This document shows positions 1 through 64,000 of a stretch of DNA of 64,000 bases, piece after piece. How positions within the stretch are numbered: the first letter of the stretch is position 1; the number at the start of each line of letters is the position of its first letter. The notes below the pieces were generated by a model. It had not been told where the DNA came from. It did no database searches and worked only from the letters and a program-made list of their open reading frames with translations. The position numbers and the translations under genes are program-made. The DNA lies in the NCBI RefSeq assembly GCF_026427775.1, contig NZ_CP044532.1:4340001-4404000 (forward strand), written 5' to 3'. The stretch comes from Arthrobacter sp. CDRTa11 (GTDB lineage Bacteria; Actinomycetota; Actinomycetes; Actinomycetales; Micrococcaceae).

Positions 1-172
1 CCGGAATCGCCTGGTTGCTGAGGATGGCGTTGAAGTTGCGGCCGGAGAGGAAGGTCTGCGGCAGGATCAGGGCAAATACCGCGAACAGCACCACCAGGAT
101 GAGGACGAGCCCATAGGGCCCGAGGAGGTGCGCCGCGCCGCCGCGCTGGCGGTTGGTCTTTAGCTGGGTCAT
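1..172 (-). CDS. Sugar ABC transporter permease, N-terminal part (cut by window edge)
   Basis: Only the first 57 codons are present; the gene runs off the left edge. The visible N-terminus has a short basic cytoplasmic stretch (TNRQRGG), one hydrophobic helix (about residues 18-38) and then TFLSGRNFNAILSNQ, a pattern typical of RbsC/BPD_transp_2 permeases that carry monosaccharides. The ATG lies 7 bases after the stop of the upstream ATPase gene. A GGAG sequence inside the end of that gene serves as its ribosome site, so the two are translationally linked. The partner substrate-binding protein must lie outside the window. Sugar specificity cannot be read from this fragment. Confidence 0.8.
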   Translation of the reverse strand, partial: MTQLKTNRQRGGAAHLLGPYGLVLILVVLFAVFALILPQTFLSGRNFNAILSNQAIP

Positions 173-179
173 GTGAGGA

Positions 180-1685
180 TTACTCCGAAGTGAGAGCAGC
201 ACCGGAGGCCGCCGCAGTGAGATTTGAAATGGTCAGGTCAGCGCCGGACAGCTCCGCGGTGACGGTTCCCTGGACAAAAACGAGTGCACGGTGGCAGACG
301 TTGGCGACTTCCTCGAAGTCGGTTGAGATCATCAGGACGGCAAGGCCGGCAGCCAGCGACTCTTCCAGCAGCGTGTAGATGTCTGCCTTGGCGCCGACGT
401 CCACTCCGGCGGTGGGTTCCTCGAGGATGATGAGCTTCCTGCGCGTGCTGAGCCACCGGCCGATCATGATCTTCTGCTGGTTGCCGCCTGACAGTGTGGC
501 AATCGCCACTTCCGTCAGGGCAGGCCGGACTCCGTAACGCTCCACGAGCTCCGCTGCCAGCTGCCGTTCCTTGCGGGGACTGGTCCAGGCGAAGGGGTTC
601 CGGGAGCGGATCCTCGGGTTGGGCAGGAAGTTCTCCCGGAGCGACAGTTCGGGAGCGCAGCCCTCTTCCATCCTGTTGCTGGTGACGAATCCGACGCCGG
701 CGTCCACGGCTTCCGCCGGTGTCCGGGGGTGGAAGTCTTTTGAGTCGAGCAGGACGCTCCCGGAGGTCATCCTGTGCGCCCCTGCCAGTGCGCGTCCCAG
801 CTCCATGTGCCCTGCGCCGGTGAGCCCTACCATTCCCACAACTTCGCCGGCACTGACCGAGAAGGAGATGGCCCTTGTCTGCGAGGTGGTCAGTTCGTTG
901 ACTTCCAGGCGGACCGATTGTTGCTGGATGCCGCTTCCGGACGTGTAGCTGACGGGTTTGTGGCCCACGATATCCAGCACAAGTTCGCGTGGGGATTTCT
1001 CGCCGATGGGACCGCTGTGGATGAGCCGGCCGTCGCGCAGCACCGTGACGGTGTCCGAGATGGCGAAGACTTCGTCCAGGCGGTGGCTGACGTACAACAG
1101 GCCATGCCCATTGCTCCGCAGTTTCTCCAGGACATCAAAGAGACGGCGGGAATCCGCGGCCGGCAGGCTCGCCGTTGGTTCGTCCAGGACGATGACCGAG
1201 GCGTTGGAGGCCAGCGCCCGGGCAATGGCGACAAGGGATTTGTCTGCCCTGGTCAGTTCGGACAAGTAACGGTCCGGCTCGAGGTGCGAGGCCACGGTCT
1301 GCAGCGCCTTCGCGGCGCTGTCACGCACCTGGCGCCAGGAGATAAAACCGCCCCTGCGTCCAAAGCCCGTGCCCAAGGCAATGTTCTCGGCGATGGTCAT
1401 GGAGTCCACCAGCCCAAGGTCCTGGTGGATAAAGGCCATGCCGGCGCTGGCTTCCGGCGTTCCCAGCGGATGGCCCGCCACCGTGATGCTGCCGCTGGTG
1501 GGGGTGTAGAGCCCCGAGAGGATCTTGATCAGTGTGGACTTGCCTGCGCCGTTCTGGCCAAGCAAGGCGTGGATGCTGCCGGCTTCCAGCGTGAGGTTGA
1601 CGTCCTGCAGGGCCGCATTGACGCCAAAGCGTTTGGATAACTGGTCGATCTGAATCAGCGGCATCGCGGGAGGGTTGAGTCCCAT
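180..1685 (-). CDS. Sugar ABC transporter, duplicated ATPase subunit (RbsA/XylG type)
   Basis: This 501-residue protein has two tandem ABC ATPase halves, the architecture of ribose, xylose and galactoside importers. The N-terminal half has a full Walker A (GQNGAGKST, about residues 43-51) and Walker B (VIVLDEPTA). Its signature motif is atypical, LTRADKS where LSGGQ or LSVAQ is usual. The C-terminal half has a degenerate Walker A (GLTGAGHME) and a good signature (LSGGNQQK), as expected in this family where one site is often weak. The ATG has a strong AAGGAG five bases upstream. The downstream gene is the permease. A promoter with an IclR-like palindrome lies just upstream, and the divergent catabolic operon carries the same palindrome, so the imported compound is probably the substrate of those enzymes. 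Confidence 0.9.
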   Translation of the reverse strand: MGLNPPAMPLIQIDQLSKRFGVNAALQDVNLTLEAGSIHALLGQNGAGKSTLIKILSGLYTPTSGSITVAGHPLGTPEASAGMAFIHQDLGLVDSMTIAENIALGTGFGRRGGFISWRQVRDSAAKALQTVASHLEPDRYLSELTRADKSLVAIARALASNASVIVLDEPTASLPAADSRRLFDVLEKLRSNGHGLLYVSHRLDEVFAISDTVTVLRDGRLIHSGPIGEKSPRELVLDIVGHKPVSYTSGSGIQQQSVRLEVNELTTSQTRAISFSVSAGEVVGMVGLTGAGHMELGRALAGAHRMTSGSVLLDSKDFHPRTPAEAVDAGVGFVTSNRMEEGCAPELSLRENFLPNPRIRSRNPFAWTSPRKERQLAAELVERYGVRPALTEVAIATLSGGNQQKIMIGRWLSTRRKLIILEEPTAGVDVGAKADIYTLLEESLAAGLAVLMISTDFEEVANVCHRALVFVQGTVTAELSGADLTISNLTAAASGAALTSE

Positions 1686-1744
1686 GTTCGCTCCTTGCAG
1701 CCCCAGTGCTGCCTAAATTTCTGGGTGGTCACCAATGACCTGCT

Positions 1745-1790
1745 GACCAACATCTTGTACTAAGACCAACATATTGGTCAAGGCTTGGTC
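1745..1790 (-). promoter_or_regulatory. Promoter and palindromic operator of the sugar ABC operon
   Basis: GACCAACATATTGGTC (1764-1779) is an inverted repeat with 6-bp arms and a 4-bp centre. Extra half-sites occur at 1745-1750 (GACCAA) and 1785-1790 (TTGGTC). On the minus strand a -35-like TTGACC (1776-1781) is followed after 16 bases by TACAAG, which puts the palindrome in the promoter core. The same core (CCA, two bases, ATATTGG) is in the divergent promoter at 2650-2665. Binding by the neighbouring IclR protein is inferred. Confidence 0.6.
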
Positions 1791-1815
1791 AGAAAGTGTT
1801 CCCTGGGGAACCCGC

Positions 1816-2616
1816 CTAGAGCGAGTGGGCACTCAAGGGATTGGCGAGTGCGCGCGCAATATGCTGCAGCTCGCCAACGATTTCGGCATGATCCAGCTCG
1901 TCAGCACGGGCCTTGAGCAGGGTGGCACTGATGGCAAACTGCGCCGGCTCGCCGGGAAGGTTCACCACTGGCACCGCAAAGCAGACGACGCCGATGTTCG
2001 TTTCCTCGTCGTCCATGAAATAACCGCGCTGCCGGGACGTCTGAAGCTCCCCCATGAGGTCCGTCAGGCTGGTCAGGGATTTCGGCGTGAACGGCACAAA
2101 GGTCTTGCCGCGGTACCGGTCTTCCACCACGGCGTCCGGAAGGGTAGCCAGCACCGCCTTGCCCGTGGCTGTGACGTGGGCGGGGAACCGGTCGCCGATG
2201 TTGGCAGTCAGCCGAATGGGATTAGTGCCCTCATAGCGGGCGAGATAGAGGACATCGGTGCCGTCCAGCAGTGCAAGGCGCGCGGCCTCGCGGGATATCA
2301 GCCGGGAGCGGCGGCACAACGCATAGAACTCGGCGAGCTGGTCGGCAGAGCGGAGGTAGTCTCCGGCGAGCGAAAGGATCCGCCGCCCCAGGGTCAGGCG
2401 GCCGTCCGAGCGCCTCAGCATGCCCTCGCCTTCAAGGGCTGCGCAGATGTTGGCGGTGGAAGACTTGGCGAGATTCATTGACTTTGCGAGCTCAGGAACG
2501 CTGGCGCCCGCTTGTCCGGCTGCCGCGACCAGTTCCAGAATGGCCATCCCCCGTGTGATTGCCGGAACCGAGCTCTGCCCGCTGACGCCCGCTTCTGTTG
2601 CCGTCTCTGCCGTCAT
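1816..2616 (-). CDS. IclR-family transcriptional regulator
   Basis: The 266-residue protein has the IclR layout: an N-terminal winged helix-turn-helix (about residues 28-75, including SVPELAKSMNLAKSSTANI) and a C-terminal effector-binding domain with a conserved stretch (HVTATGKAVLATLP). It lies between the sugar ABC genes, transcribed the same way, and the divergent cyclase operon, so it is the obvious local regulator. Its ATG is preceded by AGGA. IclR proteins bind small carboxylates or aromatics and act as repressor or activator; the placement of the two palindromes between -35 and -10 elements favours repression. The effector is unknown. A 130-bp gap with its own promoter separates it from the ABC genes. 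Confidence 0.9.
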   Translation of the reverse strand: MTAETATEAGVSGQSSVPAITRGMAILELVAAAGQAGASVPELAKSMNLAKSSTANICAALEGEGMLRRSDGRLTLGRRILSLAGDYLRSADQLAEFYALCRRSRLISREAARLALLDGTDVLYLARYEGTNPIRLTANIGDRFPAHVTATGKAVLATLPDAVVEDRYRGKTFVPFTPKSLTSLTDLMGELQTSRQRGYFMDDEETNIGVVCFAVPVVNLPGEPAQFAISATLLKARADELDHAEIVGELQHIARALANPLSAHSL

Positions 2617-2640
2617 GCTTTCCTGCCCCTATCCAAAATA

Positions 2641-2671
2641 TTGACTTTCAGCCAGTATATTGGCTTATCAT
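2641..2671 (+). promoter_or_regulatory. Promoter and palindromic operator of the cyclase operon
   Basis: A -35-like TTGACT (2641-2646) is followed after about 18-19 bases by TTATCA/TATCAT. The spacer is filled by AGCCAGTATATTGGCT (2650-2665), an inverted repeat with 5-bp arms. Ten of 16 positions match the palindrome upstream of the ABC operon. A repressor bound here would block RNA polymerase. The same region also holds the start of the divergent iclR gene. Confidence 0.55.
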
Positions 2672-2792
2672 TGCGGAGTCACCCCTCCCCGCCCTTCTGC
2701 GGGACAGGTGGCACCTTGTATGGCCGCCCGGGCGTTTCGCCGGCGTCCAGCCCGGCAGTCCGGAATGGTTCCCAAATTTCAAGGAGTACACC

Positions 2793-3761
2793 GTGTGCGC
2801 GGAAGAAATCAGGCCTAGTCCACTTTACCCAGCCGAGGCCAGGAATGGGCCCCCTGTTGGCAAAGAGGCCTTTGAAGAGGTGTTCGAACAGGTGAAGACC
2901 TGGGGCACCTACCCGGACCCGTCTGCCGGGGCGTGGCAAACAGTCACGCCTGCTTCAATTGTGGAAGCGGCTTCGCTGGTCCGCAGCGGCCGGGTGGTTC
3001 CCACCGCCCTGCCCTGGAACACAGTCAGCGGACCTTCCAACGCCAATCCTGCGCTGCACTACATGACGGACCTGGGCGTGCGGGAGGCGCCGGAGCCGTC
3101 CTGCAACAAGGACTTCATCGGCGTCGACTACCACGGCAAGGCCGTCAGCCACCTGGATGCCCTGAGCCACATTGCCTACAAGGGCCTCCTCTACGACGGG
3201 CAAACCTCCAAGGAGGTTGTCACCGCTACGGGCGCAGACTTCGGCTCGGTCAGCTCACTGGGCTCCCTGGTCACGCCGGCCGTTTTGCTGGACTTCACCG
3301 TCCTGTTCGACGTTCCCTGGCTGGAACCCGGCACCGCCATCCACGCGGAGGACATCCTCGCCGCGGAGGCAAAGCTTGGCGTGAAGATCACCGCCGGCGA
3401 CGCCGTCCTGATCCGGACAGGGCACTTCCGCCGCGCCCACGAGCTGGGCATCTGGGACTCCTCAGAGCTGAGCGCAGGACTGCACGTTGACTGCATGCCG
3501 CTGCTGGCCGAGCGCGGCATCAGCGTTTTGGGCGGCGACGGCGACTCGGACGTCCGCCCCTCCCCCACCCCGGGCATCCACTCGCCCATCCATATCCTGG
3601 CCATCACCGCGATGGGCCTGCCCCTCCTGGACAACCTCGACCTCGAAGCACTCGGCGCGGCCTGCGCCGAAGAGGACCGCTACCGGTTCATGTTCGTTGT
3701 TGCACCCCTCAACATTCCCCGCGGCACAGGTTCGCCCGTAAACCCCTTGGCGGTCTTCTAA
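2793..3761 (+). CDS. Cyclase-family metal-dependent hydrolase (kynurenine formamidase-like fold)
   Basis: I place the start at GTG 2793 because AAGGAG stands six bases before it; longer readings would run into the iclR gene. This gives 322 residues. The protein matches the cyclase family (PF04199): a histidine-rich metal site (DYHGKAVSHLDALSH, about residues 110-124) and the late family motif GGDGDSDVRPS...GIHSPIH. Members hydrolyse amides or lactones, such as N-formylkynurenine or isatin, with a divalent metal. It is the first gene of a three-gene operon and abuts the next gene with a one-base overlap. The substrate is unknown; neighbours suggest opening of a lactone or ring in a carboxylate pathway fed by the adjacent ABC importer. 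Confidence 0.8.
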   Translation: MCAEEIRPSPLYPAEARNGPPVGKEAFEEVFEQVKTWGTYPDPSAGAWQTVTPASIVEAASLVRSGRVVPTALPWNTVSGPSNANPALHYMTDLGVREAPEPSCNKDFIGVDYHGKAVSHLDALSHIAYKGLLYDGQTSKEVVTATGADFGSVSSLGSLVTPAVLLDFTVLFDVPWLEPGTAIHAEDILAAEAKLGVKITAGDAVLIRTGHFRRAHELGIWDSSELSAGLHVDCMPLLAERGISVLGGDGDSDVRPSPTPGIHSPIHILAITAMGLPLLDNLDLEALGAACAEEDRYRFMFVVAPLNIPRGTGSPVNPLAVF

Positions 3762-4783
3762 TGAAATTCACAGTAGGAATTTCCCCCGATTTCCTCGACA
3801 CCGCCGGCAACAACGTCTGGGGCGACATCGGCCTGGCGGGCCTCGACCAGGCCGGCATCGCGTGGGAGTACATGAAGGAGAAGGCCCAAGCGCTCATGCC
3901 GGCCCAGATGGAACAGTACGATGCCATCCTCTACGCCGCGCCCGCCGTCACCGCGGATTCCTTCGCCGGCGTCGGTAATCCACCGCTGATCCTGGCCCGG
4001 TTCGGCGTCGGCTATGACGCCGTGGACCTCGCCGCCTGCACCGCAGCAGGGACCGTTGCCACCATTACCCCCGACGGCGCCCGCGGCCCCGTGGCCACTG
4101 CCACCCTGTCGATGCTCCTGTCAGTCCTGCACCACACAGTGACCAAGGACCGGCTGGTGAGGGACCAGCGCTGGGATCTGCGGGAGAACTTCATGGGCAC
4201 CGGCCTGACGGGAAAGACCGTCGGCCTGCTCGGCGTCGGGAATACCGGCGGCGAACTGATCCGCCTGCTCGCCCCGTTCGGCGTCCGCTGTGTTGGCTAT
4301 GATCCCTTCTGCCCGCCGGAGCGGGCCGCCGAACTCGGCGTTGAACTGATGGAACTCGAAGACGTGGCGGCGTGCTGCGACGCGCTGGTTGTGATGGCCG
4401 TCCTGACGGACCAGACCCGGCACATCGTCGACGCCGGCATCCTGGACCGGATGAAGCCCACCGCCGTTGTCATCAACATGGCGCGCGGACCCATCATCAA
4501 CGAGCCTGACCTCATTGCTGCACTGGAGAGCGGACGCATTGCAGGGGCCGGGCTGGACGTCTTCGAAGAAGAACCCGTCAACAATGCGCTCCTTGGACTG
4601 GAGAATGTCACGTTGTCGCCGCACTGCCTGTCCTGGACCGACGAGATGTCCCTGGGTAACGGCGGCAGCTGCGTGCGGGCCATCGTGGATGTTGCCAACG
4701 GGCGAACCCCTACATTTGTCATCAACCGGGAGGTACTGGATTCAGCGGCCTTTAAGGACAGGCTCAGCCTCCAGGCACGCTAG
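3761..4783 (+). CDS. D-isomer-specific 2-hydroxyacid dehydrogenase
   Basis: The 340-residue enzyme has the NAD(P)-binding loop GLLGVGNTGGELIRLL (about residues 157-172) and the three catalytic residues of the family in order: Arg in NMARGPII, Glu in DVFEEEP and His in LSPHCLSW. It should interconvert a 2-hydroxyacid and a 2-oxoacid. The ATG overlaps the TAA of the cyclase gene by one base, so the two are translationally coupled. A fumarylacetoacetase-like hydrolase follows. In sequence order the operon suggests ring or lactone opening, oxidation of a hydroxyacid and C-C cleavage of the resulting dioxo acid; that is inference. Confidence 0.88.
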   Translation: MKFTVGISPDFLDTAGNNVWGDIGLAGLDQAGIAWEYMKEKAQALMPAQMEQYDAILYAAPAVTADSFAGVGNPPLILARFGVGYDAVDLAACTAAGTVATITPDGARGPVATATLSMLLSVLHHTVTKDRLVRDQRWDLRENFMGTGLTGKTVGLLGVGNTGGELIRLLAPFGVRCVGYDPFCPPERAAELGVELMELEDVAACCDALVVMAVLTDQTRHIVDAGILDRMKPTAVVINMARGPIINEPDLIAALESGRIAGAGLDVFEEEPVNNALLGLENVTLSPHCLSWTDEMSLGNGGSCVRAIVDVANGRTPTFVINREVLDSAAFKDRLSLQAR

Positions 4784-4827
4784 GCCGTTGCCCCTTGAAG
4801 GGGCACTTACACCACGAGGAGCCCTCT

Positions 4828-5565
4828 TTGCGCATCGCACGAATAACCACACCGGAAGGTCCGCAGCACGCCATCCTGCGCGACGGCAGCTGGGACCACA
4901 TAGCCGATCCCTTTGCCCGGCCTTTGACCTATACCGGGGCCTCAACAGCCGACGCCGACGCCGTCTTCCTTGCGCCCGTCAGGCCGGCAGTCATTGTTGG
5001 GATTGCCCACAACCTCACCAACAACAACCACCCGCTGCCCATCCAGGCGTGGCTCAAATCGGTCCACACGCTCGCGGACCCGGACGCTCCGATCCTGGCC
5101 GCACGCGGGCGGGGCACGGTGAACGTTGAGGGGGAACTCGCCGTCGTCATCGGAAAGACCTCCACGGCCCTGACCGTGGAGAACGCCCTGGAGCACATCC
5201 TCGGGTATACCTGCGTCAACGACGTCACCAACGTGGACCAGGGTGCGGTGGACGAGCGCAACTTCCAGGGCAAGGCCGGCGTCAACTATACCCCGCTTGG
5301 CCCCTGGATCGAGACCGACATTCCGAATCCCGGACTGGTGGGGATTGATGTGATTGTCAACGGCGAAGTAAAGGCGAAGTCGGGCTCGTTCAACCTGCCG
5401 TCGTCGGTGGAGGAGTGCCTTGTTTACGTGACATCATGGCTGACCCTCGAGCCCGGAGACGTGGTGATGACCGGCGCTCCCGGCACCGCAGTCGCGGTCG
5501 AGCCAGGTGACCGGGTGGACATCGACCTGGGCGGCATCGGAAGGCTTTCCAACAGGGTCGCGTAA
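4828..5565 (+). CDS. Fumarylacetoacetate hydrolase-family protein
   Basis: The likely start is TTG 4828, with GAGGAG six bases upstream, giving 245 residues beginning MRIARITTPEG. The FAH-fold metal site is visible: NVEGELAVVIG supplies two acidic ligands and CVNDVTNVD the aspartate. The family hydrolyses C-C bonds in 2,4-dioxo acids (fumarylacetoacetate, acylpyruvates, 2,4-dioxo-3-deoxy sugar acids) or decarboxylates and isomerises related compounds. It closes the operon begun by the cyclase and dehydrogenase, 44 bases after the latter. A 15-bp GCCCCTT/AAGGGGC palindrome (4790-4804) sits in that gap but has too small a loop to be a convincing terminator. Confidence 0.85.
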   Translation: MRIARITTPEGPQHAILRDGSWDHIADPFARPLTYTGASTADADAVFLAPVRPAVIVGIAHNLTNNNHPLPIQAWLKSVHTLADPDAPILAARGRGTVNVEGELAVVIGKTSTALTVENALEHILGYTCVNDVTNVDQGAVDERNFQGKAGVNYTPLGPWIETDIPNPGLVGIDVIVNGEVKAKSGSFNLPSSVEECLVYVTSWLTLEPGDVVMTGAPGTAVAVEPGDRVDIDLGGIGRLSNRVA

Positions 5566-5663
5566 ACGCACGTTACACCTGAGGGAGTGTGGGTGGCCTG
5601 TGACGATTCCGGTTAACGGCGCATAATTGAATCCACAGGCGGCGGCCTGCAGAGGAGGACACC

Positions 5664-5861
5664 ATGCGGATTCTCGGAGCGCTCATTGTTATCTGGCTGA
5701 TCATCGGAGGCCTCGCCGCCTGGCAGCGCGGATACTTCGGCGGAGCAGGCACCACCTGCGCGGAGATCGGCACCGTGGCGGTGACCATCGTCGCCGGACC
5801 GCTGAATTACATGGGAGCCAACCCGCAGATTCAGTGTGAACTGCCTCAGCCGTCACAGTAG
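5664..5861 (+). CDS. Small single-pass membrane protein, unknown function
   Basis: This 65-residue protein has one N-terminal hydrophobic segment (LGALIVIWLIIGGLAAW) and a short tail with two cysteines (TTCAEIG and QCELP) that would face outward if the helix acts as a signal anchor. GAGGAGG lies eight bases before the ATG. Similar short proteins are common in actinobacteria without assigned function. It is a single-gene unit between the FAH gene and the alpha/beta hydrolase. The good ribosome site and membrane-plus-cysteine layout support a real gene. Confidence 0.65.
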   Translation: MRILGALIVIWLIIGGLAAWQRGYFGGAGTTCAEIGTVAVTIVAGPLNYMGANPQIQCELPQPSQ

Positions 5862-5894
5862 CTGTTGGGTGTGCCTTCGGTGATCCTTCCCTAG

Positions 5895-6800
<906 letters not shown>

Positions 6801-6840
6801 CATGTAGCAGGCAAGCCGCCGGAAAGGCATCCGGCGACAC

Positions 6841-6880
6841 AGCAGAGGGGCCCGGTTCACAAAAACCGGGCCCCTCTGCT
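6841..6880. terminator. Bidirectional stem-loop terminator
   Basis: A perfect 17-bp inverted repeat (AGCAGAGGGGCCCGGTT at 6841-6857 and its complement at 6864-6880) has a six-base loop. It lies between the convergent hydrolase and desaturase genes and can end transcription from both sides. Confidence 0.85.
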
Positions 6881-6904
6881 GCTGGTGCGGAAACTGCTGC
6901 CTGG

Positions 6905-8074
6905 TCAGGCCCTGGCAGCATTGGGCGGCAGTGCCAGCTTGAACACCTTGGCCCAGGAGGATCCAACCTGCTTGAGCAGCGGACCGGTGGTGTACTTCAG
7001 GCCATAGCGCTGGCAGATCTCACGGACCCGGGGCGCCACTTCGGCGTACCGGTTGGACGGCAGATCGGGGAAGAGGTGGTGCTCGATCTGGTGGGAGAGA
7101 TTGCCCGTCATCAGGTGCATGAACCTGGAACCTGAGATGTTGGCCGAGCCGATCATCTGGCGGACATACCAGTCGCCGCGTGTTTCACCTTCCACCATCT
7201 CCTCGGTAAAGGTGTCCGTGCCCTCGGGGAAGTGGCCGCAGAAAATCACTGCGTGGGCCCACACATTGCGGACAGCGTTGGCAGCCAGGGTTCCATAGAG
7301 TGCCTGCTTGCCGGATCCGGTGAGCATTGCCACGGCGGGCGTGGCCGCATAGTCCTTGGTGAACTGCGTGATCACCTTTCGGCCCAGGGCCTTGAGGTCC
7401 TTATGCAGTGCTTCCTTGGACTTGGTGCCTTCCTTGTACTCGGTCAGCTCGAGGTCGTAAATGGCAATGCCCCACTCAAAAATGGGCGCCAGGATGGCAT
7501 TGAACAGCGGGTTGGCCAGGTTGATGGGCTTCCACGGCTGGTTCTCGTCCATGCGCAGGAGGTTGTATCCGACGTCGTTGTCCTTGCCCAGCACGTTGGT
7601 CCAGCGGTGGTGCAGGTCATTGTGGGTGTGCTGCCAGGAGCGCGACGGCGTGACGAAGTCCCATTCCCAGGTGGTGGAGTGGATGTCCGGGTCCCGCATC
7701 CAGTCCCACTGGCCGTGCAGGATGTTGTGGCCCAACTCCATGTTTTCCAGGATCTTGGCCAGGCTCAACAGCGTGGTGCCGGTAACCCAGGCGGCCTTGT
7801 TCTTGCTGACCAGCAGAGCCGCGCGGCCGGAAATCTCCAGCCCGCGCTGGATCTTGATCATGCGCCGGATGTAGGCGGCGTCCGAGGCTCCGCGCTTGGC
7901 CAGGATCTCGTCGCGGATGGCGTCGAGTTCGCGGCCCAGCTCAGCTACCTGTTCGTCTGTCAGGTGCGCCGCAGCGGGCGGGCGCACCGTAGGACTGCCG
8001 GACTCGGCCAACGCTCCGGGGCGTGTCCGTGTCCCGCCGGTCGAGGTTGCCTTGCTTGCTGAAATTACTGACAT
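6905..8074 (-). CDS. Membrane fatty-acid/acyl-CoA desaturase (DesA3-like)
   Basis: The ATG at 8074 is preceded by GAGGAG and gives 389 residues (MSVISAS...). The three histidine boxes of membrane di-iron desaturases are present: GHNILHG (HxxxH), HNDLHHRW (HxxHH) and SHQIEHHLF (QxxHH). Hydrophobic segments lie between the boxes. The family inserts double bonds in acyl chains and needs an electron donor. That partner is the gene 13 bases upstream, a ferredoxin-type reductase. This arrangement matches mycobacterial DesA3 with Rv3230c, a stearoyl-CoA delta-9 desaturase system. Position specificity cannot be read from sequence, but control of membrane fluidity is the likely role. Confidence 0.88.
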   Translation of the reverse strand: MSVISASKATSTGGTRTRPGALAESGSPTVRPPAAAHLTDEQVAELGRELDAIRDEILAKRGASDAAYIRRMIKIQRGLEISGRAALLVSKNKAAWVTGTTLLSLAKILENMELGHNILHGQWDWMRDPDIHSTTWEWDFVTPSRSWQHTHNDLHHRWTNVLGKDNDVGYNLLRMDENQPWKPINLANPLFNAILAPIFEWGIAIYDLELTEYKEGTKSKEALHKDLKALGRKVITQFTKDYAATPAVAMLTGSGKQALYGTLAANAVRNVWAHAVIFCGHFPEGTDTFTEEMVEGETRGDWYVRQMIGSANISGSRFMHLMTGNLSHQIEHHLFPDLPSNRYAEVAPRVREICQRYGLKYTTGPLLKQVGSSWAKVFKLALPPNAARA

Positions 8075-8087
8075 ACGGTGCTGCTCC

Positions 8088-9185
8088 TCAGAGTTCGAGG
8101 TTGACGGGTCCGGCGGCTGCCGAGACACACGTTTGGATCAATTGGCCGGGCTCACCATGGACCTCGTTGGTGCGGAGGTCCCGGACCTGTCCGGCCAGGA
8201 GCGGGGTCAGGCAGCTGTGGCAGATGCCCATCCGGCAGCCGCTGGGCATGAGTACCCCGGCGTCCTCACCCACGTCCAAAAGGGGAGTATCGCCGTCGGC
8301 GTCCACTTCCCGGTCCGACGCTTCAAAGGTGACAAGGCCGCCGTCGTGCCCCACACCGCCGGCGAAGGCGGTATTGAAGCGTTCGATCATCAGGTTTCCC
8401 GGGTCGCCGGGGAGCGCCACATCCGAACCGGGGGCACCTGCTGTGAGGGCAGCCTGTTTCCAGAGCGCCTCGGCGTCGTCCAGGAAGCTGTCCGGGCCGC
8501 AGGCGTATGCCGAACGTTCCTTCCAGTCCGGGCAGATCTCCTCAAGCTCGGCGGTGGTGGTGAAATCCAGGCGGCCTTGCTGCCCGGTAAACCAATGGGC
8601 AAGCCGGAAGTTGGGGAACTGGTCCGCAAGTTCGGCCAGTTCTTCCCGGAAGAGGCTCTCGCCGGGGGTACGGGCAGAGTGGATCAGGACGACGTCGGCA
8701 TCCGGGCGGCGCGGCACCAGCGTACGGATCATGGACATCACCGGAGTGATGCCGCTGCCCGCGGTGACCATCAGCAGGGGCCGGGGGTGCTCCGGGAGGA
8801 CAAAGTCACCCTGCGGTGGGGCCAGGAACAGGACGTCCCCGGGACGGGTAGTGCGGACCAGCGTCCCGGACACTGCCCCGACGTCGGTGACGGTGATGGC
8901 GGGATCTTTGCCGGCGGGGGCGCTGAGCGAGTAGGACCGCCAATGGCGGACCCCGTCCAGTTCGACGCCGATGCGCGCCCACTGGCCTGCCAGGTGCGCA
9001 TGCCAGCCGCGGCCGGGGCGGAAGAAGATGGTGGCGGACTGGGCCGTCTCCTGGACAACACGGGTCACCACGCCGCGGAGCTGCCGGGCGGAGAAGACCG
9101 GATTAAAGAGCGCAAGGATATCTTCGGGCGCCAAGGGCGTGGTCAAAACCGAGGCCGCCTGGGCCAGCTGACGCAGCCGGATCAT
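8088..9185 (-). CDS. NAD(P)H reductase with C-terminal 2Fe-2S domain, desaturase electron donor
   Basis: The enzyme has an FAD domain (RSYSLSAP), a nucleotide-binding domain (VTAGSGITPVMSM) and a C-terminal plant-type ferredoxin domain with CRMGICHSC and a later Cys in QTCVSAA. This order matches Rv3230c-type reductases that feed DesA3. I use ATG 9185 (AGGA upstream, 365 residues); an in-frame GTG at 9251 would add 22 residues rich in Arg that do not resemble the family. It is co-transcribed with the desaturase from a promoter at about 9328-9357. Confidence 0.85.
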   Translation of the reverse strand: MIRLRQLAQAASVLTTPLAPEDILALFNPVFSARQLRGVVTRVVQETAQSATIFFRPGRGWHAHLAGQWARIGVELDGVRHWRSYSLSAPAGKDPAITVTDVGAVSGTLVRTTRPGDVLFLAPPQGDFVLPEHPRPLLMVTAGSGITPVMSMIRTLVPRRPDADVVLIHSARTPGESLFREELAELADQFPNFRLAHWFTGQQGRLDFTTTAELEEICPDWKERSAYACGPDSFLDDAEALWKQAALTAGAPGSDVALPGDPGNLMIERFNTAFAGGVGHDGGLVTFEASDREVDADGDTPLLDVGEDAGVLMPSGCRMGICHSCLTPLLAGQVRDLRTNEVHGEPGQLIQTCVSAAAGPVNLEL

Positions 9186-9327
9186 GCCGTTGTTCCTAAA
9201 GCGGCGCGAGCCATATTTCTCTCTCCCGTCACATGACCGTTCCGCAGTCACGCTGTAATGGTGGACGCTAAGCCCCCAAAGCCGCTATAAGCCTAACGGC
9301 TTCCATCCGCCGATGGTTCCCCCATTG

Positions 9328-9357
9328 ATATTAGTAAGCCAACTGATCAAAATCCAA
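9328..9357 (-). promoter_or_regulatory. Probable sigma-70 promoter of the reductase-desaturase operon
   Basis: Reading leftward, TTGGAT (9352-9357) and TAATAT (9328-9333) are separated by 18 bases in an AT-rich stretch of otherwise GC-rich DNA. The site lies about 140 bases before the reductase start, leaving a long leader. Confidence 0.5.
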
Positions 9358-9398
9358 ACATGCACTCCCGGTCGGCCGGACAGCACTGGCGTCGGTGA

Positions 9399-9602
9399 TC
9401 AGCGGGCGTCGCGCTCTTCGAATTCCTCATCGAGATCGAAGTGCCGGAACTCTGTCTCGGGGTTCGGCCCGCCTTCAGACACGTATTCATAGTCGAGTTG
9501 GCGCTGGACCTGGCTATCCAGAACCTGGAGCTCCAGGTCAGGCACTGCTGAGAGGTCTGCCGGAAAATCTTCTTCCGGCGTCAGATGGAGCTTGTCAGAC
9601 AT
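9399..9602 (-). CDS. Small acidic protein, unknown function
   Basis: The 67-residue protein is strongly acidic and polar, with no membrane segment (for example DLDEEFEERD near the C-terminus). GGGAGG lies six bases upstream of the ATG, which argues for translation. I do not recognise a domain. It sits alone between the desaturase promoter region and the LLM oxidoreductase, all on the minus strand, so it could be co-transcribed with the upstream LLM gene 100 bases away. Confidence 0.6.
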   Translation of the reverse strand: MSDKLHLTPEEDFPADLSAVPDLELQVLDSQVQRQLDYEYVSEGGPNPETEFRHFDLDEEFEERDAR

Positions 9603-9702
9603 GGGTGCCTCCCGGGGTCGTCACGGATTGCCCGGCCGCAGTGGCGCGAACCCTCTCAGGATATTCCCTGTTTCACCGAACACCCAGCCGTTTCAGCAAT
9701 TG

Positions 9703-10737
9703 TCAGGAGCCGGCCCGGCTCCAGCCGACGGCCGGCGCGACATGCCGGGCGATATTGCCCAGCAGCTTGGCGTTGAAGTCCACGCCGAGCTGGTTGGGGA
9801 CCGTGACGAGCAGGGTGTCCGCCGCCTGCACAGCGGCGTCGCCTGCGAGTTCCGCGGCGATGACGTCCGGAGCCCCTACATAGCTTTTTCCGAACCGCGC
9901 CGTCAGCCCGTCGATGATGCCTACCTGGTCCCGGGTGTCCCGGAGCGCACTGCCTGCAAAGTAGCGGCTGTCTTCCTCGTCCACGATGGGCAGGATGCTG
10001 CGGCTGACCGAAACCCGTGGCTGGTGCTTGTGGCCTGCCGCCGCCCAGGCCTCCCGGAACAGCTGGATCTGCTCCGCCTGGAGCTGGTCAAAGGGCACCC
10101 CTGTGTCCTCGGTCAGCAGGGTGGAGCTCATCAGGTTCATCCCCTTACCGGCCGCCCACACTGCCGTCTTCCGGCTCCCGGCTCCCCACCAGATGCGTTC
10201 CGGCAGCCCCGGCGACTGCGGCTGGACGGGCAGCAGCCCGCTGGCACCACCGGCATAGCGCGGATCCGCCTCCGCCACGCCTGCGCCGCTAATGGCATGC
10301 CGGAACTGGTCTGTGTGCCTGCGGGCCATATCGGCGTCGGTCTCGCCGGGCTCCGGCAGGTGCCCGAAGGCGGCAGCTCCGTTGCGGGCCGGTTCGGGTG
10401 AACCCCGGCTGATACCGAGCTGAAGCCGGCCTCCGCTGATCAGGTCCGTGGCGGAAGCTTCCTCTGCCATATAAAGGGGGTTTTCGTAGCGCATGTCGAT
10501 CACGCCGGTACCCATTTCGATCCGGCTGGTGCGGGCAGCGATGGCAGCCAGGAGCGGGAACGGGGAGGCCTGCTGGCGGGCGAAGTGGTGGACCCGGAAG
10601 AACGCGCCGTCGATGCCCAGCTCCTCCGCCGCGACGGCAAGTTCGATGCCCTGGACCAGGGCCTCGCCCGCGGTCCTGGTGCGGGAACCCTGGCCGGGGC
10701 CCCAGTGGCCAAAAGAGAGGAATCCGATGCGCTGCAT
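9703..10737 (-). CDS. LLM-class flavin-dependent oxidoreductase (luciferase-like monooxygenase)
   Basis: The start at ATG 10737 gives 344 residues beginning MQRIGFLSFGHWG. Family landmarks are the first beta strand, GIDGAFFRVHHFARQQASPF, a central MGTGVIDMRYENPLYMAEEAS segment and SGGRLQLGISRGSP. LLM proteins use reduced FMN or F420 to oxidise aldehydes, alkanes, sulfonates or xenobiotics. The HxHFARQ region resembles the LLM subgroup annotated as alkanal-monooxygenase-like. The gene diverges from the L-2-hydroxyglutarate oxidase gene across 142 bp, where both promoters must lie. The substrate is unknown. Confidence 0.85.
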   Translation of the reverse strand: MQRIGFLSFGHWGPGQGSRTRTAGEALVQGIELAVAAEELGIDGAFFRVHHFARQQASPFPLLAAIAARTSRIEMGTGVIDMRYENPLYMAEEASATDLISGGRLQLGISRGSPEPARNGAAAFGHLPEPGETDADMARRHTDQFRHAISGAGVAEADPRYAGGASGLLPVQPQSPGLPERIWWGAGSRKTAVWAAGKGMNLMSSTLLTEDTGVPFDQLQAEQIQLFREAWAAAGHKHQPRVSVSRSILPIVDEEDSRYFAGSALRDTRDQVGIIDGLTARFGKSYVGAPDVIAAELAGDAAVQAADTLLVTVPNQLGVDFNAKLLGNIARHVAPAVGWSRAGS

Positions 10738-10879
10738 GTCAGGACCAACCTTCAGGGGCCGCCAGGCATTCCCGCGCCAGCCATTCCCATCCCTGCCCGG
10801 GTACAGGAGAATCTCAGGAGCATCGGCAACGGAGAAGAACCTGGGGAAAGCGGCCGTGCCGTGGAAAGGTGGTTGGCCT

Positions 10880-12115
10880 GTGGCGCACTTCGACTTTTGT
10901 GTGGTGGGCGGAGGCATTGTTGGACTGGCCACGGCCTACCAGCTGCTCCGCAAGAACCCGGGCGCCTCCGTGGTCCTGCTGGAAGCTGCCGAAACCCTGG
11001 CCTCGCACCAGACCGGCCACAACAGCGGCGTCATCCACTCCGGGATCTACTACCCGCCGGGCAGCCTGAAGGCCCGGTTCAGCAAGGCCGGCGCGGAACA
11101 GACCCGGGAGTTCTGCCGCGAGCACGGCCTGCGGTACCAGGAGCCGGGCAAGCTGCTGGTGGCCACCACGGAGTTGGAGCGGCGGCGCCTGGATGACCTG
11201 GAAGAGCGGGCGGCCATCCACGGCCTCGGCTCTGAGCGCCTGGACCAGGCGGAGCTGGCGCGGCGCGAGCCCCATGTAGCCGGACTTGGTGCCCTCCTGA
11301 TTCCCAGCACCGGAATCGTGGACTACCGGGCGCTGGCACTCAAGCTGGCAGAGCTTGTCGAGGCGGCCGGCGGCCAGGTGCTCACCGGCAACCGCGTGAC
11401 CTCCATCAAGGAGTCCGCAGACCGGGTGGACGTTGGAACGGGCACTGAGCGGTACAGCTGCGGCAGGCTGGTGGTGTGCGGGGGGCTGCAGTCGGACCGG
11501 CTGGCGGAGCTGGCGGGCCTGGACATAGACGTGCAGATCATCCCTTTCCGCGGCGAGTACTTCCAGCTGCCCGCTGAGAAATCCGATTACGTCAGCCACC
11601 TCATTTACCCCGTACCTGATCCTGCCCTCCCCTTCCTGGGCGTCCATCTCACCCCGACCATAGACGGCACCATCACGGTGGGGCCCAACGCCGTCCTGGG
11701 CATGTCACGCGAGGGCTACCCCAAGTTCTCCATCAACGTGCCGGACATGGCGCGCTACGTCCGCTTTCCGGGGCTTTGGCGGGTTGCGCGGGCCAACCCG
11801 GCCACCGCTGCCAGGGAACTGCGGAATTCGCTGTTCAAGGGCAGCTACCTTCGGGAGTGCCGGAAGTATGCGCCGGGCCTGACCAGGGCGGACCTGCTTC
11901 CGCACGAGGCCGGGATCCGGGCCCAGGCCGTCCGCCGCGACGGCACCCTCATCCACGACTTCCTGTTGGCGGAAACACCCCGCATGATCCACGTCCTGAA
12001 CGCGCCCTCCCCCGCCGCCACCGCGGCACTGCCCATCGGCGCGCACCTGGCGTCCAAGGCCTCAGCACCGTCCAAGGCGTCAACGCGACCCAGGCCGCCA
12101 GACGGTGTCATGTAG
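10880..12115 (+). CDS. lhgO: L-2-hydroxyglutarate oxidase
   Basis: GTG 10880 gives 411 residues starting VAHFDFCVVGGGIVGLATAY, with the FAD dinucleotide-binding glycines at the N-terminus as expected for LhgO. GGAAAGG lies about ten bases upstream. The family signature HNSGVIHSGIYYPPGS (about residues 43-58) and the C-terminal GIRAQAV and NAPSPAATA motifs are present. The enzyme oxidises L-2-hydroxyglutarate to 2-oxoglutarate, repairing a by-product of dehydrogenases and finishing glutarate breakdown. Length fits the family (400-425). No glutarate genes lie nearby, so a metabolite-repair role is plausible. Confidence 0.9.
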   Translation: MAHFDFCVVGGGIVGLATAYQLLRKNPGASVVLLEAAETLASHQTGHNSGVIHSGIYYPPGSLKARFSKAGAEQTREFCREHGLRYQEPGKLLVATTELERRRLDDLEERAAIHGLGSERLDQAELARREPHVAGLGALLIPSTGIVDYRALALKLAELVEAAGGQVLTGNRVTSIKESADRVDVGTGTERYSCGRLVVCGGLQSDRLAELAGLDIDVQIIPFRGEYFQLPAEKSDYVSHLIYPVPDPALPFLGVHLTPTIDGTITVGPNAVLGMSREGYPKFSINVPDMARYVRFPGLWRVARANPATAARELRNSLFKGSYLRECRKYAPGLTRADLLPHEAGIRAQAVRRDGTLIHDFLLAETPRMIHVLNAPSPAATAALPIGAHLASKASAPSKASTRPRPPDGVM

Positions 12116-12143
12116 CGGGAAGCTCTCAGTCATTTAGGGGGAA

Positions 12144-12180
12144 GCTCCCAGCCTTGGCTGATATTCCAATGGCTGGGAAC
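12144..12180. other. Imperfect stem-loop between lhgO and the carbonic anhydrase gene
   Basis: GCTCCCAGCC (12144-12153) pairs with GGCTGGGAAC (12171-12180) with one weak position and a 17-base loop. A nested CAGCC/GGCTG hairpin shares the left arm. It could end lhgO transcription, but there is no T-run. Confidence 0.35.
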
Positions 12181-12224
12181 GCCGAGCACGGCGGTCCTTG
12201 GTCACGGAAGCACAAAGGACAACT

Positions 12225-13076
12225 ATGTTAAGAACGCCGGAATTCTCCAGGAAAACGCTCATGCTGGGAGCGGGGATGGGCTTCCTGGCCCTCGCCACGG
12301 GATGCGCCAGGACAGGCAGTGAAGCGCAGCCGGCGTCGGCCGCTTCCTCGCCTGCCTCCACCGCTGCCGCGGCCCCGGAGTGGGAGTATACGGGAGCCAT
12401 GGGGCCGCAGGAGTGGGGAACCCTCAGCCCCTCCTACACATCCTGCCAGGCGGGCACGGCGCAGTCCCCCATTGACCTGACGGGCGCAGCCCTCAATGGA
12501 ATGGCCAGCGGCACCGGAGACCAAGGCAGTGTCATCCAGCTGCAGTACCAGCCATCGGATGCTGAAGTGGTCAATAACGGGCACACGTCCGAGCTCCACT
12601 CGACTGCTCCCCAGGTGATGCTGCTCAACGGGCTGCCCTGGACGTTCAAGCAGTTCCACTACCACGCACCGTCCGAGCACACCCTGGACGGGAAACGGTT
12701 CGAGGCCGAATTCCACTTTGTCCACCAGTCCGACGACGGCCGGCTGGCCGTGCTGGGTGTGCTCGCCGTCGAGGGCCCGAACAATGCCGCCTGGGCGGCT
12801 TTTGTGGACGCTGCCGCCGCCGCTCCCGCCGCAGGCTCCAAGGCCCCGGCCGGCGTCGTCGATCTTGGCGCACTCATCCCGGCCTCGCTGGACCACTTCG
12901 CCTATACCGGCAGCCTCACCACACCTCCCTGCTCGGAAAATGTCCAGTGGCTTGTCCTGGAAACCCCGGTCGAGCTGGGGCGGGTGCAGCTGGACGCGCT
13001 GACCGCAGTCCACGACGGCAACGACCGCCCCCTCCAGTCCCTCAACGGCCGTGCTGTGAGTGTGGTGCACCAGTAA
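12225..13076 (+). CDS. Alpha-class carbonic anhydrase, exported lipoprotein
   Basis: ATG 12225 follows AAAGGA and gives 283 residues. The N-terminus has a basic SRKT, a hydrophobic core and a lipobox ending LATGC, so the mature protein is probably a lipoprotein outside the membrane. The alpha-CA fold shows AQSPIDL, the zinc-binding HYHAPSEH and EFHFVHQ segments (three His ligands), and the late TTPPCSENVQW motif with the conserved Thr. It interconverts CO2 and bicarbonate at the cell surface. Alpha-CAs are less common in actinobacteria than beta-CAs. A 14-residue run rich in Ala/Pro after SEAQ probably forms a flexible linker. Confidence 0.88.
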   Translation: MLRTPEFSRKTLMLGAGMGFLALATGCARTGSEAQPASAASSPASTAAAAPEWEYTGAMGPQEWGTLSPSYTSCQAGTAQSPIDLTGAALNGMASGTGDQGSVIQLQYQPSDAEVVNNGHTSELHSTAPQVMLLNGLPWTFKQFHYHAPSEHTLDGKRFEAEFHFVHQSDDGRLAVLGVLAVEGPNNAAWAAFVDAAAAAPAAGSKAPAGVVDLGALIPASLDHFAYTGSLTTPPCSENVQWLVLETPVELGRVQLDALTAVHDGNDRPLQSLNGRAVSVVHQ

Positions 13077-13107
13077 TTCCGACAGCTACGCGCCGCGTCC
13101 AGTGCCG

Positions 13108-14265
13108 TCAGGGGACCTCGATGGTCACCACAGCCGGGCGGGATACAGCGGGCACAGCGGCTATTGCGGGCACAGCGGATATGGCGGCGACGGGGGCGGT
13201 GGTTCCGGGAACGGCAGGTCCGGACGCCCCCGTGCCGTGCGCCCCTGTGCCATCCGCCGCGGGCCCAGGCGCTGTGGGTTCAGGCGCCGTGGGTTCAAGA
13301 GCTGTGGCAGCCGTGGCCGAAGTGACGGCCCTGGACACACAGCACGCCATCTTTTCCGTGGCGTTCTTCTGCCTGGCGCTGTAGAAGACGTCGCGGTGGT
13401 CAATGGCACCCTCCAGCCGGAGGATCCTGACTTCGCAGAGACCGCATTCGCCCTTGCGGCAGTCGAACATCATGTCCAGGCCGGCCCCCTCAAGGGCCTC
13501 CAGCATCGATACGCCTGGCCCCACCGGAACCTCCATCCCCAAACGGGGAACCCGGACGATGAACTGCTCGGGCCGGTACCAGCCGCTGTTTCCGAAAGTC
13601 TCGTAGCGAAGGCTTGCTGGGCTGAGGCCCTGCTGGGTCCACGCCCGGCGGACTGCATCCATCAGCCGGATGGGGCCGCACATGTAGAGCTCGGTACCGT
13701 CGTCCTCGATGCCGCCCACCAGGCGGTTCACGTCCAGGAGTGTCCCTTCGGCGTCGCTGTGGACCACAAGGTTTGCACCGTGTAGCTCCTCCAACTCAGG
13801 CAGATACGCCATGGCGGCCCGCCGGCGGCCGGCATACACCAAGGTGTAGTCAAGCCCCAGGTTTTTCAGGACGACTGCCATCCCGGCTATGGCAGTGATG
13901 CCGATTCCTCCGGCCAGCAGGATGTAGCGCGCCGCGCCAACCCGGAGTGGAAAGTTCTGCAGCGGCTGGGTGATTTCCAGCCGGTCGCCGCGCTGGAGGC
14001 CGTGGATAAAGAGGGAGCCGCCCCTCGACGCCGGTGCCTTCAGGACGCTGATCGCCAGCCGCTTGCCGTCCTGGCTGGATTCCACAATGGAATAGGACCG
14101 CCTCACCCGCTGCCCGTCAATGCGAACCATGACATCGAGATGCGAGCCCGGCTCCGCTTTCAGTGGCCGGTCCGGTTCCAGCACGATCCGCTGGATGTCA
14201 GTCGCGATGTTTCGGGCCTCGACAACTGTTCCCAGCTGCCACACTTCAGTATTTGATGCTGCCAC
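13108..14265 (-). CDS. vanB: Vanillate O-demethylase reductase subunit, with low-complexity insertion
   Basis: The 385-residue protein has the class IA reductase order: FMN/FAD domain (RRSYSIVESS), NAD domain (LLAGGIGITAIAGM, ending YMCGP) and a plant-type 2Fe-2S domain (CRKGECGLCEVRI plus Cys in MACCVSRAV). It passes electrons from NADH to the VanA Rieske centre. Normal VanB proteins end shortly after CVSRA. Here about 60 residues of Ala/Pro/Thr/Gly repeats (roughly residues 315-375) separate that Cys from a typical closing strand (PAVVTIEVP). The coding DNA shows 15- and 18-bp tandem repeats there, so expansion by slippage is likely. It follows vanA by 32 bases. Confidence 0.87.
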   Translation of the reverse strand: MAASNTEVWQLGTVVEARNIATDIQRIVLEPDRPLKAEPGSHLDVMVRIDGQRVRRSYSIVESSQDGKRLAISVLKAPASRGGSLFIHGLQRGDRLEITQPLQNFPLRVGAARYILLAGGIGITAIAGMAVVLKNLGLDYTLVYAGRRRAAMAYLPELEELHGANLVVHSDAEGTLLDVNRLVGGIEDDGTELYMCGPIRLMDAVRRAWTQQGLSPASLRYETFGNSGWYRPEQFIVRVPRLGMEVPVGPGVSMLEALEGAGLDMMFDCRKGECGLCEVRILRLEGAIDHRDVFYSARQKNATEKMACCVSRAVTSATAATALEPTAPEPTAPGPAADGTGAHGTGASGPAVPGTTAPVAAISAVPAIAAVPAVSRPAVVTIEVP

Positions 14266-14297
14266 GGCTATCCGTCCGCTCGTAGTGGCTGCCTGCG

Positions 14298-15392
14298 TCA
14301 GGCACTGGGAACCAGGCGGCCTTCGGCCTCGAGCTGGCGTTCAATCAGCCGCCTCACCCACATGCCGCCGGCATCGATGTTGAGGTTGTAGAACTCGTAG
14401 TCGGGATTGGCGTCGATCGCTTCCTGCTGCGCGGCGAGCATCGCCTCATCTTCGCCAAAAACGCCATGCACGCCGTCCCGCAGCTGGGTGGTGATGAGCT
14501 GGCTGTCCAGCCGGTAATTCCGCATAAAGGCCCAGAAGTAGTGGCAGGACTTGTCACCCTCAGGGGTGATCGCGTTCATGACAAAACCGTTGACGCCCTG
14601 GCTGCGGTCGCCGTCGAACGCTCCCGTTCCGGCTTTGGCCACCCCAACGTCTATGTTGATGACCGACGGCGAGCGGAAGGTGATGATCTGCCAGCGGTCC
14701 ACTTTGCCAGCGAAGCCCGGGAATTTGTCCCTCATGTTCTTGAGCCAGAATGGCGGGGCATCGATATCAAACATCCACCGGGCGACCGTGACGGTGTCGC
14801 CGTCGTGCGTGACCACGAAGTCAGACTCGCTCAGCTCCTCCTGCCCGATCGAGGAGGAGTGGATAAATTCCTCGTGGGTGAGGTCCATCAGGTTGTCCAG
14901 CACCAGCTGGAAATTGCACGGCGCATGGATGGTTTCGCCGTCCCCCGCCCATTCGGCCGAATCCAGCTGATGCATGTCCGGGACAAGCGCCGGGTTGGCC
15001 TGGGTGGGGTCGCCCAGCCAGACCCACACATAGCGGTGCCGCTCCACCACCGGAAAAGAAGGGACGGTGGCGCTGGGGTTGATGGTTTCCTGGGCCGGCA
15101 TGGAGACGCAGCGCCCGGCTGAGTTGTAAACGATGCCATGGTAGGGGCACTGGATCTGGTCCTTGCCCAGGGTCTTGCCCATGGAGAGCGGAGCGAGCCG
15201 GTGCCAGCAAGCGTCAGCCAACGCCACCGCATTGCCGTCCTCGGTGCGGTAGAGGGCCAAAGGACGGCCGGCTACTTTCCGGGCCATCGGCTTGCGGGTC
15301 ACTTCCTTGTCCCACGCCGCCACGTACCAGGCATTCAGCGGGTAGCCGAGGACCTTGTTGGTGGTGGAACTCCTGGCTTGCATTGCGTTCAT
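14298..15392 (-). CDS. vanA: Vanillate O-demethylase oxygenase subunit (Rieske non-haem iron)
   Basis: The 364-residue enzyme has an N-terminal Rieske site (CWHRLAPLS at 62-70 and CPYHG at 82-86) and a mononuclear iron site (DNLMDLTHEEFIH, about residues 167-179). These features, the length and the partner vanB match VanA, which removes the methyl group of vanillate to give protocatechuate and formaldehyde. The ATG has GGAAGG upstream; a second ATG three codons in is possible. The gene is first in the vanAB operon and diverges from a PadR repressor with two palindromic operators between them. No vanillate transporter gene is adjacent. Confidence 0.87.
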   Translation of the reverse strand: MNAMQARSSTTNKVLGYPLNAWYVAAWDKEVTRKPMARKVAGRPLALYRTEDGNAVALADACWHRLAPLSMGKTLGKDQIQCPYHGIVYNSAGRCVSMPAQETINPSATVPSFPVVERHRYVWVWLGDPTQANPALVPDMHQLDSAEWAGDGETIHAPCNFQLVLDNLMDLTHEEFIHSSSIGQEELSESDFVVTHDGDTVTVARWMFDIDAPPFWLKNMRDKFPGFAGKVDRWQIITFRSPSVINIDVGVAKAGTGAFDGDRSQGVNGFVMNAITPEGDKSCHYFWAFMRNYRLDSQLITTQLRDGVHGVFGEDEAMLAAQQEAIDANPDYEFYNLNIDAGGMWVRRLIERQLEAEGRLVPSA

Positions 15393-15418
15393 GGCGTTTC
15401 CCTTCCGCGGGCTAAATG

Positions 15419-15472
15419 CCTATCTCCATAGGTAGTGCACTGCGTCACACAATAACTATGGATATAGTTATT
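15419..15472. promoter_or_regulatory. Two palindromic VanR-type operators between vanAB and the PadR gene
   Basis: Site 1 is CCTAT-CTCC-ATAGG (15419-15432). Site 2 is AATAACTAT-GGAT-ATAGTTATT (15451-15472) with perfect 9-bp arms. Both share CTAT-N4-ATAG, and their centres are 36 bp apart. They lie in the 116-bp divergent region, where a PadR dimer could repress vanAB and its own gene. Binding is inferred from position and symmetry. Confidence 0.7.
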
Positions 15473-15508
15473 GGCAACAGCCAGGACCATATTTCGGGAG
15501 GAGGCGCC

Positions 15509-16096
15509 ATGAGTCTTCGTTATGCACTGCTGGCTTTGCTGTCCGTGGAGCCGATGACGGGCTATGACCTCGCGAAGCACTTTGAATCGTCGGTTGCCTA
15601 CGTATGGCACGCCCCCGATTCCCAGATCTATCCCGAGCTGCGGCGGATGGAGAAGGAAGGCTTGCTGGTGGCCAGCGAAGTGCCCTGGGGCCCCAACAGC
15701 ACAAAGACCCGGTACAGCATTGCGGACGCAGGCACGGCAGCCTTCCGGCAGTGGATGAATACTCCGCTGGAATATGCCCGCGAGCGCGATCCCGCCCACC
15801 TCAAGGCTGCCTACCTGGAATGGGCGGACCCTTCGTCCGCCCGCGCCCACATGAAGGCGCACCTGGAATACCACTCCCTGCGCCGCAGGCAGTGGGAAGG
15901 CATGATTGAGGAGCTGCGGAACGGCACCAACGTGATGCTCAGTAAACGGCTGGCGAAGACACCGGAAGCGGACAGGCGCCGGACCATCGAGTACAAGATC
16001 TTTACCTACGAAGGCCTCATCGCCCGGGCGGAAACGGAAATTGCCTGGGCACGCCGCGGCCTTGACCTCATAGATTCCCTCGAGGGCAGCAACTGA
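15509..16096 (+). CDS. PadR-family repressor of vanAB (VanR-like)
   Basis: ATG 15509 follows GGGAGGAGG and gives 195 residues. The N-terminal winged helix has the PadR pattern (SLRYALLALLSVEPMTGYDLAKHF and SQIYPELRRMEKEGLL), and the C-terminal helices (about 95-190) match the Vir_act_alpha_C dimerisation domain of PadR subfamily 2. Corynebacterium glutamicum VanR is a PadR protein that represses vanABK and is released by vanillate; divergent placement next to vanAB suggests the same job. Upstream in-frame starts would overlap the operators and lack a ribosome site. Confidence 0.85.
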   Translation: MSLRYALLALLSVEPMTGYDLAKHFESSVAYVWHAPDSQIYPELRRMEKEGLLVASEVPWGPNSTKTRYSIADAGTAAFRQWMNTPLEYARERDPAHLKAAYLEWADPSSARAHMKAHLEYHSLRRRQWEGMIEELRNGTNVMLSKRLAKTPEADRRRTIEYKIFTYEGLIARAETEIAWARRGLDLIDSLEGSN

Positions 16097-16172
16097 GCGC
16101 CGCTTACCACTGCTGCGGCCGGGGCGGGCCGAACGCCGGGGACCCCCAGCGTTCGGCGGCTAAACTGGCACC

Positions 16173-16577
16173 GTGCCCACCGACCAGACATCGCCCACCA
16201 GTCCCGAGCCGCCGTCGCGCGGGAAACTGGCCGAGCGGCTGCTGCCCGGCGGAACCGAACCGGACCCCCGCTTCACCCTCGCCAACGAACGGACGTTCCT
16301 GGCTTGGATCCGCACCTCGCTGGCGCTCCTTGCCGGCGGCATAGCCATCGAGGCATTCACCGCCGACCTTTTCCTGGAGCCAGTGCGCAAGGGCCTGGCT
16401 GTCCTGCTGTTGCTGCTGGGGATGCTGCTGAGTGCCGGGTCAGCCGTGCGCTGGATCAGGGTGGAGCGCAGCATGCGCAACAAAACACCGCTCCCGCTGC
16501 CGCTCATCGTGCCACTGCTGGCCGGGGCCGGTGCCCTGGCGGCCGCCGCTGTGCTGATTTTCGTTCTCTGGCGCTGA
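16173..16577 (+). CDS. DUF202 membrane protein (YidH-like)
   Basis: The 134-residue protein starts at GTG and shows the DUF202 motif LANERTFLAWIRTSLALLAGGIA, three hydrophobic helices and Arg-rich loops. The family is of unknown function, found in bacterial inner membranes. A second, shorter DUF202 gene begins four bases after the stop, so they form a two-gene operon and perhaps a heteromeric complex. The N-terminal 25 residues are Pro/Ser-rich and cytoplasmic. Confidence 0.8.
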   Translation: MPTDQTSPTSPEPPSRGKLAERLLPGGTEPDPRFTLANERTFLAWIRTSLALLAGGIAIEAFTADLFLEPVRKGLAVLLLLLGMLLSAGSAVRWIRVERSMRNKTPLPLPLIVPLLAGAGALAAAAVLIFVLWR

Positions 16578-16581
16578 CCCT

Positions 16582-16926
16582 GTGGAACGGCGCACACCAG
16601 CACCCGGTCTGCACGGTGATGCCGGGCTGCAGCCGGAACGGACCACGCTGGCGTGGGGCCGCACCATGATGGCGCTGGTGACTGTCAGTGCCATCTTCCT
16701 CCGCTGGCTTCCACAGCACGGGCTGCCCATCCTGTTGCTGTTTGCCGTTTCCATCACCGCCGCAGCGGCCATTTACTTCACCCAGCGCCGCCGCTACCGC
16801 GCCAGCGCAGCGGGGATCGTCCGGGAAAATGTCGACGCCGGCGCCTCCGCCGTTGTCTGGACGGCGCTTGCGGGGGTTGTGCTGGGGGCGTTGGGAATCG
16901 GCGTGGTTCTGCTGGGAAGTCCGTGA
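16582..16926 (+). CDS. Second DUF202-family membrane protein
   Basis: The 114-residue protein has a shortened form of the same motif (LQPERTTLAWGRTMMALV) and three hydrophobic helices. It starts at GTG, four bases after the previous stop. Paired DUF202 genes of unequal length are common in actinobacteria. Function is unknown. Confidence 0.78.
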   Translation: MERRTPAPGLHGDAGLQPERTTLAWGRTMMALVTVSAIFLRWLPQHGLPILLLFAVSITAAAAIYFTQRRRYRASAAGIVRENVDAGASAVVWTALAGVVLGALGIGVVLLGSP

Positions 16927-16977
16927 TGGCGCCACCGGGCCAACGCACAGAGTGCCGAAACCGGGTTTAATGACGGC

Positions 16978-17490
16978 ATGACCCACCCCACACGGCAGTC
17001 CACCAGCCCACTGACGCCACAGCCGGCCCCTCACCCCGCGTTCGAAGCCGCTTATCGAGCCGCCCAAAAGAGCGTGAACGAGGGCGGCATTCCCATCGGG
17101 GCAGCGCTCGCACGTGGCGGCCTGGTCATCGCGAGCGGACACAACGAACGGGTCCAAAACGGCGATCCGATAGCGCACGGGGAAATGTCCGCGCTGCGGG
17201 CAGCCGGCCGGCAGAAGAGCTACCGGGACACCACGCTGTACACCACACTGGCCCCGTGTGCCATGTGCACCGGAACCATCATCCAGTTCAAAATCCCCCG
17301 CGTGGTGGTGGGCGAAGCGCGCACGTTTGGCGGTGAGTTCGAGCTTCTGCGCTCACGCGGCGTTGAGGTGGTGGTCCTGGATGACCAGCGGTGCGTGGAC
17401 ATGATGCGTTCGTTCCAGGAAAAGAACCCAGCCTTGTGGGCAGAGGACATCGCGGAGGACATCACCGCGGACATCACCAAGCAGAACTAG
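16978..17490 (+). CDS. Cytosine/nucleoside deaminase (CDA fold, yeast Fcy1-like)
   Basis: The 170-residue protein has the zinc-binding deaminase motifs HGEMSALRAAG (His and catalytic Glu) and APCAMCTGTII (two Cys). The surrounding DTTLYTTLAPC and IPRVVVGEARTFGGE stretches resemble fungal cytosine deaminase Fcy1 more than guanine deaminase or tRNA adenosine deaminase TadA. It therefore may convert cytosine to uracil for pyrimidine salvage. The C-terminus ends in an acidic near-repeat (EDIAEDITADIT). No strong ribosome site is visible before the ATG. It is convergent with a LysR gene 32 bases away. Confidence 0.8.
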   Translation: MTHPTRQSTSPLTPQPAPHPAFEAAYRAAQKSVNEGGIPIGAALARGGLVIASGHNERVQNGDPIAHGEMSALRAAGRQKSYRDTTLYTTLAPCAMCTGTIIQFKIPRVVVGEARTFGGEFELLRSRGVEVVVLDDQRCVDMMRSFQEKNPALWAEDIAEDITADITKQN

Positions 17491-17522
17491 CGTGTGCCAC
17501 CTGGGGCTGCGGCTATGCGATT

Positions 17523-18470
17523 TCAGAGATCGTCTTCGGGCCGGGCGGTGAGGATCCGGTTGGCCCTGGCCTGAAGGATGCCGAGCGACTCCTGGATCAG
17601 CGGCGATGCGATGCTGCCGCTGCGCACCGCAGCGACAATGCGGCGCGCGGGCCTCCCCTTGCCAGTAATACGCAGTCGAACCACGTTTTCGGCACCGCGC
17701 AGGGGCGCCAGTCGTGGCAGCAGCCCCACGCCCAGCCCCGCACCAACGAAGGCGATCTGGGTTTCCCATTCGATGGCTTCATGGGCAATCCGCGGCGTCA
17801 CGCCGACTGCCGTGAACGCCGCGGTGAACAGGGAATGGTAGGTGGAACCGGCGGCCTCGGTGATCCAGGGTTCGGACGCCAGCTCTTCGAGGGTCACCGT
17901 TTCCCGCGATGCCAACGGATGGTCGGCGGGAAGGATCACGTCCAGGGGATCGTCGAGCAGAACGGTCTGCTCGAAGCGCGGATCGTCCTCAACATAGGTG
18001 TCGGACTGCATGGCGACGATGACCGCGAGGTCGATTCGCTCGGCAACCAACAAGTCGAAGCAGCGGGCCGGGTTGGCCTCGAGCACCTGCACCTCCAGCA
18101 GGGGGCGTGTTGAGCGCAGGGTAGCGGCCAGCGGCGCGAGCAACTGGGCGGCCGCCGTCGAGAATCCGCCGAGGCCAAAACGGGACTGCACCTGGTCGCC
18201 GGCCTCCATGGCGGCGGCGCGCAGGCTCTCCCATTCCGCAATCAGGACATCCGAGCCCTCCACGAGAAAGCGGCCCGTGGCCGTCAGCCGCACACCCCGG
18301 CCGTCCTTCGTCAGCAGCTGCATTCCAAGCACGCGCTGGAGCTCCCGCAATTGCGCGGAGACTGCGGAGGGAGAATAACCCGTGAGCTCCGCGGTAGCGC
18401 CAACAGTGCCACACCGGGCAAACACCCGAAGTGTTATGAGCCGTGGATCGATCATGCACCTATTGTGCAC
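17523..18470 (-). CDS. LysR-family regulator, divergent from the Rieske oxygenase pair
   Basis: The protein has an N-terminal HTH (VFARCGTVGATAELTGYSPSAVSAQLRELQ in pieces across residues 17-46) and a periplasmic-binding-like effector domain. GTG 18470 has AGGAG six bases upstream and gives 315 residues; the internal ATG at 18455 lacks a proper site. It diverges from the oxygenase gene across 146 bp and is the likely activator of that operon. The effector is unknown; a betaine-type compound is possible if the oxygenase assignment holds. Confidence 0.85.
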   Translation of the reverse strand: MHNRCMIDPRLITLRVFARCGTVGATAELTGYSPSAVSAQLRELQRVLGMQLLTKDGRGVRLTATGRFLVEGSDVLIAEWESLRAAAMEAGDQVQSRFGLGGFSTAAAQLLAPLAATLRSTRPLLEVQVLEANPARCFDLLVAERIDLAVIVAMQSDTYVEDDPRFEQTVLLDDPLDVILPADHPLASRETVTLEELASEPWITEAAGSTYHSLFTAAFTAVGVTPRIAHEAIEWETQIAFVGAGLGVGLLPRLAPLRGAENVVRLRITGKGRPARRIVAAVRSGSIASPLIQESLGILQARANRILTARPEDDL

Positions 18471-18548
18471 TGTTCTCTCCTAAATGTTGCGCTTTTGCTG
18501 CAGATCGATCGGCTCTAATCTCGTGAATACAAGGTTTTCGACAACGCC

Positions 18549-18566
18549 GCTTGCACTGACGCAAGC
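18549..18566. promoter_or_regulatory. Inverted repeat in the LysR/oxygenase divergent region
   Basis: GCTTGC-ACTGAC-GCAAGC is a perfect 6-bp-arm inverted repeat 51 bases before the oxygenase ATG. Its size fits a LysR-type half of a recognition site. The position, close to the oxygenase promoter, supports a regulatory role, but LysR sites vary and this is only a candidate. Confidence 0.4.
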
Positions 18567-18616
18567 AGTGGTCGCAACGCATCGCCCGCTTATCCACGCC
18601 TCCCGGGAGGAAACAC

Positions 18617-19918
18617 ATGTCTGCTCCAGTCTTGCCCCTCAATTCACGCGGAAAACTCGCCTCATCATTGCCTGCCGAGCAGCTGGCGGAAATCAAAGAG
18701 TTGTTCGATTTCCGGCGCGTGGGATATTCCCTCGATGCGCCCTTCTACACCGACCAGACGATTTTCAACATCGACATGCAGGCCATTTTTGGCCAGCACT
18801 GGATCTTTGCCGGCAGCATCGCCGAACTCCCGGAGCCGGGCGACTACATCACCGTCGACTACGGGCCCTATTCCCTGATCGTGCTGCGCAACGACGACGG
18901 CGGCGTGAACGTCCTGCACAACGTGTGCCGCCACCGCGGCGCCCGCGTCCTGACCGAACCCGCGGGGTCAACGGGAAACCTGGTATGCGGCTATCACTCC
19001 TGGACCTACTCCCCGGAGGGCAATCTGATCCACGCCTCGGCACCGGGGGAGACGAAGTTCGACAAGGGCTGCTTCGGCCTCAAGCGCGCCCACAGCCGCG
19101 TGGTGGCCGGACTCATCTTCGTCTGCATTGCGAACGAACCGCCGGCGGATTTTGATGAAACCGCCAAGATCTTCGAGCCCTACCTCGCGCCCCACGATCT
19201 GTCGAAGACTAAAATCGCCTACCAGCAGAACATCGTCGAGGAGGGCAACTGGAAGCTCGTCATGGAGAACAACCGTGAGTGCTACCACTGTGACGGCCAC
19301 CCGGAGCTCGCCTGCTCCCTCTTTCCCACCTGGGGCCTGACGGAGGGCCTGATCCCGGCCCACCTTGAAGAAGTATGGGACCGCAACAAGGAAGCACAGT
19401 CCTCGCTCGAGGAACGTTGCCGCCGCTATGGCCTTCCCTATGAGGTGGTGGAGGAGCTCGACACACGCGTAGCTGGTATCCGCATCTCACGGGAATCGCT
19501 CGACGGTGAGGGCGAATCGTTCTCGCCCGACGGGCGCAGGCTCTCCAAGAAGCTGCTCGGCGACTTGCGGGACTTCCGGCTTGGCCGCTGCTCGATGCAC
19601 CTGCAGCCCAACAGCTGGTTCCACTTCCAGGGGGACCACGTCATCACGTTCGCTGTCTTCCCCGTTAACGAACACCAGACACTGGTGCGCACCACCTGGC
19701 TGGTAGCTGACGACGCCGAGGAAGGCGTCGACTATGACCTGGAGAAGCTCACCTACACCTGGAAGCAGACCAACCTGCAGGACAAGGCGTTCGTGGAGCT
19801 GTGCCAGACGGGCGCCGGCAGCCCCGCCTACGAGCCCGGCCCCTACATGAAGAGCGAGTACCAGGTGGAGGCGTTCATCAACTGGTACGTGCAGCGCGTG
19901 CAGGAGCACTTGGCATGA
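18617..19918 (+). CDS. Rieske ring-hydroxylating/demethylating oxygenase, glycine betaine demethylase-like alpha subunit
   Basis: The 433-residue protein has a Rieske centre (Cys104, His106 in CRHRGA and Cys124, His127 in CGYHSW) and mononuclear iron ligands in ENNRECYHCDGHPEL (His224, His228). That ECYHCDGHPEL form and the overall length resemble GbcA and stachydrine demethylases, which remove N-methyl groups from quaternary amines, more than aromatic dioxygenases. GGGAGGAAACAC precedes the ATG. It is translationally coupled by an ATGA overlap to a reductase gene. The substrate is inferred; a related quaternary amine such as stachydrine or carnitine remains possible. Confidence 0.78.
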   Translation: MSAPVLPLNSRGKLASSLPAEQLAEIKELFDFRRVGYSLDAPFYTDQTIFNIDMQAIFGQHWIFAGSIAELPEPGDYITVDYGPYSLIVLRNDDGGVNVLHNVCRHRGARVLTEPAGSTGNLVCGYHSWTYSPEGNLIHASAPGETKFDKGCFGLKRAHSRVVAGLIFVCIANEPPADFDETAKIFEPYLAPHDLSKTKIAYQQNIVEEGNWKLVMENNRECYHCDGHPELACSLFPTWGLTEGLIPAHLEEVWDRNKEAQSSLEERCRRYGLPYEVVEELDTRVAGIRISRESLDGEGESFSPDGRRLSKKLLGDLRDFRLGRCSMHLQPNSWFHFQGDHVITFAVFPVNEHQTLVRTTWLVADDAEEGVDYDLEKLTYTWKQTNLQDKAFVELCQTGAGSPAYEPGPYMKSEYQVEAFINWYVQRVQEHLA

Positions 19919-21330
19919 TTGAAGTCCTCACTGAAACGGCCATCCAGGAACCACAGCGCATTCGCGGTCTTGAGATGCCGTGGAACAGGGTAATGGGCAG
20001 CACCGAGGGAGCCGCAGGCGCCGCCCGCGCCTTGGGCCCCTGGCACCCCCAGGAGTTCATGGCCGAATGTGTCGAGACCGTTCCCGAGGCGGGCGGCATG
20101 ATGACCTTCGTGTTCCGCCGCTGCGACGGTGCGCCGCTGGCGTTCCGTGCGGGCCAGTACGTGAACATCGCCTTTCCCCTGAACGGCGAGGATCAGGATC
20201 CGGTGGACCGCAGCTACTCGCTGTCCAGTTCGCCCACGCAGCCCTGGACCTTCAACATCACAGTCAAAAGCGATCCCGCGGGACTTGTCTCACCGTGGGT
20301 GCACGAGAACGTCAGGCCCGGTACCGTCCTGGAGATGCTCGGACCGGTCGGGGCATTCCACCTGCCCGACGCCGACCGCCGGGCACGCTACCTCTTGCTG
20401 GCCGCCGGCGCAGGCATCACGCCCATCATGTCGATGCTGCGGACCATCCACTCCCTGCCCGGACAGGCCGATGTGGTGGTTCTCTACCACGGAGCGGAGG
20501 CCGGAGGCTTTGCCTTCCACCAGGAATTGGCCTACATCGCCTCCGTGGACTCGCGCGTCAAGGTCTTCTACTCGCTGGGCGACCGCGGCATCCCCGAGGG
20601 GTGGGAAGGGCTCACCGGGAGGCTGACGGCGGCCATGCTCGACGAGGTGGCCCCCGATGCCAACGGCCGCCAGGTCTATGCCTGCGGCCCCGAGGGGTAC
20701 CTGAACACCGCCACGGAGCTCCTCAGGAAGGTGGGCGTCGACGACACCTCCATCTACATGGAATTCTTCACGGGAGACCGCCAGACGCTCCTTGAATACC
20801 AGGCGGAGCTCGCGTTTGCAGTGGACATCGCGGAGGAAATCGCCGAGGAAATCGCCGATTCCGCTGAGGATTACTACGAAAGCCAGCCCACCGCGTTCGG
20901 GCTCTACGAGCCCGGTTACGACGCCGAGGGAACCCTGAAGGCCACGGGGCTGGCGCTGGAAACCGTCGACCCGGACGCGCCCGCGTCCGAAGCCCCCGGC
21001 CGCAGTCCGGAAGCGGGGCCAGAGGCCGGGTCCCCCGATGCCTCGAGCTTCGACACGGTCGGAACGGGAAGCCTCACCCTGTCCTTCATGCGCACCGGCA
21101 TCAATGTGCGCATCGACCCCGAAGAACACATCCTCGGGGTGGCCCAGCGTGCGGGTGTCAGGATCGGCGCGAACTGCAAGGAAGGCATGTGCGGCTCCTG
21201 CAAGGTCGTCAAGCTTTCCGGGGAGGTCGAGATGAACCACCAGGGCGGAATCCGGGCACGGGAAATCGATGCAGGCAAGTTCCTGCCCTGCTGCTCCACC
21301 GCGCGGACCGATATGGTGATCGATGCCTAG
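19915..21330 (+). CDS. Ferredoxin-type reductase of the Rieske oxygenase (GbcB-like), with long linker
   Basis: ATG 19915 overlaps the previous stop (ATGA), giving 471 residues. Domains in order: FAD domain (RSYSLSSSP), NAD domain (LAAGAGITPIMSM, YACGPEGY), and a C-terminal 2Fe-2S ferredoxin domain (CKEGMCGSCKVVK plus Cys in FLPCCS). Between the NAD and ferredoxin domains lies an unusually long linker of about 100 residues. It begins with an acidic Ile/Glu repeat (DIAEEIAEEIADSAEDYYE) and continues Pro/Ala/Ser-rich. GbcB-type reductases are commonly about 370 residues, so the linker explains the extra length. Confidence 0.82.
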   Translation: MIEVLTETAIQEPQRIRGLEMPWNRVMGSTEGAAGAARALGPWHPQEFMAECVETVPEAGGMMTFVFRRCDGAPLAFRAGQYVNIAFPLNGEDQDPVDRSYSLSSSPTQPWTFNITVKSDPAGLVSPWVHENVRPGTVLEMLGPVGAFHLPDADRRARYLLLAAGAGITPIMSMLRTIHSLPGQADVVVLYHGAEAGGFAFHQELAYIASVDSRVKVFYSLGDRGIPEGWEGLTGRLTAAMLDEVAPDANGRQVYACGPEGYLNTATELLRKVGVDDTSIYMEFFTGDRQTLLEYQAELAFAVDIAEEIAEEIADSAEDYYESQPTAFGLYEPGYDAEGTLKATGLALETVDPDAPASEAPGRSPEAGPEAGSPDASSFDTVGTGSLTLSFMRTGINVRIDPEEHILGVAQRAGVRIGANCKEGMCGSCKVVKLSGEVEMNHQGGIRAREIDAGKFLPCCSTARTDMVIDA

Positions 21331-21372
21331 CGGCTACCAGCTGCGCTAGGCCGGAGAGCATCAGGATCGTTT

Positions 21373-22011
21373 TCACGGCAAGAGGACAACCTGGGTCTTC
21401 GGATCGTGCTCCAAGGCCGGCCTTCCGGCCACGATTACTGTGGCCCGCTCCCAGGGCCGGTCTTCGAGCAGGAAGGGAATTTCTTGGGCTTCCCACTCCC
21501 TGTGCAGGTCTTGTTCTTCCTGGCCATCTCGTGACAGCAGGCGACGTCGGGCTTCAAGGTTGTCGCACTGCACCCAGATCGAAGCGTCGAGTAAGTCCGA
21601 GAGCGCCCGGCGTGATGATCCGCTCCCTTCCACCCACACCACGGAACGCCCGGAGGGTAAAGCTATGGCACCTGGGCGACCTCGGGCCACCCAACCGGGC
21701 GGACGGTAGTGGACTGCCTCGCCTTGGAGCAGGGGTTCGAGGACACCGTCACGGAGTTCATCGGCCCAGTCAAAGAACGAGAGATGCCACGCTACATCGT
21801 CCGTGTGGACCACATCTGAGTCCGGCACCCGAGCAAGCAGACGGTTGACCAGGGTGGTCTTGCCTGCCCCGCTCCTTCCGTCAACCGCTACAATCCAGGG
21901 CCGGTTCGGATGTTGTCCTGCTGCCGGCAATAGCCGCCGCACCAAGGTTTCCAGTGATTTGGCTTGCCAGGGTCCCGCATCCGGCTCGCCGACTTCAGGC
22001 TTCATGTCCAT
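21373..22011 (-). CDS. P-loop kinase, uridine-kinase-like
   Basis: The 212-residue protein has Walker A in DGRSGAGKTTLV (about residues 44-55), a following VVHTDDVAWHLSFFDW segment like the substrate-binding loop of uridine/panthothenate kinases, and a Walker-B-like VVWVEGSGSS. The C-terminal RRRLLSRDGQEEQDLHREWEAQE helix fits the lid region. Uridine-kinase-like proteins of this type in actinobacteria have no firm substrate. The gene starts 12 bases after the lipid kinase stop, so both are probably in one transcript. Confidence 0.75.
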   Translation of the reverse strand: MDMKPEVGEPDAGPWQAKSLETLVRRLLPAAGQHPNRPWIVAVDGRSGAGKTTLVNRLLARVPDSDVVHTDDVAWHLSFFDWADELRDGVLEPLLQGEAVHYRPPGWVARGRPGAIALPSGRSVVWVEGSGSSRRALSDLLDASIWVQCDNLEARRRLLSRDGQEEQDLHREWEAQEIPFLLEDRPWERATVIVAGRPALEHDPKTQVVLLP

Positions 22012-22023
22012 GGTTACCTCGCT

Positions 22024-22995
22024 TTAGATGGAGGGGTCTCCTGGCTGCGGTGCATGCCGTCCGTCCAGCATGGCGCTGCTGCTGCCCTGCGGCACCACGA
22101 CGTGCACGGCGTTGCGCTGTACGGTGAAGTCGGCGGACGTGGCAGTGGCGATCTCGCCGTCGAGGTTCACCGGCAGCGGCTGCTCGGTGACCACCCGGAC
22201 ACGTCGGCTTGTCAGGTGGTACACCCGGTCGTGTTTGATGAAGCTTCCGTCCTTGAGTAACCGTGCGATGCTCACGTGCTCACGGAGCGGCCCCGCCAGG
22301 ATGGCGTAGATGTCCAGGGTGTGATCGTCGATCCCAGCCGTGGGAGAGACCGTGTTGCCGCCGCCGTAGTGCCGGCCGTTGCCGACGGCCACCTGAAGCA
22401 GGTTTTCGAACTCCATCGGCTCGTGGTCCCCGTCGGGGAACTCGAGACGGGCCGGGAAAGCCTTGTGCCGGGCATAAGCGCTCAGGGTGGCAATGCCGTA
22501 TGCCAGCGGCCCGATGTACCGCTTCAGGCGCGGGCTAAGAGCTTCGGTAACAGCCACGGAGAGGCCTACGGACGCGACGTTGAGGAATGGCTCGCCGTTG
22601 GCCCGGCCGAGGTCGATGTCCACCACCTTCCCGTCCGCGACGGTAGCGCACGCCTCGGCCAGGTTGCTCGGTATCTCCAGCGTGCGGGCGAAGTCGTTGG
22701 CGGTGCCCAGTGGAAGAACGCCGAGCATGACGTCGGTGCCTGCAACCCGGCCGGCGGCGCAGCTCACCGTCCCGTCGCCGCCGGCAACAACCACCAGGTC
22801 GTGCCCGTCCGCCACCACTTGATCGAGTGTGCCGGCCAGCTGTGCTCCCGACAGCACGTGGTGCACGGAAGTGACCGGCACGCCTGCCTTTTTCAGCCTG
22901 TCCACCGCAAATTCACGCGCTGCGGCCCCCCGGCGGGATCCGGCGTTAATCACCACGGCGGCAGAGCACGCTTGCGCAACCTTCATGAGGGACAT
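22024..22995 (-). CDS. Diacylglycerol/lipid kinase family protein
   Basis: The 323-residue protein has the DAGK catalytic motif VVAGGDGTVS (about residues 70-79) and GVLPLGTANDFART, followed by the family's second beta-sandwich domain. Members phosphorylate diacylglycerol, sphingosine-like lipids or phosphatidylinositol intermediates with ATP. The protein has no membrane helices and should act at the inner face of the membrane. It lies downstream of the MFS gene and upstream of the small kinase on the same strand. Confidence 0.87.
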   Translation of the reverse strand: MSLMKVAQACSAAVVINAGSRRGAAAREFAVDRLKKAGVPVTSVHHVLSGAQLAGTLDQVVADGHDLVVVAGGDGTVSCAAGRVAGTDVMLGVLPLGTANDFARTLEIPSNLAEACATVADGKVVDIDLGRANGEPFLNVASVGLSVAVTEALSPRLKRYIGPLAYGIATLSAYARHKAFPARLEFPDGDHEPMEFENLLQVAVGNGRHYGGGNTVSPTAGIDDHTLDIYAILAGPLREHVSIARLLKDGSFIKHDRVYHLTSRRVRVVTEQPLPVNLDGEIATATSADFTVQRNAVHVVVPQGSSSAMLDGRHAPQPGDPSI

Positions 22996-23088
22996 ACTAG
23001 GTCGATTGCCTGAGTAGCGCCTGCGAGCTGGGTGGCTGCCAGGATTGCCTCGTGTCCCGCGGCATCTGTTGTTCCTCGGTATGAGGGC

Positions 23089-24294
23089 TCAGCGCTTTCT
23101 GGGCCATCTGATGGAGGCGGCGCAGAGAACTGCTGATGACATCCATAAGGCTCCCCCGGGTCCTGCTGGAGCTGCCAGCAGTCCTGCCCCGATCGGCAGG
23201 GCCACCTGTCCGAGCCGGTTGCCGAGCAGCCTCAGCGCCAGTGCGGCTCCCCGCGCATCCGGAGGAACCGCCTGCGTGATGAGTGTCATCGTGATCGGCT
23301 GACCGAGTCCGAGGAAGAATCCAACGATTGCCAGGAGGACAGCCGCCACGACAGGATTTCCAAACAGCCATGGCAGGAGCGACAAGCTGATCCCTGCCCC
23401 TGCAAGGCTGGCGGTGATGAGTCCGGTTCTGCTCCATCGGGTCAGCATGACGGGCAGGAGCAGACGGGATGTGATGGACGCTGCCGCCCGGATGGCCAGC
23501 AGGATGCCGATTCCGATGGGGGCGATCCCCTTTTCCTCTCCCAGCAGAGGCAGGAACGCAACGATGATGTCAGTCGTGGCCAGCAACGCAAGGCTGGCAA
23601 GCATGTTGGTCTTCACGGTGGGGATGCCCAACAAGTGGCCCACCGACTTCGATGTGGGGGCCTTCGCTGGCGCTGCCTCTGAGGTTTCCCGGGCACCCGC
23701 GCGTTCTTTCGCCGATGCCCCGAGAGCCACTGGTATGGCCAGCACCGATATAACGCCCGCCAGTATCAATGCCGCGTTGGCATCCATCAGCCGGGCGTCG
23801 GCCGGCGCGTTTCCTGCAGATCCCATGGCCAGGCCTGCAACAAGTGGACCGACGAGCTGGCCCAGGGAGAATGACGCAGTGAACCAGCCGAAGGCTGCGT
23901 CCATCCGGCTGAGCGGAACAAACCTTGCGATGGCGGACTGTCCAGCAATCGTGAAGCACAGGTGTCCAATGCCCAGTACCGCACTGGAGATTCCAACGAG
24001 CAGAAGGGACGGGGCGGTGGACAGCAGGAACGGGCCGCCCGCCAGCAGGAGCGTCCCGGCCAAGGTGATGCCCTTCATCGACGTCCGGCGGTCTGACATT
24101 CTCCCGAGCCAGAGGGCGATCGCCACGGGGAGGAGGGCGAACGAAGCAGAGGTAAGGCCCACTGCCACCGAGTCACCGCCGAGGGCCAGCACCTTATAGG
24201 AGATCAGGGGCCTTGCCAGGTTGAGGGCGATCTGGCAAAGCACTGCTGAGGCAATCAGCATCCATAGCCACCGCATGGACTTCCGCTCGCTCAC
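23089..24294 (-). CDS. Major facilitator superfamily transporter
   Basis: The 401-residue protein has about 12 hydrophobic helices and the MFS loop motif after helix 2 (LGRMSDRRTSMKG). A charged central loop (about residues 185-210, KERAGARETSEAAPAKAP) separates the two halves. This shape resembles drug or sugar efflux carriers of the YceL/SetA type. It is transcribed toward the lipid kinase with a 93-bp gap. Substrate cannot be assigned. Confidence 0.82.
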   Translation of the reverse strand: MSERKSMRWLWMLIASAVLCQIALNLARPLISYKVLALGGDSVAVGLTSASFALLPVAIALWLGRMSDRRTSMKGITLAGTLLLAGGPFLLSTAPSLLLVGISSAVLGIGHLCFTIAGQSAIARFVPLSRMDAAFGWFTASFSLGQLVGPLVAGLAMGSAGNAPADARLMDANAALILAGVISVLAIPVALGASAKERAGARETSEAAPAKAPTSKSVGHLLGIPTVKTNMLASLALLATTDIIVAFLPLLGEEKGIAPIGIGILLAIRAAASITSRLLLPVMLTRWSRTGLITASLAGAGISLSLLPWLFGNPVVAAVLLAIVGFFLGLGQPITMTLITQAVPPDARGAALALRLLGNRLGQVALPIGAGLLAAPAGPGGALWMSSAVLCAASIRWPRKR

Positions 24295-24397
24295 CGCTTC
24301 CCCTTTGGCTCCGCCAGGTCAGCGGATGCCAAACGCGGCGATTCGGGTGAGGATTCGGATGTGTGGTGAAGGTAGCGCGCTTCTGGAAGGCAATCCT

Positions 24398-25312
24398 TCA
24401 CCGGAAGTCCGCGGTGGTGTCTTTGGCGACGTCCAACAGCGTTGCCTGGAAGGCCATCTCCGCGGCGGCGCGCACCCTGTCGTGGCGGTGGGCGAGGAGC
24501 ACTCTTCGGGACGGGGCACTCGAACCGAGGGACACAATGCTGACACCTGGATGCTTGTTTACCACTGCGGTTCGCGGAGCAAGCGCTATTCCCAGGCCAA
24601 CACTGACCATGGCCTGGGCCTCCTGGTAGTCGTTGGCCTGGAAAGCTATTCGTGGGGTGAACCCCGCAGCACGTGCGCTTCTCTGCAGTACTTCAACCAC
24701 AGGGTGTGCGTCGCCGCGAACGATCCATTCTTCTGTGGCCAGGTCTGCCATGTCCACCTGCTTCCGGCGCGCCAGCCGGTGGTCCTTGCCAACAATGAGC
24801 GCAGTGGCGTCTTCGAAGACAGTGGTGAGGGCAAAGTCCCCCGGCTTGATCCGGTTCCATTCGTAGTCCCACAAAAGAGACATTCCCACCTGGCCGTTTT
24901 CCAGCATTTCCACGAGGTCCTCGAAGCGGCTGCTGCGGACGTGCAGCTCAATTGCCGGATACTCCTTCTTGAACCTGCTGATCACGAGTGGCAGGAATGA
25001 ACCGCCCAAAGTGGGGAAAGTTCCCATGGTGAGGCTGCCCCGGTTGAGTCCTGCGATTTCCGCAAGGTCAGCTTCTGCCGCAGCCATCTGCCGCAGGATC
25101 CGGCGGGTGTGCGATGCGAGGACATGCCCTGCATCCGTAGGTACCATCCCGCGGGTTTGTCTCTGCAGCAGCGGCTGGCCGATTTCAGCTTCGAGCCGTC
25201 GAAGCTGTTGGGATACGCCCGACGGGGAATACACGTGCTTTTCCGCGGCAGCGGTAATGGATCCAAGCTCCACCACGTCCAACAATAATTCGAGCCTTCG
25301 AATGTTAAGCAT
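24398..25312 (-). CDS. LysR-family regulator of the prpF/tricarboxylate transporter operon
   Basis: The 304-residue protein has the LysR HTH (VVELGSITAAAEKHVYSPSG in the first 32 residues) and a substrate-binding domain with SLTMGTFPTLGGSFLP. It diverges from the prpF-tct operon across a 278-bp region containing repeats at 25440-25477. LysR regulators beside tripartite tricarboxylate transporters usually respond to the imported acid, so an activator role is likely. It is 104 bp from the MFS gene, which is transcribed the same way. Confidence 0.85.
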   Translation of the reverse strand: MLNIRRLELLLDVVELGSITAAAEKHVYSPSGVSQQLRRLEAEIGQPLLQRQTRGMVPTDAGHVLASHTRRILRQMAAAEADLAEIAGLNRGSLTMGTFPTLGGSFLPLVISRFKKEYPAIELHVRSSRFEDLVEMLENGQVGMSLLWDYEWNRIKPGDFALTTVFEDATALIVGKDHRLARRKQVDMADLATEEWIVRGDAHPVVEVLQRSARAAGFTPRIAFQANDYQEAQAMVSVGLGIALAPRTAVVNKHPGVSIVSLGSSAPSRRVLLAHRHDRVRAAAEMAFQATLLDVAKDTTADFR

Positions 25313-25439
25313 GGCCCCTCATTCCCTTTGAAGCATCACTTACTCCCCCCTCACGATTCTAGACACCTGCTTCATTGAAAGCGTAATTTCGCACCCCGCA
25401 GTCCTCAACCTTGCCATGGTTGCCCACAACCCCACGTGA

Positions 25440-25477
25440 AATGGCGGCAAATGCCATTAGTGATTGAAGTATTAGTG
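25440..25477. promoter_or_regulatory. Candidate operator in the LysR/prpF divergent region
   Basis: AATGGC-N7-GCCATT (25440-25458) is an inverted repeat, immediately followed by two direct copies of ATTAGTG (25456-25462 and 25471-25477) starting 15 bp apart. They lie 114-150 bases before the prpF start. The rest of 25313-25590 shows no gene. Repeated sites at one face of DNA suit LysR tetramer binding; this is inference. Confidence 0.4.
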
Positions 25478-25590
25478 CATGGACCTGCAGATATTGGCGT
25501 TTGTAATTCATGTGCGGTACGGATCACACTGAGACCAGCCAGCAGGGCTTGCAGGCCCAACGAAGGGCCCAGGAAGGTGTGAAAGCAATC

Positions 25591-26670
25591 ATGTACAAGA
25601 TCCCAGCAGCATGGATGCGGGGCGGAACCAGCAAGTGCTGGGTGTTCGAATGGGACAACCTTCAGGTCCCCGGGAAAAGCGTGGACGAAGTTCTCCTGCG
25701 TCTCTTTGGCAGCCCCGACCACCGTCAGATCGACGGCGTGGGAGGCGGAACCTCCACGACAAGCAAGGCGGTCATCCTGTCCCGCTCACTCACCGACGGG
25801 GCCGACGTCGACTACACGTTTGCACAGGTGGCCATCGACGAGCAGAAGGTGGACTGGGGCAGTAACTGCGGCAACTGCTCGGCCGTTGTCGCACCCTACG
25901 CCATCCAGCGCGGTTGGGTTGTTCCCGGCGAGGAGGTCACCACTGTACGGACGCTGAACACCAATACCGATCAGCTCATCCTGCAGAAGATTCCGACGCC
26001 GGGCGGGAAGCTTCAGGATCCGGGCACCCAGGTGATTCCCGGCGTTCCGTTCCCGGGGCTGTCGGTCGGTATGGGATTCCTGGATCCCGCCGGGAGAACC
26101 ACCGGGAAGCTGTTCCCCACCGGTGAACCGGTGGAGAAGGTGACATTCGATGGGCGCGAAGTTGCGGCCACCCTTATTGATGCCGGCGCTCCCCTGATCA
26201 TCCTGGACGCTGAATCGATCGGCCTCACCGGCAAAGAGACCGCCGCGGAGATCGATGGCCAGGCTTCACTCCTCGTGCATTTGGACGACGTTCGTAGAGA
26301 CGCCGCCGTGCGCATGGGCCTTGCGTCCACAAGGGCCGAAGCGGCGCGGGCGATACCGAAGCTGGCGCTGGTCGGCAGGGCGGGCCAGGACGATGAAGCT
26401 GACCTCAACGTGAGAATGCTGTCCATGGGCAGGCTCCATCCGGCCTTGGCCATCACAGGAAGCGTGGCGCTGACCATGGCCGCGCAGCATGAAGGCACCG
26501 TAGTCAGGGACCTCCTCACAACTGATCCTTCCTCCGGCATGATCATGCGGACCCCCGCCGGCATCGTCCAGACCTGGGCGGAAATTCGCGACGGCGTGCC
26601 CGTCGTCGGAACCATTCGGAGTGCCCGCCTCATCGCGGACGCCGAACTGCTGCTTCCAGAGTCCTGGTAA
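25591..26670 (+). CDS. prpF: PrpF-family isomerase (methylaconitate/oxalomesaconate type)
   Basis: ATG 25591 gives 359 residues starting MYKIPAAWMRGGTSKCWVF, the typical PrpF N-terminus with the catalytic Cys in GGTSK(C). A second conserved site is NCGNCSAVVAPYAI. PrpF proteins have the diaminopimelate-epimerase fold and shift double bonds in aconitate-like acids (2-methylaconitate isomerase, 4-oxalomesaconate tautomerase, aconitate isomerase). The gene heads an operon with a tricarboxylate transporter, which points to an unsaturated tri- or dicarboxylate as substrate. No aconitase AcnD or prpBC gene is near, so propionate metabolism is not supported. Confidence 0.85.
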   Translation: MYKIPAAWMRGGTSKCWVFEWDNLQVPGKSVDEVLLRLFGSPDHRQIDGVGGGTSTTSKAVILSRSLTDGADVDYTFAQVAIDEQKVDWGSNCGNCSAVVAPYAIQRGWVVPGEEVTTVRTLNTNTDQLILQKIPTPGGKLQDPGTQVIPGVPFPGLSVGMGFLDPAGRTTGKLFPTGEPVEKVTFDGREVAATLIDAGAPLIILDAESIGLTGKETAAEIDGQASLLVHLDDVRRDAAVRMGLASTRAEAARAIPKLALVGRAGQDDEADLNVRMLSMGRLHPALAITGSVALTMAAQHEGTVVRDLLTTDPSSGMIMRTPAGIVQTWAEIRDGVPVVGTIRSARLIADAELLLPESW

Positions 26671-26754
26671 GCGGAACCCCAAAAAAACAGCCTGTCCTCT
26701 TCTTGACGCCGGAGTGGTGTTGCATTGAGGTAGGCCCAACCAAAGGATTCCTCA

Positions 26755-27963
26755 ATGACGAGCAACAAGTCATCCTTGGAGCCGCCCGGACTCTCCCCGG
26801 AAGGCATCGACGTGCAGACCGAGCAAAGCGAACAGCCTGAACCGCCCAAGCACTCCCGGCGGACCATCCTCACGGCTGTCGGCGCGTTCGCACTGCTGGG
26901 CACCGCAACCACTGTCTTGGGCGGAAGCTTGCTGAACCCACCCTCAAGCACCGAAGACGGCGATTTCAGCGGCGAAACCCTTGAATTCCTGATCCCCCTG
27001 GCGTCAGGGGGTGGAACGGATACCTGGGCTCGGTTCATTGGGACGGAGCTGACAAACTACGTTCCCGGTCGACCGGGTTTTGCGCCCGTGAACGAGGCCG
27101 GCGGCGAAGGCATTCTGGGCACCAACCGGTTCGCCCGCTCAGCCAAGACCGACGGCACCGAGATCCTGGTCGGCACTGCATCAACCGTCGTGCCGTGGGT
27201 GCTGGGACGTTCGGCCGTGAAGTACTCCTTCGAAGACCTCAAGCCTGTCGTTGTGAACGGTACTGGCGGAGTCATCTACGCCCGGGCCGAAGCCGGTGTG
27301 GCCGGTGTGCAGGACCTCATCAACAGGGACCAGCCGCTCGAGTTCGGCGGGATCAGCGCCACGGGCCTGGACATCACCACCCTGGTAGCCTTCGACCTGC
27401 TTGAAGCCGACGTGACAAGCACCTTCGGGTTCGAGGGCCGGGGCCCGGTGAACCTGGCGCTTCAGCGCGGGGAGATCGACCTGGACTACCAGACGACCTC
27501 CGCCTACGGCTCCGCCGTCGCAGGCATCGTCAAGGAAGGCAAAGCCGTTGTCCTGATGTCCTTCGGCCAGCTCAACGAAGCCGGGGACGTCATCCGTGAC
27601 CCCAACTTCCCCGACGTGCCGACTGTGGCAGAAGCATACGAAACGCTCCACGGGAAGAAGCCCTCGGGCGAAAAATACGAGGCCTACAAGACCCTGCTTG
27701 GACTGACCTACACCTACCAAAAAGGACTCTGGGTTCCACAAGAGACCCCGGAGAAGGCCTACGAGCTGCTACGCCAGTCCAGCGAAAAACTGGGCACTGA
27801 TGCAGGATTCCAAGAAAAGGCCGCCAAAGTCCTCGGCGGCTACCCCCTGGTTGCGGACCCCGGCACAGCCGACCGCGTCCGGGATGCCTACAAAGTCAGC
27901 GGCTCCGTCCGGTCCTATGTCACAGGGCTGCTCGCGGACAAATACAACATTCACGTTGAGTAA
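26755..27963 (+). CDS. tctC: Tripartite tricarboxylate transporter substrate-binding protein (TctC/Bug)
   Basis: The 402-residue protein has a TctC/Bug fold with the family motifs IPLASGGGTDTWAR near the N-terminus and PVNEAGGEGILGTNRFA. It carries a 30-residue polar N-terminal extension and then SRRTILTAVGAFALLG, a twin-arginine-like export signal, which is unusual since Bug proteins are mostly Sec-exported. AAGGATT precedes the ATG. It is followed nine bases later by the membrane component. It should capture a carboxylate outside the cell for uptake driven by an ion gradient. Confidence 0.87.
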   Translation: MTSNKSSLEPPGLSPEGIDVQTEQSEQPEPPKHSRRTILTAVGAFALLGTATTVLGGSLLNPPSSTEDGDFSGETLEFLIPLASGGGTDTWARFIGTELTNYVPGRPGFAPVNEAGGEGILGTNRFARSAKTDGTEILVGTASTVVPWVLGRSAVKYSFEDLKPVVVNGTGGVIYARAEAGVAGVQDLINRDQPLEFGGISATGLDITTLVAFDLLEADVTSTFGFEGRGPVNLALQRGEIDLDYQTTSAYGSAVAGIVKEGKAVVLMSFGQLNEAGDVIRDPNFPDVPTVAEAYETLHGKKPSGEKYEAYKTLLGLTYTYQKGLWVPQETPEKAYELLRQSSEKLGTDAGFQEKAAKVLGGYPLVADPGTADRVRDAYKVSGSVRSYVTGLLADKYNIHVE

Positions 27964-27971
27964 GGACCATC

Positions 27972-29999
27972 ATGCTTGATTCAGCAATGGCAGCGCTGGC
28001 ATCCCTCGCTGACCCCTCCCTGCTCATCATGCTCCTGATCGGCACAGTCGCCGGCCTGATCATGGGCCTCATCCCCGGACTCGGCGGCACGGGCGCCGTC
28101 GCGATCCTCCTGCCCATCACGTTCGGCATGGAACCGCCCCAGGCTCTGGCCCTCCTCATTGGCGCCCTCGCAGTAGTTCATACTTCGGACACCGTCTCGG
28201 CTGTTTTGCTCGGCGCCCCGGGCTCCGCGTCAGCCAGCGTCACGATGCTCGACGGATACTCCATGGCAAAGAAAGGACAAGCGGCCCGGGCACTAACCCT
28301 GGCGTTCCTGTCCTCCATGGCCGGCGGCATCATCGGCGCCGTCGGCCTGACACTGGCCATCCCCTTGGCCAGGCCCCTCGTCCTTTCCTTCGCCAGTCCC
28401 GAACTTTTCATGCTGACCGTCCTTGGCGTATCTTTGGCGGCAGTCCTGTCACGGGGAAACATCATCAAGGGAGTCTCGGCAGGCCTCCTTGGCCTGATCC
28501 TGGGAATGGTTGGGACCTCGCCGACCACAGCCGAGGAACGCTTCACCTTCGGCAGCCTGTTCCTCGGCGACGGCCTGTCTCTCGTCGCCGTTGCGCTGGG
28601 CATCTTCGGCCTGGCCGAAATCGCATCCCGTGCCAGCCAGCGCCGCGGACAGAAGGAAACCATCAGCCTTGGTGGCGGATGGGGCCAGGGCATCCGGGAA
28701 TGGCTTACCCACTGGACCCAGGTCATCCGCGGCGCCCTCATCGGTATCTGGGCAGGCGTCCTGCCCGGCGTCGGCGCCACCGCCGGAACCTGGATGGCCT
28801 ACGGCCAGGCCGTCGCAACCGCCAAAGACAAGCGCCAGTTCGGCAAGGGAGACCCCCGCGGCATTGTCGGCCCCGAAAGCGCCAACAACTCGGTGGAAGC
28901 CGGCGATCTGATCCCCACCCTCCTCTTCGGCATCCCCGGCGGTGTCCCGTCAGCGATGCTCCTGGGCATGCTCCTTACCTACGGCATCCAGCCAGGACCT
29001 TCCATCATCACCGAACACCTCGACCTGATGTACCTGATCGTCTGGTCCTTCGCGATCGCTTCGATCCTTGGCGCGCTGCTCTGCTTCCTCAGCGTCAAAC
29101 AGCTCGCAAAACTGACCAAGGTCCCCTTCGCCGTCCTGGCAGCAGGCCTCGTAGCCATCATGCTCCTGGGCTCATTCCAGGAAGGCGGCCAGCTCGGCGA
29201 CCTCTGGATCATGATCATCCTCGGCGCCTTCGGTTGGCTGCTGAAATCGACGGGGTTCCCCCGGGCACCGTTCCTCATCGGCTTCGTCCTGGCCATTCCG
29301 CTGGAACGCTACTACTTCCTCACCGACAGCCTCTACGAAGGCTTCGACTGGATGGCCCGCCCCGGCGTCATGGTCTTCCTGGCAATCCTGATCCTGCCGA
29401 TGATCTGGGCGTTCATCAAGTTCATCCGCGCCCGCCGACGCACCAACACTGACGATGGCCACCGGGACGAACAGCCCGAGGACGACGAAGCTCCGCTGAA
29501 GAATTCAGCCTGGTCCCTCACAGCATCAGGAATCTTCTTCATCGCCTTCGCCGCCGCCTTAATCTCGTCCGCCTCATTCTCACCGGAAGCCAGACTGGTC
29601 CCCCAGCTGGTGAGCACCGGAGGCCTGGTCTTCTCCGGCATCCTGCTCTTCATTGAGATCCGGACAAGGCTTCGTGGCAGAACCCCGAAGGCAGACGAGA
29701 CCCTTGCTCAGGAGGCAGAGGGCATCCTTGACACACAGCCCGCGAAGGCAGGTTGGACCCTTGACGCAAAGTTCGCGTTGAAGACCTTCCTATGGATGAC
29801 AGGCTTCCTGGCTCTCACGGCCGCCTTCGGATACCTGATTGCAGTCACGATCTTCATCCCGGCCTTCCTCCTGATAGTCGCAAGGGCCCGGCTCAAGGTC
29901 GCGATCATCTACACCGGCGTCCTGTACGTCGTGCTCCTGGCACTGCCCTCGCTCCTGCCGATTGACCTGCCGCAGGGCTGGCTCAACACCCTCGTCTAG
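27972..29999 (+). CDS. tctA: Tripartite tricarboxylate transporter membrane protein, TctA fused to TctB
   Basis: The 675-residue protein begins with a full TctA domain (about residues 1-490) with the family motif GLIPGLGGTGAVAILLP and many helices. After a charged hydrophilic loop (DDGHRDEQPEDDEAP) comes a second block of about four helices (about 505-675) matching TctB. In most bacteria TctB is a separate small gene upstream of tctA; none is present, so the fusion supplies it. It works with the preceding TctC protein as a carboxylate symporter. Confidence 0.88.
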   Translation: MLDSAMAALASLADPSLLIMLLIGTVAGLIMGLIPGLGGTGAVAILLPITFGMEPPQALALLIGALAVVHTSDTVSAVLLGAPGSASASVTMLDGYSMAKKGQAARALTLAFLSSMAGGIIGAVGLTLAIPLARPLVLSFASPELFMLTVLGVSLAAVLSRGNIIKGVSAGLLGLILGMVGTSPTTAEERFTFGSLFLGDGLSLVAVALGIFGLAEIASRASQRRGQKETISLGGGWGQGIREWLTHWTQVIRGALIGIWAGVLPGVGATAGTWMAYGQAVATAKDKRQFGKGDPRGIVGPESANNSVEAGDLIPTLLFGIPGGVPSAMLLGMLLTYGIQPGPSIITEHLDLMYLIVWSFAIASILGALLCFLSVKQLAKLTKVPFAVLAAGLVAIMLLGSFQEGGQLGDLWIMIILGAFGWLLKSTGFPRAPFLIGFVLAIPLERYYFLTDSLYEGFDWMARPGVMVFLAILILPMIWAFIKFIRARRRTNTDDGHRDEQPEDDEAPLKNSAWSLTASGIFFIAFAAALISSASFSPEARLVPQLVSTGGLVFSGILLFIEIRTRLRGRTPKADETLAQEAEGILDTQPAKAGWTLDAKFALKTFLWMTGFLALTAAFGYLIAVTIFIPAFLLIVARARLKVAIIYTGVLYVVLLALPSLLPIDLPQGWLNTLV

Positions 30000-30042
30000 C
30001 ACCGGTACACCACCCAAATAGAAGGCCATTGGAGAACGAAAA

Positions 30043-30423
30043 ATGACTGTACTCGTAGCCTATGCACCCGCTCCCGAAGGCAGGGAGGCGCTGACTGAGG
30101 GGATTAAGGAAGCCCATCTTCGGAAATCAGACCTGCTCATCGTGAATGTCGGCCGTGGCCACCACGACCTGGACGCGCAGGAACTGCGGGAGTTGGAAGG
30201 CCAACTGACCGACGCCGGCCTGGCCCTGACCATCGAATCCTCGATCCTGGCAGATCCGGGGGACGCGGTCATCCAGATCGCACAGGACCGGAGCGCCGAA
30301 ATGATTGTTATTGGACTGAGGCACCGGTCCATGGTGGGCAAGCTCATTCTGGGAAGCACCGTTCAGCGCATCCTGCTGGACGCCACCTGCCCCGTACTCG
30401 CCGTCCGGTCAGACAAACTCTGA
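30043..30423 (+). CDS. UspA-family universal stress protein
   Basis: The 126-residue protein has the ATP-binding UspA pattern near its end: GLRHRSMVGKLILGSTVQRILLDA, i.e. G-x2-x-G-x9-G-S-x-x. Its start is 43 bases after tctA with a GGAGAACG site, and a hairpin terminator follows at 30531, so it is the last gene of the prpF-tct operon. Usp domains near tripartite transporters may tune transport or signal energy state; this is inference. Confidence 0.85.
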   Translation: MTVLVAYAPAPEGREALTEGIKEAHLRKSDLLIVNVGRGHHDLDAQELRELEGQLTDAGLALTIESSILADPGDAVIQIAQDRSAEMIVIGLRHRSMVGKLILGSTVQRILLDATCPVLAVRSDKL

Positions 30424-30438
30424 CCGGTGCCACTGCTG

Positions 30439-30567
30439 CCGGACTCATGGTCCGGTGAGCGTGCTGCCGTTCCCGCACTCCATCGCAACAGGTAGCCCGA
30501 CGGACGGGCGCGGGACTGCGCAGCATGCAAAGGAGGCAGGGTGACCACACTGGTCGCCCTGCCTCCT
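30439..30567 (+). terminator. Terminator of the prpF-tct-usp operon (two hairpins)
   Basis: A weak hairpin CCGGAC-TCATG-GTCCGG spans 30439-30455. A strong one pairs AGGAGGCAGGGTGACC (30531-30546) with its near-complement at 30552-30567, a five-base loop and one G-T-type mismatch, followed by a short T-rich stretch. The second is the main terminator. Confidence 0.75.
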
Positions 30568-30588
30568 CCTATTTGCGTCGAAGTCCGG

Positions 30589-30642
30589 TTAGAGACCGAG
30601 GTGCTTGTTCAGTTCGTCAAGGCACTTCACGACGGCGATATT
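30589..30642 (-). pseudogene. Remnant of a HAD-hydrolase gene (last 15-18 codons)
   Basis: Read leftward this stretch encodes VVKCLDELNKHLGL followed by a stop. The HAD hydrolase at 42639-43310 ends AVKSLDEINKHLGL. DNA identity over about 50 bases is near 80%, and it falls away upstream. There is no HAD domain before it, and the frame then runs antisense to the cupin gene. It looks like the 3' end left after loss or rearrangement of a second copy of that gene. Confidence 0.6.
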
Positions 30643-30729
30643 AAGGGCCGTAACGAACAGGGATATGTAGACGCGTGCTGTTTGATGCACTACCATTGTC
30701 AACAATTCACAATCAGCGGAAGGAAAAAC

Positions 30730-31077
30730 ATGCGTCCATACGTATACGTCCCTGCAGCCAAAATTACCGGTGAGCTGGAGCCCAACGGCCACCGTGCCGG
30801 CTATGACTCGGGTGACCCTAAAACGGCGATCCTGAAGTTCGACTCCGGTTTCCAGACTGGCGTCTGGGAGTGCCAGCCCGGCGGCTGGAACATCACCCCC
30901 CGCGAGGACACCGAGGTTTGCTACATCGTCAGCGGCCGCGTGACCGTCACGGATGGCGCCACCGGCAACGTCCACGAGGTCTCCGCCGGCGACGTTGTGG
31001 TCCAGCCCAAGGGCTGGTCGGGCCGCTGGGAGGTCACCGAGACCATCCGCAAGGTGTACACCCACGGCTTCGACTGA
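30730..31077 (+). CDS. Cupin-domain protein (Cupin_3/EutQ-like)
   Basis: ATG 30730 follows GGAAGGA and gives 115 residues. The single cupin barrel shows the motif around GWNITPREDTEVCYIVSGRVTVTD and SAGDVVVQPKGWSGRWEV, as in PF05899. This group often lacks the classical two-His metal site and includes ureidoglycine-related and EutQ-like proteins. It stands alone, upstream of a strong terminator, and is preceded by the HAD remnant and an AT-rich region with TTGTCAACAA. A role in amine or ethanolamine catabolism is plausible given the neighbouring regulon but unproven. Confidence 0.78.
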   Translation: MRPYVYVPAAKITGELEPNGHRAGYDSGDPKTAILKFDSGFQTGVWECQPGGWNITPREDTEVCYIVSGRVTVTDGATGNVHEVSAGDVVVQPKGWSGRWEVTETIRKVYTHGFD

Positions 31078-31104
31078 GCACAACTGACCTGGCGCTAGGC
31101 TACC

Positions 31105-31145
31105 GGGCCGCACCCTCATGGAGGGTGCGGCCCGCTGGTTTTTCC
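31105..31145 (+). terminator. Intrinsic terminator after the cupin gene
   Basis: A perfect 13-bp stem (GGGCCGCACCCTC, 31105-31117, with its complement at 31121-31133) has a three-base loop and is followed by GCTGGTTTTT. This is a textbook rho-independent terminator. I see no gene in 31146-31276. Confidence 0.9.
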
Positions 31146-31276
31146 GGCGCCGCCGCCGATTTGAACCCCACCAGGTCCTCGCCATACCCCGTCAGCCGGG
31201 GCAGCAATAGTCAGCCGGACTGGAGAACCCCCTGATAGGTGAAGGTCCCAGACACAGGCCAGCGCCCGGTGAAGCC

Positions 31277-31675
31277 CTAGAACATCGGAAGCACAAAACC
31301 CGCAATGAAGGCGACGGTACCAATTCCGGTGAGGATCCGGCCAAGGGCGACGGCGGTCCTCCCTGCTGGCTCAGGAGCTGCGGTCTGCCACTGAGTGGGG
31401 CGGTTGGGGTGATAGTAGATCGGCAGCGTGTCCCCCACAGCCAGGTCTTTGATGTCATGTGGCGACATGGGCGCATGGTGGACGCGGTACTTTTGGTCGA
31501 ACCAGCGGAAGCCCGTCCCGGTCGGGTCGGAGTACACCACGCCCTCCGCTACGGACCAAGGATGCACAAAACGCCGCAGGATCCCTGTGTATACGAGCAG
31601 GATCAGCCCGGTGGGCAGGCACAGCCAGGTCAGCATTTCCAGAATGGGACCTGCCATTTCAAGCACAGTGGGCAT
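31277..31675 (-). CDS. Two-helix membrane protein, DUF3592-like
   Basis: The 132-residue protein has a hydrophobic helix at each end (about residues 12-32 and 112-131) around an extracytoplasmic or cytoplasmic beta-rich domain. That domain includes a VGDTLPIYYHPNRPTQWQ stretch, which resembles the DUF3592 motif xVGxxVxVxYxPxxPxxA. No clear ribosome site is seen before the ATG. It stands alone between the cupin terminator and the ABC operon's control region. Function is unknown. Confidence 0.6.
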   Translation of the reverse strand: MPTVLEMAGPILEMLTWLCLPTGLILLVYTGILRRFVHPWSVAEGVVYSDPTGTGFRWFDQKYRVHHAPMSPHDIKDLAVGDTLPIYYHPNRPTQWQTAAPEPAGRTAVALGRILTGIGTVAFIAGFVLPMF

Positions 31676-31760
31676 GGTCTTGATGGTACAGGGGACAGGT
31701 AACCATCAGCCGACGCAGCGCTTCAGGCTCTGTTGGGCTGCCAATCTAGACACGTACAAT

Positions 31761-31830
31761 CGCTGAACTGCTCAACAGTTGCAGTTGAACTGTTGAACTG
31801 TTGACATTAGACGAAAAGCAGGGTTTCATT
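31761..31830 (+). promoter_or_regulatory. Repeat operator and promoter of the amino-acid ABC operon
   Basis: CAACAGTT (31773-31780) and AACTGTTG (31788-31795) form an 8-bp-arm inverted repeat. The right arm continues into three tandem 8-bp units starting at 31784, 31792 and 31800 (GTTGAACT twice, then GTTGACAT). The last unit contains a -35 TTGACA at 31801-31806, with a weak -10 TTTCAT 17 bases on. The same element is at 43451-43475 and 46304-46317. It is a probable GntR-type operator. Confidence 0.65.
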
Positions 31831-31844
31831 GCTATACGGAACGA

Positions 31845-31970
31845 GAGCTGAGTCACAGCTCAGCTCATAGGAAGCATCAAGACCAACGCTGGCCTCACCT
31901 GTTGCATCAGGACGCCGTGAGGAAAGGCCTTGGAAAGACTGCACCCGCTTCAGCCGGCATGTGCCGCTGA
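31845..31970 (+). other. Hairpin-rich leader before the amino-acid ABC operon
   Basis: The 185-base leader has no gene but three inverted repeats: GAGCTGAG-N6-CTCAGCTC (31845-31866), CCTCAC with GTGAGG (31893-31922), and a bulged TCAGCCGGC/GCCGCTGA hairpin (31950-31970) just before the ribosome site. This could be attenuation or an RNA switch, but I do not recognise a known riboswitch class. Confidence 0.4.
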
Positions 31971-31991
31971 ATCACTTTGAAGGGAAGCATC

Positions 31992-32921
31992 ATGAAGACC
32001 ATCAATAAATTCCAGACGGCGGCTGCCGGGCTCGCCGTTGTATTGGCCTTGTCCGCTTGTGGCGGCGCGGCATCATCGAACGCCCCGGCCGCGGAACTTT
32101 CGAAGACGCAGAACACCCGGGACGTTTCTGAGGGTGTCCAGCCGGACGCGGCGGCGGTGGCGTTGTTGCCGGAGTCGTTCAAGTCCAAGGGCGAGATCAC
32201 GGTGGCGATGGATCTGAGTTCCCCGCCGATGACGTTCCTGGCCGAGGATAACTCCACCCCGATCGGGCTGAACCCGGACCTTGCCCGGCTGGTGGCGAAG
32301 AAGCTGGGCCTGAAGCTGAAGTTCGAAAACACCGCGTTTGACACGATCATTCCCGGGATCGACGGCGGCCGGTACGACTTCACCGCCACCACGATGTCCG
32401 CCACCGAAGAGCGGCTCAAGGTCCTGGACATGATCAACTACCTCAAGGGCGGCTCGGCCGTCGCGGTAGCCAAGGGCAACCCGAACAACCTGACCAACGA
32501 CACCCTGTGCGGGAAAAACATTGGCGTGACCAAGGGCTCCACCCAGCAGCTCAAGCACCTGCCGAACGTTTCGAAGTGGACCTGTGAGGAAAAGGGCCAG
32601 CCGGCCATCAACGCCATCACCCTGCCCAACGTCCAGGAAGCCCTGACGCAGCTGGACTCCAAGCGGATCGACGGGGTCTTCTACGACGCTTCCGCCCTGG
32701 CCTGGGCCAACGAACAGCAGCCGGACCACTTCCACATCCTGGAGCCCAGGATGGATACCCGCACCAACACCAACGTCGCGATGGGCGTCAAAAAAGGCTC
32801 AGCGCTGACCCCGGCCCTGCAAAAAGCCATCCAGTCCGTGCTGGAAACCCCCGAATACAAGGAATCCCTGGAGTACTGGGGCCTGGGCGAATCAGCCATC
32901 ACCGAAGCCGCAATCCGCTAA
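31992..32921 (+). CDS. Amino-acid ABC transporter substrate-binding lipoprotein
   Basis: ATG 31992 follows GAAGGGAAG and gives 309 residues. The signal peptide has a basic start (KTINKF), a hydrophobic core and a lipobox LSAC, so it is a lipoprotein. The body has the SBP_bac_3 fold (GEITVAMDLSSPPMTFLAEDN, GLNPDLARLVAKKLGLKL, GKNIGVTKGST), like polar amino-acid binders. It heads an operon with permease, ATPase, flavoenzyme, aldehyde dehydrogenase and GntR genes, so the ligand should be an amino acid or related amine. Confidence 0.9.
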   Translation: MKTINKFQTAAAGLAVVLALSACGGAASSNAPAAELSKTQNTRDVSEGVQPDAAAVALLPESFKSKGEITVAMDLSSPPMTFLAEDNSTPIGLNPDLARLVAKKLGLKLKFENTAFDTIIPGIDGGRYDFTATTMSATEERLKVLDMINYLKGGSAVAVAKGNPNNLTNDTLCGKNIGVTKGSTQQLKHLPNVSKWTCEEKGQPAINAITLPNVQEALTQLDSKRIDGVFYDASALAWANEQQPDHFHILEPRMDTRTNTNVAMGVKKGSALTPALQKAIQSVLETPEYKESLEYWGLGESAITEAAIR

Positions 32922-32930
32922 GGGACATCC

Positions 32931-33869
32931 ATGCAGCAAACAACTCTTGAACGAAGCGGACCCGGCAAGAACCGGACCGACCCGGCGCTGAAACCACGGC
33001 TCAAACGGCGCAGCACCTTCGAATACGTCGCCTGGGTACTGTGCTCCCTGATCGGCATCGGCATCCTGGCCTCGGTCTCGACCAACCCGAACTTCAGGTG
33101 GGGCGTCGTCGCCCAATACTTCACCCACGAATCCATCCTGCGCGGGCTGATGCTCACGCTCTTCCTGACCTTCGCCAGCATGGCCCTGGGCACCCTGCTG
33201 GGCCTGGGCCTGGCCGTCATGCGGGCCTCCAGCATCAAACCCGTCGCCGCGACCGCCGGGGTCTACATCACCATCTTCCGCGGCACCCCGGTCCTAGTGC
33301 AGCTGATCTTCTGGTTCAACGTCGCCGCACTGTATCCGAACCTGTCCATCGGAATCCCGTTCACCGACATCGGCACCGCGATCGACGTCAACGCCCTGAT
33401 GGCACCCATCACCGCAGCCCTGGTCGGGCTGACCCTGAACGAGGGCGCCTACATGGCCGAGATCATCCGCGGCGGGTTCTCCTCCGTCGGCAAGGGCCAG
33501 ATCGAAGCCGCAGACTCCCTCGGGATGAGCGCCGGGACGAAGATGCGCAAGGTCATCATCCCGCAGGCGATGCCCTCGATCATCCCGGCCACCGGCAACC
33601 AGGTCATCGGCATGTTCAAGGGAACCTCCCTCGTCAGCGTCCTGGGTGTGGCCGAACTGCTCCAAAGCGCCCAACTCATCTACGCCCGGACCTACGAGAC
33701 CATCCCGCTGCTGATCGTCGCCAGCCTCTGGTACCTGGTGATGACCCTGCTGCTGAGCTACCCGCAGTCCAAGCTCGAGGAAAAATACTCCCGCTCAACC
33801 TCCAGGCTTCCCCGCAAGGCCAAGAAAGCGGTTGTGCTGACAGAACCGGAAGAAGGTAACCTCCGATGA
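32931..33869 (+). CDS. Amino-acid ABC transporter permease
   Basis: The 312-residue protein is a HEQRO/GlnP-type permease. It has about five hydrophobic helices, the [16 protein letters not shown] segment and the EAA-loop sequence [25 protein letters not shown] near residues 187-212, which contacts the ATPase. The first 35 residues are basic and cytoplasmic. The ATPase gene starts four bases before its stop (ATGA). It acts with the lipoprotein upstream and ATPase downstream. Confidence 0.9.
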
Positions 33870-34633
33870 GCAACGACGGCACCATCCTCGCCCAGAAGAT
33901 CCGCAAGTCCTTCGGACCCAAAACAGTCCTCAAAGACATCAACCTCGACATCGCCAGCGGCGAGATCTGCTGCATCATCGGCCCCAGCGGCTCCGGCAAA
34001 TCCACCATCCTGCGCTGCATCAACGGCCTGGAAACAGTGGACTCCGGAATCCTGAAAGTCAACGGCGAAGACTTCGGCTACTACGAAACCGAGCACGCCT
34101 ACCACGCACTGCCACCCAAAAAACTGGCCGAACAACGCACCAGGGTGGGCATGGTCTTCCAGTCCTTCAACCTCTTCCCCAACATGACCGCCCTGGAGAA
34201 CATCATGTCCGGCCCCGTCCTGGTCAAAGGCGCTGACAAGAAGCAGGCCGCCAAACGGGCGCAGGAACTCCTCGCCAGCGTCGGCCTGGCCGGGTTCGGA
34301 GACTACTACCCCGCCCAACTCTCCGGCGGCCAGCAACAACGCGTCGCGATCGCCCGCTCCCTGGCGATGGACCCGGAGATCATGCTCTTCGACGAACCGA
34401 CCTCAGCCCTTGACCCGGAAAAGGTCGGTGAAGTCCTCACCGTCATGAAACAGCTCGCCAAGAAGGGCATGACCATGGTGGTGGTCACCCACGAAATGGG
34501 CTTCGCCCGCGAAGTCGCCGACTCGCTGATCTTCATGGACGACGGCTACGTCATCGAACGTGGCGACGCCCGCGAAGTCCTCACCAACCCGAAGGAAGCC
34601 CGCACCCAGGCCTTCCTGGAACAGGTCCTCTAA
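33866..34633 (+). CDS. Amino-acid ABC transporter ATP-binding protein
   Basis: The 255-residue ATPase has Walker A (GPSGSGKST, about residues 39-47), a Q-loop ([16 protein letters not shown]), signature [20 protein letters not shown], Walker [14 protein letters not shown] and the H-loop His in [13 protein letters not shown]. This matches GlnQ/HisP-type subunits. An insertion [21 protein letters not shown] around residue 66 lengthens the usual loop. It overlaps the permease gene by four bases. Confidence 0.92.
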
Positions 34634-34636
34634 ACC

Positions 34637-35770
34637 ATGGACGGAAAACTCGCCATCATCGGCCTGGGCAGCATCGGCTCCATGGCCCTCTGGCAAGCCA
34701 GCCGTCTGTCCGAAAACGTGGCCGGCTTCGAGGCCCACACCCCCGCCCACGGCCGCAGCGCCGTGGGCGGGGACACCCGGCTCTTCCGCATGATCTACCG
34801 CGGCAACCCCAACCTCTACCCCATCCTGGAACGCTCCCGCCAGCTCTGGGCCGAACTCGAAGCCGAAACCGGCCAAAACATCCTCACCCACACCGGCGGA
34901 CTCTCCATCGGCACCAAAAACGGCCCCTACCTGTCAGCCCTCCTGGAAACCACCCAACAAACCGGGGCCGAGCACGAAATCCTCAGCCGCGAACAAATGG
35001 CCCAACGCTACCCCCAGCACAACCTCCGCCCGGACGACATCGCCGTCTACGACCCCCACGCCGGTGCCCTGCGCACCGACCGCGCCGTCACGGCCGCCAT
35101 CACCGCAGCCCAAACCAACGGCGCAACCATCCACACCAACACCCCCATCGACGCCATCACCGAAACCACCGACGGCGTCCACATCACCTCCGGCGAGAAG
35201 TCCTGGACCTACGAAAACGTCATCATCTCCTCCGGCGGCTGGTCCCAGCGGCTGATGCCGGAGTCCCTGCGGGCGCACACCCAGCCGAACAGGGTCTTCC
35301 TGACCTGGTTCGTCGCCAAAGATCCGGCACAGTTTTCGCCGGAGCGGTTCCCCGTCTTCATCCGGATCTCCGGAGACCACTCCATGTATGGCGCACCGGC
35401 CGTCGACGGCGCCACGGTCAAGGCAACCTTGGACTTCCGCCCGACCCCGACCGAGAACCCCGACGCAGTTCCCCGGGAACTTACTCTGGCAGAGGTCGCC
35501 GAGACAACCGAGACGGTGAGCGAGTTCTTCCCGGGCCTGTACCCCAACATCGTGCGGTCGGACGCGTTTCCTGACCTCTTTACCACCGACCGCAGCCCAT
35601 TGGTCGGGCGGTTCAGCGAAGGAAGCAGGATCTACTGCGCCACGGGATTCTCCGGCGGCGGCTTCAAAAATGCCACCGGCTACGGCCAGATCGCCGCATA
35701 CGAAGCCCTCGGTAAACGCACCTTTGACGGCCTGGACTTCGTCCGGCCCCAACGATTCAAAACCGGCTAA
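34637..35770 (+). CDS. Flavoprotein amine oxidase, monomeric sarcosine oxidase / N-methyltryptophan oxidase-like
   Basis: The 377-residue protein begins with an FAD-binding Rossmann motif (AIIGLGSIGSMALW) and continues with the MSOX pattern (GDTRLFRMIYRGNP). The late FSGGGFKNATGYGQ segment keeps the Lys that binds the substrate carboxylate in MSOX, though the preceding His of GHGFK is Gly here. Where MSOX and SolA have the Cys that links FAD covalently (in CMYTxTxD), this protein reads DAFPDLFTTD and shows no Cys, so the flavin is probably non-covalent. It should oxidise a secondary or primary amine to an imine/aldehyde. It follows the ATPase by three bases. Confidence 0.82.
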   Translation: MDGKLAIIGLGSIGSMALWQASRLSENVAGFEAHTPAHGRSAVGGDTRLFRMIYRGNPNLYPILERSRQLWAELEAETGQNILTHTGGLSIGTKNGPYLSALLETTQQTGAEHEILSREQMAQRYPQHNLRPDDIAVYDPHAGALRTDRAVTAAITAAQTNGATIHTNTPIDAITETTDGVHITSGEKSWTYENVIISSGGWSQRLMPESLRAHTQPNRVFLTWFVAKDPAQFSPERFPVFIRISGDHSMYGAPAVDGATVKATLDFRPTPTENPDAVPRELTLAEVAETTETVSEFFPGLYPNIVRSDAFPDLFTTDRSPLVGRFSEGSRIYCATGFSGGGFKNATGYGQIAAYEALGKRTFDGLDFVRPQRFKTG

Positions 35771-35808
35771 CCCGGCGAACCTTTTCCCCACGACACTGAA
35801 AGCGTGAC

Positions 35809-37263
35809 ATGAGTCTTTCCTTTGATCCCACCACTCTTCATACTGACTTGTTCATCGACGGTGCCTGGCGGAAGGCCTCCAACGGCGCCACATTCGCCGT
35901 GGAAAACCCGGCAACGAATGAAATCATCGCCCACGTCGCCGACGGCGGACCCGAGGATGCAGCCCTGGCCATCCAGGCCGCCGGCCGGGCCCAGGCAGCC
36001 TGGGGCAAGTCCACCCCGCGGGAACGGGCAGACATCCTGCGCCGGGCCTTCGAGCTGGTCATCGCCAACACCGACCGGCTCGCCGCGATCATGACCGCCG
36101 AAATGGGCAAACCCCTCGCCGAAGCCAAGGGCGAGGTAGCCTACGGCGCCGAGATGCTGCGCTGGTTCTCCGAAGAAGCCGTCCGCATCGGCGGGGACCA
36201 GACCACCTCGGTGGACGGCAACACCCGGATCATGATCACCAAGGAACCCGTCGGCCCTTCCGTGCTGGTCACGCCGTGGAACTTCCCGCTGGCCATGGGC
36301 GCCCGCAAGATCGCCCCCGCCGTCGCCGCCGGCTGCACCATGGTCTTCAAACCCGCGGAACTGACCCCGCTGACCTCCCTGGCCCTGGTGGACATCTTCC
36401 AGCAGGCAGGCCTGCCCGACGGGGTCCTGAACGTCGTCACCACCGCCAGCGCCGCCCCCGTGGTGGAGAACTGGACCAGCAGCGGCATCGCCCGCAAGAT
36501 CAGCTTCACCGGCTCCACCGGCGTCGGCAAAATCCTGCTGCGCCAGGCATCCGAGAACGTCATGCGCTCCTCGATGGAACTGGGCGGCAACGCCCCCTTC
36601 ATCGTCCTGGCCGACGCCGACATCGAAAAGGCCGTCGACGGGGCCATGAAAGCCAAAATGCGGAACATGGGCGAAGCCTGCACCGCCGCCAACCGCTTCT
36701 TCGTCCACCGCTCAGTGCTGGCCGAATTCTCCGAAAAGTTCGCCAAGAAAATGTCCGAACTCCAGGTCGGCAACGGCGCCCTGGCCGGAACCGACGTCGG
36801 TCCCCTGATCGAACAAAAGGGCCTGGACAAGGTCGAAAGCCTCGTCGCCGACGCCGTCGCCAAGGGCGCACGCGTCCTGACCGGCGGAAACCGCCCGGAA
36901 GGCCCTGGCTACTTCTACACCCCCACCGTCCTGACCGACGTGACCCTGGACGCGGACCTGATGAACAACGAGATCTTCGGCCCGGTCGCAGCCATCACCC
37001 CCTTCGACAGCGAAGATGAAGTGCTGCATGCAGCCAACGACACCGAATGGGGCCTGGTGGGCTACGTCTTCACCGAAAACATGGCCAAAGCCCTGCGGTT
37101 CTCCCAGGAACTCGAAGTAGGCATGGTGGGCATCAACACCGGCCTGGTCTCCAACCCGATAGCACCCTTCGGCGGCATCAAGCAGTCCGGACTGGGACGC
37201 GAAGGCGGCAAAATCGGCATCGAAGAATTCCTCGAGTACAAATACACCGCAATAGCCATCTAA
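35809..37263 (+). CDS. NAD(P)-dependent aldehyde dehydrogenase (succinate-semialdehyde dehydrogenase-like)
   Basis: The 484-residue protein has the ALDH features in order: VTPWNFPLAMGARKIAPA, the nucleotide loop SFTGSTGVGK, catalytic Glu in MELGGNAPF and catalytic Cys in GEACTAANR (about residue 290). These variants are typical of GabD/aminoaldehyde dehydrogenases. It lies between the amine oxidase and a GntR gene, so it should oxidise the aldehyde made by the oxidase. The exact aldehyde cannot be told. Confidence 0.88.
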   Translation: MSLSFDPTTLHTDLFIDGAWRKASNGATFAVENPATNEIIAHVADGGPEDAALAIQAAGRAQAAWGKSTPRERADILRRAFELVIANTDRLAAIMTAEMGKPLAEAKGEVAYGAEMLRWFSEEAVRIGGDQTTSVDGNTRIMITKEPVGPSVLVTPWNFPLAMGARKIAPAVAAGCTMVFKPAELTPLTSLALVDIFQQAGLPDGVLNVVTTASAAPVVENWTSSGIARKISFTGSTGVGKILLRQASENVMRSSMELGGNAPFIVLADADIEKAVDGAMKAKMRNMGEACTAANRFFVHRSVLAEFSEKFAKKMSELQVGNGALAGTDVGPLIEQKGLDKVESLVADAVAKGARVLTGGNRPEGPGYFYTPTVLTDVTLDADLMNNEIFGPVAAITPFDSEDEVLHAANDTEWGLVGYVFTENMAKALRFSQELEVGMVGINTGLVSNPIAPFGGIKQSGLGREGGKIGIEEFLEYKYTAIAI

Positions 37264-37273
37264 GAATCATTCG

Positions 37274-37987
37274 GTGAAGGAGATGAGAGGATCCGCAGCA
37301 GGCAAAGGCCTGTTCACCTTGGAAGGAAGGTCCACCGCGCAACTGATTGCCGATCAGCTGCGCGAACACATCATCCAAGGCATTTTCCGCCCCGGAGACC
37401 AGATCAACGAATCCATCATCGCCGTCCAACTGAACACCTCCAGGAGCCCCGTCCGGGAAGCGGTGCAACGCCTGTGCCAGGAAGGCATTCTCATCAACCG
37501 GCGCAACCATGGCGTGTTCGTGCTGGAAATTTCTGCCCAGGACAGCAAGGAAATCTACGCTGTGCGTGAGGCCATGGAAACAACCGCCGCAGATACCCTG
37601 CTCAACAGCAGCCCCAAGCACCTCAAGGAGACCTGCCGGGCCCTGAAAACAATCCTCAGGAACATGCAAAAGCGGGTTGACGCAACCAATAGGCAATCCA
37701 TCGCCCAACTGGACATGGAATTCCACACCACAATTGTGGCAGCCGCCGGCAACAGCAGAATGACCCGAATTTACGAAACCTTGGCCGCCGAATCAACAAT
37801 GTGCATTCTTAACCTGGAGATCTCCTACCCGGAAGCACAGACCCTGATCCAGGAACACCAGAACATCCTCAACCTGCTCGAAACCGGCAACAGGGAAGAA
37901 CTCCGGCAAGCCCTCAAAAACCACCTGCAAAAAGCCGTCCATGACCTCGCCAGAAGCGACAGCCAAATCGTAGCCAGCACTCCCTGA
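37274..37987 (+). CDS. GntR-family (FCD) regulator, operon-encoded
   Basis: The 237-residue protein has an N-terminal winged HTH (ADQLREHIIQGIFRPGDQINE, SRSPVREAVQRLCQEGIL) and an all-helical FCD effector domain with metal-binding positions (LDMEFHTTIV, EHQNILN). GTG 37274 is used; ATG 37283 has AAGGAG directly against it, with no spacer, so the start is uncertain. As the last gene of the ABC-oxidase-dehydrogenase operon it is a good candidate to bind the repeat operators at 31773, 43451 and 46304. Confidence 0.83.
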   Translation: MKEMRGSAAGKGLFTLEGRSTAQLIADQLREHIIQGIFRPGDQINESIIAVQLNTSRSPVREAVQRLCQEGILINRRNHGVFVLEISAQDSKEIYAVREAMETTAADTLLNSSPKHLKETCRALKTILRNMQKRVDATNRQSIAQLDMEFHTTIVAAAGNSRMTRIYETLAAESTMCILNLEISYPEAQTLIQEHQNILNLLETGNREELRQALKNHLQKAVHDLARSDSQIVASTP

Positions 37988-38031
37988 ATGGTCTACTGCA
38001 CTACAGTTGACGATCCCTGTACCATGAAGGC

Positions 38032-38706
38032 ATGGTTGAGCAGATAAAGATAGTCCATTCATCTACGGTGCAGCAGGTCGCAGATGGTCTCACAGCCATG
38101 ATCCTTAGCGGGGGTCTCAAGCCAGGGGAACGCCTCAGGGAGAGTCTCCTCGCGGACAACCTGGGGCTTTCCCGGAACACTGTTCGTGAAGCCGTCCGCA
38201 TAGTTCAAGCGGGCGGCCTCATTCGCCACCGCGCCAATCAGGGCGCTATCGTGTGGGACCCCACCGACGCCGAAATCATGGACGTCTACAACGCCCGGTA
38301 CCACCTGGAGACCACTGCTGCGCGGAGCATCTCCGAAAGCACCTCCATGGACGAAGTCCACGCCGCCATGGAGGAGTTCCGGGCCGTTTTGAAGAGCGGC
38401 GATCCGTTCAAGATTGTCGAGAAGGACCTGGCGGTTCACAGCGCGATTGTCGGACTCCTCGGAAGCCAGAAGTTGAGGACCTTCTATCAGCAATTAGTGA
38501 CCGAACTGAGGTACTTCATGTTTGTTCTTTCCATTGAACATCACGAGTACGAGGACCCGGACACACTCGAATCTGAGCACCAAAACATAGTTGATGCGCT
38601 TGACTCGCGTGACCCTGTCCTGGCGGAGAAGGTCGTCTCCGATACGATCATCCAATATCGGGAATCGATCCGGGAAATTATCGCCCAACGGCACCCAGCA
38701 AGCTAA
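38032..38706 (+). CDS. Second GntR-family (FCD) regulator
   Basis: The 224-residue protein has a winged HTH (ADGLTAMILSGGLKPGERLRE, SRNTVREAVRIVQAGGL) and an FCD domain (EKDLAVHSAIVGLLG, SEHQNIVDAL). It begins 44 bases after the first GntR gene but is less similar than a recent duplicate would be. Its upstream sequence TGCACTACAGTTGACGATCC resembles one before the cupin gene (TGCACTACCATTGTCAACAA), so it may control both. It faces the converging dehydrogenase operon. Confidence 0.85.
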   Translation: MVEQIKIVHSSTVQQVADGLTAMILSGGLKPGERLRESLLADNLGLSRNTVREAVRIVQAGGLIRHRANQGAIVWDPTDAEIMDVYNARYHLETTAARSISESTSMDEVHAAMEEFRAVLKSGDPFKIVEKDLAVHSAIVGLLGSQKLRTFYQQLVTELRYFMFVLSIEHHEYEDPDTLESEHQNIVDALDSRDPVLAEKVVSDTIIQYRESIREIIAQRHPAS

Positions 38707-38778
38707 AGGGGCAGCAGGCCATCTTCCACTCGCGGCCCGTCAGCGCGGGATCTATCAAGAAGCCGTAGCCCATACTGC

Positions 38779-39765
38779 TTAGTCGGCGGGGACGAATCCG
38801 AGTTCTTTGTCCACGATGTTTTCGAGTGGTTCGCCGTTGCGGTAGCGTTTGAGGTTTTCCACGAAGAGCTTGCCGAGGTCATCGAGGTAGTTCTCGGTGT
38901 CGCCGCACATGTGCGGGGTGATGATGACGTTTTCGATGCTCCAGAGGGCGTGTCCGGCCGGGAGGGGTTCCGGGTGGACAACGTCCAGGGCTGCTCCGGC
39001 GATGGACCCCGACGTCAGGGCCTCCGTCAGCGCCGCGGTATCCACCAGTTGGCCGCGGCCCACATTGATGAGCCGGGCCGAGGGTTTCATGGCTGTGAGG
39101 ACTTCGGCGCCGACCAGGTTTTGGGTGTCGGCGGTCAGCGGGGCTGCCAGGACCACGTAATCGTAGTCGTGAACTACCGTGGCGAGGTCGCGGGAGGAGT
39201 GGATCCGGTCAAAGGCCGTGTCTCCCGGCCGGGCTGTTCTTCCGGCGCCGTCCACGTCCATGCCGACGGCGCGGAAGAGCCGGGCTATTTCCCGGCCGAT
39301 GGAGCCGGTGCCGACCACCAGGGCGGTTTGGCCCTGGATTTTGCGGGTGGTCCGGTGCTGCCAGCGCTGTTCCTGCTGCAACCGGAAAGAGCCCTGGGAG
39401 TCTTTGGCCATGTCCAGGACAAAGCCGAGCGCGAACTCGGCGATGGCTGTGCTGAGCACGCCGCGGGAGTTGGTGTAGACAACGTTGCTGCGGATCAGTT
39501 CCTCGAACAGGAGCTGGCTGACACCGGCTGCCGTGACGTGGATCCATTTCAGGGTGGACGCGGCGCCCCAGTTCTCCCGCAGTGCCGGCGAGAACGAATG
39601 CCACTGGTAGAGCACGTCGGCTCCGTCCAGCGCCTCCGCGAGGCCCTCTGCCTTGGTCAGCCGGACGTCCGCGAGCTCCTCGACCTCTGCCAGCCGGGGC
39701 GGGAGCGCCTCCCGGTAAAGAGCGGCGACGACGGGCCGCTTGGGTGCTGGGGCGCCGGTCCTCAT
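38779..39765 (-). CDS. D-2-hydroxyacid dehydrogenase
   Basis: ATG 39765 overlaps the stop of the aldehyde dehydrogenase gene by four bases (ATGA), giving 328 residues. The NAD(P) loop is VVGTGSIGREIARLF, and the catalytic residues are Arg in INVGRGQLVD, Glu in VVHPEPLPAG and His in IITPHMCGD. It belongs to the GhrA/CrdH-like branch that reduces glyoxylate or 2-oxoacids. It is the last gene of the HAD-oxidase-ALDH operon. Longer in-frame readings go into the ALDH gene and are not credible. Confidence 0.87.
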   Translation of the reverse strand: MRTGAPAPKRPVVAALYREALPPRLAEVEELADVRLTKAEGLAEALDGADVLYQWHSFSPALRENWGAASTLKWIHVTAAGVSQLLFEELIRSNVVYTNSRGVLSTAIAEFALGFVLDMAKDSQGSFRLQQEQRWQHRTTRKIQGQTALVVGTGSIGREIARLFRAVGMDVDGAGRTARPGDTAFDRIHSSRDLATVVHDYDYVVLAAPLTADTQNLVGAEVLTAMKPSARLINVGRGQLVDTAALTEALTSGSIAGAALDVVHPEPLPAGHALWSIENVIITPHMCGDTENYLDDLGKLFVENLKRYRNGEPLENIVDKELGFVPAD

Positions 39766-41315
39766 GCTGTCCGTTCGGTCAGGCCGCCCAGGACCTGCCA
39801 GCGGGCCTGTGGCTCGCCGAGGTTGATGATGGTGTTTTTGGGTTCGGTCATTTCGCGGACCGCGTGGCTGACGCCTTCGCGGCCGACGCCGGATTTCTTG
39901 AACCCGCCAAAGGGCATGGAGTCGATCCGGACGTCGCTGGTCTCGTTGATGACCACGGCGCCCACGTGCAGTTTCTCCGCGATCGCCAGGGCCAGGTCGA
40001 TGGACTGGGTGAAGACGCCGGCCTGGAGGCCGAACTCGGTGTTGTTGGCCGCGAACACGGCGTCGCGGACCTCGATGAACGGCAGGATGCTGACCACCGG
40101 TCCGAAGACCTCGTCCCGGATCACCCGGGCGTCCGAGGGCACATCGGTCAGGACCGTGGGTTCGTAGTAGGCGCCGCGGCGGGTGCCGCCGGCGTGGATG
40201 GTGGCGCCGGCCGCTGTGGCTTCGTTCACCCATTCCTCCACGCGGCGGGCCTCGGCCTCGGAGATCAGCGGGCCCACGTCGGTGGCCCGGTTAAGTTTCG
40301 GCCCGGTCCGCAGCACCCTCGTGCCCGTGGTGACGAGCCCCAGGACCTGGTCGAACAGGGAGGTGTGGACGTAGACCCGCTGGACCGACAGGCAGTTCTG
40401 CCCGGCCACCCCGAACGCGCCGGCCACGACGGCCTTCGCAGCGGCCTGCGCGTCCGCGTCCGCGCAGATGATCGTGGCGTTGTTCCCGCCGAGTTCGGAG
40501 AGGATTTTCTTCGCCCCGGCCGCCGCGGCGATCCGTTCGGCCGTGGCGGGGCCGCCGGTGAAGGAAATCAGGTCAACACCGGGGTCCGTGACCACGGCCT
40601 CGGACACGCCGGGCCCGGTCACGATCGCCGCGATCCGGCCCGCCGGGACACCGGCTTCCAGCAGCAGCTGGACAAAGGCCAGCCCGGTCAGCGGCGTCCG
40701 GGTGGAGGGCTTGAGCAGCACCCCGTTGCCGCCGATCAGCGCCGGGCCCAGCTTGTGCGCCACCAGGTTCAGCGGGTCATTGAACGGCGTGATCGCCGCA
40801 ACGATCCCCACCGGCTTCCGGCTGTACCAGCCAATCTTGCCCGCACCGGCCATGCTGTCCTCAAACCCCAGGGTCTCCCCCGCCAGCTCCCCGGCAGCCG
40901 CCGCCGACAGCCGCAGGGTCTCACCGCAGCGACGAACCTCACGCTCGGCCTCGGTAATGGTCTTGCTGCTCTCGGACGCGATAATGTTCGCGAACCGCTC
41001 AGCCTGCTCCGCCAAAAGCAGCACCGCCTTTTCCAGGGCCTGCCGGCGGGCACGCAGCGGCCAGTCCTCGCGGTGCAGGTGCCGGTGGATGTGGGCAATC
41101 GCCCGCCGGACATCCGCCGCCGTGGAACTGCACACCTGCCCCAACAGGAAGCCATCTTCAGGATCCCGCACTTCCAACGTCAGATCGGCAGTCTGCCACC
41201 GACCTTCTAAGAAGGCACCGCCAGGGAGGCGCGCCACGTCCGCCCGCGCGTCGGTCGTTCCGGTGGATCCAGTTGTTTCCGGGCGCGCGTCAAGAGCGTT
41301 AATGGATGGAAGCAT
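39762..41315 (-). CDS. Aldehyde dehydrogenase (lactaldehyde/phosphonoacetaldehyde dehydrogenase-like)
   Basis: The 517-residue protein has ITPFNDPLNLVAHKLGPAL, the nucleotide loop FTGGPATAERIA, catalytic Glu in SELGGNNATII and catalytic Cys in GQNCLSVQRV (about residue 309). The FNDPLNLVAHK and GQNCLSVQR forms are seen in dehydrogenases of small polar aldehydes. A 35-residue N-terminal extension precedes the fold. It is translationally linked to the 2-hydroxyacid dehydrogenase and follows the FAD oxidase by 18 bases. The oxidase product is its likely substrate. Confidence 0.85.
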   Translation of the reverse strand: MLPSINALDARPETTGSTGTTDARADVARLPGGAFLEGRWQTADLTLEVRDPEDGFLLGQVCSSTAADVRRAIAHIHRHLHREDWPLRARRQALEKAVLLLAEQAERFANIIASESSKTITEAEREVRRCGETLRLSAAAAGELAGETLGFEDSMAGAGKIGWYSRKPVGIVAAITPFNDPLNLVAHKLGPALIGGNGVLLKPSTRTPLTGLAFVQLLLEAGVPAGRIAAIVTGPGVSEAVVTDPGVDLISFTGGPATAERIAAAAGAKKILSELGGNNATIICADADAQAAAKAVVAGAFGVAGQNCLSVQRVYVHTSLFDQVLGLVTTGTRVLRTGPKLNRATDVGPLISEAEARRVEEWVNEATAAGATIHAGGTRRGAYYEPTVLTDVPSDARVIRDEVFGPVVSILPFIEVRDAVFAANNTEFGLQAGVFTQSIDLALAIAEKLHVGAVVINETSDVRIDSMPFGGFKKSGVGREGVSHAVREMTEPKNTIINLGEPQARWQVLGGLTERTA

Positions 41316-41333
41316 GGGATTTCCTTCGTGGGC

Positions 41334-42611
41334 CTAGCTGAAGCGGTCGATGATCTTGGCGGCCCCGCCGATGAAGGGCAGGAACCACGGCGGGCCGAAG
41401 TGGCCCGGCACGGGCGGATTCTTCAGGTCTTCCCACACGTTGGCGCTCTTGTCGCCAGCCATGTAGTGAGCCATCCGCTTACCCATGTGGGCAGCCATCT
41501 GCACGCCGTGTCCGCTGTAGGCCAAGGAGTAGTAAAGCCCGTCGTGGACACCGGCATGAACCATCTGGTCCATGGAGAGGTCCACCAGGCCGCCCCAGAT
41601 GTAGTCCACCTTGGCGTTGGAGAGGTAAGGGAAGAGCTCGAGCATGGCCTTGCGGAGGATCTCGGCGCTCTTGACGTCCGAGTCCGGGCTGGACAGCGCG
41701 AAACGGGCCCGGCCGCCGAACAGCAGCCTGTTATCGGGTGTAATTCGGAAGTAGTAACAGAGCATCTTGCTGTCCGACGCCATGCGCCTGTTCGGCAGGA
41801 TCCGGTTGACCACGTCTTCGGGCAACGGCTCGGTGCAGATGATGAAGCTGCCCACCGGGATCACCCGACGCTGCAGCCACGGGGTGACGTTGCCGGTGTA
41901 ACCGCTGGTGGCCACCAAGACCTGCTTGGCCCGCGTGATGCCCCGGGTGGTGTGCACGTCGTGCACAGTGCCGGAAACCTTCTTCAGCTCCGTGACACCG
42001 GCTTCCTCGCAGATATCAGCCCCGGCGACGACAGCCGCCCCGCCCAACCCATGCACAAACTTGCCCACATGCAGCCCTGCTCCCAGCGGGTCAAGCATGG
42101 CCCCCTGGTAGAAGTCCGTACCGATTTCGCTGTGGATCTCAGACTTGGGGATAACGGTGACATGGTGGTCGGCCAGGGCGGCCATCTTCTCCTGCGACCT
42201 CAGGAAGCCTTCGTAGTGGGACTTGTGGAAGGCCAGCGAGAGCTTCCCGTCCCGCTTGTAGTCGCACTCAATGCCATTGTCATGCACCAGCTTCTCGATG
42301 CTGTCGATGGCGTCGTTGTATTCACGGAACATCTCCACGGCACGCGTGGCACCGTAGCGCTTCACCGCCGTGCCGAAACCGATGGCCAACCCGGTCGTCG
42401 CCATTCCCCCGTTGCGGCCCGATGCGCCCCACCCCACGGTGTGGCGTTCGAAAACTGCAACGCTGGCGCCCTGCTGGGCAAATTCCAGGGCAGCGGAGAG
42501 TCCGGTGAAGCCGGCGCCGATAATGGCGACGTCGACGTTCTCGGGTACCGGGGTTCGCCGGTAGTCCCCGGACGGTTCTGCAGTGTCCAGCCAATAGGGG
42601 TTGAGTTTCAC
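41334..42611 (-). CDS. FAD-dependent amine oxidase (PuuB/DadA-like)
   Basis: The 425-residue protein has an FAD-binding motif (DVAIIGAGFTGLSAALEFAQQG, about residues 27-48) and the PuuB-type WGASGRNGGM motif. The C-terminal Y(S)LAYSGHGVQMAAHMGKRMAHYMAG matches the gamma-glutamylputrescine oxidase group. It should oxidise an amine to aldehyde plus ammonia with oxygen. A 27-base gap separates it from the HAD gene upstream. It is the second flavin amine oxidase in this regulon, distinct from the sarcosine-oxidase-like one. Confidence 0.85.
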   Translation of the reverse strand: MKLNPYWLDTAEPSGDYRRTPVPENVDVAIIGAGFTGLSAALEFAQQGASVAVFERHTVGWGASGRNGGMATTGLAIGFGTAVKRYGATRAVEMFREYNDAIDSIEKLVHDNGIECDYKRDGKLSLAFHKSHYEGFLRSQEKMAALADHHVTVIPKSEIHSEIGTDFYQGAMLDPLGAGLHVGKFVHGLGGAAVVAGADICEEAGVTELKKVSGTVHDVHTTRGITRAKQVLVATSGYTGNVTPWLQRRVIPVGSFIICTEPLPEDVVNRILPNRRMASDSKMLCYYFRITPDNRLLFGGRARFALSSPDSDVKSAEILRKAMLELFPYLSNAKVDYIWGGLVDLSMDQMVHAGVHDGLYYSLAYSGHGVQMAAHMGKRMAHYMAGDKSANVWEDLKNPPVPGHFGPPWFLPFIGGAAKIIDRFS

Positions 42612-42638
42612 GGGTTGACCTTTCGCCTGGGAGCCGGT

Positions 42639-43310
42639 TTACAGACCGAGGTGCTTGTTGATCTCGTCCAGGGACTTAACGGCGTTGTAGTCGTAGCCAC
42701 CGGTGATGGGGTCGTAGCCACGGTCCAGCACCCAGAGGTTCCGGAAGCCCATGTCATGCATCGGGTGCATGTCGTAGCGAGTGTGCGAGGCGATGTGCAG
42801 GAAGTCCTCGGGCTTGGCGTTCAAGGTATCGAGCATGTACTCGAAGGCCTGGTAGCGCGGCTTGTAAGCCTGGGCCTGCTCAGCTGTCAACACGGCGTGG
42901 AAGTCAGCACCGAGCTTGGGAATGCTGATCTCCAGGAAGCTGTCGTCTGCGTTGGACAGAGCCACCAGCTTGTAGTTGTCGCCCATGAGCTTCAGCGGAG
43001 CCGGCACGTCATCGTGGGCACCAAAGCCGCGTACAGCGTCAGCGAACTCCGCGCCCGCACCAGGGGTGGGCCCAATGCCAAAGAACTTGCATACGCGGTC
43101 GAAGGAATTCTGGAGGATCTCCTCGTAGGGCTTGTAATCGCCAAGGACCTCGTCGAACCGGTACCCGCGGAAAACCTTCTTGAACGCAGGCCACTGCTCT
43201 TCGGGCAGACGGCCGGCGAGCAGCCGGCGGGTAGTGGAATCGGTATCCCAGTTGATCAGTGTGCCGTAGATATCAAAAGAAATGTACTTCGGCCGGTTGG
43301 AGTCTGCCAT
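42639..43310 (-). CDS. HAD-superfamily hydrolase (haloacid dehalogenase type II-like)
   Basis: I use ATG 43310 (223 residues, MADSNRPKYISF); ATGs at 43325 and further upstream are possible since no strong ribosome site is seen. Motif I is FDIYGTLINWD (catalytic Asp), motif II Ser/Asn in VALSNADDS, motif III Lys near YKPRYQAFEY and motif IV in GFRNLWVLDRG. Type II dehalogenase-like HADs replace halide or phosphate. In this operon, with amine oxidase and aldehyde dehydrogenase, removal of phosphate is also possible. The C-terminus is copied in the remnant at 30589. Confidence 0.83.
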   Translation of the reverse strand: MADSNRPKYISFDIYGTLINWDTDSTTRRLLAGRLPEEQWPAFKKVFRGYRFDEVLGDYKPYEEILQNSFDRVCKFFGIGPTPGAGAEFADAVRGFGAHDDVPAPLKLMGDNYKLVALSNADDSFLEISIPKLGADFHAVLTAEQAQAYKPRYQAFEYMLDTLNAKPEDFLHIASHTRYDMHPMHDMGFRNLWVLDRGYDPITGGYDYNAVKSLDEINKHLGL

Positions 43311-43426
43311 GATTCGTCCGTTCATTGAAAGTTTCGAGAGGCCATGGGTGACCTTCTGCGTTTGTAGGTGTCTGAGCTCCACGGGTTCCTCTGGGGACTG
43401 ATGAACTCCGGCAGCTCGATACGTCG

Positions 43427-43475
43427 ACTTTAGAGCCCGTATTATCTTTCTGTCAACAGTTGAACAGTTCAGCTG
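43427..43475 (-). promoter_or_regulatory. Promoter and repeat operator of the HAD-oxidase operon
   Basis: On the minus strand, tandem AACTGTTC and AACTGTTG units run directly into a -35 TTGACA (43451-43456). After 18 bases comes a -10 TAAAGT (43427-43432). The repeat has the same 8-bp period and the same fusion to the -35 box as the ABC operon promoter at 31784-31806. The transcript would have a leader of about 110 bases. Confidence 0.65.
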
Positions 43476-43539
43476 CAGCGCATCTAGAATCCCTGCAAAA
43501 AATGGTCACCCTGGGAGGCGACGCATACCCGCGAACGGC

Positions 43540-43570
43540 GATGGGGTCCGGTTGATCACCGGACCCCATC
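43540..43570 (-). terminator. Terminator after the ParM-like gene
   Basis: A perfect 13-bp stem (GATGGGGTCCGGT, 43540-43552, with its complement at 43558-43570) and a five-base loop lie 35 bases beyond the ParM-like stop. It separates this module from the HAD operon promoter. Confidence 0.75.
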
Positions 43571-43604
43571 ATCAAAGCTTCTTACCATTCACTGCCCGTG
43601 GTAC

Positions 43605-44924
43605 CTACACGGCAGCCTCAACGAGCTTCTTGTTGGCCGAACGGGCGCTGCGCTTACCATTGGTAGCCGGTGCTGCGCCGGCTCGTTCTTCCACGGCCTG
43701 GGCGGCAATGTAGAGACCCTCACGATTGAGGTTTCGTGAGTAGGAGGAGTCCAGGTAAAGAGTCGGGAACGAGTCCACCGAGTTCATCTCGGTGGCCTTG
43801 GCAAGAAGCGCGGGATACAGATGTGGCTTCACCGGACCTGCCCCGCCGCCGAAGACGTACGCGACCTCTGTGGTCGCACCGACGATGGCCAGAACGCGGC
43901 CGAAGCGCTCGGTAACTTCCTTGGCAAAGAACCGCATCTCTTCATCAACGAACTGAGCGACCTTGTCATAGAAGTTACGCTTCAACGGCGACGCTCCGGC
44001 CTGCAAATACTCGGCCAACTGCTTGCGGGAAGTGAAGCCATGCGAGAAGCCCTGGTCCTCCATCGCCTTCAGCGCGTCATTAAGAACCGAACCATAACCT
44101 CGGTTGTGCGTAGTAGAGGCGTCGGCGTTGAACTCTCCGGCGGTGAAGACAGGAAAATTGACTGTTCCTTCACCGACATCGATGCCGATAGTGTGCTCGG
44201 CGGCGAGCACGTCAGCAGAAGTGATGCCCACCAGTGACAGGCCCCTGCGACGGACATCGGCAAGCATAGCGTCCATCAACGGCTCACCCTTGGCAGTGAT
44301 GGCATACTGAGCCGACGCACCCTCGGGGATCACCTGTACATCCACGAATTCAAGCTTCACGGTGACCGGAGTCTCGAAGTTATGAACAGTAACCGTATGC
44401 GTACCGCTCGTGAACTCAGCTGCATAGCTAGTGCGGTGTGAGATGTACTCGTTGATCGGCAGCGCAAGTGCTACCCGGGCCTCCACATACAGGGTTTCGA
44501 TAGCCGGCGGCAATCCACCGTGCTGACGCACGTAGTCACGCAGGGCCTTGGCGGCGAAAGCACCCATGACCAGGACCTTGCTCAGCTCCTGCTGGGCCTT
44601 GCTGCGACGGCCAACCACGTCGAACTCATCAAAGGCACCTTGGGCGCTCAGAGCACGCAGGCCGAAGAGCCTGCGGTGATAATTGCTGACCAGCGGGGAG
44701 ACGAAGCTGACGTCCAGCTCATTGTAGAAGTTGCCTTCCAGCTTCGCGGCGGCTTCATCGTCAGGGGTCGGCAAAGCGTTCGGGCGCGTGATCGTTGACA
44801 CGCCGCTTGGCAAGTCGATCTCGTCCACCTTGGTTGTACCTGATGCACCGGCGCCGCGGATGAGGCCCTTCACATAGCCGTTGCCAACGTCGATGCCACC
44901 GGTGAGATTGATCGAAATGGTCAT
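43605..44924 (-). CDS. parM: Actin-like ATPase of ParM/StbA type
   Basis: The 439-residue protein has the actin-fold signatures: phosphate-1 loop GIDVGNGYVKG (residues 10-20), phosphate-2 loop IGIDVGEGTVNFPVF (about 245-259) and adenosine motif VFGGGAGPVKP (about 354-364). Such proteins (ParM, AlfA, Alp7, archaeal Ta0583) form filaments that push plasmids apart. The gene before it encodes a ribbon-helix-helix protein, the usual centromere-binding partner. A basic tail (GKRSARSANKK) ends the protein. AAGGGATC precedes the ATG. The GC content appears lower than in the catabolic genes on both sides. I see no replication gene nearby, so it may be a chromosomal or integrated-plasmid copy. MreB is excluded by motif forms. 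Confidence 0.82.
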   Translation of the reverse strand: MTISINLTGGIDVGNGYVKGLIRGAGASGTTKVDEIDLPSGVSTITRPNALPTPDDEAAAKLEGNFYNELDVSFVSPLVSNYHRRLFGLRALSAQGAFDEFDVVGRRSKAQQELSKVLVMGAFAAKALRDYVRQHGGLPPAIETLYVEARVALALPINEYISHRTSYAAEFTSGTHTVTVHNFETPVTVKLEFVDVQVIPEGASAQYAITAKGEPLMDAMLADVRRRGLSLVGITSADVLAAEHTIGIDVGEGTVNFPVFTAGEFNADASTTHNRGYGSVLNDALKAMEDQGFSHGFTSRKQLAEYLQAGASPLKRNFYDKVAQFVDEEMRFFAKEVTERFGRVLAIVGATTEVAYVFGGGAGPVKPHLYPALLAKATEMNSVDSFPTLYLDSSYSRNLNREGLYIAAQAVEERAGAAPATNGKRSARSANKKLVEAAV

Positions 44925-45004
44925 GAAGTGATCCCTTCGTGGAAAGTGTTTGATGTGGTTACTGGGTTGCCATACAAGAGAAGTGCTGGGAGTTGTTACG
45001 GGAG

Positions 45005-45571
45005 TTAGCGCAGCATCGAGAAGATGTCGTTAACTTCAACCTGTTCGACAGATGGCTGCTCCGGTTCAGGAGTGGTCAAGGAGGAAGTCTGCATGTCGTC
45101 CTGTTTTGGTGCAGACTTCGGAACCAGTGCCGGGACTGCCAGTGCGATGTCCTGGATCTCGGGTTCGGTGCTTGTCTGCTGGCTGGGATCCGGATCCGCG
45201 GACGGAGCACGTGCCGCCTTCTGCTGAACCAACGCAGCCGGCGCGCCAGCCATTTCTGCATTCCGCTCTGTCCGTGTTGATCCCTCCTCAGGACCAACAA
45301 GACGTTCCCGCGTGGGAAGTTGGGAAACTGGTCGGTTGATGACATCGACATAGCCAAGGCGCTCGATGCTCTCACGGATCAGCATCCGAATAGATAGTGA
45401 TGGGTTATCCTGCAAATCCATCCACGCCAACACAGCCTCATCGGCTGCGGGGACGCTCAAGCGGAATCGCTGCGGCGGCGGTTTCACAGTTGTGACTGCA
45501 GAAGTTTTTGACGTCTTCTTAGCAGCCGCCCTCGCCTTTGGCGCTGCCGCCTTGCTCTGAAGATTGGCCAT
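45005..45571 (-). CDS. Ribbon-helix-helix ParR-like partner of the actin-like protein
   Basis: The 188-residue protein has three parts. A basic Lys/Ala-rich N-terminus (residues 1-34) is followed by a ribbon-helix-helix-like core (FRLSVPAADEAVLAWMDLQ and PSLSIRMLIRESIERLGYVDV, about 36-79) and a long Pro/Gln/acidic low-complexity tail. It ends in a hydrophobic VEVNDIFSMLR. In ParR of plasmid R1 the C-terminal peptide caps the ParM filament; the closing hydrophobic residues may do this here. A strong GGGGGAGGG site precedes the ATG. The gene order, partner before ATPase, reverses that of R1 parMR. The gap to parM is 80 bases. Confidence 0.65.
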   Translation of the reverse strand: MANLQSKAAAPKARAAAKKTSKTSAVTTVKPPPQRFRLSVPAADEAVLAWMDLQDNPSLSIRMLIRESIERLGYVDVINRPVSQLPTRERLVGPEEGSTRTERNAEMAGAPAALVQQKAARAPSADPDPSQQTSTEPEIQDIALAVPALVPKSAPKQDDMQTSSLTTPEPEQPSVEQVEVNDIFSMLR

Positions 45572-45800
45572 AGACCCTCCCCCTCTCTTTCTCCGATTAA
45601 CAAAAGTTCACGATAAGACTCAGGCTCTCGCCTAGCTCTCCGCCCACGCATGACCCGTCTCGCGGTCAATTCTGGTCAGGAACAACCCAACCTTAGCCCG
45701 CAATTTATGGTGCAACTTACCGCTGCTACAACTGATCCTTATGCCTCGCGCAGTGGTTTCTTTTTTGTTGGGATCTGCGCCTGGAACTAATGTTGTCCGC
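45572..45800. promoter_or_regulatory. Control region between parR-like gene and HTH gene, with leaderless promoter
   Basis: The 229-bp divergent region is AT-richer than its surroundings. A promoter for the HTH gene reads TTGTTG (45765-45770), 17 bases, TAATGT (45788-45793), which puts the transcript start at or next to ATG 45801. A centromere would be expected here; I see only isolated direct repeats (GGTCA twice near 45664-45679, CAACT twice near 45713-45734), no clear iteron array. Confidence 0.4.
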
Positions 45801-46103
45801 ATGAGTGCAGAACGAAAAGCCAGCCGCCACGCCCAAGAATTTCGGTGGCACCAGATCAACCTCCAGTTACCGGAGACCGAAGCTGCTATTCGTGACCTCA
45901 GGGCCCTCAAGGAGGCGGTTGACCAACTCCTCATCGAAGCTGTCATCCGAGCCCACGACGAAGGAATGAGCCCGGCAAGCCTTGCTGATTCGCTCGGATT
46001 TACTAAGCACATCGCGGCGGAGCGACCCTCCCCTGAAATCCTGAACCTTCCAGCAGCACGGCCTTCTGGCCGCCGCGGCATTCATTTTGAGCCAATGGGC
46101 TAA
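45801..46103 (+). CDS. Small helix-turn-helix protein
   Basis: ATG 45801 gives 100 residues starting MSAERKASRHAQEF; an in-frame ATG at 45741 would add 20 residues from a T-rich stretch that looks like promoter DNA. The core, QLLIEAVIRAHDEGMSPASLADSLGFTKHIAAER, matches a sigma-region-4/antitoxin-like HTH. It diverges from the parR-parM pair and may regulate it or share its DNA site. The C-terminus is Pro/Arg-rich. The leaderless start and small size make the assignment moderate. Confidence 0.55.
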   Translation: MSAERKASRHAQEFRWHQINLQLPETEAAIRDLRALKEAVDQLLIEAVIRAHDEGMSPASLADSLGFTKHIAAERPSPEILNLPAARPSGRRGIHFEPMG

Positions 46104-46381
46104 TTAAGGAAGCGGCCCCGCCGGGGTCATGAACTGCTCCTCCGCTGCTTTCGCGAGACGGCCCGCCTCCGCAGCCGCAGCATCTCGACGTGCCAGGCCT
46201 GCCGCTTGTGGAAGCAGATGCTCACAGCCACCAGAGGCCGCCACATCAGGTAATCCATAATCCTTGCGATCCAAAGCCATTGCATGGCATACTCTGTGAT
46301 GTAGAACTGTTGAACAGCAGAGCAGATCAACATTTTCAGTACCTTTATCAATTTCCCCCTTTAGCGGCAGGAGCCTAGGAC
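46104..46381 (+). promoter_or_regulatory. Control region of the kinase/PLP-enzyme operon with the shared operator
   Basis: GAACTGTTGAACAG (46304-46317) matches the repeat at 31784 and 43451, with TTGAAC (46311-46316) in the -35 position 65 bases before the kinase ATG. A GGCCCCGCCGGGGTC hairpin at 46114-46128 may end the HTH gene. A 74-codon frame on the other strand has no ribosome site and is not called. Confidence 0.55.
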
Positions 46382-47458
46382 ATGGCTGTCAGTACCGACT
46401 CCGAGTTTTTCGACGCCGTCGCGTCCGAGAGTGGGCTCTTGGCCGAGCAGTCCCAGCTCGCCGATTCGACTGTATTGGAGCTCCTCGAACAGTCCTATGG
46501 CCTGAAGGGGACCCTGGTCCGGATTCCGACGGAGAAGGACGATACTTTCCGCCTCTGGGACGGTGAAGAAACTTTTCTGGTGAAGGTGTCGCCGCCGGAT
46601 GAGGACCCGGTGATCGTCCACTTTCAAACAGCCTGCATGGAGCATCTGGAGACCACTGCCCCGGAACTTCCGGTCCAGCGCCTGGTCAGGAGCCTTGGCG
46701 GAGATCCGCAAGTCCTCATTCCGGCACCAGAGGGACCCTTTGACCGGGTGCTTCGGGTGATGCGCTTCATGCCCGGAAATCTGCTGGCCAGTCACGACGC
46801 TTCCGCCGGTCAGCTTCAGTTGGTGGGCTCAAGCCTGGCCCGCGTCGGCCTTGCTTTGCAGGACTTCGATCATGCCCGTGCGGACCGGCTGCTCCTGTGG
46901 GACCTGAAACACTTTCACCGGATGCGGCCGCTGCTTGACTACGTTGATGAGCCGCACAAACGCTCCCTGGCCGAAGACATTTTTGACCGGTTCGACGAGA
47001 ACGTGGTTCCGCTTCTGGGTTCCCTGACCTCCCAGATTGTGCACGGGGATTTCAGCCCGTTCAATGTCCTGATCGACCCGGACAGGCCGGAATACGTCAC
47101 CGGGATCATCGACTTCGGCGACGTCGTGCGCACCCCGGTGATCTTCGACATCAGCGTCACCATGGCCAACCTGCTCGGAACAGACCCGGCCAGCCCCTGG
47201 AAACACGCACTGCACGTCATGGACGGCTACCTGAGCATCCGCCCGCTGCCCGAGGCGGAGCTGGAAGCTCTGATCATCTCAGCCCAGGCCCGCCTGCTCC
47301 TGCGCGCACTGATCACGCAGTGGCGTGCGAGTCAATTGCCGCAAAGACGCGATTACCTCCTCTCCCACTCCAAACCGGACTGGGACCGCCTCGCCGCCAC
47401 CGCAGCCACGCCGGCACCACAGACCGCACATCCCACCCTCAACCACGTCGGACCCTGA
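46382..47458 (+). CDS. APH-fold kinase, hydroxylysine/ethanolamine kinase-like
   Basis: The 358-residue protein has the aminoglycoside phosphotransferase fold: catalytic loop HGDFSPFNVLIDP (about residues 220-232) and metal-binding DFGD in GIIDFGDVVRTPVIFDI (about 242-258). The spacing and GIxDFGD form resemble eukaryotic hydroxylysine kinase and its bacterial relatives. The next gene encodes a class III PLP enzyme of the phospho-lyase type, and such kinases are often paired with it: the kinase would phosphorylate the hydroxyl and the lyase eliminate phosphate and ammonia. AGGAG lies upstream of the ATG. Confidence 0.8.
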   Translation: MAVSTDSEFFDAVASESGLLAEQSQLADSTVLELLEQSYGLKGTLVRIPTEKDDTFRLWDGEETFLVKVSPPDEDPVIVHFQTACMEHLETTAPELPVQRLVRSLGGDPQVLIPAPEGPFDRVLRVMRFMPGNLLASHDASAGQLQLVGSSLARVGLALQDFDHARADRLLLWDLKHFHRMRPLLDYVDEPHKRSLAEDIFDRFDENVVPLLGSLTSQIVHGDFSPFNVLIDPDRPEYVTGIIDFGDVVRTPVIFDISVTMANLLGTDPASPWKHALHVMDGYLSIRPLPEAELEALIISAQARLLLRALITQWRASQLPQRRDYLLSHSKPDWDRLAATAATPAPQTAHPTLNHVGP

Positions 47459-47506
47459 ACCAGATCAAACGCTGAACCAGACTCACTAGCCTTCAAGGAG
47501 AAAATC

Positions 47507-48868
47507 ATGGGCAACACTCCCCAAACCATCCGCAAGCCTTCCCGGGCCATGATCAATGGCTTTGATCCCAACCGCCTCGGTGAGCTCCCGGATCAGATGC
47601 AGAAAAGCATCCGACGGCGGGACCAGAGCCTGGGACCGAGTTACCGGCTCTTCTATGACACCCCGATCGAAATCGTCCGCGGCAAGGGCGTGACGCTCTT
47701 TGACCCGGAGGGAAACGAGTACCTGGACGTGTACAACAACGTCCCATCGGTGGGCCACGCCCACCCAAAGGTCATCGCAGCCGTCCACGAGCAGATGCAG
47801 ACCCTGAATACCAACACCCGGTACGTCCAGGAATCCATCCTCGATTACTCCGAGCAGCTCCTCTCCACCTTCCCGGCCGAGCTAGGCAACGTCATGTTCA
47901 CCTGCACCGGATCCGAAGCCAATGACCTCGCCATGCGCGTGGCCAAATACGTCACCGGAAACCAAGGCATCATCGTCACTTCCGGCGCGTACCACGGCCT
48001 GACAGCGGAAGTATCATCCTTCTCGCCGTCCCTGGGTATCGGTGTGCCGCTGGGCGCGAACGTGCGGGTCATCGACGCCCCCGACGCCCTGCGGTTCTCA
48101 TCGGATAAAGGGTCGCTGGAGGATCACCTGCGGAACCAGGTGCGTGCCGCCATCGCCGATCTTCACCGGCACGGCATCGGACTGGCGGCCTTCATCGCCG
48201 ACAGCATCTTCTCCTCCGACGGTGTCTTCGCCGGCCCGGCAGGCTTCCTGCGCCCCATCATCGAAGAAGTACACGCCGCCGGCGGCCTGTACATCGCCGA
48301 TGAAGTCCAGCCCGGCTTTGGCCGTACCGGAGCTGAATGGTGGGGTTTCCAACGCCACGGCATCGTCCCGGACATCGTGACCATCGGCAAGCCCATGGGC
48401 AACGGGATCCCCGTTGCGGCGGCCATCTTCAAACCCGAACTGCTCGTGGAATTCGGCAAGAACATCCGCTACTTCAACACCTTCGGCGGAAACTCCGTAG
48501 CCATCGCCGCCGCCCAGGCCGTCCTGGACGTGATCCGCGAGGAATCACTGATCGAAAACGCCCTCAAGGTGGGCGAGAAGATCATCACCGGGCTCAAAGA
48601 CCTCTCCCAGGGCCTGGACCAGGTGGCAGAAGTCCGCGGAAGCGGCTTCTTCATCGGTGTCGACCTCGTCACCGATCGGGCCTCACTCACACCCGACGGG
48701 CAGGCGGCCGCGGCCATCGTGAACTCCCTTCGGGAAGACCGGATCCTCATCTCCGCCTGCGGCGCCCAAGGAAACGTCCTCAAGCTCCGCCCCCCAATGC
48801 CCTTCTCCAGCAGCGACGCCGACCGCCTGCTCGAAGGAATGGGCCGCGCCTTCAATTCACTGCGCTAA
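47507..48868 (+). CDS. Class III PLP enzyme, ethanolamine-phosphate/phosphohydroxylysine phospho-lyase-like
   Basis: The 453-residue protein shows the AGXT2L1-type signature YLDVYNNVPSVGHAHPKV, the cofactor-binding FTCTGSEANDLAMRVAK, acidic ADEVQPGFGRTG and the PLP Lys in IGKPMGNG (about residue 294). These forms are shared with ethanolamine-phosphate phospho-lyase and hydroxylysine-phosphate lyase rather than ornithine or GABA aminotransferases. Together with the kinase it could convert an amino alcohol or hydroxylysine to an aldehyde, phosphate and ammonia. AAGGAG is six bases before the ATG. A strong terminator follows. Confidence 0.82.
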   Translation: MGNTPQTIRKPSRAMINGFDPNRLGELPDQMQKSIRRRDQSLGPSYRLFYDTPIEIVRGKGVTLFDPEGNEYLDVYNNVPSVGHAHPKVIAAVHEQMQTLNTNTRYVQESILDYSEQLLSTFPAELGNVMFTCTGSEANDLAMRVAKYVTGNQGIIVTSGAYHGLTAEVSSFSPSLGIGVPLGANVRVIDAPDALRFSSDKGSLEDHLRNQVRAAIADLHRHGIGLAAFIADSIFSSDGVFAGPAGFLRPIIEEVHAAGGLYIADEVQPGFGRTGAEWWGFQRHGIVPDIVTIGKPMGNGIPVAAAIFKPELLVEFGKNIRYFNTFGGNSVAIAAAQAVLDVIREESLIENALKVGEKIITGLKDLSQGLDQVAEVRGSGFFIGVDLVTDRASLTPDGQAAAAIVNSLREDRILISACGAQGNVLKLRPPMPFSSSDADRLLEGMGRAFNSLR

Positions 48869-48907
48869 GGACCGGTTCGAGAGCACGGGCGTATTCTGAC
48901 GACGATG

Positions 48908-48946
48908 ACAGCAGGGGTGCCTTCCGATGGAAGGCACCCCTGCTGT
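48908..48946 (+). terminator. Strong intrinsic terminator after the PLP enzyme gene
   Basis: An 18-bp perfect stem (48908-48925 with 48929-48946) has a three-base loop, GAT. It lies 40 bases beyond the stop and also faces the converging hydrolase gene, so it may act in both directions. Confidence 0.88.
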
Positions 48947-49014
48947 CAACACACGCTGGTTCAGAAAAAGGAGAATCCTAAACGACATCATTTACACCAC
49001 GGGCAGCAAGCGCG

Positions 49015-49845
49015 TCAAGCGCCGTTCGCTTCTAAATTACGACGCCGGGTGGTCACCTTTTTGAGGGCGGCCACCCATTCTTCGAACGCATCCAGATGGG
49101 CGTCATGGGAGCCTTCGGGGAGGTCCACGCGGGTCACATCACGGCCACGCCGCACGAATTCGTCCTTCTCGGCCTCCGTGAACATGCCTTTGCCGCCGTA
49201 AACCACCAGCGTGGGCGCTGACACCTGCTCCCATTCCTTCCACCGGGCCACCGTCACCGCGCTGATCGCCTGGACCATTACATCGGCGTCGAACCGGGGC
49301 CGGAAACCGTCCGGGTGTTCCTCAAGGTCAGCCACCCAGGCCTTGGCCAGGGGTGTGTCGCCGAGGAATTCCTGGGCAGCCCTTCGGCTGGGGAAAGGCA
49401 CCGGCCAGGACCGGAAATACTCACCCATCGACTCGTGGTCTTGCGGCCTGCCTCCCCCGGCGCCGGCTTCCAGCAGCACCAGCTGGGATACCAGGTCCGG
49501 CCGCGCTGCAGCGGTCAGCATCGCGGTGTGCCCGCCCATGGACTGCCCCACCAGTGTGACCGGACCCGCCGCTGCTTCCTCAACAACGCGGACGACGTCG
49601 GCAACGTACGCCTCGCGGGAGACGTCGCCCGGGATCCGGGTGCTTCCGCCGTGGCCGCGCTGATCCATCAAGATGATGCGGAATTCCGGCAGGGCCGCCG
49701 CCGTCGGAAAGAATTCAGCGGCACTGCCGGCCAGGCCGTGAAGTATGACCATAACGGGCCCGGTTCCGCCCGTGTCATAGCAACGGATCAATACCCCCGG
49801 CGCGGTGGTAAGCATCAGGTCAGACAGCGGCGGGGACACAGACAT
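49015..49845 (-). CDS. Alpha/beta hydrolase
   Basis: The 276-residue protein has the hydrolase fold: oxyanion HGLAGSAAEF, DQRGHGGSTR, nucleophile Ser in VGQSMGGHTA, and a closing His in LPEGSHDAHLD. The pattern matches the MhpC/BphD-like and esterase branch, with no clear substrate. It is a single gene, facing the terminator of the PLP enzyme gene and diverging from the ammonium transporter across about 350 bp. Confidence 0.85.
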   Translation of the reverse strand: MSVSPPLSDLMLTTAPGVLIRCYDTGGTGPVMVILHGLAGSAAEFFPTAAALPEFRIILMDQRGHGGSTRIPGDVSREAYVADVVRVVEEAAAGPVTLVGQSMGGHTAMLTAAARPDLVSQLVLLEAGAGGGRPQDHESMGEYFRSWPVPFPSRRAAQEFLGDTPLAKAWVADLEEHPDGFRPRFDADVMVQAISAVTVARWKEWEQVSAPTLVVYGGKGMFTEAEKDEFVRRGRDVTRVDLPEGSHDAHLDAFEEWVAALKKVTTRRRNLEANGA

Positions 49846-50195
49846 GCCCTCACGCTACGTCACCGCTGCCGCCTGCCCGGTGAGCCCGCGTTCATCTCCG
49901 GGAAATATGGGACGCATCGAGTGCCGACGGCGCCGTCTCACCTTCCCGGCGCCTGATCCCTCGCACCGGACGGGAAATGCCAGGGCTTGGCACCTTTGTG
50001 GCGCGCAGCAGAAGAGCACCCGTTTACCTGCCCGAAACACTCCGGTCATGCGATCTTCACAAAATGCCCCGGTGTGTAACGTGCCCGCAATCTGGCGTGG
50101 CAGCAATGGAAACACAGGGCCGCAAATATTGACCCGGGGAAGCAGGGGACGGAAGGAACAGTCCCGCATTCATGCATAACGCGAAGGGACCGCTG
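49846..50195 (+). promoter_or_regulatory. Ammonium transporter control region with GlnR-like boxes
   Basis: The region has no gene. GTAAC (50076-50080), GCAAT (50087-50091), a poor third box and GAAAC (50109-50113) are each six bases apart, the pattern of actinobacterial GlnR a- and b-sites. Two of four boxes fit well. Nitrogen control by GlnR, or by AmtR at a site I cannot see, would be expected for this gene. Confidence 0.4.
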
Positions 50196-51503
50196 GTGGA
50201 GATCACTGCTCAACACGTCTGGCTGATGATTTCGGCCGGGATGGTACTGCTCATGACGCCGGGGCTCGGCCTTTTTTACGGCGGCATGACCCGCGCCAAG
50301 GCAGCATTGAACATGATCCTGATGAGCTTCATCTCCGCCGGCATCGTGGGCGTCGTGTGGGTGTTGTGGGGCTACTCCATGACCACGGGCGAAGGGGTCC
50401 TTGGCATCTTCGGAAACCCCTTCACCAGCTTTGGCCTGGAAAGCCTGATGGGTTCACCTGACCTGATCAAGGCCGGCTACAGCGCCACGTTCGCCATGGT
50501 CACGGTGGCCCTCATCAGCGGAGCCATCGCGGACCGCGCCAGGTTCAGCGCCTGGGCCCTGTTTGTCCCGCTCTGGATCACCCTGGTCTACTGCCCCTTG
50601 GCGTACATGATCTGGGGCGGCGGCCTCATGAGCGCTGGCGGCGCCATCACCGCAGTGTTCGGGCAGGTCATCGACTTCGCCGGCGGCGCGGTGGTGGAGA
50701 TCAGCTCCGGTACGGCGGCCTTGGTCCTGGCGGTGATCGTGGGCCAGCGCCAGGGTTTCGCGAAGGACCCCAACCACCGCCCGCACAATGTCCCGTTCAT
50801 CATGCTCGGCGCAGCCATCCTCTGGTTCGGCTGGTTCGGTTTCAACGGCGGTGCCGCCACCACCGCTGAGCAGGCCGGTCTCATCTGGGTCAACACCCTG
50901 GTTGCCCCAGCCGCTGCCATGCTCAGCTGGCTGATTACCGAAAAGATCCGCCATGGACACCCCACATCCCTCGGCGCCGCTTCCGGCGTGGTGGCCGGCC
51001 TCGTGGTGATCACACCTTCCTGTGCCAACATCAGCCCAGTGGCCGCTGTCGGCCTGGGGCTGGTGGCCGGGGCTGCCTGCGCCATTTTTGTGGACCTGAA
51101 GTACCGCTTCGGCCTGGACGATTCGCTGGACGTGGTGGGTGTCCACCTTGGGGCCGGCGTGATCGGAATGCTGGCGCTCGGGTTCATCGCGCTTCCTGTG
51201 GACGGCCAGGGCGGCGGCCTCTTCTACGGCGGCGGCCTGCAGCAACTGGTGGCGCAGTCCGTGGCAGTGCTGGTTACCGTTCTGTTGTCCGGCGCAGTCA
51301 CCGCCGTGATAGGCCGGGCCATCAACAAGACTGTCGGTTTCCGGGTCAGCGCTGAAGCCGAAACAGTAGGAGTTGACCTCGCCGAGCACGCAGAGACGGC
51401 CTACGCCTTCGGGGAACACGGCACCGGATTCAGCCCCGCCAACATCCCCACGACGCCGGCGGACACCGTCGCCGCTCCGGCCCGGCAAAACACCTTCGCC
51501 TAG
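50196..51503 (+). CDS. amt: Ammonium transporter
   Basis: The protein has the Amt fold: TPGLGLFYGGMTRAKAALN at the start, about 11 hydrophobic helices, the pore-region motifs WFGWFGFNGGAA and DDSLDVVGVHLGAG with the conserved His, and a C-terminal cytoplasmic tail. I prefer GTG 50196, with GAAGGGA six bases before it, giving 435 residues beginning VEITAQHVWLM; ATG 50172 would add eight residues with a poorly placed site. It imports ammonium. No glnK or glnD gene follows, which is usual when amt is alone. Confidence 0.92.
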   Translation: MEITAQHVWLMISAGMVLLMTPGLGLFYGGMTRAKAALNMILMSFISAGIVGVVWVLWGYSMTTGEGVLGIFGNPFTSFGLESLMGSPDLIKAGYSATFAMVTVALISGAIADRARFSAWALFVPLWITLVYCPLAYMIWGGGLMSAGGAITAVFGQVIDFAGGAVVEISSGTAALVLAVIVGQRQGFAKDPNHRPHNVPFIMLGAAILWFGWFGFNGGAATTAEQAGLIWVNTLVAPAAAMLSWLITEKIRHGHPTSLGAASGVVAGLVVITPSCANISPVAAVGLGLVAGAACAIFVDLKYRFGLDDSLDVVGVHLGAGVIGMLALGFIALPVDGQGGGLFYGGGLQQLVAQSVAVLVTVLLSGAVTAVIGRAINKTVGFRVSAEAETVGVDLAEHAETAYAFGEHGTGFSPANIPTTPADTVAAPARQNTFA

Positions 51504-51529
51504 TCTCAGTCCAGGAGAGAGACAGGAGC

Positions 51530-52162
51530 TCAGTCCGCGAGGATGTGGTAAAGCGCGCGCCGGGTTTCGTCGATCTTTTCCACTGCGGCATTGCGCTGTT
51601 CTTCCGTGGCCGCATGCCGGAACTGGTGGATGACACCCATCAGCTTTCCCACACTCTGGTAAAAAGCCTGGCCAGATGCCTCCGGTTCGGCGCTCCAGGC
51701 GTTATCCAGTTCCTCGGCGTGCTCACTCACATAGGCCCTTCCCGCGTCAGTCAGGGTAAACTCGGTCCGCCGTCCCTCGCTCAGCGGCGCGATGAGGTCT
51801 TCATCAACCAGCTGCTGGAGCGTCGGATAAATGGACCCAGGGCTCGGCCGCCAGGCTCCGGATGTTTTCTCCGCAATGGTTTTAATCAACGCGTAACCGT
51901 TTGACGGAGCTTCCGCCAGAAGCGACAGAATCGCTGACCGGACATCCCCCCTGCTGGCCCTCCGGGAGCCGGGGCCAAAACCGGGACCAAATCCACGCCC
52001 TGGTCCAAACCCAGGGCCGAAACCCGGCCCGAACCCGGGGCCGAATCCGGGCCCAAATCCGGCGCCGCGGTGCCCGTGCGGTCCGCGGCGGCCCCTGCCG
52101 CGTTCGAAGCGTCCGCGGCCTAAACCGCCGTCCGAAAATTTGTCGTCATGAATGCCTTTCAT
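51530..52162 (-). CDS. PadR-family regulator with FGPG-repeat N-terminus
   Basis: The 210-residue protein has a C-terminal PadR winged HTH (SAILSLLAEAPSNGYALIKTIAEK, SPGSIYPTLQQLVDEDLI) and a helical tail. Before it lie about 70 residues of Gly/Arg/Phe, including a run of FGPG units (about residues 36-65), unusual in a regulator and probably disordered. The promoter has an inverted repeat at 52225-52252, likely its own operator. It also lies before the divergent penicillin-binding protein gene, which it may control. Confidence 0.85.
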   Translation of the reverse strand: MKGIHDDKFSDGGLGRGRFERGRGRRGPHGHRGAGFGPGFGPGFGPGFGPGFGPGRGFGPGFGPGSRRASRGDVRSAILSLLAEAPSNGYALIKTIAEKTSGAWRPSPGSIYPTLQQLVDEDLIAPLSEGRRTEFTLTDAGRAYVSEHAEELDNAWSAEPEASGQAFYQSVGKLMGVIHQFRHAATEEQRNAAVEKIDETRRALYHILAD

Positions 52163-52224
52163 ACCGGCATCGTCCTTCCATCTCAGTTTCCTTATACACG
52201 GTGAAATACATTCGGTGAACCAGT

Positions 52225-52263
52225 CACCGATACTTAACGATATATCGGTGACTATCGGTGGTC
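52225..52263. promoter_or_regulatory. Palindromic operator between PadR and PBP genes
   Basis: TCACCGATA (52225-52233) and TATCGGTGA (52244-52252) are perfect 9-bp arms around a 10-base centre. A CTATCGGTGG half-site follows at 52254-52263, and CGATATATCG (52239-52248) is a smaller palindrome inside. This matches PadR operators, long dyads near the start of the regulator gene. Confidence 0.6.
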
Positions 52264-52373
52264 AAGAGTTTTTCAAGCGATTGTTGCGGGTTGGCATCAC
52301 CTTGTCCTGGCTCTGGAGGAAGCAGGTCAGGCGGCGTATCCTGAACCCACGTCGCTAGCTTGAGGGCTGAAAA

Positions 52374-54557
52374 ATGACGAAAAAGAAGAAACGCGGGCAG
52401 GGGTTTGCCGCAACCCTGGGAAGGGTCATCGGCTTCTTCTTTGCGAGTGCCTTGTGCGGTGTCCTCGCCGCGAGCCTGGTGGTTCCGGCCGTTGCAGCCG
52501 CCGGCTATGGGGTCACAAATTCCATTACTTTCTTTGAGAAGCTCCCTGACGAACTGACCGTCGCACCGCCGTCGCAATCCACCAAGGTCCTGACCGCGGA
52601 CGGGCAGCCGATTGCCACCTTCTACGCAGAGAACCGGGTCAGGGTCCCGCTGGATCAGATTTCCCCCTATGTCGTGGACGCCATTGTGGCCATCGAGGAC
52701 AGCCGCTTCTATGACCACGCCGGCATTGATCCGCAGGGGATTCTGCGGGCTGCAATCTTCAACGTCTCACAGGACGGCGGACGGCAGGGCGCATCCACGC
52801 TCACCCAGCAGTACGTCACCAACGTCATCAACGAATCGTTCCTTTCCCAGGAGAAGACCGACGAGGTGATCCTCAGCGGGCAAAAGAGCATCGGCGACAA
52901 ACTGCGCGAGATGAAGCTGGCCATCGCGCTGGAGAAGAAGTTCACCAAGGAGCAAATCCTCGAGGGCTACCTCAACATCGTGTTTTTCAACCGCGACGCC
53001 TACGGGATAGAGGCCGCTTCCCAGTACTTTTTCAGCAGCAACGCCAAGGACCTCACGCTGCCGCAGGCCGCCTTGCTGGCCGGCCTGGTGAACAGTCCCA
53101 GCTTCTATAACCCGGCCATCAACCCGGACAAGTCCCTTGCCCGGCGCAACCAGGTGCTCGGTGAGATGCTTGCGCTCGACAAGATCACCCAGGAGGAGCA
53201 CGACGCGGCAGTTGCAACTCCCATTGAACTTAAGCTCAACCCCGCGAAGCAGGGCTGCGCGTACGCCACCATGGCACCGTATTTCTGCGATTACATTTCC
53301 CATCTGATCCTGAACAATCCGGCCTACGGCAACAGCCTGAGCGAGCGCGAGCGGAAGCTGTACCGCGGCGGGCTCACCATCGTCACCACGCTGGACAGCA
53401 GGCTGCAGGCCGCCGCCCAGGCGCAGGTTGACGGTACCGCCGGGGCAAATCCGGACAGGTGGGGGGCAGCGCTGGTGACCATCCAGCCGGGCACCGGCAA
53501 AATCCTGGCCATGGCCCAGAACACTGTGTTCCTGCCGCAGGAGGGAAAGTTCGACACCCATCTGAACTTCAACGTGGACGCCAAGGACCCGCAGGGCAAC
53601 GACCTCAATGGGGCCGGCGGTTTCCAGCCGGGATCCACCATGAAGCCGTTCACGTTCGCGCAATGGCTCAACGAGGGCAAGAGCATGACGGCGGAAGTGG
53701 ACGCTTCCCAGCGGGTGTATCCGTTGGGATTCCCCTGGCGGTCCAGCTGCGGGAAGGTGCTTGGCGCTTACAGCACGGCGCAGAACAACCCCGAACTGGG
53801 CGCCGCCGATGACCTGCAGAACGCCGACGAAGGCTACTACCGCCGCATGCCCATCAACTATGGGCTCTACAACTCCATCAACACCGCCACCTTCGCTACC
53901 GCCGCCCAACTGGATTTCTGCGGCATCCAGAAAATGGTGGATGCCGTGGGCCTGCACAGCGGCCTCGACGGCGCCCAGATCAACATGCACCAGCTGGGCA
54001 ACCTGCTGGGCGCCATCGGGGTGGCACCGCTTCATCTGGCCAACGCCTTTGCCACCTTCGCCAATGACGGCCGCTACTGCGCCCCCATCGCCGTGGCGGA
54101 CGTGACTGATTTGACCGGCGGGAAGCTTCCGGCGCAGACCAGCGAATGCCGCGACGCCGTGAAGCCGGACGTGGCCCGCGGTGTGAACGCGGTACTCCAG
54201 GATGTGCTGAAGGTGGGCTCCGGCGTGTACATCAACCCCAAGCTTCACACCCAAATGCCCATCGCGGCCAAGACCGGCACCTCAAACAACAACGGGGCCA
54301 CCTGGATAGTTGGCTACACGTCGAGCCTGGCCACGGCATCCTTCTTTGGCGACGCGCTGGAGGGCCAGAAACGCCCCGGCCAGAACGTCACCATCAACGG
54401 CACCTTCTATCAGCGCCTGGACGGCTACATGATCGCCGGCCCGCAATGGGCCAACTACATGCAGCAGGTGGGCAAGCTTTACCCCACCAACCCGTTCGCA
54501 CCGCCGCCGCCGTCCATGATGGGATCACCCGGTCCTACCCCGAGTCCCGGCCGCTAA
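52374..54557 (+). CDS. Class A penicillin-binding protein (transglycosylase-transpeptidase)
   Basis: The 727-residue protein has a cytoplasmic basic start (KKKKRG), one membrane anchor (about residues 18-44), a GT51 transglycosylase domain (EDSRFYDHAGID, GASTLTQQYVTN) and a transpeptidase domain with Ser421-x-x-Lys424 (GSTMK), SIN in YNSINTAT and KTG at 633-635. It builds and cross-links peptidoglycan. The C-terminal tail is Pro-rich and extracellular. It lies beside a PadR gene with a shared operator region. This is the PonA-like class of actinobacteria. Confidence 0.9.
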   Translation: MTKKKKRGQGFAATLGRVIGFFFASALCGVLAASLVVPAVAAAGYGVTNSITFFEKLPDELTVAPPSQSTKVLTADGQPIATFYAENRVRVPLDQISPYVVDAIVAIEDSRFYDHAGIDPQGILRAAIFNVSQDGGRQGASTLTQQYVTNVINESFLSQEKTDEVILSGQKSIGDKLREMKLAIALEKKFTKEQILEGYLNIVFFNRDAYGIEAASQYFFSSNAKDLTLPQAALLAGLVNSPSFYNPAINPDKSLARRNQVLGEMLALDKITQEEHDAAVATPIELKLNPAKQGCAYATMAPYFCDYISHLILNNPAYGNSLSERERKLYRGGLTIVTTLDSRLQAAAQAQVDGTAGANPDRWGAALVTIQPGTGKILAMAQNTVFLPQEGKFDTHLNFNVDAKDPQGNDLNGAGGFQPGSTMKPFTFAQWLNEGKSMTAEVDASQRVYPLGFPWRSSCGKVLGAYSTAQNNPELGAADDLQNADEGYYRRMPINYGLYNSINTATFATAAQLDFCGIQKMVDAVGLHSGLDGAQINMHQLGNLLGAIGVAPLHLANAFATFANDGRYCAPIAVADVTDLTGGKLPAQTSECRDAVKPDVARGVNAVLQDVLKVGSGVYINPKLHTQMPIAAKTGTSNNNGATWIVGYTSSLATASFFGDALEGQKRPGQNVTINGTFYQRLDGYMIAGPQWANYMQQVGKLYPTNPFAPPPPSMMGSPGPTPSPGR

Positions 54558-54579
54558 ACGGCGGAGGGCACGGGGCGCC

Positions 54580-55974
54580 TCAGCCGCCGGCGGACAGGAT
54601 CGCCCATCCCTTCGCGGGCAGGGACACACGGCTGTTACCCTCCAGCCGGCCGTTTCCTGCCAGCAGGACAGTGGCCGACGGCGGGACCTCAAGGGCCGCT
54701 TCCTGTGCGGTTTGGTTGAGGGCCACCACCACGTTCCCACCTTCGGATCCCCCGCCTTCGCCGGCTCTGCCTTCCACGGTCCGCTGACTGGCTGTTGCTT
54801 CGTACACAAGATGGCCGTTAGCCAGGGCCAGCACTCTGGTGCGGGCCGTATGCAGCCAGTTGTGCCGCCGTCGTACTCCGATCAGCTCCTGATGCAGCCG
54901 GAAAACATCCTCCCCCAGGGGTGACAGCTCCGAGGGCGAGGCGGGAAACGCGGGCCGGACGTCGTCATCGCCTCCCTCCCGGTCCTCCTTGACACCGCGG
55001 TATGCCTGCTCGTCGCCGTAATAGATGGACGGGGTGCCGCCCACGGTCAAGAGGACCACCAGGGCGTGGGGCAGCAGCTCCGGGTCCTTGAGTTTGCTGG
55101 CGATCCGTGTGACGTCATGGTTTCCCACGAAAGTGAGCGGGACGAAGGTGTTGAGGAAGGAGTTGTGGCGCTCCAGCGCGGAGGCGAGTTCGTAGAAGTT
55201 TGTGTCGTTCAGGGAACTCCACGCCGCCTTCCACAGCTCGTACTGGGTGGCCGAATCCAGGGTCCCGTTGCCCACCTCGGCCGCGTAATCCCCATGGATG
55301 TACTCCCCCACAAAATACGCGTCCGGATGGCTGGACCGGACGTCCGCCAACACCGTGGCCCAGAAGCCGGAAGGCACCGCGTAGGCTGCGTCCAGCCGCC
55401 ACCCGTCGGCGCCGCGGTCCAGCCAATGCTTCATGACCGCTGCGACAAACCCGGCCACCTGCGGTTCATCGTGGTTCAGGGCCACCAGGTGGTGATGGCC
55501 CTCGAAGTCCTCATAGTCCGGCTCAGTATCAGGCGGGGTGTGGCCAAGGGCACCTTTGTCCGGCCAATTGATCCTGAACCAGGTTGCGGACGGGGCGGAC
55601 GGCCCGTGCTTCAGGGCGTCCTGGAAAGGCTGGAATAAGCGGCCGGTGTGGTTGAATACGCCATCAAGGAGCACCCTGATGCCGCGCGCGTGGGCTTCGT
55701 GGATGAGATGGTCAAAGTCGCCGTCATCGCCCAGGCGGGGGTCGATGCGGAAGTAGTCCGTGGTGTCGTAGCCGTGCGTTTCCGAGGCGAAGACGGGCCC
55801 AAGGGCGAGACCGGAAGCTCCCAGTTCGAGGACGTAATCGAGCCACGGGATCAGTTGCCTGAGCCCGTGTTCGGGGGCGGCCCCGATCGGGAGGGCTTCC
55901 TTTTCGGCTCCGGAGAACCCCAGAGGGTAGACGTGCCACCATACGGCGTGCTGGACCCAACTCGGTTCTGCCAT
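54580..55974 (-). CDS. GH13 alpha-amylase-family glycoside hydrolase
   Basis: ATG 55974 gives 464 residues beginning MAEPSWVQHAVWWH, as in this family; a start at 56028 would overlap the divergent control region. The GH13 regions are visible: DGVFNHTGRLF (region I), DGWRLDAAYAV with the nucleophile Asp (II), YFVGEYIHG with the acid/base Glu (III) and FVGNHDVTRIA with the third Asp (IV). It has no signal peptide, so acts inside the cell, perhaps on trehalose, maltodextrin or glycogen-derived sugars. It diverges from a GNAT gene. Confidence 0.88.
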   Translation of the reverse strand: MAEPSWVQHAVWWHVYPLGFSGAEKEALPIGAAPEHGLRQLIPWLDYVLELGASGLALGPVFASETHGYDTTDYFRIDPRLGDDGDFDHLIHEAHARGIRVLLDGVFNHTGRLFQPFQDALKHGPSAPSATWFRINWPDKGALGHTPPDTEPDYEDFEGHHHLVALNHDEPQVAGFVAAVMKHWLDRGADGWRLDAAYAVPSGFWATVLADVRSSHPDAYFVGEYIHGDYAAEVGNGTLDSATQYELWKAAWSSLNDTNFYELASALERHNSFLNTFVPLTFVGNHDVTRIASKLKDPELLPHALVVLLTVGGTPSIYYGDEQAYRGVKEDREGGDDDVRPAFPASPSELSPLGEDVFRLHQELIGVRRRHNWLHTARTRVLALANGHLVYEATASQRTVEGRAGEGGGSEGGNVVVALNQTAQEAALEVPPSATVLLAGNGRLEGNSRVSLPAKGWAILSAGG

Positions 55975-56049
55975 TGCCCCATTCTGCTGCACCACTGGCC
56001 ATTCAATCCAACTGGCCGGACCGTCCAAGGCGCATGGCAGGATAAGAAA

Positions 56050-56586
56050 GTGCAGAACCTTGAAACCGACCGGCTGATCCTGCGTGCCTGGGAGCAGGAC
56101 GATGCCGATTTCGCCTTCGACCTCTACTCACGCTGGGAGGTACAGCGGTTCATCGGCAACCCTGCGCAGATCATGACGGCTCGGTCGCAGGCTGTGGAGC
56201 GCATTCTGGCGTGGCGCCAGATGGATCATCCGGTACACGCGGTCTGGGCAGTGCAACTCAAGGCCACCGGCCAGCTTGCCGGCGCCCTGCTCCTGAAATC
56301 CATCCCGGCGTCGGGCGGTTCGGTGCCCCTCCAGCCATCCGGCGACACGGAAATCGGCTGGCACTTCCACCCCGATCACTGGGGCCACGGCTACGCCTCC
56401 GAAGCCGCCGCCGCTGTCCTGGAGTACGCCTTTGACAACGGCCTGGAGGAGGTCGTGGCGGTCACTGCGCCCACCAATCTGGCTTCACAGAAGGTCTGCG
56501 AACGGATCGGAATGCGGCACACCGGCCAGACGTCCCGGTACTACAACTCCCTCTGTGAGCTTTTTGTGGTTACAGCGGCTTCCTAG
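56050..56586 (+). CDS. GNAT acetyltransferase (RimJ/RimL-like)
   Basis: GTG 56050 has AGGA seven bases upstream and gives 178 residues starting VQNLETDRLILRAWEQDDAD, the usual GNAT entry. The acetyl-CoA site is in EIGWHFHPDHWGHGYASEAA, followed by NLASQKVCERIGMRHTG. The RimJ-like pattern suggests acetylation of a protein N-terminus or of a small amine; substrate unknown. The stop overlaps the end of the convergent DUF1992 gene by four bases. Confidence 0.85.
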   Translation: MQNLETDRLILRAWEQDDADFAFDLYSRWEVQRFIGNPAQIMTARSQAVERILAWRQMDHPVHAVWAVQLKATGQLAGALLLKSIPASGGSVPLQPSGDTEIGWHFHPDHWGHGYASEAAAAVLEYAFDNGLEEVVAVTAPTNLASQKVCERIGMRHTGQTSRYYNSLCELFVVTAAS

Positions 56587-57176
56587 GCGGATCCGTGCCA
56601 GAGCCGCTGCCACCAGGAGCGCTTTGGCTCGGGTTCCGAAGGAAGTTCGGGGGCCCGGGCTGTTCGGCGCTCCTTCCAGCGGGTCACTTCGGCCTCCACA
56701 TCCCTGGTTTTGGTGATGACCGGCGGGCCGCCCTGGAGTTGCCGGCGGGCGTCAATGACCCTGGCGTTAAAGTCGTCCAGGATGTCCCTGACCTGTTTCT
56801 CGGTGAATTGGGCGTCCAGCCTGGCGTCCAGTTCGGCATCCTCGGTGCGGAGCAGGATGGCTTTTGGCCCCAGGCCGCTGACGTTCTCGCGCTGGAGCAG
56901 GCCCTTAACCCACCAGTCAGGATCGTAGGGCTCCCCCAGCCCCGGGATCGGCTTGCCCGCGTACTTGAGGTTGTCGAACTTGCCCTGGGCCATGGCATCG
57001 CGGATGAGGTATTCCACCCGGGCGGCGTCGTCCACTTTCCGGCGCTTCTGCCGCTCCTGGCTGTCAACGGCCTCAAGCTCGGCTTCTTCCTCCGGGCTGA
57101 TGCCTGCGCCGCGATAAGAACGAACTTCCGCAGCGCGTTCCATCCGCCTCCTGAAGTCCCCCGACCCGCCGCTCAT
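56583..57176 (-). CDS. DUF1992 (DnaJ-homologue subfamily C member 28-like) protein
   Basis: ATG 57176 gives 197 residues. The core matches DUF1992: REAMAQGKFDNLKYAGKP-type stretch (RDAMAQGKFDNLKYAGK), PDWWVKGLL and a long helix LDARLDAQFTEKQVRDIL. It has no J-domain. The C-terminal half is strongly charged and likely coiled coil. The family is of unknown function in bacteria. It is a single gene convergent with the GNAT gene. Confidence 0.82.
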   Translation of the reverse strand: MSGGSGDFRRRMERAAEVRSYRGAGISPEEEAELEAVDSQERQKRRKVDDAARVEYLIRDAMAQGKFDNLKYAGKPIPGLGEPYDPDWWVKGLLQRENVSGLGPKAILLRTEDAELDARLDAQFTEKQVRDILDDFNARVIDARRQLQGGPPVITKTRDVEAEVTRWKERRTARAPELPSEPEPKRSWWQRLWHGSA

Positions 57177-57314
57177 TGCCTGCCACCGCCCTGCACCCGT
57201 TGGAACCTTCACCTTCAAGTATTCAGGCGCCGGCAACGGCTTTCAACGGCGGTGGCGTCTACGCAGCGGTTTGTCTGCCGCAGCTGCTGCCCGGCAAGAA
57301 AAGGGGCAGGCCGG

Positions 57315-57587
57315 TCAGGAAGCTACATCGAGCGTCTCACCGGAGGACCGCCGCAGCGTTCCCTGGATGTCATCCAAGGAGAGGGCAAGTTCTTCGGCAA
57401 GGGCCGCAACTGTCATGAAGGACGGTGTGGCAATTCGACCTGTCTCGATTTTCCGCAAGGTTTCAGGGGATATGCCTGCGCCAAGGGCCACCTGTACCAA
57501 CGTCCGTTGGCCCCGCGCGCTCCGGAGCATTTCGCCGAGCAGCTTCCCAGCACGCACCTCGTCTGGGCTTAGGGGGACTCTGACCAT
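57315..57587 (-). CDS. XRE-family helix-turn-helix protein
   Basis: The 90-residue protein is almost entirely one XRE HTH domain: LGEMLRSARGQRTLVQVALGAGISPETLRKIETGRIATPSFMTVAAL. It diverges from the methionine aminopeptidase gene. A perfect 20-bp palindrome stands between the two starts and covers the -10 region of the latter, so this protein probably represses that gene and itself. Its ATG has GGAAG almost touching it. Confidence 0.83.
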   Translation of the reverse strand: MVRVPLSPDEVRAGKLLGEMLRSARGQRTLVQVALGAGISPETLRKIETGRIATPSFMTVAALAEELALSLDDIQGTLRRSSGETLDVAS

Positions 57588-57601
57588 CTTCCAAGCATAG
57601 T

Positions 57602-57621
57602 ACCGTTATAATAATAACGGT
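57602..57621. promoter_or_regulatory. Perfect palindrome over the methionine aminopeptidase -10 box
   Basis: ACCGTTAT-AATA-ATAACGGT (57602-57621) has 8-bp arms. A TATAAT hexamer (57607-57612) lies within it, 28 bases before the map start. It is the likely site of the XRE protein encoded next door. Confidence 0.7.
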
Positions 57622-57639
57622 CCGCATTTGGAGGAATCA

Positions 57640-58410
57640 TTGATTGAACTGCTTACGCCCCGAGAGATTGATCAGGCCCGCCGCTCCGGCCAATTTGTGG
57701 CCGGGACCCTGTCGGACCTGAGGGACAGAACCAGGCCGGGCACGAACCTCCTGGAAATTAACGATTGGGCAGCTTCGATGATCCGGGCCGCAGGCGCCCG
57801 CTCCTGTTATGTCGACTACGCCCCGTCGTTTGGGCGCGGCCCGTTTGGAAAAGTGATCTGCACATCCGTCAACGATGCTGTTCTGCACGGACTCCCCCAT
57901 GACTACGTTCTAATGGAAGGGGACTTGCTGACTTTGGATTTCGCAGCAAGTGTTGACGGCTGGGTCACCGATTCCGCGATCAGCTTCGTTGTGGGCGATT
58001 CTCCTGCGCCTGTTGACCGGCACATGATTGAAACCACCGAGAAAGCACTTGTGGCGGGCATTCATGCAGCCCAGTCCGGAGCGCGGATTGGCGATATCTC
58101 TTTCGCCATCGGGTCAGTGCTCGAAGCAGCCCGCTTCCAGGTCAACAAGGAATTTGGCGGACATGGGGTGGGGAGCACCATGCACCAGGACCCGCACATT
58201 CCAAACACCGGAATACCCGGACGCGGATACGTGATTCGCCCCGGATTGCTTTTGGCCATCGAACCCTGGGTTATGGACGGCACCAGCAAACTCGTCACAG
58301 CTCCTGACGGGTGGACCCTGTGCAGCTCCAATGGCCGCCGAACTGCGCACTCCGAGCACACGATCGCCGTCACGGAATCGGGACCGGTCATCCTCACCCA
58401 ACTGGCCTAG
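57640..58410 (+). CDS. map: Methionine aminopeptidase, type I (accessory copy)
   Basis: TTG 57640, four bases after GGAGGA, gives 256 residues; an upstream TTG would lie in the ribosome site. The metal-binding residues of type I enzymes are present: Asp in LDFAASVDGW and VTDSAIS, His in GGHGVGS, Glu in LAIEPWVM and Glu in HSEHTIAVT. It removes the initiator Met from proteins. Actinobacteria often have two or more map genes, and this one, without ribosomal neighbours and under an XRE repressor, is probably the accessory copy. Confidence 0.88.
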   Translation: MIELLTPREIDQARRSGQFVAGTLSDLRDRTRPGTNLLEINDWAASMIRAAGARSCYVDYAPSFGRGPFGKVICTSVNDAVLHGLPHDYVLMEGDLLTLDFAASVDGWVTDSAISFVVGDSPAPVDRHMIETTEKALVAGIHAAQSGARIGDISFAIGSVLEAARFQVNKEFGGHGVGSTMHQDPHIPNTGIPGRGYVIRPGLLLAIEPWVMDGTSKLVTAPDGWTLCSSNGRRTAHSEHTIAVTESGPVILTQLA

Positions 58411-58487
58411 AGGGCATTCCAGCTGCCCCGCCATCGGTACCGGCCTCCAACCAGTGCCCGCGAACTGTGTGCTGCGCAGTTGACGCT

Positions 58488-59354
58488 ATGGTCGAATGCA
58501 TGGCGGCGTCCTTCATTGATGTGAGTGAACTCAAGGTTGTCGAATCTTCAGCCCCAGGGCCGTGCGGTCCTGTCCCCATCCGCTGGTATCAGCCAGCAGT
58601 TGAGAGTGCAGCGGCAGCACCGGTCCCGACGATGGTCTGGGCTCATGGCGGAGGCTTTTTTGCCGGTGGCCTTGATCAGCCAGAAGCCCATGACGTCGCC
58701 CGCGCTCTTGCCCAGCGCGGGCTTCCGGTTGCCACTGTGGACTACCGCCTGGCGCCATTTCCCGGGCTGGCCTGGGCCGGCAGAGGCGGAAGGCGCCCCC
58801 GGGGGCGGTTTCCCCTTCCCGTAGAAGACATCCTGGCCGCGCTCCGAACTGTGGGCGGTGAGTCACCGGGTGGAGTGATTCTCGGCGGAGCAAGCGCCGG
58901 AGCCTGCCTGGCCTCCGCCGCCGCCCTCCGCGCCCTCAACGGCGGGCTGAAACCGAGGGGGATTGTTCTTGCCTACGGCTTCTTCCACTCGTCACATCCC
59001 CGGCCGCACCACGTCCAACGACGGCTACGTGGCCACCGCCGGCTCACGCATTCCCGATGGATCCATAACGCCGTTAATCGCAACTATGCCGGCACACCGT
59101 CCGCGCTGGCTGACCCTTTCGCGTTTCCCGGAGGGCACGTCCTGGACGGCTTCCCTCCAACCCTCATGATCAATGCCGACCGGGACGCCATGCGCGCATC
59201 CGGTGACCAGTTCGCGGGAGAACTCCTGGCGGCAGGAATCGACGTCGAACAGCACGTCCTGCCCGGGTCCCGTCATGGGTTCCTGAACCGTCCGCGTCTC
59301 GATGCCTTCACTATCGCGATTGATCTCATCGCCTCATGGTCCCGGGCACGGTGA
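58488..59354 (+). CDS. Alpha/beta hydrolase, HSL/carboxylesterase-like
   Basis: ATG 58488 (or 58500) gives about 288 residues; no strong ribosome site is seen. The HSL-family oxyanion motif WAHGGGFFAGG, nucleophile Ser in GGASAGACLA, Asp in INADRDAM and His in GSRHGFLN form the catalytic set. Two Arg/Pro-rich stretches are unusual: GRGGRRPRGRFP near residue 95 and PRPHHVQRRLRGHRR near 170, the second typical of a surface lid. The reading frame is continuous. Substrate unknown. Confidence 0.78.
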   Translation: MVECMAASFIDVSELKVVESSAPGPCGPVPIRWYQPAVESAAAAPVPTMVWAHGGGFFAGGLDQPEAHDVARALAQRGLPVATVDYRLAPFPGLAWAGRGGRRPRGRFPLPVEDILAALRTVGGESPGGVILGGASAGACLASAAALRALNGGLKPRGIVLAYGFFHSSHPRPHHVQRRLRGHRRLTHSRWIHNAVNRNYAGTPSALADPFAFPGGHVLDGFPPTLMINADRDAMRASGDQFAGELLAAGIDVEQHVLPGSRHGFLNRPRLDAFTIAIDLIASWSRAR

Positions 59355-59427
59355 GCGCATGGCGCGCCACCTGCGTGGGGCATGGAGGATATCCATGGTA
59401 TTTCCAATCTTCGAATGACTTCAATGC

Positions 59428-59457
59428 TTAAGTGACATGCATACCTTATACACTTAA
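59428..59457. promoter_or_regulatory. Inverted repeat before the MarR gene
   Basis: TTAAGTG (59428-59434) and CACTTAA (59451-59457) are 7-bp arms spaced 16 bases. AATGACTTCA-like repeats flank it (near 59415 and 59481). It lies in the otherwise empty 160-bp region before the MarR start, a likely autoregulatory site. Confidence 0.45.
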
Positions 59458-59514
59458 AGATGCAAGTGAATTATCCCAAAAATGACTTCAGGCGTGAAGC
59501 GATAGGATAAGCGG

Positions 59515-60036
59515 ATGGATGCAACGCAAGAGCCCCGCTGGCTGACGTCCGAAGAGCGGGACGCCTGGCTCGCACTGACCAGCGTGATCATGAGGCTGCC
59601 TTCCGCGCTCGACGCCCAACTCCAGCGCGATGCAGGGATCAGCCACTTCGAATACCAGGTCATGGCCGGGCTCTCGGAGAGCAAGGACCGGACCGCCCGG
59701 ATGAGCGAACTGGCCGTGATCGCCGAAGGATCGCTCCCCCGCCTCTCGCAGGTGGTGGGCAGACTCGAGAAACGCGGATGGGTACGCCGCACACCGGACC
59801 CGACGGACGGCCGCTATACCCTGGCGATCCTCACCGATGAGGGGTGGGACAAGGTGGTCAAAACTGCACCGGGGCATGTGGAGGAAGTGCGGACGCTGGT
59901 CTTTGACCCGCTCACCAAGGCGCAGGTCCAGCAGCTGACCAACATCGGCCGACGGGTCACCCGCGCCATCGACCCCAACGACTACTGCCTCCGCGGCCTC
60001 GACCAGGGCCAGCGGTCCGGAGCTGCAGCGGGCTAA
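59515..60036 (+). CDS. MarR-family transcriptional regulator
   Basis: The 173-residue protein has the MarR winged HTH: SHFEYQVMAGLSES, MSELAVIAEGSLPRLSQVVGRLEKRGWVRRTPDPTDGRYTLAILTDEG (across about residues 42-104), with helices on both sides for dimerisation. Members respond to phenolics or other stress compounds. The gene is alone; the nearest possible target is the esterase upstream or its own promoter. AGGA-like sequence precedes the ATG. Confidence 0.87.
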   Translation: MDATQEPRWLTSEERDAWLALTSVIMRLPSALDAQLQRDAGISHFEYQVMAGLSESKDRTARMSELAVIAEGSLPRLSQVVGRLEKRGWVRRTPDPTDGRYTLAILTDEGWDKVVKTAPGHVEEVRTLVFDPLTKAQVQQLTNIGRRVTRAIDPNDYCLRGLDQGQRSGAAAG

Positions 60037-60067
60037 AGCCCACGCTCCGCAACATTTCGGGAGCCCG

Positions 60068-60096
60068 TTGACACATACTGCGACTGGTGCCATGCT
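60068..60096 (+). promoter_or_regulatory. Promoter of the FadR-type gene, apparently leaderless
   Basis: TTGACA (60068-60073), 17 bases, CATGCT (60091-60096) puts the transcript start six to seven bases on, at ATG 60103 itself. No ribosome site precedes that ATG. Confidence 0.5.
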
Positions 60097-60102
60097 TTGG
60101 GT

Positions 60103-60834
60103 ATGGATGACCTGTTGGACAGCTGGACAGCTGGACAAGATCGAGTGGTGCGAGTGGGTGCCGCTGAAGCTGTATTCGCATCCCTTCGCGGCGCCATCGA
60201 GGGCGGCAAGATTCCCGTTGGCACACGCCTGGATTCAGAGGCGTCGCTGGCCAAGCAGTACGGAGTCAGCCGGACCATGGTCCGCGAAGCCCTCAGGTCA
60301 TGCACTGCCCTCGGCCTGACCGCCACGCATACCGGTAAAGGCACTTTCGTCATCGCAGACAAGGTGGCCCAGGACCTCAAGCTCGGTAAATACTCGGCCA
60401 GCGCCCTGGTGGAGGCCCGCCCCCACGTGGAAGTTCCGGCCGCAGGCCTCGCAGCCCAGCGCCGGACAAGTGAAGACCTCGAGGCCCTCCGGGAGATTCT
60501 CCGGGAAATGTCCGAGGCCGAAAACCTCCAGCAGTGGGTTCAACTCAACACCGAATTCCACGTGACCATTGCCCGTTCCAGTGGCAACGGCGTCTTCGAA
60601 TCATTCCTGTCCGATATCTGCGAGGCAATGGCCAACCAATCGAACACCCTCAACCTGGTGGCCGACCGCCGGAAGGAGTCCGGCGACGAGCACGCCCGCA
60701 TCTTCGATGCGATCGAGCGTGGTTCGGCCGAGGACGCCTCGGAGGCCATGACCATGCACCTGCACGGCGTGGAGTGCGCCCTGGGCACCATCGTCCCTGG
60801 AAGCGGAAAGGCCGCCGCTGGCCGCACAGGCTGA
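60103..60834 (+). CDS. GntR-family (FadR/FCD) regulator, likely of aspartate metabolism
   Basis: ATG 60103 gives 243 residues. The winged HTH reads VFASLRGAIEGGKIPVGTRLDSEASLAKQYGVSRTMVREALRSC, in pieces across residues 25-68, and the FCD domain follows (LNTEFHVTIARSS, DEHARIFDAIERG). It lies 195 bases upstream of aspartate ammonia-lyase on the same strand and is the probable regulator of that gene. A direct repeat (AGCTGGAC twice) codes the early residues. Confidence 0.83.
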   Translation: MDDLLDSWTAGQDRVVRVGAAEAVFASLRGAIEGGKIPVGTRLDSEASLAKQYGVSRTMVREALRSCTALGLTATHTGKGTFVIADKVAQDLKLGKYSASALVEARPHVEVPAAGLAAQRRTSEDLEALREILREMSEAENLQQWVQLNTEFHVTIARSSGNGVFESFLSDICEAMANQSNTLNLVADRRKESGDEHARIFDAIERGSAEDASEAMTMHLHGVECALGTIVPGSGKAAAGRTG

Positions 60835-61029
60835 CCATCAACCCGGATCCCAGCACCGCACCACGAACCCAGGCACCTCCACTGAGCGCTTCTCCGCACG
60901 GAACCGTACCGTTTCCGTCGCCACAACCCATACGTCTCCGCGTGCCGGGCGCGCTGCCAGCTGCTGATTTTTCTTCTCCCCAAACCACTAATCCGTCCAA
61001 ACCCGTCAACGAAGCCCTGTAAGGACCCC

Positions 61030-62499
61030 ATGAGTACCCCGAGCACCACCGCAGCCGCAACCACTATCGCCGCCAGCAATGGACAGGCAGCGTCTACGCG
61101 TTCTGAGCATGATCTGCTTGGTGACCGGGACGTCCCGGCGGAGGCTTACTGGGGCGTGCATACCCTGCGCGCGGTGGAAAATTTCCCCATCACCGGCCAG
61201 CCGCTGTCCTCGAACATGCACCTGGTCCGCGGCCTGGCCGCGGTCAAACAGGCCGCGGCCCGCACCAACCTCGAACTCGGCCTCCTGGACCCCGAACGCG
61301 CCGCCGCGATCGAACAGGCCTGCACCGACGTGATGAACGGCCACTACGCAGACCAGTTCGTCGTGGACGTCATCCAAGGCGGCGCCGGGACCTCCTCAAA
61401 CATGAACGCCAACGAGGTCATCGCCAACCGGGCCCTGCAAATCCTCGGCCACGCCAAAGGCGAATACACCCGCCTGCACCCCAACGACCACGTCAACCTC
61501 TCCCAGTCCACCAACGACGTCTACCCCACCGCCGTGAAACTGGGCACCATCTTCGCCGTCAAGGAACTCCTCGCCGCACTCGAAGAACTCGAAGAAGCCT
61601 TCGCCGCCAAAGCCCTGGAATTCCGCACCGTCGTCAAAATGGGCCGCACCCAACTCCAGGACGCCGTGCCCATGACCCTGGGCCAGGAATTCGGCACCTA
61701 CGCCATCACCATCGGCGAAGACCGGCTCCGGCTCGCCGAAGCAAACCTGCTCATCCACGAAATCAACCTCGGCGCCACCGCCATCGGCACCGGCCTGAAC
61801 GCCCCCGCCGGCTACACCGAAGCCGCCTGCCGCCACCTCGCCCAAATCACCGGCCTGCCCCTGGTCACCGCGCCGGACCTGATCGAAGCCACCCAGGACG
61901 TCGGCGCGTTCGTGCACCTCTCCGGCGTCCTCAAACGCGTCGCCGTGAAACTCTCCAAAACCTGCAACGACCTGCGCCTGCTCTCCTCCGGCCCGCGCGC
62001 CGGCTTCGGCGAAATCAACCTCCCCGCCGTCCAGTCCGGCTCCTCCATCATGCCCGGCAAGATCAACCCCGTCATCCCGGAAGTAGTCTCCCAGGTCGCC
62101 TACGAAGTGATCGGCAACGACGTCACCATCACCATGGCCGCCGAAGCCGGACAACTCCAACTCAACGCCTTCGAACCCATCATCGTCCACAGCCTCCACA
62201 AGAGCATCTCCCACCTCCAGGCAGCCTGCACCACCCTCACCGCACGCTGCATCCGAGGCATCACCGCCAACACCGAACACCTGCGCCTGACCGTCCAACA
62301 ATCCATCGGCCTGGTCACCGCACTAAACCCGCACCTGGGCTACACCACGGCCACCGCCATCGCCCAGGAAGCACTCGCCACCGGCAAAGGCGTCGCCGAA
62401 CTCGTCCTCGAACACGGACTGCTCACCGACGCGCAGCTCCAAGAACTCCTCAGCCCCGAACGCCTGGCAAACCTCACCAAAGAACCCAACCAGCAGTAG
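61030..62499 (+). CDS. aspA: Aspartate ammonia-lyase
   Basis: The 489-residue protein has the fumarase/aspartase signature GSSIMPGKINPV (residues 336-347) with the catalytic Ser loop, and GAGTSSNMNANEVIANRA and HPNDHVNLSQSTNDVYP early on. The Gln/Asn forms and the DLLGDRDVPAEAYWG start fit aspartase rather than class II fumarase, though the two are close. It deaminates aspartate to fumarate. The first 25 residues are a low-complexity Thr/Ala extension. AAGGACC precedes the ATG. The FadR-type gene upstream is the likely regulator. Confidence 0.87.
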   Translation: MSTPSTTAAATTIAASNGQAASTRSEHDLLGDRDVPAEAYWGVHTLRAVENFPITGQPLSSNMHLVRGLAAVKQAAARTNLELGLLDPERAAAIEQACTDVMNGHYADQFVVDVIQGGAGTSSNMNANEVIANRALQILGHAKGEYTRLHPNDHVNLSQSTNDVYPTAVKLGTIFAVKELLAALEELEEAFAAKALEFRTVVKMGRTQLQDAVPMTLGQEFGTYAITIGEDRLRLAEANLLIHEINLGATAIGTGLNAPAGYTEAACRHLAQITGLPLVTAPDLIEATQDVGAFVHLSGVLKRVAVKLSKTCNDLRLLSSGPRAGFGEINLPAVQSGSSIMPGKINPVIPEVVSQVAYEVIGNDVTITMAAEAGQLQLNAFEPIIVHSLHKSISHLQAACTTLTARCIRGITANTEHLRLTVQQSIGLVTALNPHLGYTTATAIAQEALATGKGVAELVLEHGLLTDAQLQELLSPERLANLTKEPNQQ

Positions 62500-62540
62500 T
62501 CCCCACCCAGCACCACCCGCAGACCCTGCCCTACCCGGGA

Positions 62541-62635
62541 AGAGGGGCACACCGACGTGCCCAAATTCCCCTCTGAATGAGACAGAAAGAGAGCCCGCTG
62601 TGCCGGTCCGCCACCCCAGGCACCACCGGCACAGC
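62541..62635 (+). other. Overlapping hairpins after aspA
   Basis: AGAGGGG (62541-62547) pairs with CCCCTCT (62568-62574), while GGGCAC (62545-62550) pairs with GTGCCC (62557-62562); the left arms share bases. Further on GCTGTGCCGG (62597-62606) pairs with CCGGCACAGC (62626-62635). These may end aspA or attenuate the HTH gene. None has a T-run. Confidence 0.5.
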
Positions 62636-62684
62636 GACCCTCGCCACTGCTTTGCCTCTTCAACCCCATGAAAGGCCTTGGAAA

Positions 62685-62984
62685 ATGACCGTTGAGCTCC
62701 AAAACCCTGCCACCGCGCACCGCACGCGGAACGACGACGCCCGCAGGAAAGAAGAACGGCGCCGTCCGATCAGATCCCAAATCATCGACTACCTTGCCAG
62801 CAACGGCGCCAGCAAGGTGGCAGATATCAGCAGCGACATCGTCTGCTCCCGCGATTGTGTGAGGTACCACCTCGCAGCGCTTGAGAAGGCGGCGATCGTC
62901 CGTTCCAACATTTCCCCGGGAACCCGGGAGGGGTTTACGCCCTTCTACGCCCTCACCCCCGCCGCGGCCAGCGTCCGCGTTTAG
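62685..62984 (+). CDS. Small winged helix-turn-helix regulator
   Basis: ATG 62685 gives 99 residues; further upstream frames lie in hairpin DNA. The core RSQIIDYLASNGASKVADISSDIVCSRDCVRYHLAALEKAAIVRSN matches an ArsR/HTH_IclR-like winged helix. The N-terminus is strongly basic. It may act on aspA or on a distant gene; function is unknown. A strong terminator follows. Confidence 0.65.
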   Translation: MTVELQNPATAHRTRNDDARRKEERRRPIRSQIIDYLASNGASKVADISSDIVCSRDCVRYHLAALEKAAIVRSNISPGTREGFTPFYALTPAAASVRV

Positions 62985-63022
62985 CACCGCTCATAGAAAA
63001 CCAGCCGTAGAAAAACCAGCCG

Positions 63023-63059
63023 ACGACGGCGGGACCCCCAGCAGGGATCCCGCCGTCGT
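63023..63059 (+). terminator. Terminator after the small HTH gene
   Basis: ACGACGGCGGGA (63023-63034) pairs perfectly with TCCCGCCGTCGT (63048-63059), with an inner CCC/GGG pair shortening the loop. It is followed by TTGGCC, a weak T-run. A short direct repeat of GAAAAACCAGCCG precedes it. Confidence 0.75.
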
Positions 63060-63114
63060 TGGCCATTTCCAGCCGAATGCAGGCGCTGGATGGATCATCC
63101 TTGTGCGGCAGAAT

Positions 63115-63128
63115 TGTTAACGCTAACA
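63115..63128. promoter_or_regulatory. LacI-family operator before the LamG protein gene
   Basis: TGTTAACGCTAACA is a near-perfect dyad with the central CG of LacI-family operators. It lies 89 bases before the GTG start of the LamG protein, in a 230-bp region with no gene, and suggests control by a sugar-responsive LacI repressor encoded elsewhere. Confidence 0.6.
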
Positions 63129-63216
63129 TCTCTTATCCCACCGCCTGGGTGCGCAGAAGACTGCGACTGTCGGCTAGAAATAGGCAGGTGGGCCGTCTCA
63201 AGGGAGAGAGGCCAGA

Positions 63217-64000
63217 GTGCCCCTGAATCAACGTGCAATCTCGATCACCAGCGTGATCATGCTGGTGGGAGGATTAATTTCCATGACTTTGCCCGCCGCC
63301 GCGGCGGAAACATCATTGGACGACAGCAAAGTCCTTGAGCTGCCCTTCGAAGGGAACCTTACGGATGTAGGCCCCAAGGCAAATGCGGTTTCCATGCAGA
63401 AGGGAACTGCGGCATATAGCACCGGCCTGGCCGGGCAGGCTTTCAATTTCAACGGCTCCAATGCCGTGAACCTCGGCACTGCCGCGCATCTGCAGCCCTC
63501 GAACCTGAGCGTTTCGTTCTGGTTCAAGCCGAATGCGGCAATGGCCGGCGAGCAGGTGTTCACCTGGAACAAGCAGGCCTATAACTCGGATGGGTGGTAC
63601 CTGACCTCCGAAAGCAACACCACTCCGCTGGCCCTCTCCATCGGACCTTCCACCGGCCAGCCCTACAAGGTGGCCGTTGACGCACCCCGCGCCAGCTTCT
63701 TTCCCACCGACCAGTGGACCCACATCGTGGCCACCTACGACAAGGCGACCAAGAACGTCGCCATCTACCGCAACGGCGTCCGCCAGTCAGCCATCGTGAA
63801 ATTCCCGGTTACAGGGACCGCCACCGGCGTCCTCGGCTCCGAGAGCACCACCACCAAGACCCTCGGCTACAACGGGCCCCTCTACAACGGTGCTCACCTC
63901 AACGGCCTGCTGGACGACTACACCGTCTACGACGGCGTCGCTTCCACTACCGATGTTGTGGCCCTCACCAAGGCACACAACCCCGGCTTTGACGCTAGCT
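63217..64000 (+). CDS. Secreted LamG-domain protein, 5' part (cut by window edge)
   Basis: A frame open to the right edge starts at GTG 63217, preceded by AGGGAGAGAGG. The 261 visible codons begin with a signal peptide (basic NQR, hydrophobic ISITSVIMLVGGLI, cleavage near PAAAAET). The mature part is a concanavalin-like LamG domain: LPFEGNLTDVG, LSVSFWFKP, WTHIVATYDKATKNVAIYRNG and GLLDDYTVYDG. Such domains bind sugars in secreted glycosidases, often arabinanases or beta-glycosidases in Arthrobacter. The catalytic part, if any, lies outside the window. Confidence 0.8.
   Translation, partial: MPLNQRAISITSVIMLVGGLISMTLPAAAAETSLDDSKVLELPFEGNLTDVGPKANAVSMQKGTAAYSTGLAGQAFNFNGSNAVNLGTAAHLQPSNLSVSFWFKPNAAMAGEQVFTWNKQAYNSDGWYLTSESNTTPLALSIGPSTGQPYKVAVDAPRASFFPTDQWTHIVATYDKATKNVAIYRNGVRQSAIVKFPVTGTATGVLGSESTTTKTLGYNGPLYNGAHLNGLLDDYTVYDGVASTTDVVALTKAHNPGFDAS

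Follow-up and report, generated by a model that had tools for sequence, protein, structure and literature searches.

What leads chromosomes to retain ParM systems is an open question in the field (PMC12270681), and it is raised again by a locus on the chromosome of Arthrobacter sp. CDRTa11, where a gene for an actin-like ATPase lies next to one for a putative DNA-binding adaptor. The locus was analyzed within a window of 64,000 nt, the whole stretch of DNA under study (NZ_CP044532.1, positions 4,340,001-4,404,000). Both ORFs of the pair were found where a preliminary description, made from the sequence, had placed them, and together with a divergent third gene they form a cassette of about 2.54 kb (Table 1). 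Its GC content is 58.0% vs 63.3% for the window, and values as low were found in 5 of 246 sliding windows, a number that includes those overlapping the cassette itself. We consider it fairly probable that this is a type II (actin-based), adaptor-first partition cassette of the AlpA-AlpC type, living in and moving among chromosomes, an interpretation that retains part of the preliminary one. The small size of the unit, its visible borders, the existence of uninterrupted sites and the free-living soil genus make deletion and plasmid-uptake tests direct.

Table 1. Features of the cassette and its borders, in window coordinates unless given as residues.
Feature	Position	Strand	Basis
Actin-like ATPase (ParM/AlpC type), 439 aa	43605..44924	-	Pfam, PHROG, fold match, dN/dS
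Putative DNA-binding adaptor (ParR/AlpA-like), 188 aa	45005..45571	-	Model and conservation
Adaptor parts: predicted RHH core (residues ~33-90), linker of variable sequence, and EVNDIFSMLR as the conserved C-terminal peptide			
Third cassette gene, 100 aa, putative HTH regulator	45801..46103	+	Linkage, weak PHROG match, conserved start
Divergent intergenic region, promoters and candidate centromere/operator	45572..45800	.	Conserved block, motif counts
TGACC/GGTCA copies in the intergenic region	45674-45678, 45664-45668, 45651-45655		
Perfect 12-bp hairpin 3' of parM, probable terminator	43541..43569	.	Sequence and self-match
IS3-type IS end stub (TGAACTGCTCC) in the loop of the third gene's former terminator	46130..46140	.	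Common junction in relatives
Insert relative to the uninterrupted site	43470..46250 (right edge approximate)	.	G115 and G048 without the segment between the same two genes

The ATPase matched the Pfam profile ALP_N (2.1e-8, above the family cut-off), MreB-like_C (1.1e-4, below the family cut-off) and PHROG 691, annotated as "partition protein" (7.8e-24). The residues of the actin-type nucleotide motifs, D12, Q206, D249 and G359-G361, are invariant in 13 aligned sequences, that of the window included. The same kind of nucleotide motifs is reported for AlpC in PMC4446434. In a fold search with the predicted model, whose confidence is moderate (mean pLDDT 64, with residues 8-68 and 86-108 below 50), the top rows were structures of ParM, Alp7A and CorM; MreB, DnaK and FtsA were ranked lower by Foldseek, and a family missing from the VIA-align rows is not thereby ruled out. 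Judged by its modeled fold, the ATPase is a member of the ParM/Alp branch. An FtsA, MreB or Hsp70 identity, named in advance as the outcome that would speak against a ParM, was rejected because the ParM/Alp rows come first. The profile matches, the fold and the invariant residues thus agree with the original assignment to a ParM-type ATPase with three actin-fold nucleotide motifs.

Counting that of the window, 20 of the 198 genus genomes contained a match to this ParM. Nine genomes carry a ParM of at least 92% identity, hereafter class A (G000, G086, G061, G048, G109, G143, G159, G041 and G095, the last with its ParM split by a frameshift), and nine others at 49-54% make up class B, with G048 carrying both classes; two further genomes of the genus contain short ParM pieces only. 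At the family level matches came from 16 of 395 genomes; in four, all of one genus (Sinomonas), identity was 80-82%, and in another four the match was only weak or short, while at the class level the single match among 394 genomes was the window's own. The adaptor gene precedes the ATPase gene, the reverse of R1 parMR as had been pointed out before, both in the window and in those relatives where an adaptor was found (none was found at L049, and the Limosilactobacillus locus L126 lay outside the adaptor check). The literature searched contained no paper on an actin-like ParM of Arthrobacter and none on an actin-like protein of Sinomonas.

For the adaptor, no family match at E ≤ 1 was obtained in Pfam, NCBIfam or PHROGs. 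Its model, weak overall (mean pLDDT 55.5), comprises a strand at residues 34-39 and helices at 43-53 and 59-72 (pLDDT ~72-83 over residues 31-80), followed by a strand at 74-79 and, after a long run of residues of low confidence, by a short helix near the end (183-186). The beta-alpha-alpha order at 34-72 is that of a ribbon-helix-helix (RHH) domain, and an RHH core is predicted on this ground; a PDB fold search with the weak model returned no RHH protein and nothing useful. Among 10 class A and Sinomonas adaptors, mean pairwise column identity was 0.88 in the core (33-90), 0.43 in the linker (91-178, where the best nine-residue stretch reached 0.67) and 0.84 in the last nine residues, and among all 17 aligned adaptors it was 0.62, 0.23 and, for residues 179-188, 0.35. 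A short acidic-hydrophobic tail was recognized by eye in 16 of the 17, the exception being L048, with distant tails such as DDFEDLFRR, SIDEIMASTRR and GLDAFLTR. By analogy, the C-terminal peptide may be the parallel of the ParR peptide in structure 4a62, whose title describes R1 ParM bound to a peptide from the ParR C-terminus. The hydrophobic last peptide of the preliminary description is therefore conserved and its disordered tail corresponds to a variable, low-confidence linker, whereas its RHH label reflects the order of elements in the model.

The third gene was present in all nine genomes with a ParM at least 92% identical and in none of the other 189 of the genus, and a tblastn search of plasmids with it returned nothing. 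Because only the part of the divergent ORF from 45801 (MSAERKAS...) is conserved, its start is probably located there, and the ORF from 45741 would then be 20 codons too long. The gene is real, and its HTH label corresponds to a weak PHROG match (0.0046). Judged by this genomic linkage, the cassette is a strict three-gene unit that adds a third gene to the partition module.

Pairwise dN/dS values for parM were 0.058-0.167 between the window and six class A copies, 0.11-0.14 between the window and two Sinomonas copies, and 0.12-0.23 for three other pairs; those of the adaptor were 0.30-0.58 overall and ~0.11-0.34 in the core (six pairs), and those of the third gene 0.13-0.41. ParM is under purifying selection. 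Selection of this strength would also be expected of a domesticated cytoskeleton with a job other than segregation, like FcmBC in the cell shape of filamentous cyanobacteria, and chromosomal precedents are at hand in FcmBC (PMC12645912) and in the cParMRs (PMC12270681). However, the close form occurs in 9 of 198 genus genomes at unfixed sites, where a housekeeping role would be more stable, and the predicted DNA-binding core of the adaptor is conserved, which makes a cytoskeletal role rather unlikely.

The chromosomal position of the cassette was compared among relatives, as proposed at the outset, counting blastn matches of at least 150 bases between copies and of at least 250 bases between flanks. 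Of the eight class A copies besides the window's, that of G086 is at the same site and seven have other flanks. Five complete copies located elsewhere match the window over 2,544-2,593 bases; the match is broken into two pieces for L031 and partial for L037, which lies on a 6.7 kb contig. Matches among the seven copies with other flanks end within ~150 bases of the genes, with the exception of a 2.6 kb block common to L025 and L026, which lies 6-7 kb away and on opposite sides. Contigs of 4.3-5.2 Mb carry five of the nine class A copies; the neighbors of L035 are dnaK and dnaJ, and those of other copies, by eye, are sugar transport and other metabolic genes. In five genomes the distance from dnaA was 0.30, 0.88, 0.18, 0.10 and 0.48 of the half-genome, and an ori- or ter-bound location was rejected on this range. 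An auxiliary system for chromosome segregation would account for the chromosomal place and for a ParM-type motor with a DNA adaptor, but such scattered distances, together with the absence of the unit from most relatives, make it very unlikely.

Around the window's cassette, a profile scan of 13 neighboring proteins found no replication, relaxase, ParA or other plasmid function, in line with the initial remark that nothing plasmid-like surrounds the pair. A plasmid contig was rejected, as the cassette sits on the chromosome, and so was a prophage setting, with no match to the ATPase among the phage records searched, no tRNA in the window and no Rfam match in 42500-47500. Of the possibilities offered initially (a new chromosomal actin-like system, a megaplasmid module or an integrated-plasmid remnant), the chromosomal location stands and the plasmid contig is discarded, while the idea of a new kind of system fails because cParMRs are in print.

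An uninterrupted form of the site was found in two genomes: in G048 and G115 the window's HAD and APH genes are 95 and 30 bases apart (matched ends) vs ~2.8 kb in the window. These were the two colinear empty sites among 11 HAD/APH loci, the other nine being rearranged and left out, and G048, empty here, has its own cassette elsewhere. No target duplication was seen by eye at the window's site, and three flank searches for uninterrupted sites of other copies yielded repeat-rich, non-colinear matches with no clean site. A slowly decaying relic of an integrated plasmid would fit the lower GC content, the broken copy of G095 and the presence of ATPase relatives in 82 plasmid records. On the other hand, the two uninterrupted sites reveal a 2.8 kb insertion, the same minimal unit recurs at several sites, dN/dS is 0.06-0.17 in window pairs and no replication, relaxase or ParA gene lies among the scanned neighbors, so that a relic appears quite improbable.

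At the window's site, CTGTTGAACAG-like sites at 43450-43469 and 46307-46317 flank the insert, before the divergent HAD and APH genes, and the cassette divides a former short joint control region beside oxidase, aldehyde dehydrogenase, aminotransferase and GntR/FCD genes. The G086 locus (L032:1033-9702) contains ~8.7 kb extra with a solute-binding protein, an MR/MLE enzyme and an IS110-type transposase; the site common to G086 and the window is an insertion hot spot.

Regarding how the cassette moves, the copies at L025, L026 and L035 join an IS end at one and the same base in the loop of the terminator that follows the third gene, and the window and L032 have the same junction reduced to a stub. 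The IS, ~2.04 kb in L146, encodes an HTH_Tnp/rve gene pair as in the IS3 family. The terminator hairpin is intact in L031 and L039, degenerate in L038 and unreadable in L037. The third-gene tree sets apart the five IS-junction copies (support 0.989), whereas the parM tree places L035 with the remaining copies (0.968), a conflict that would be explained either if the IS inserted once and recombination followed, or if it inserted several times at a single spot. The common IS end of five copies is a hint at the mode of movement, and IS-assisted movement of the cassette is plausible.

Relatives of the ATPase were detected in the plasmid records mentioned above out of 72,556 searched, the closest being 51-54% identical; no plasmid copy exceeded 54% in this set, which may lack records close to the genome of the window. 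The actin of pGKT2, at 51.9%, is among the closest matches. Other matches were to plasmids of L. salivarius UCC118, L. mucosae LM1 and Geobacillus, and the species of these plasmids are given in PMC4446434 as carriers of AlpC homologues. An adaptor-first actin pair was located on four actinobacterial plasmids (NZ_CP109461.1, NZ_CP133331.1, NC_018580.1 and NZ_CP140265.1), where two of the four adaptors lack a blastp match to the window's at E 1e-3 and were assigned by place and layout; a tblastn search of plasmids with the window's adaptor gave one match, on a Streptomyces plasmid. A ParA gene lies within ~5 kb of the pair in the last three of these records, which may thus have two partition systems on one plasmid.

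Related pairs were also observed in other settings. A 251 kb IMG/VR contig contains an adaptor-first pair (L136:4590-6218, ParM 50% identical) near sortase and SSB genes, with two 11-bp tandem repeats upstream. In six genomes (G188, G140, G183, G191, G040 and G065) the class B pair lies in a block of ~16-20 kb that is 97-99.97% identical (L041, L042, L043, L044, L045 and L046), holds genes for a DHH/RecJ_OB protein, a YspA/SLOG protein and an SSB, is partly interrupted in two, and is probably a recently spread integrated element. At L048:8586-10415 the class B actin-like ORF is 609 aa in length and carries a long C-terminal extension; it may be fused to the next gene.

The adaptor-proximal block of the intergenic region is nearly unchanged among class A copies (part of L037 reads N), a degree of conservation that would suit an operator-centromere. 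We counted repeat motifs in the 260 bases upstream of the adaptor gene, with three motifs tried and picked after inspection and P values left uncorrected. TGRCC/GGYCA occurs 3 times in the window vs 1.0 expected (P 0.086); among four other class A loci the P values were 0.012 for L025 and 0.002 for L031, with L035 and L038 not significant. Three Sinomonas loci had 12, 9 and 8 copies vs 1.3, 1.9 and 1.6 in shuffles, counts reached by none of 500 shuffles at any of the three, with the start codon, and hence the upstream stretch, of L028 and L030 chosen by the analyst; many of the spacings are 9-12 or ~20 bases. In class B, GACCA/TGGTC was found 5 times vs 0.6 (L041) and 5 vs 0.8 (L047), TGRCCA twice vs 0.2 in L048 (P 0.012), and nothing significant in L040. 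Autocorrelation over 40 lags (uncorrected) placed lag 11 among the top six in L029, L030, L122, L125, L124/L123, L041, L047 and L048 (z 1.8-3.9), and outside them in L028, L040 and the window, in weak agreement with helical phasing. Tandem Repeats Finder reported no array in 43500-46300, and a repeat search of 45560-45760 found none. The absence of an obvious iteron centromere in 45572-45740, noted at first, thus holds for the window but does not extend to some relatives, as the Sinomonas repeats illustrate.

These counts bear on a further explanation, in which the cassette is a chromosome-borne incompatibility element that titrates, captures or destabilizes incoming plasmids or prophages with related centromeres and is kept for host protection. 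In its favor, related pairs are present on four actinobacterial plasmids, three near a ParA gene, a patchy, relocating and selected three-gene unit resembles defence genes, and in Clostridium perfringens the binding specificity of ParR determines plasmid incompatibility, according to PMC9426499. However, identity to the nearest plasmid relatives is 51-54%, and the repeat motif was in no excess in the three upstream regions tested from plasmids; a shared centromere therefore stays hypothetical, and we regard this function as unlikely. Also speculative, and hardly probable, is a nomadic centromere-plus-motor, a minimal three-gene cassette that would render no service to its own replicon, spread by IS ends and act in trans on invading plasmids or prophages, with the third gene as a switch.

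Returning to the chromosomal partition cassette that we favor, it most likely still works as a DNA-binding, filament-forming partition unit, both activities being inferred. The adaptor with its predicted RHH core would dimerize on short repeats that lie before its gene and would serve both as operator and as centromere, and its disordered linker would offer the C-terminal peptide to the ATPase. The latter would polymerize with nucleotide and push or anchor the DNA-adaptor complex, while the divergent putative HTH gene would regulate the operon.

The closest known system is AlpA-AlpC-alpS of the Corynebacterium glutamicum prophage CGP3, with its homologues on Gordonia plasmid pGKT2, compared here through published descriptions and the pGKT2 homologue. 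The alpA-alpC order, with the pGKT2 pair named as homologues, is described in PMC4446434, and the cassette has the same order of adaptor and actin genes as well as, in some of the window's relatives, repeats upstream of the adaptor. The alpS repeat TTAAnnG itself was found once in the window's 260 upstream bases and not at all in four relatives tested, with no array. As reported in PMC5539076, AlpA attaches to repeats preceding its gene and links the DNA with filaments of AlpC, and unbound AlpA promotes filament disassembly; by analogy, the same logic is expected for the window's cassette. Unlike AlpA-AlpC, the cassette includes a third gene and has no prophage or plasmid gene among the neighbors scanned.

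R1 ParMRC and srpMRC of the SXT/R391 ICEs (PMC4489591) combine an actin motor, a DNA adaptor and upstream repeats, as is proposed for the cassette, but in motor-first order and in a plasmid or ICE setting. Chromosomal ParM as such is not new, as published reports of cParMRs (PMC12270681) and FcmBC (PMC12645912) demonstrate; what should surprise specialists is that three strictly linked genes under selection recur as a unit at several chromosomal locations, and that the plasmid records searched contain no copy more than 54% identical. The main text of PMC12270681 makes no mention of Actinobacteria or Actinomycetes, and the window's host is an actinobacterium. FcmBC is also a plasmid-type actin/adaptor pair moved into the chromosome, but it is motor-first and has a demonstrated cell-shape role (PMC12645912). 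The cParMRs (Dh-cParM1, Cb-cParM and others) share with the cassette a chromosomal parMR; in contrast to the adaptor-first order of the window, Dh-cParR1 lies downstream of Dh-cParM1, and whereas conservation of Dh-cParM1 extends to five of six Desulfitobacterium species (PMC12270681), the three-gene unit of the window changes place.
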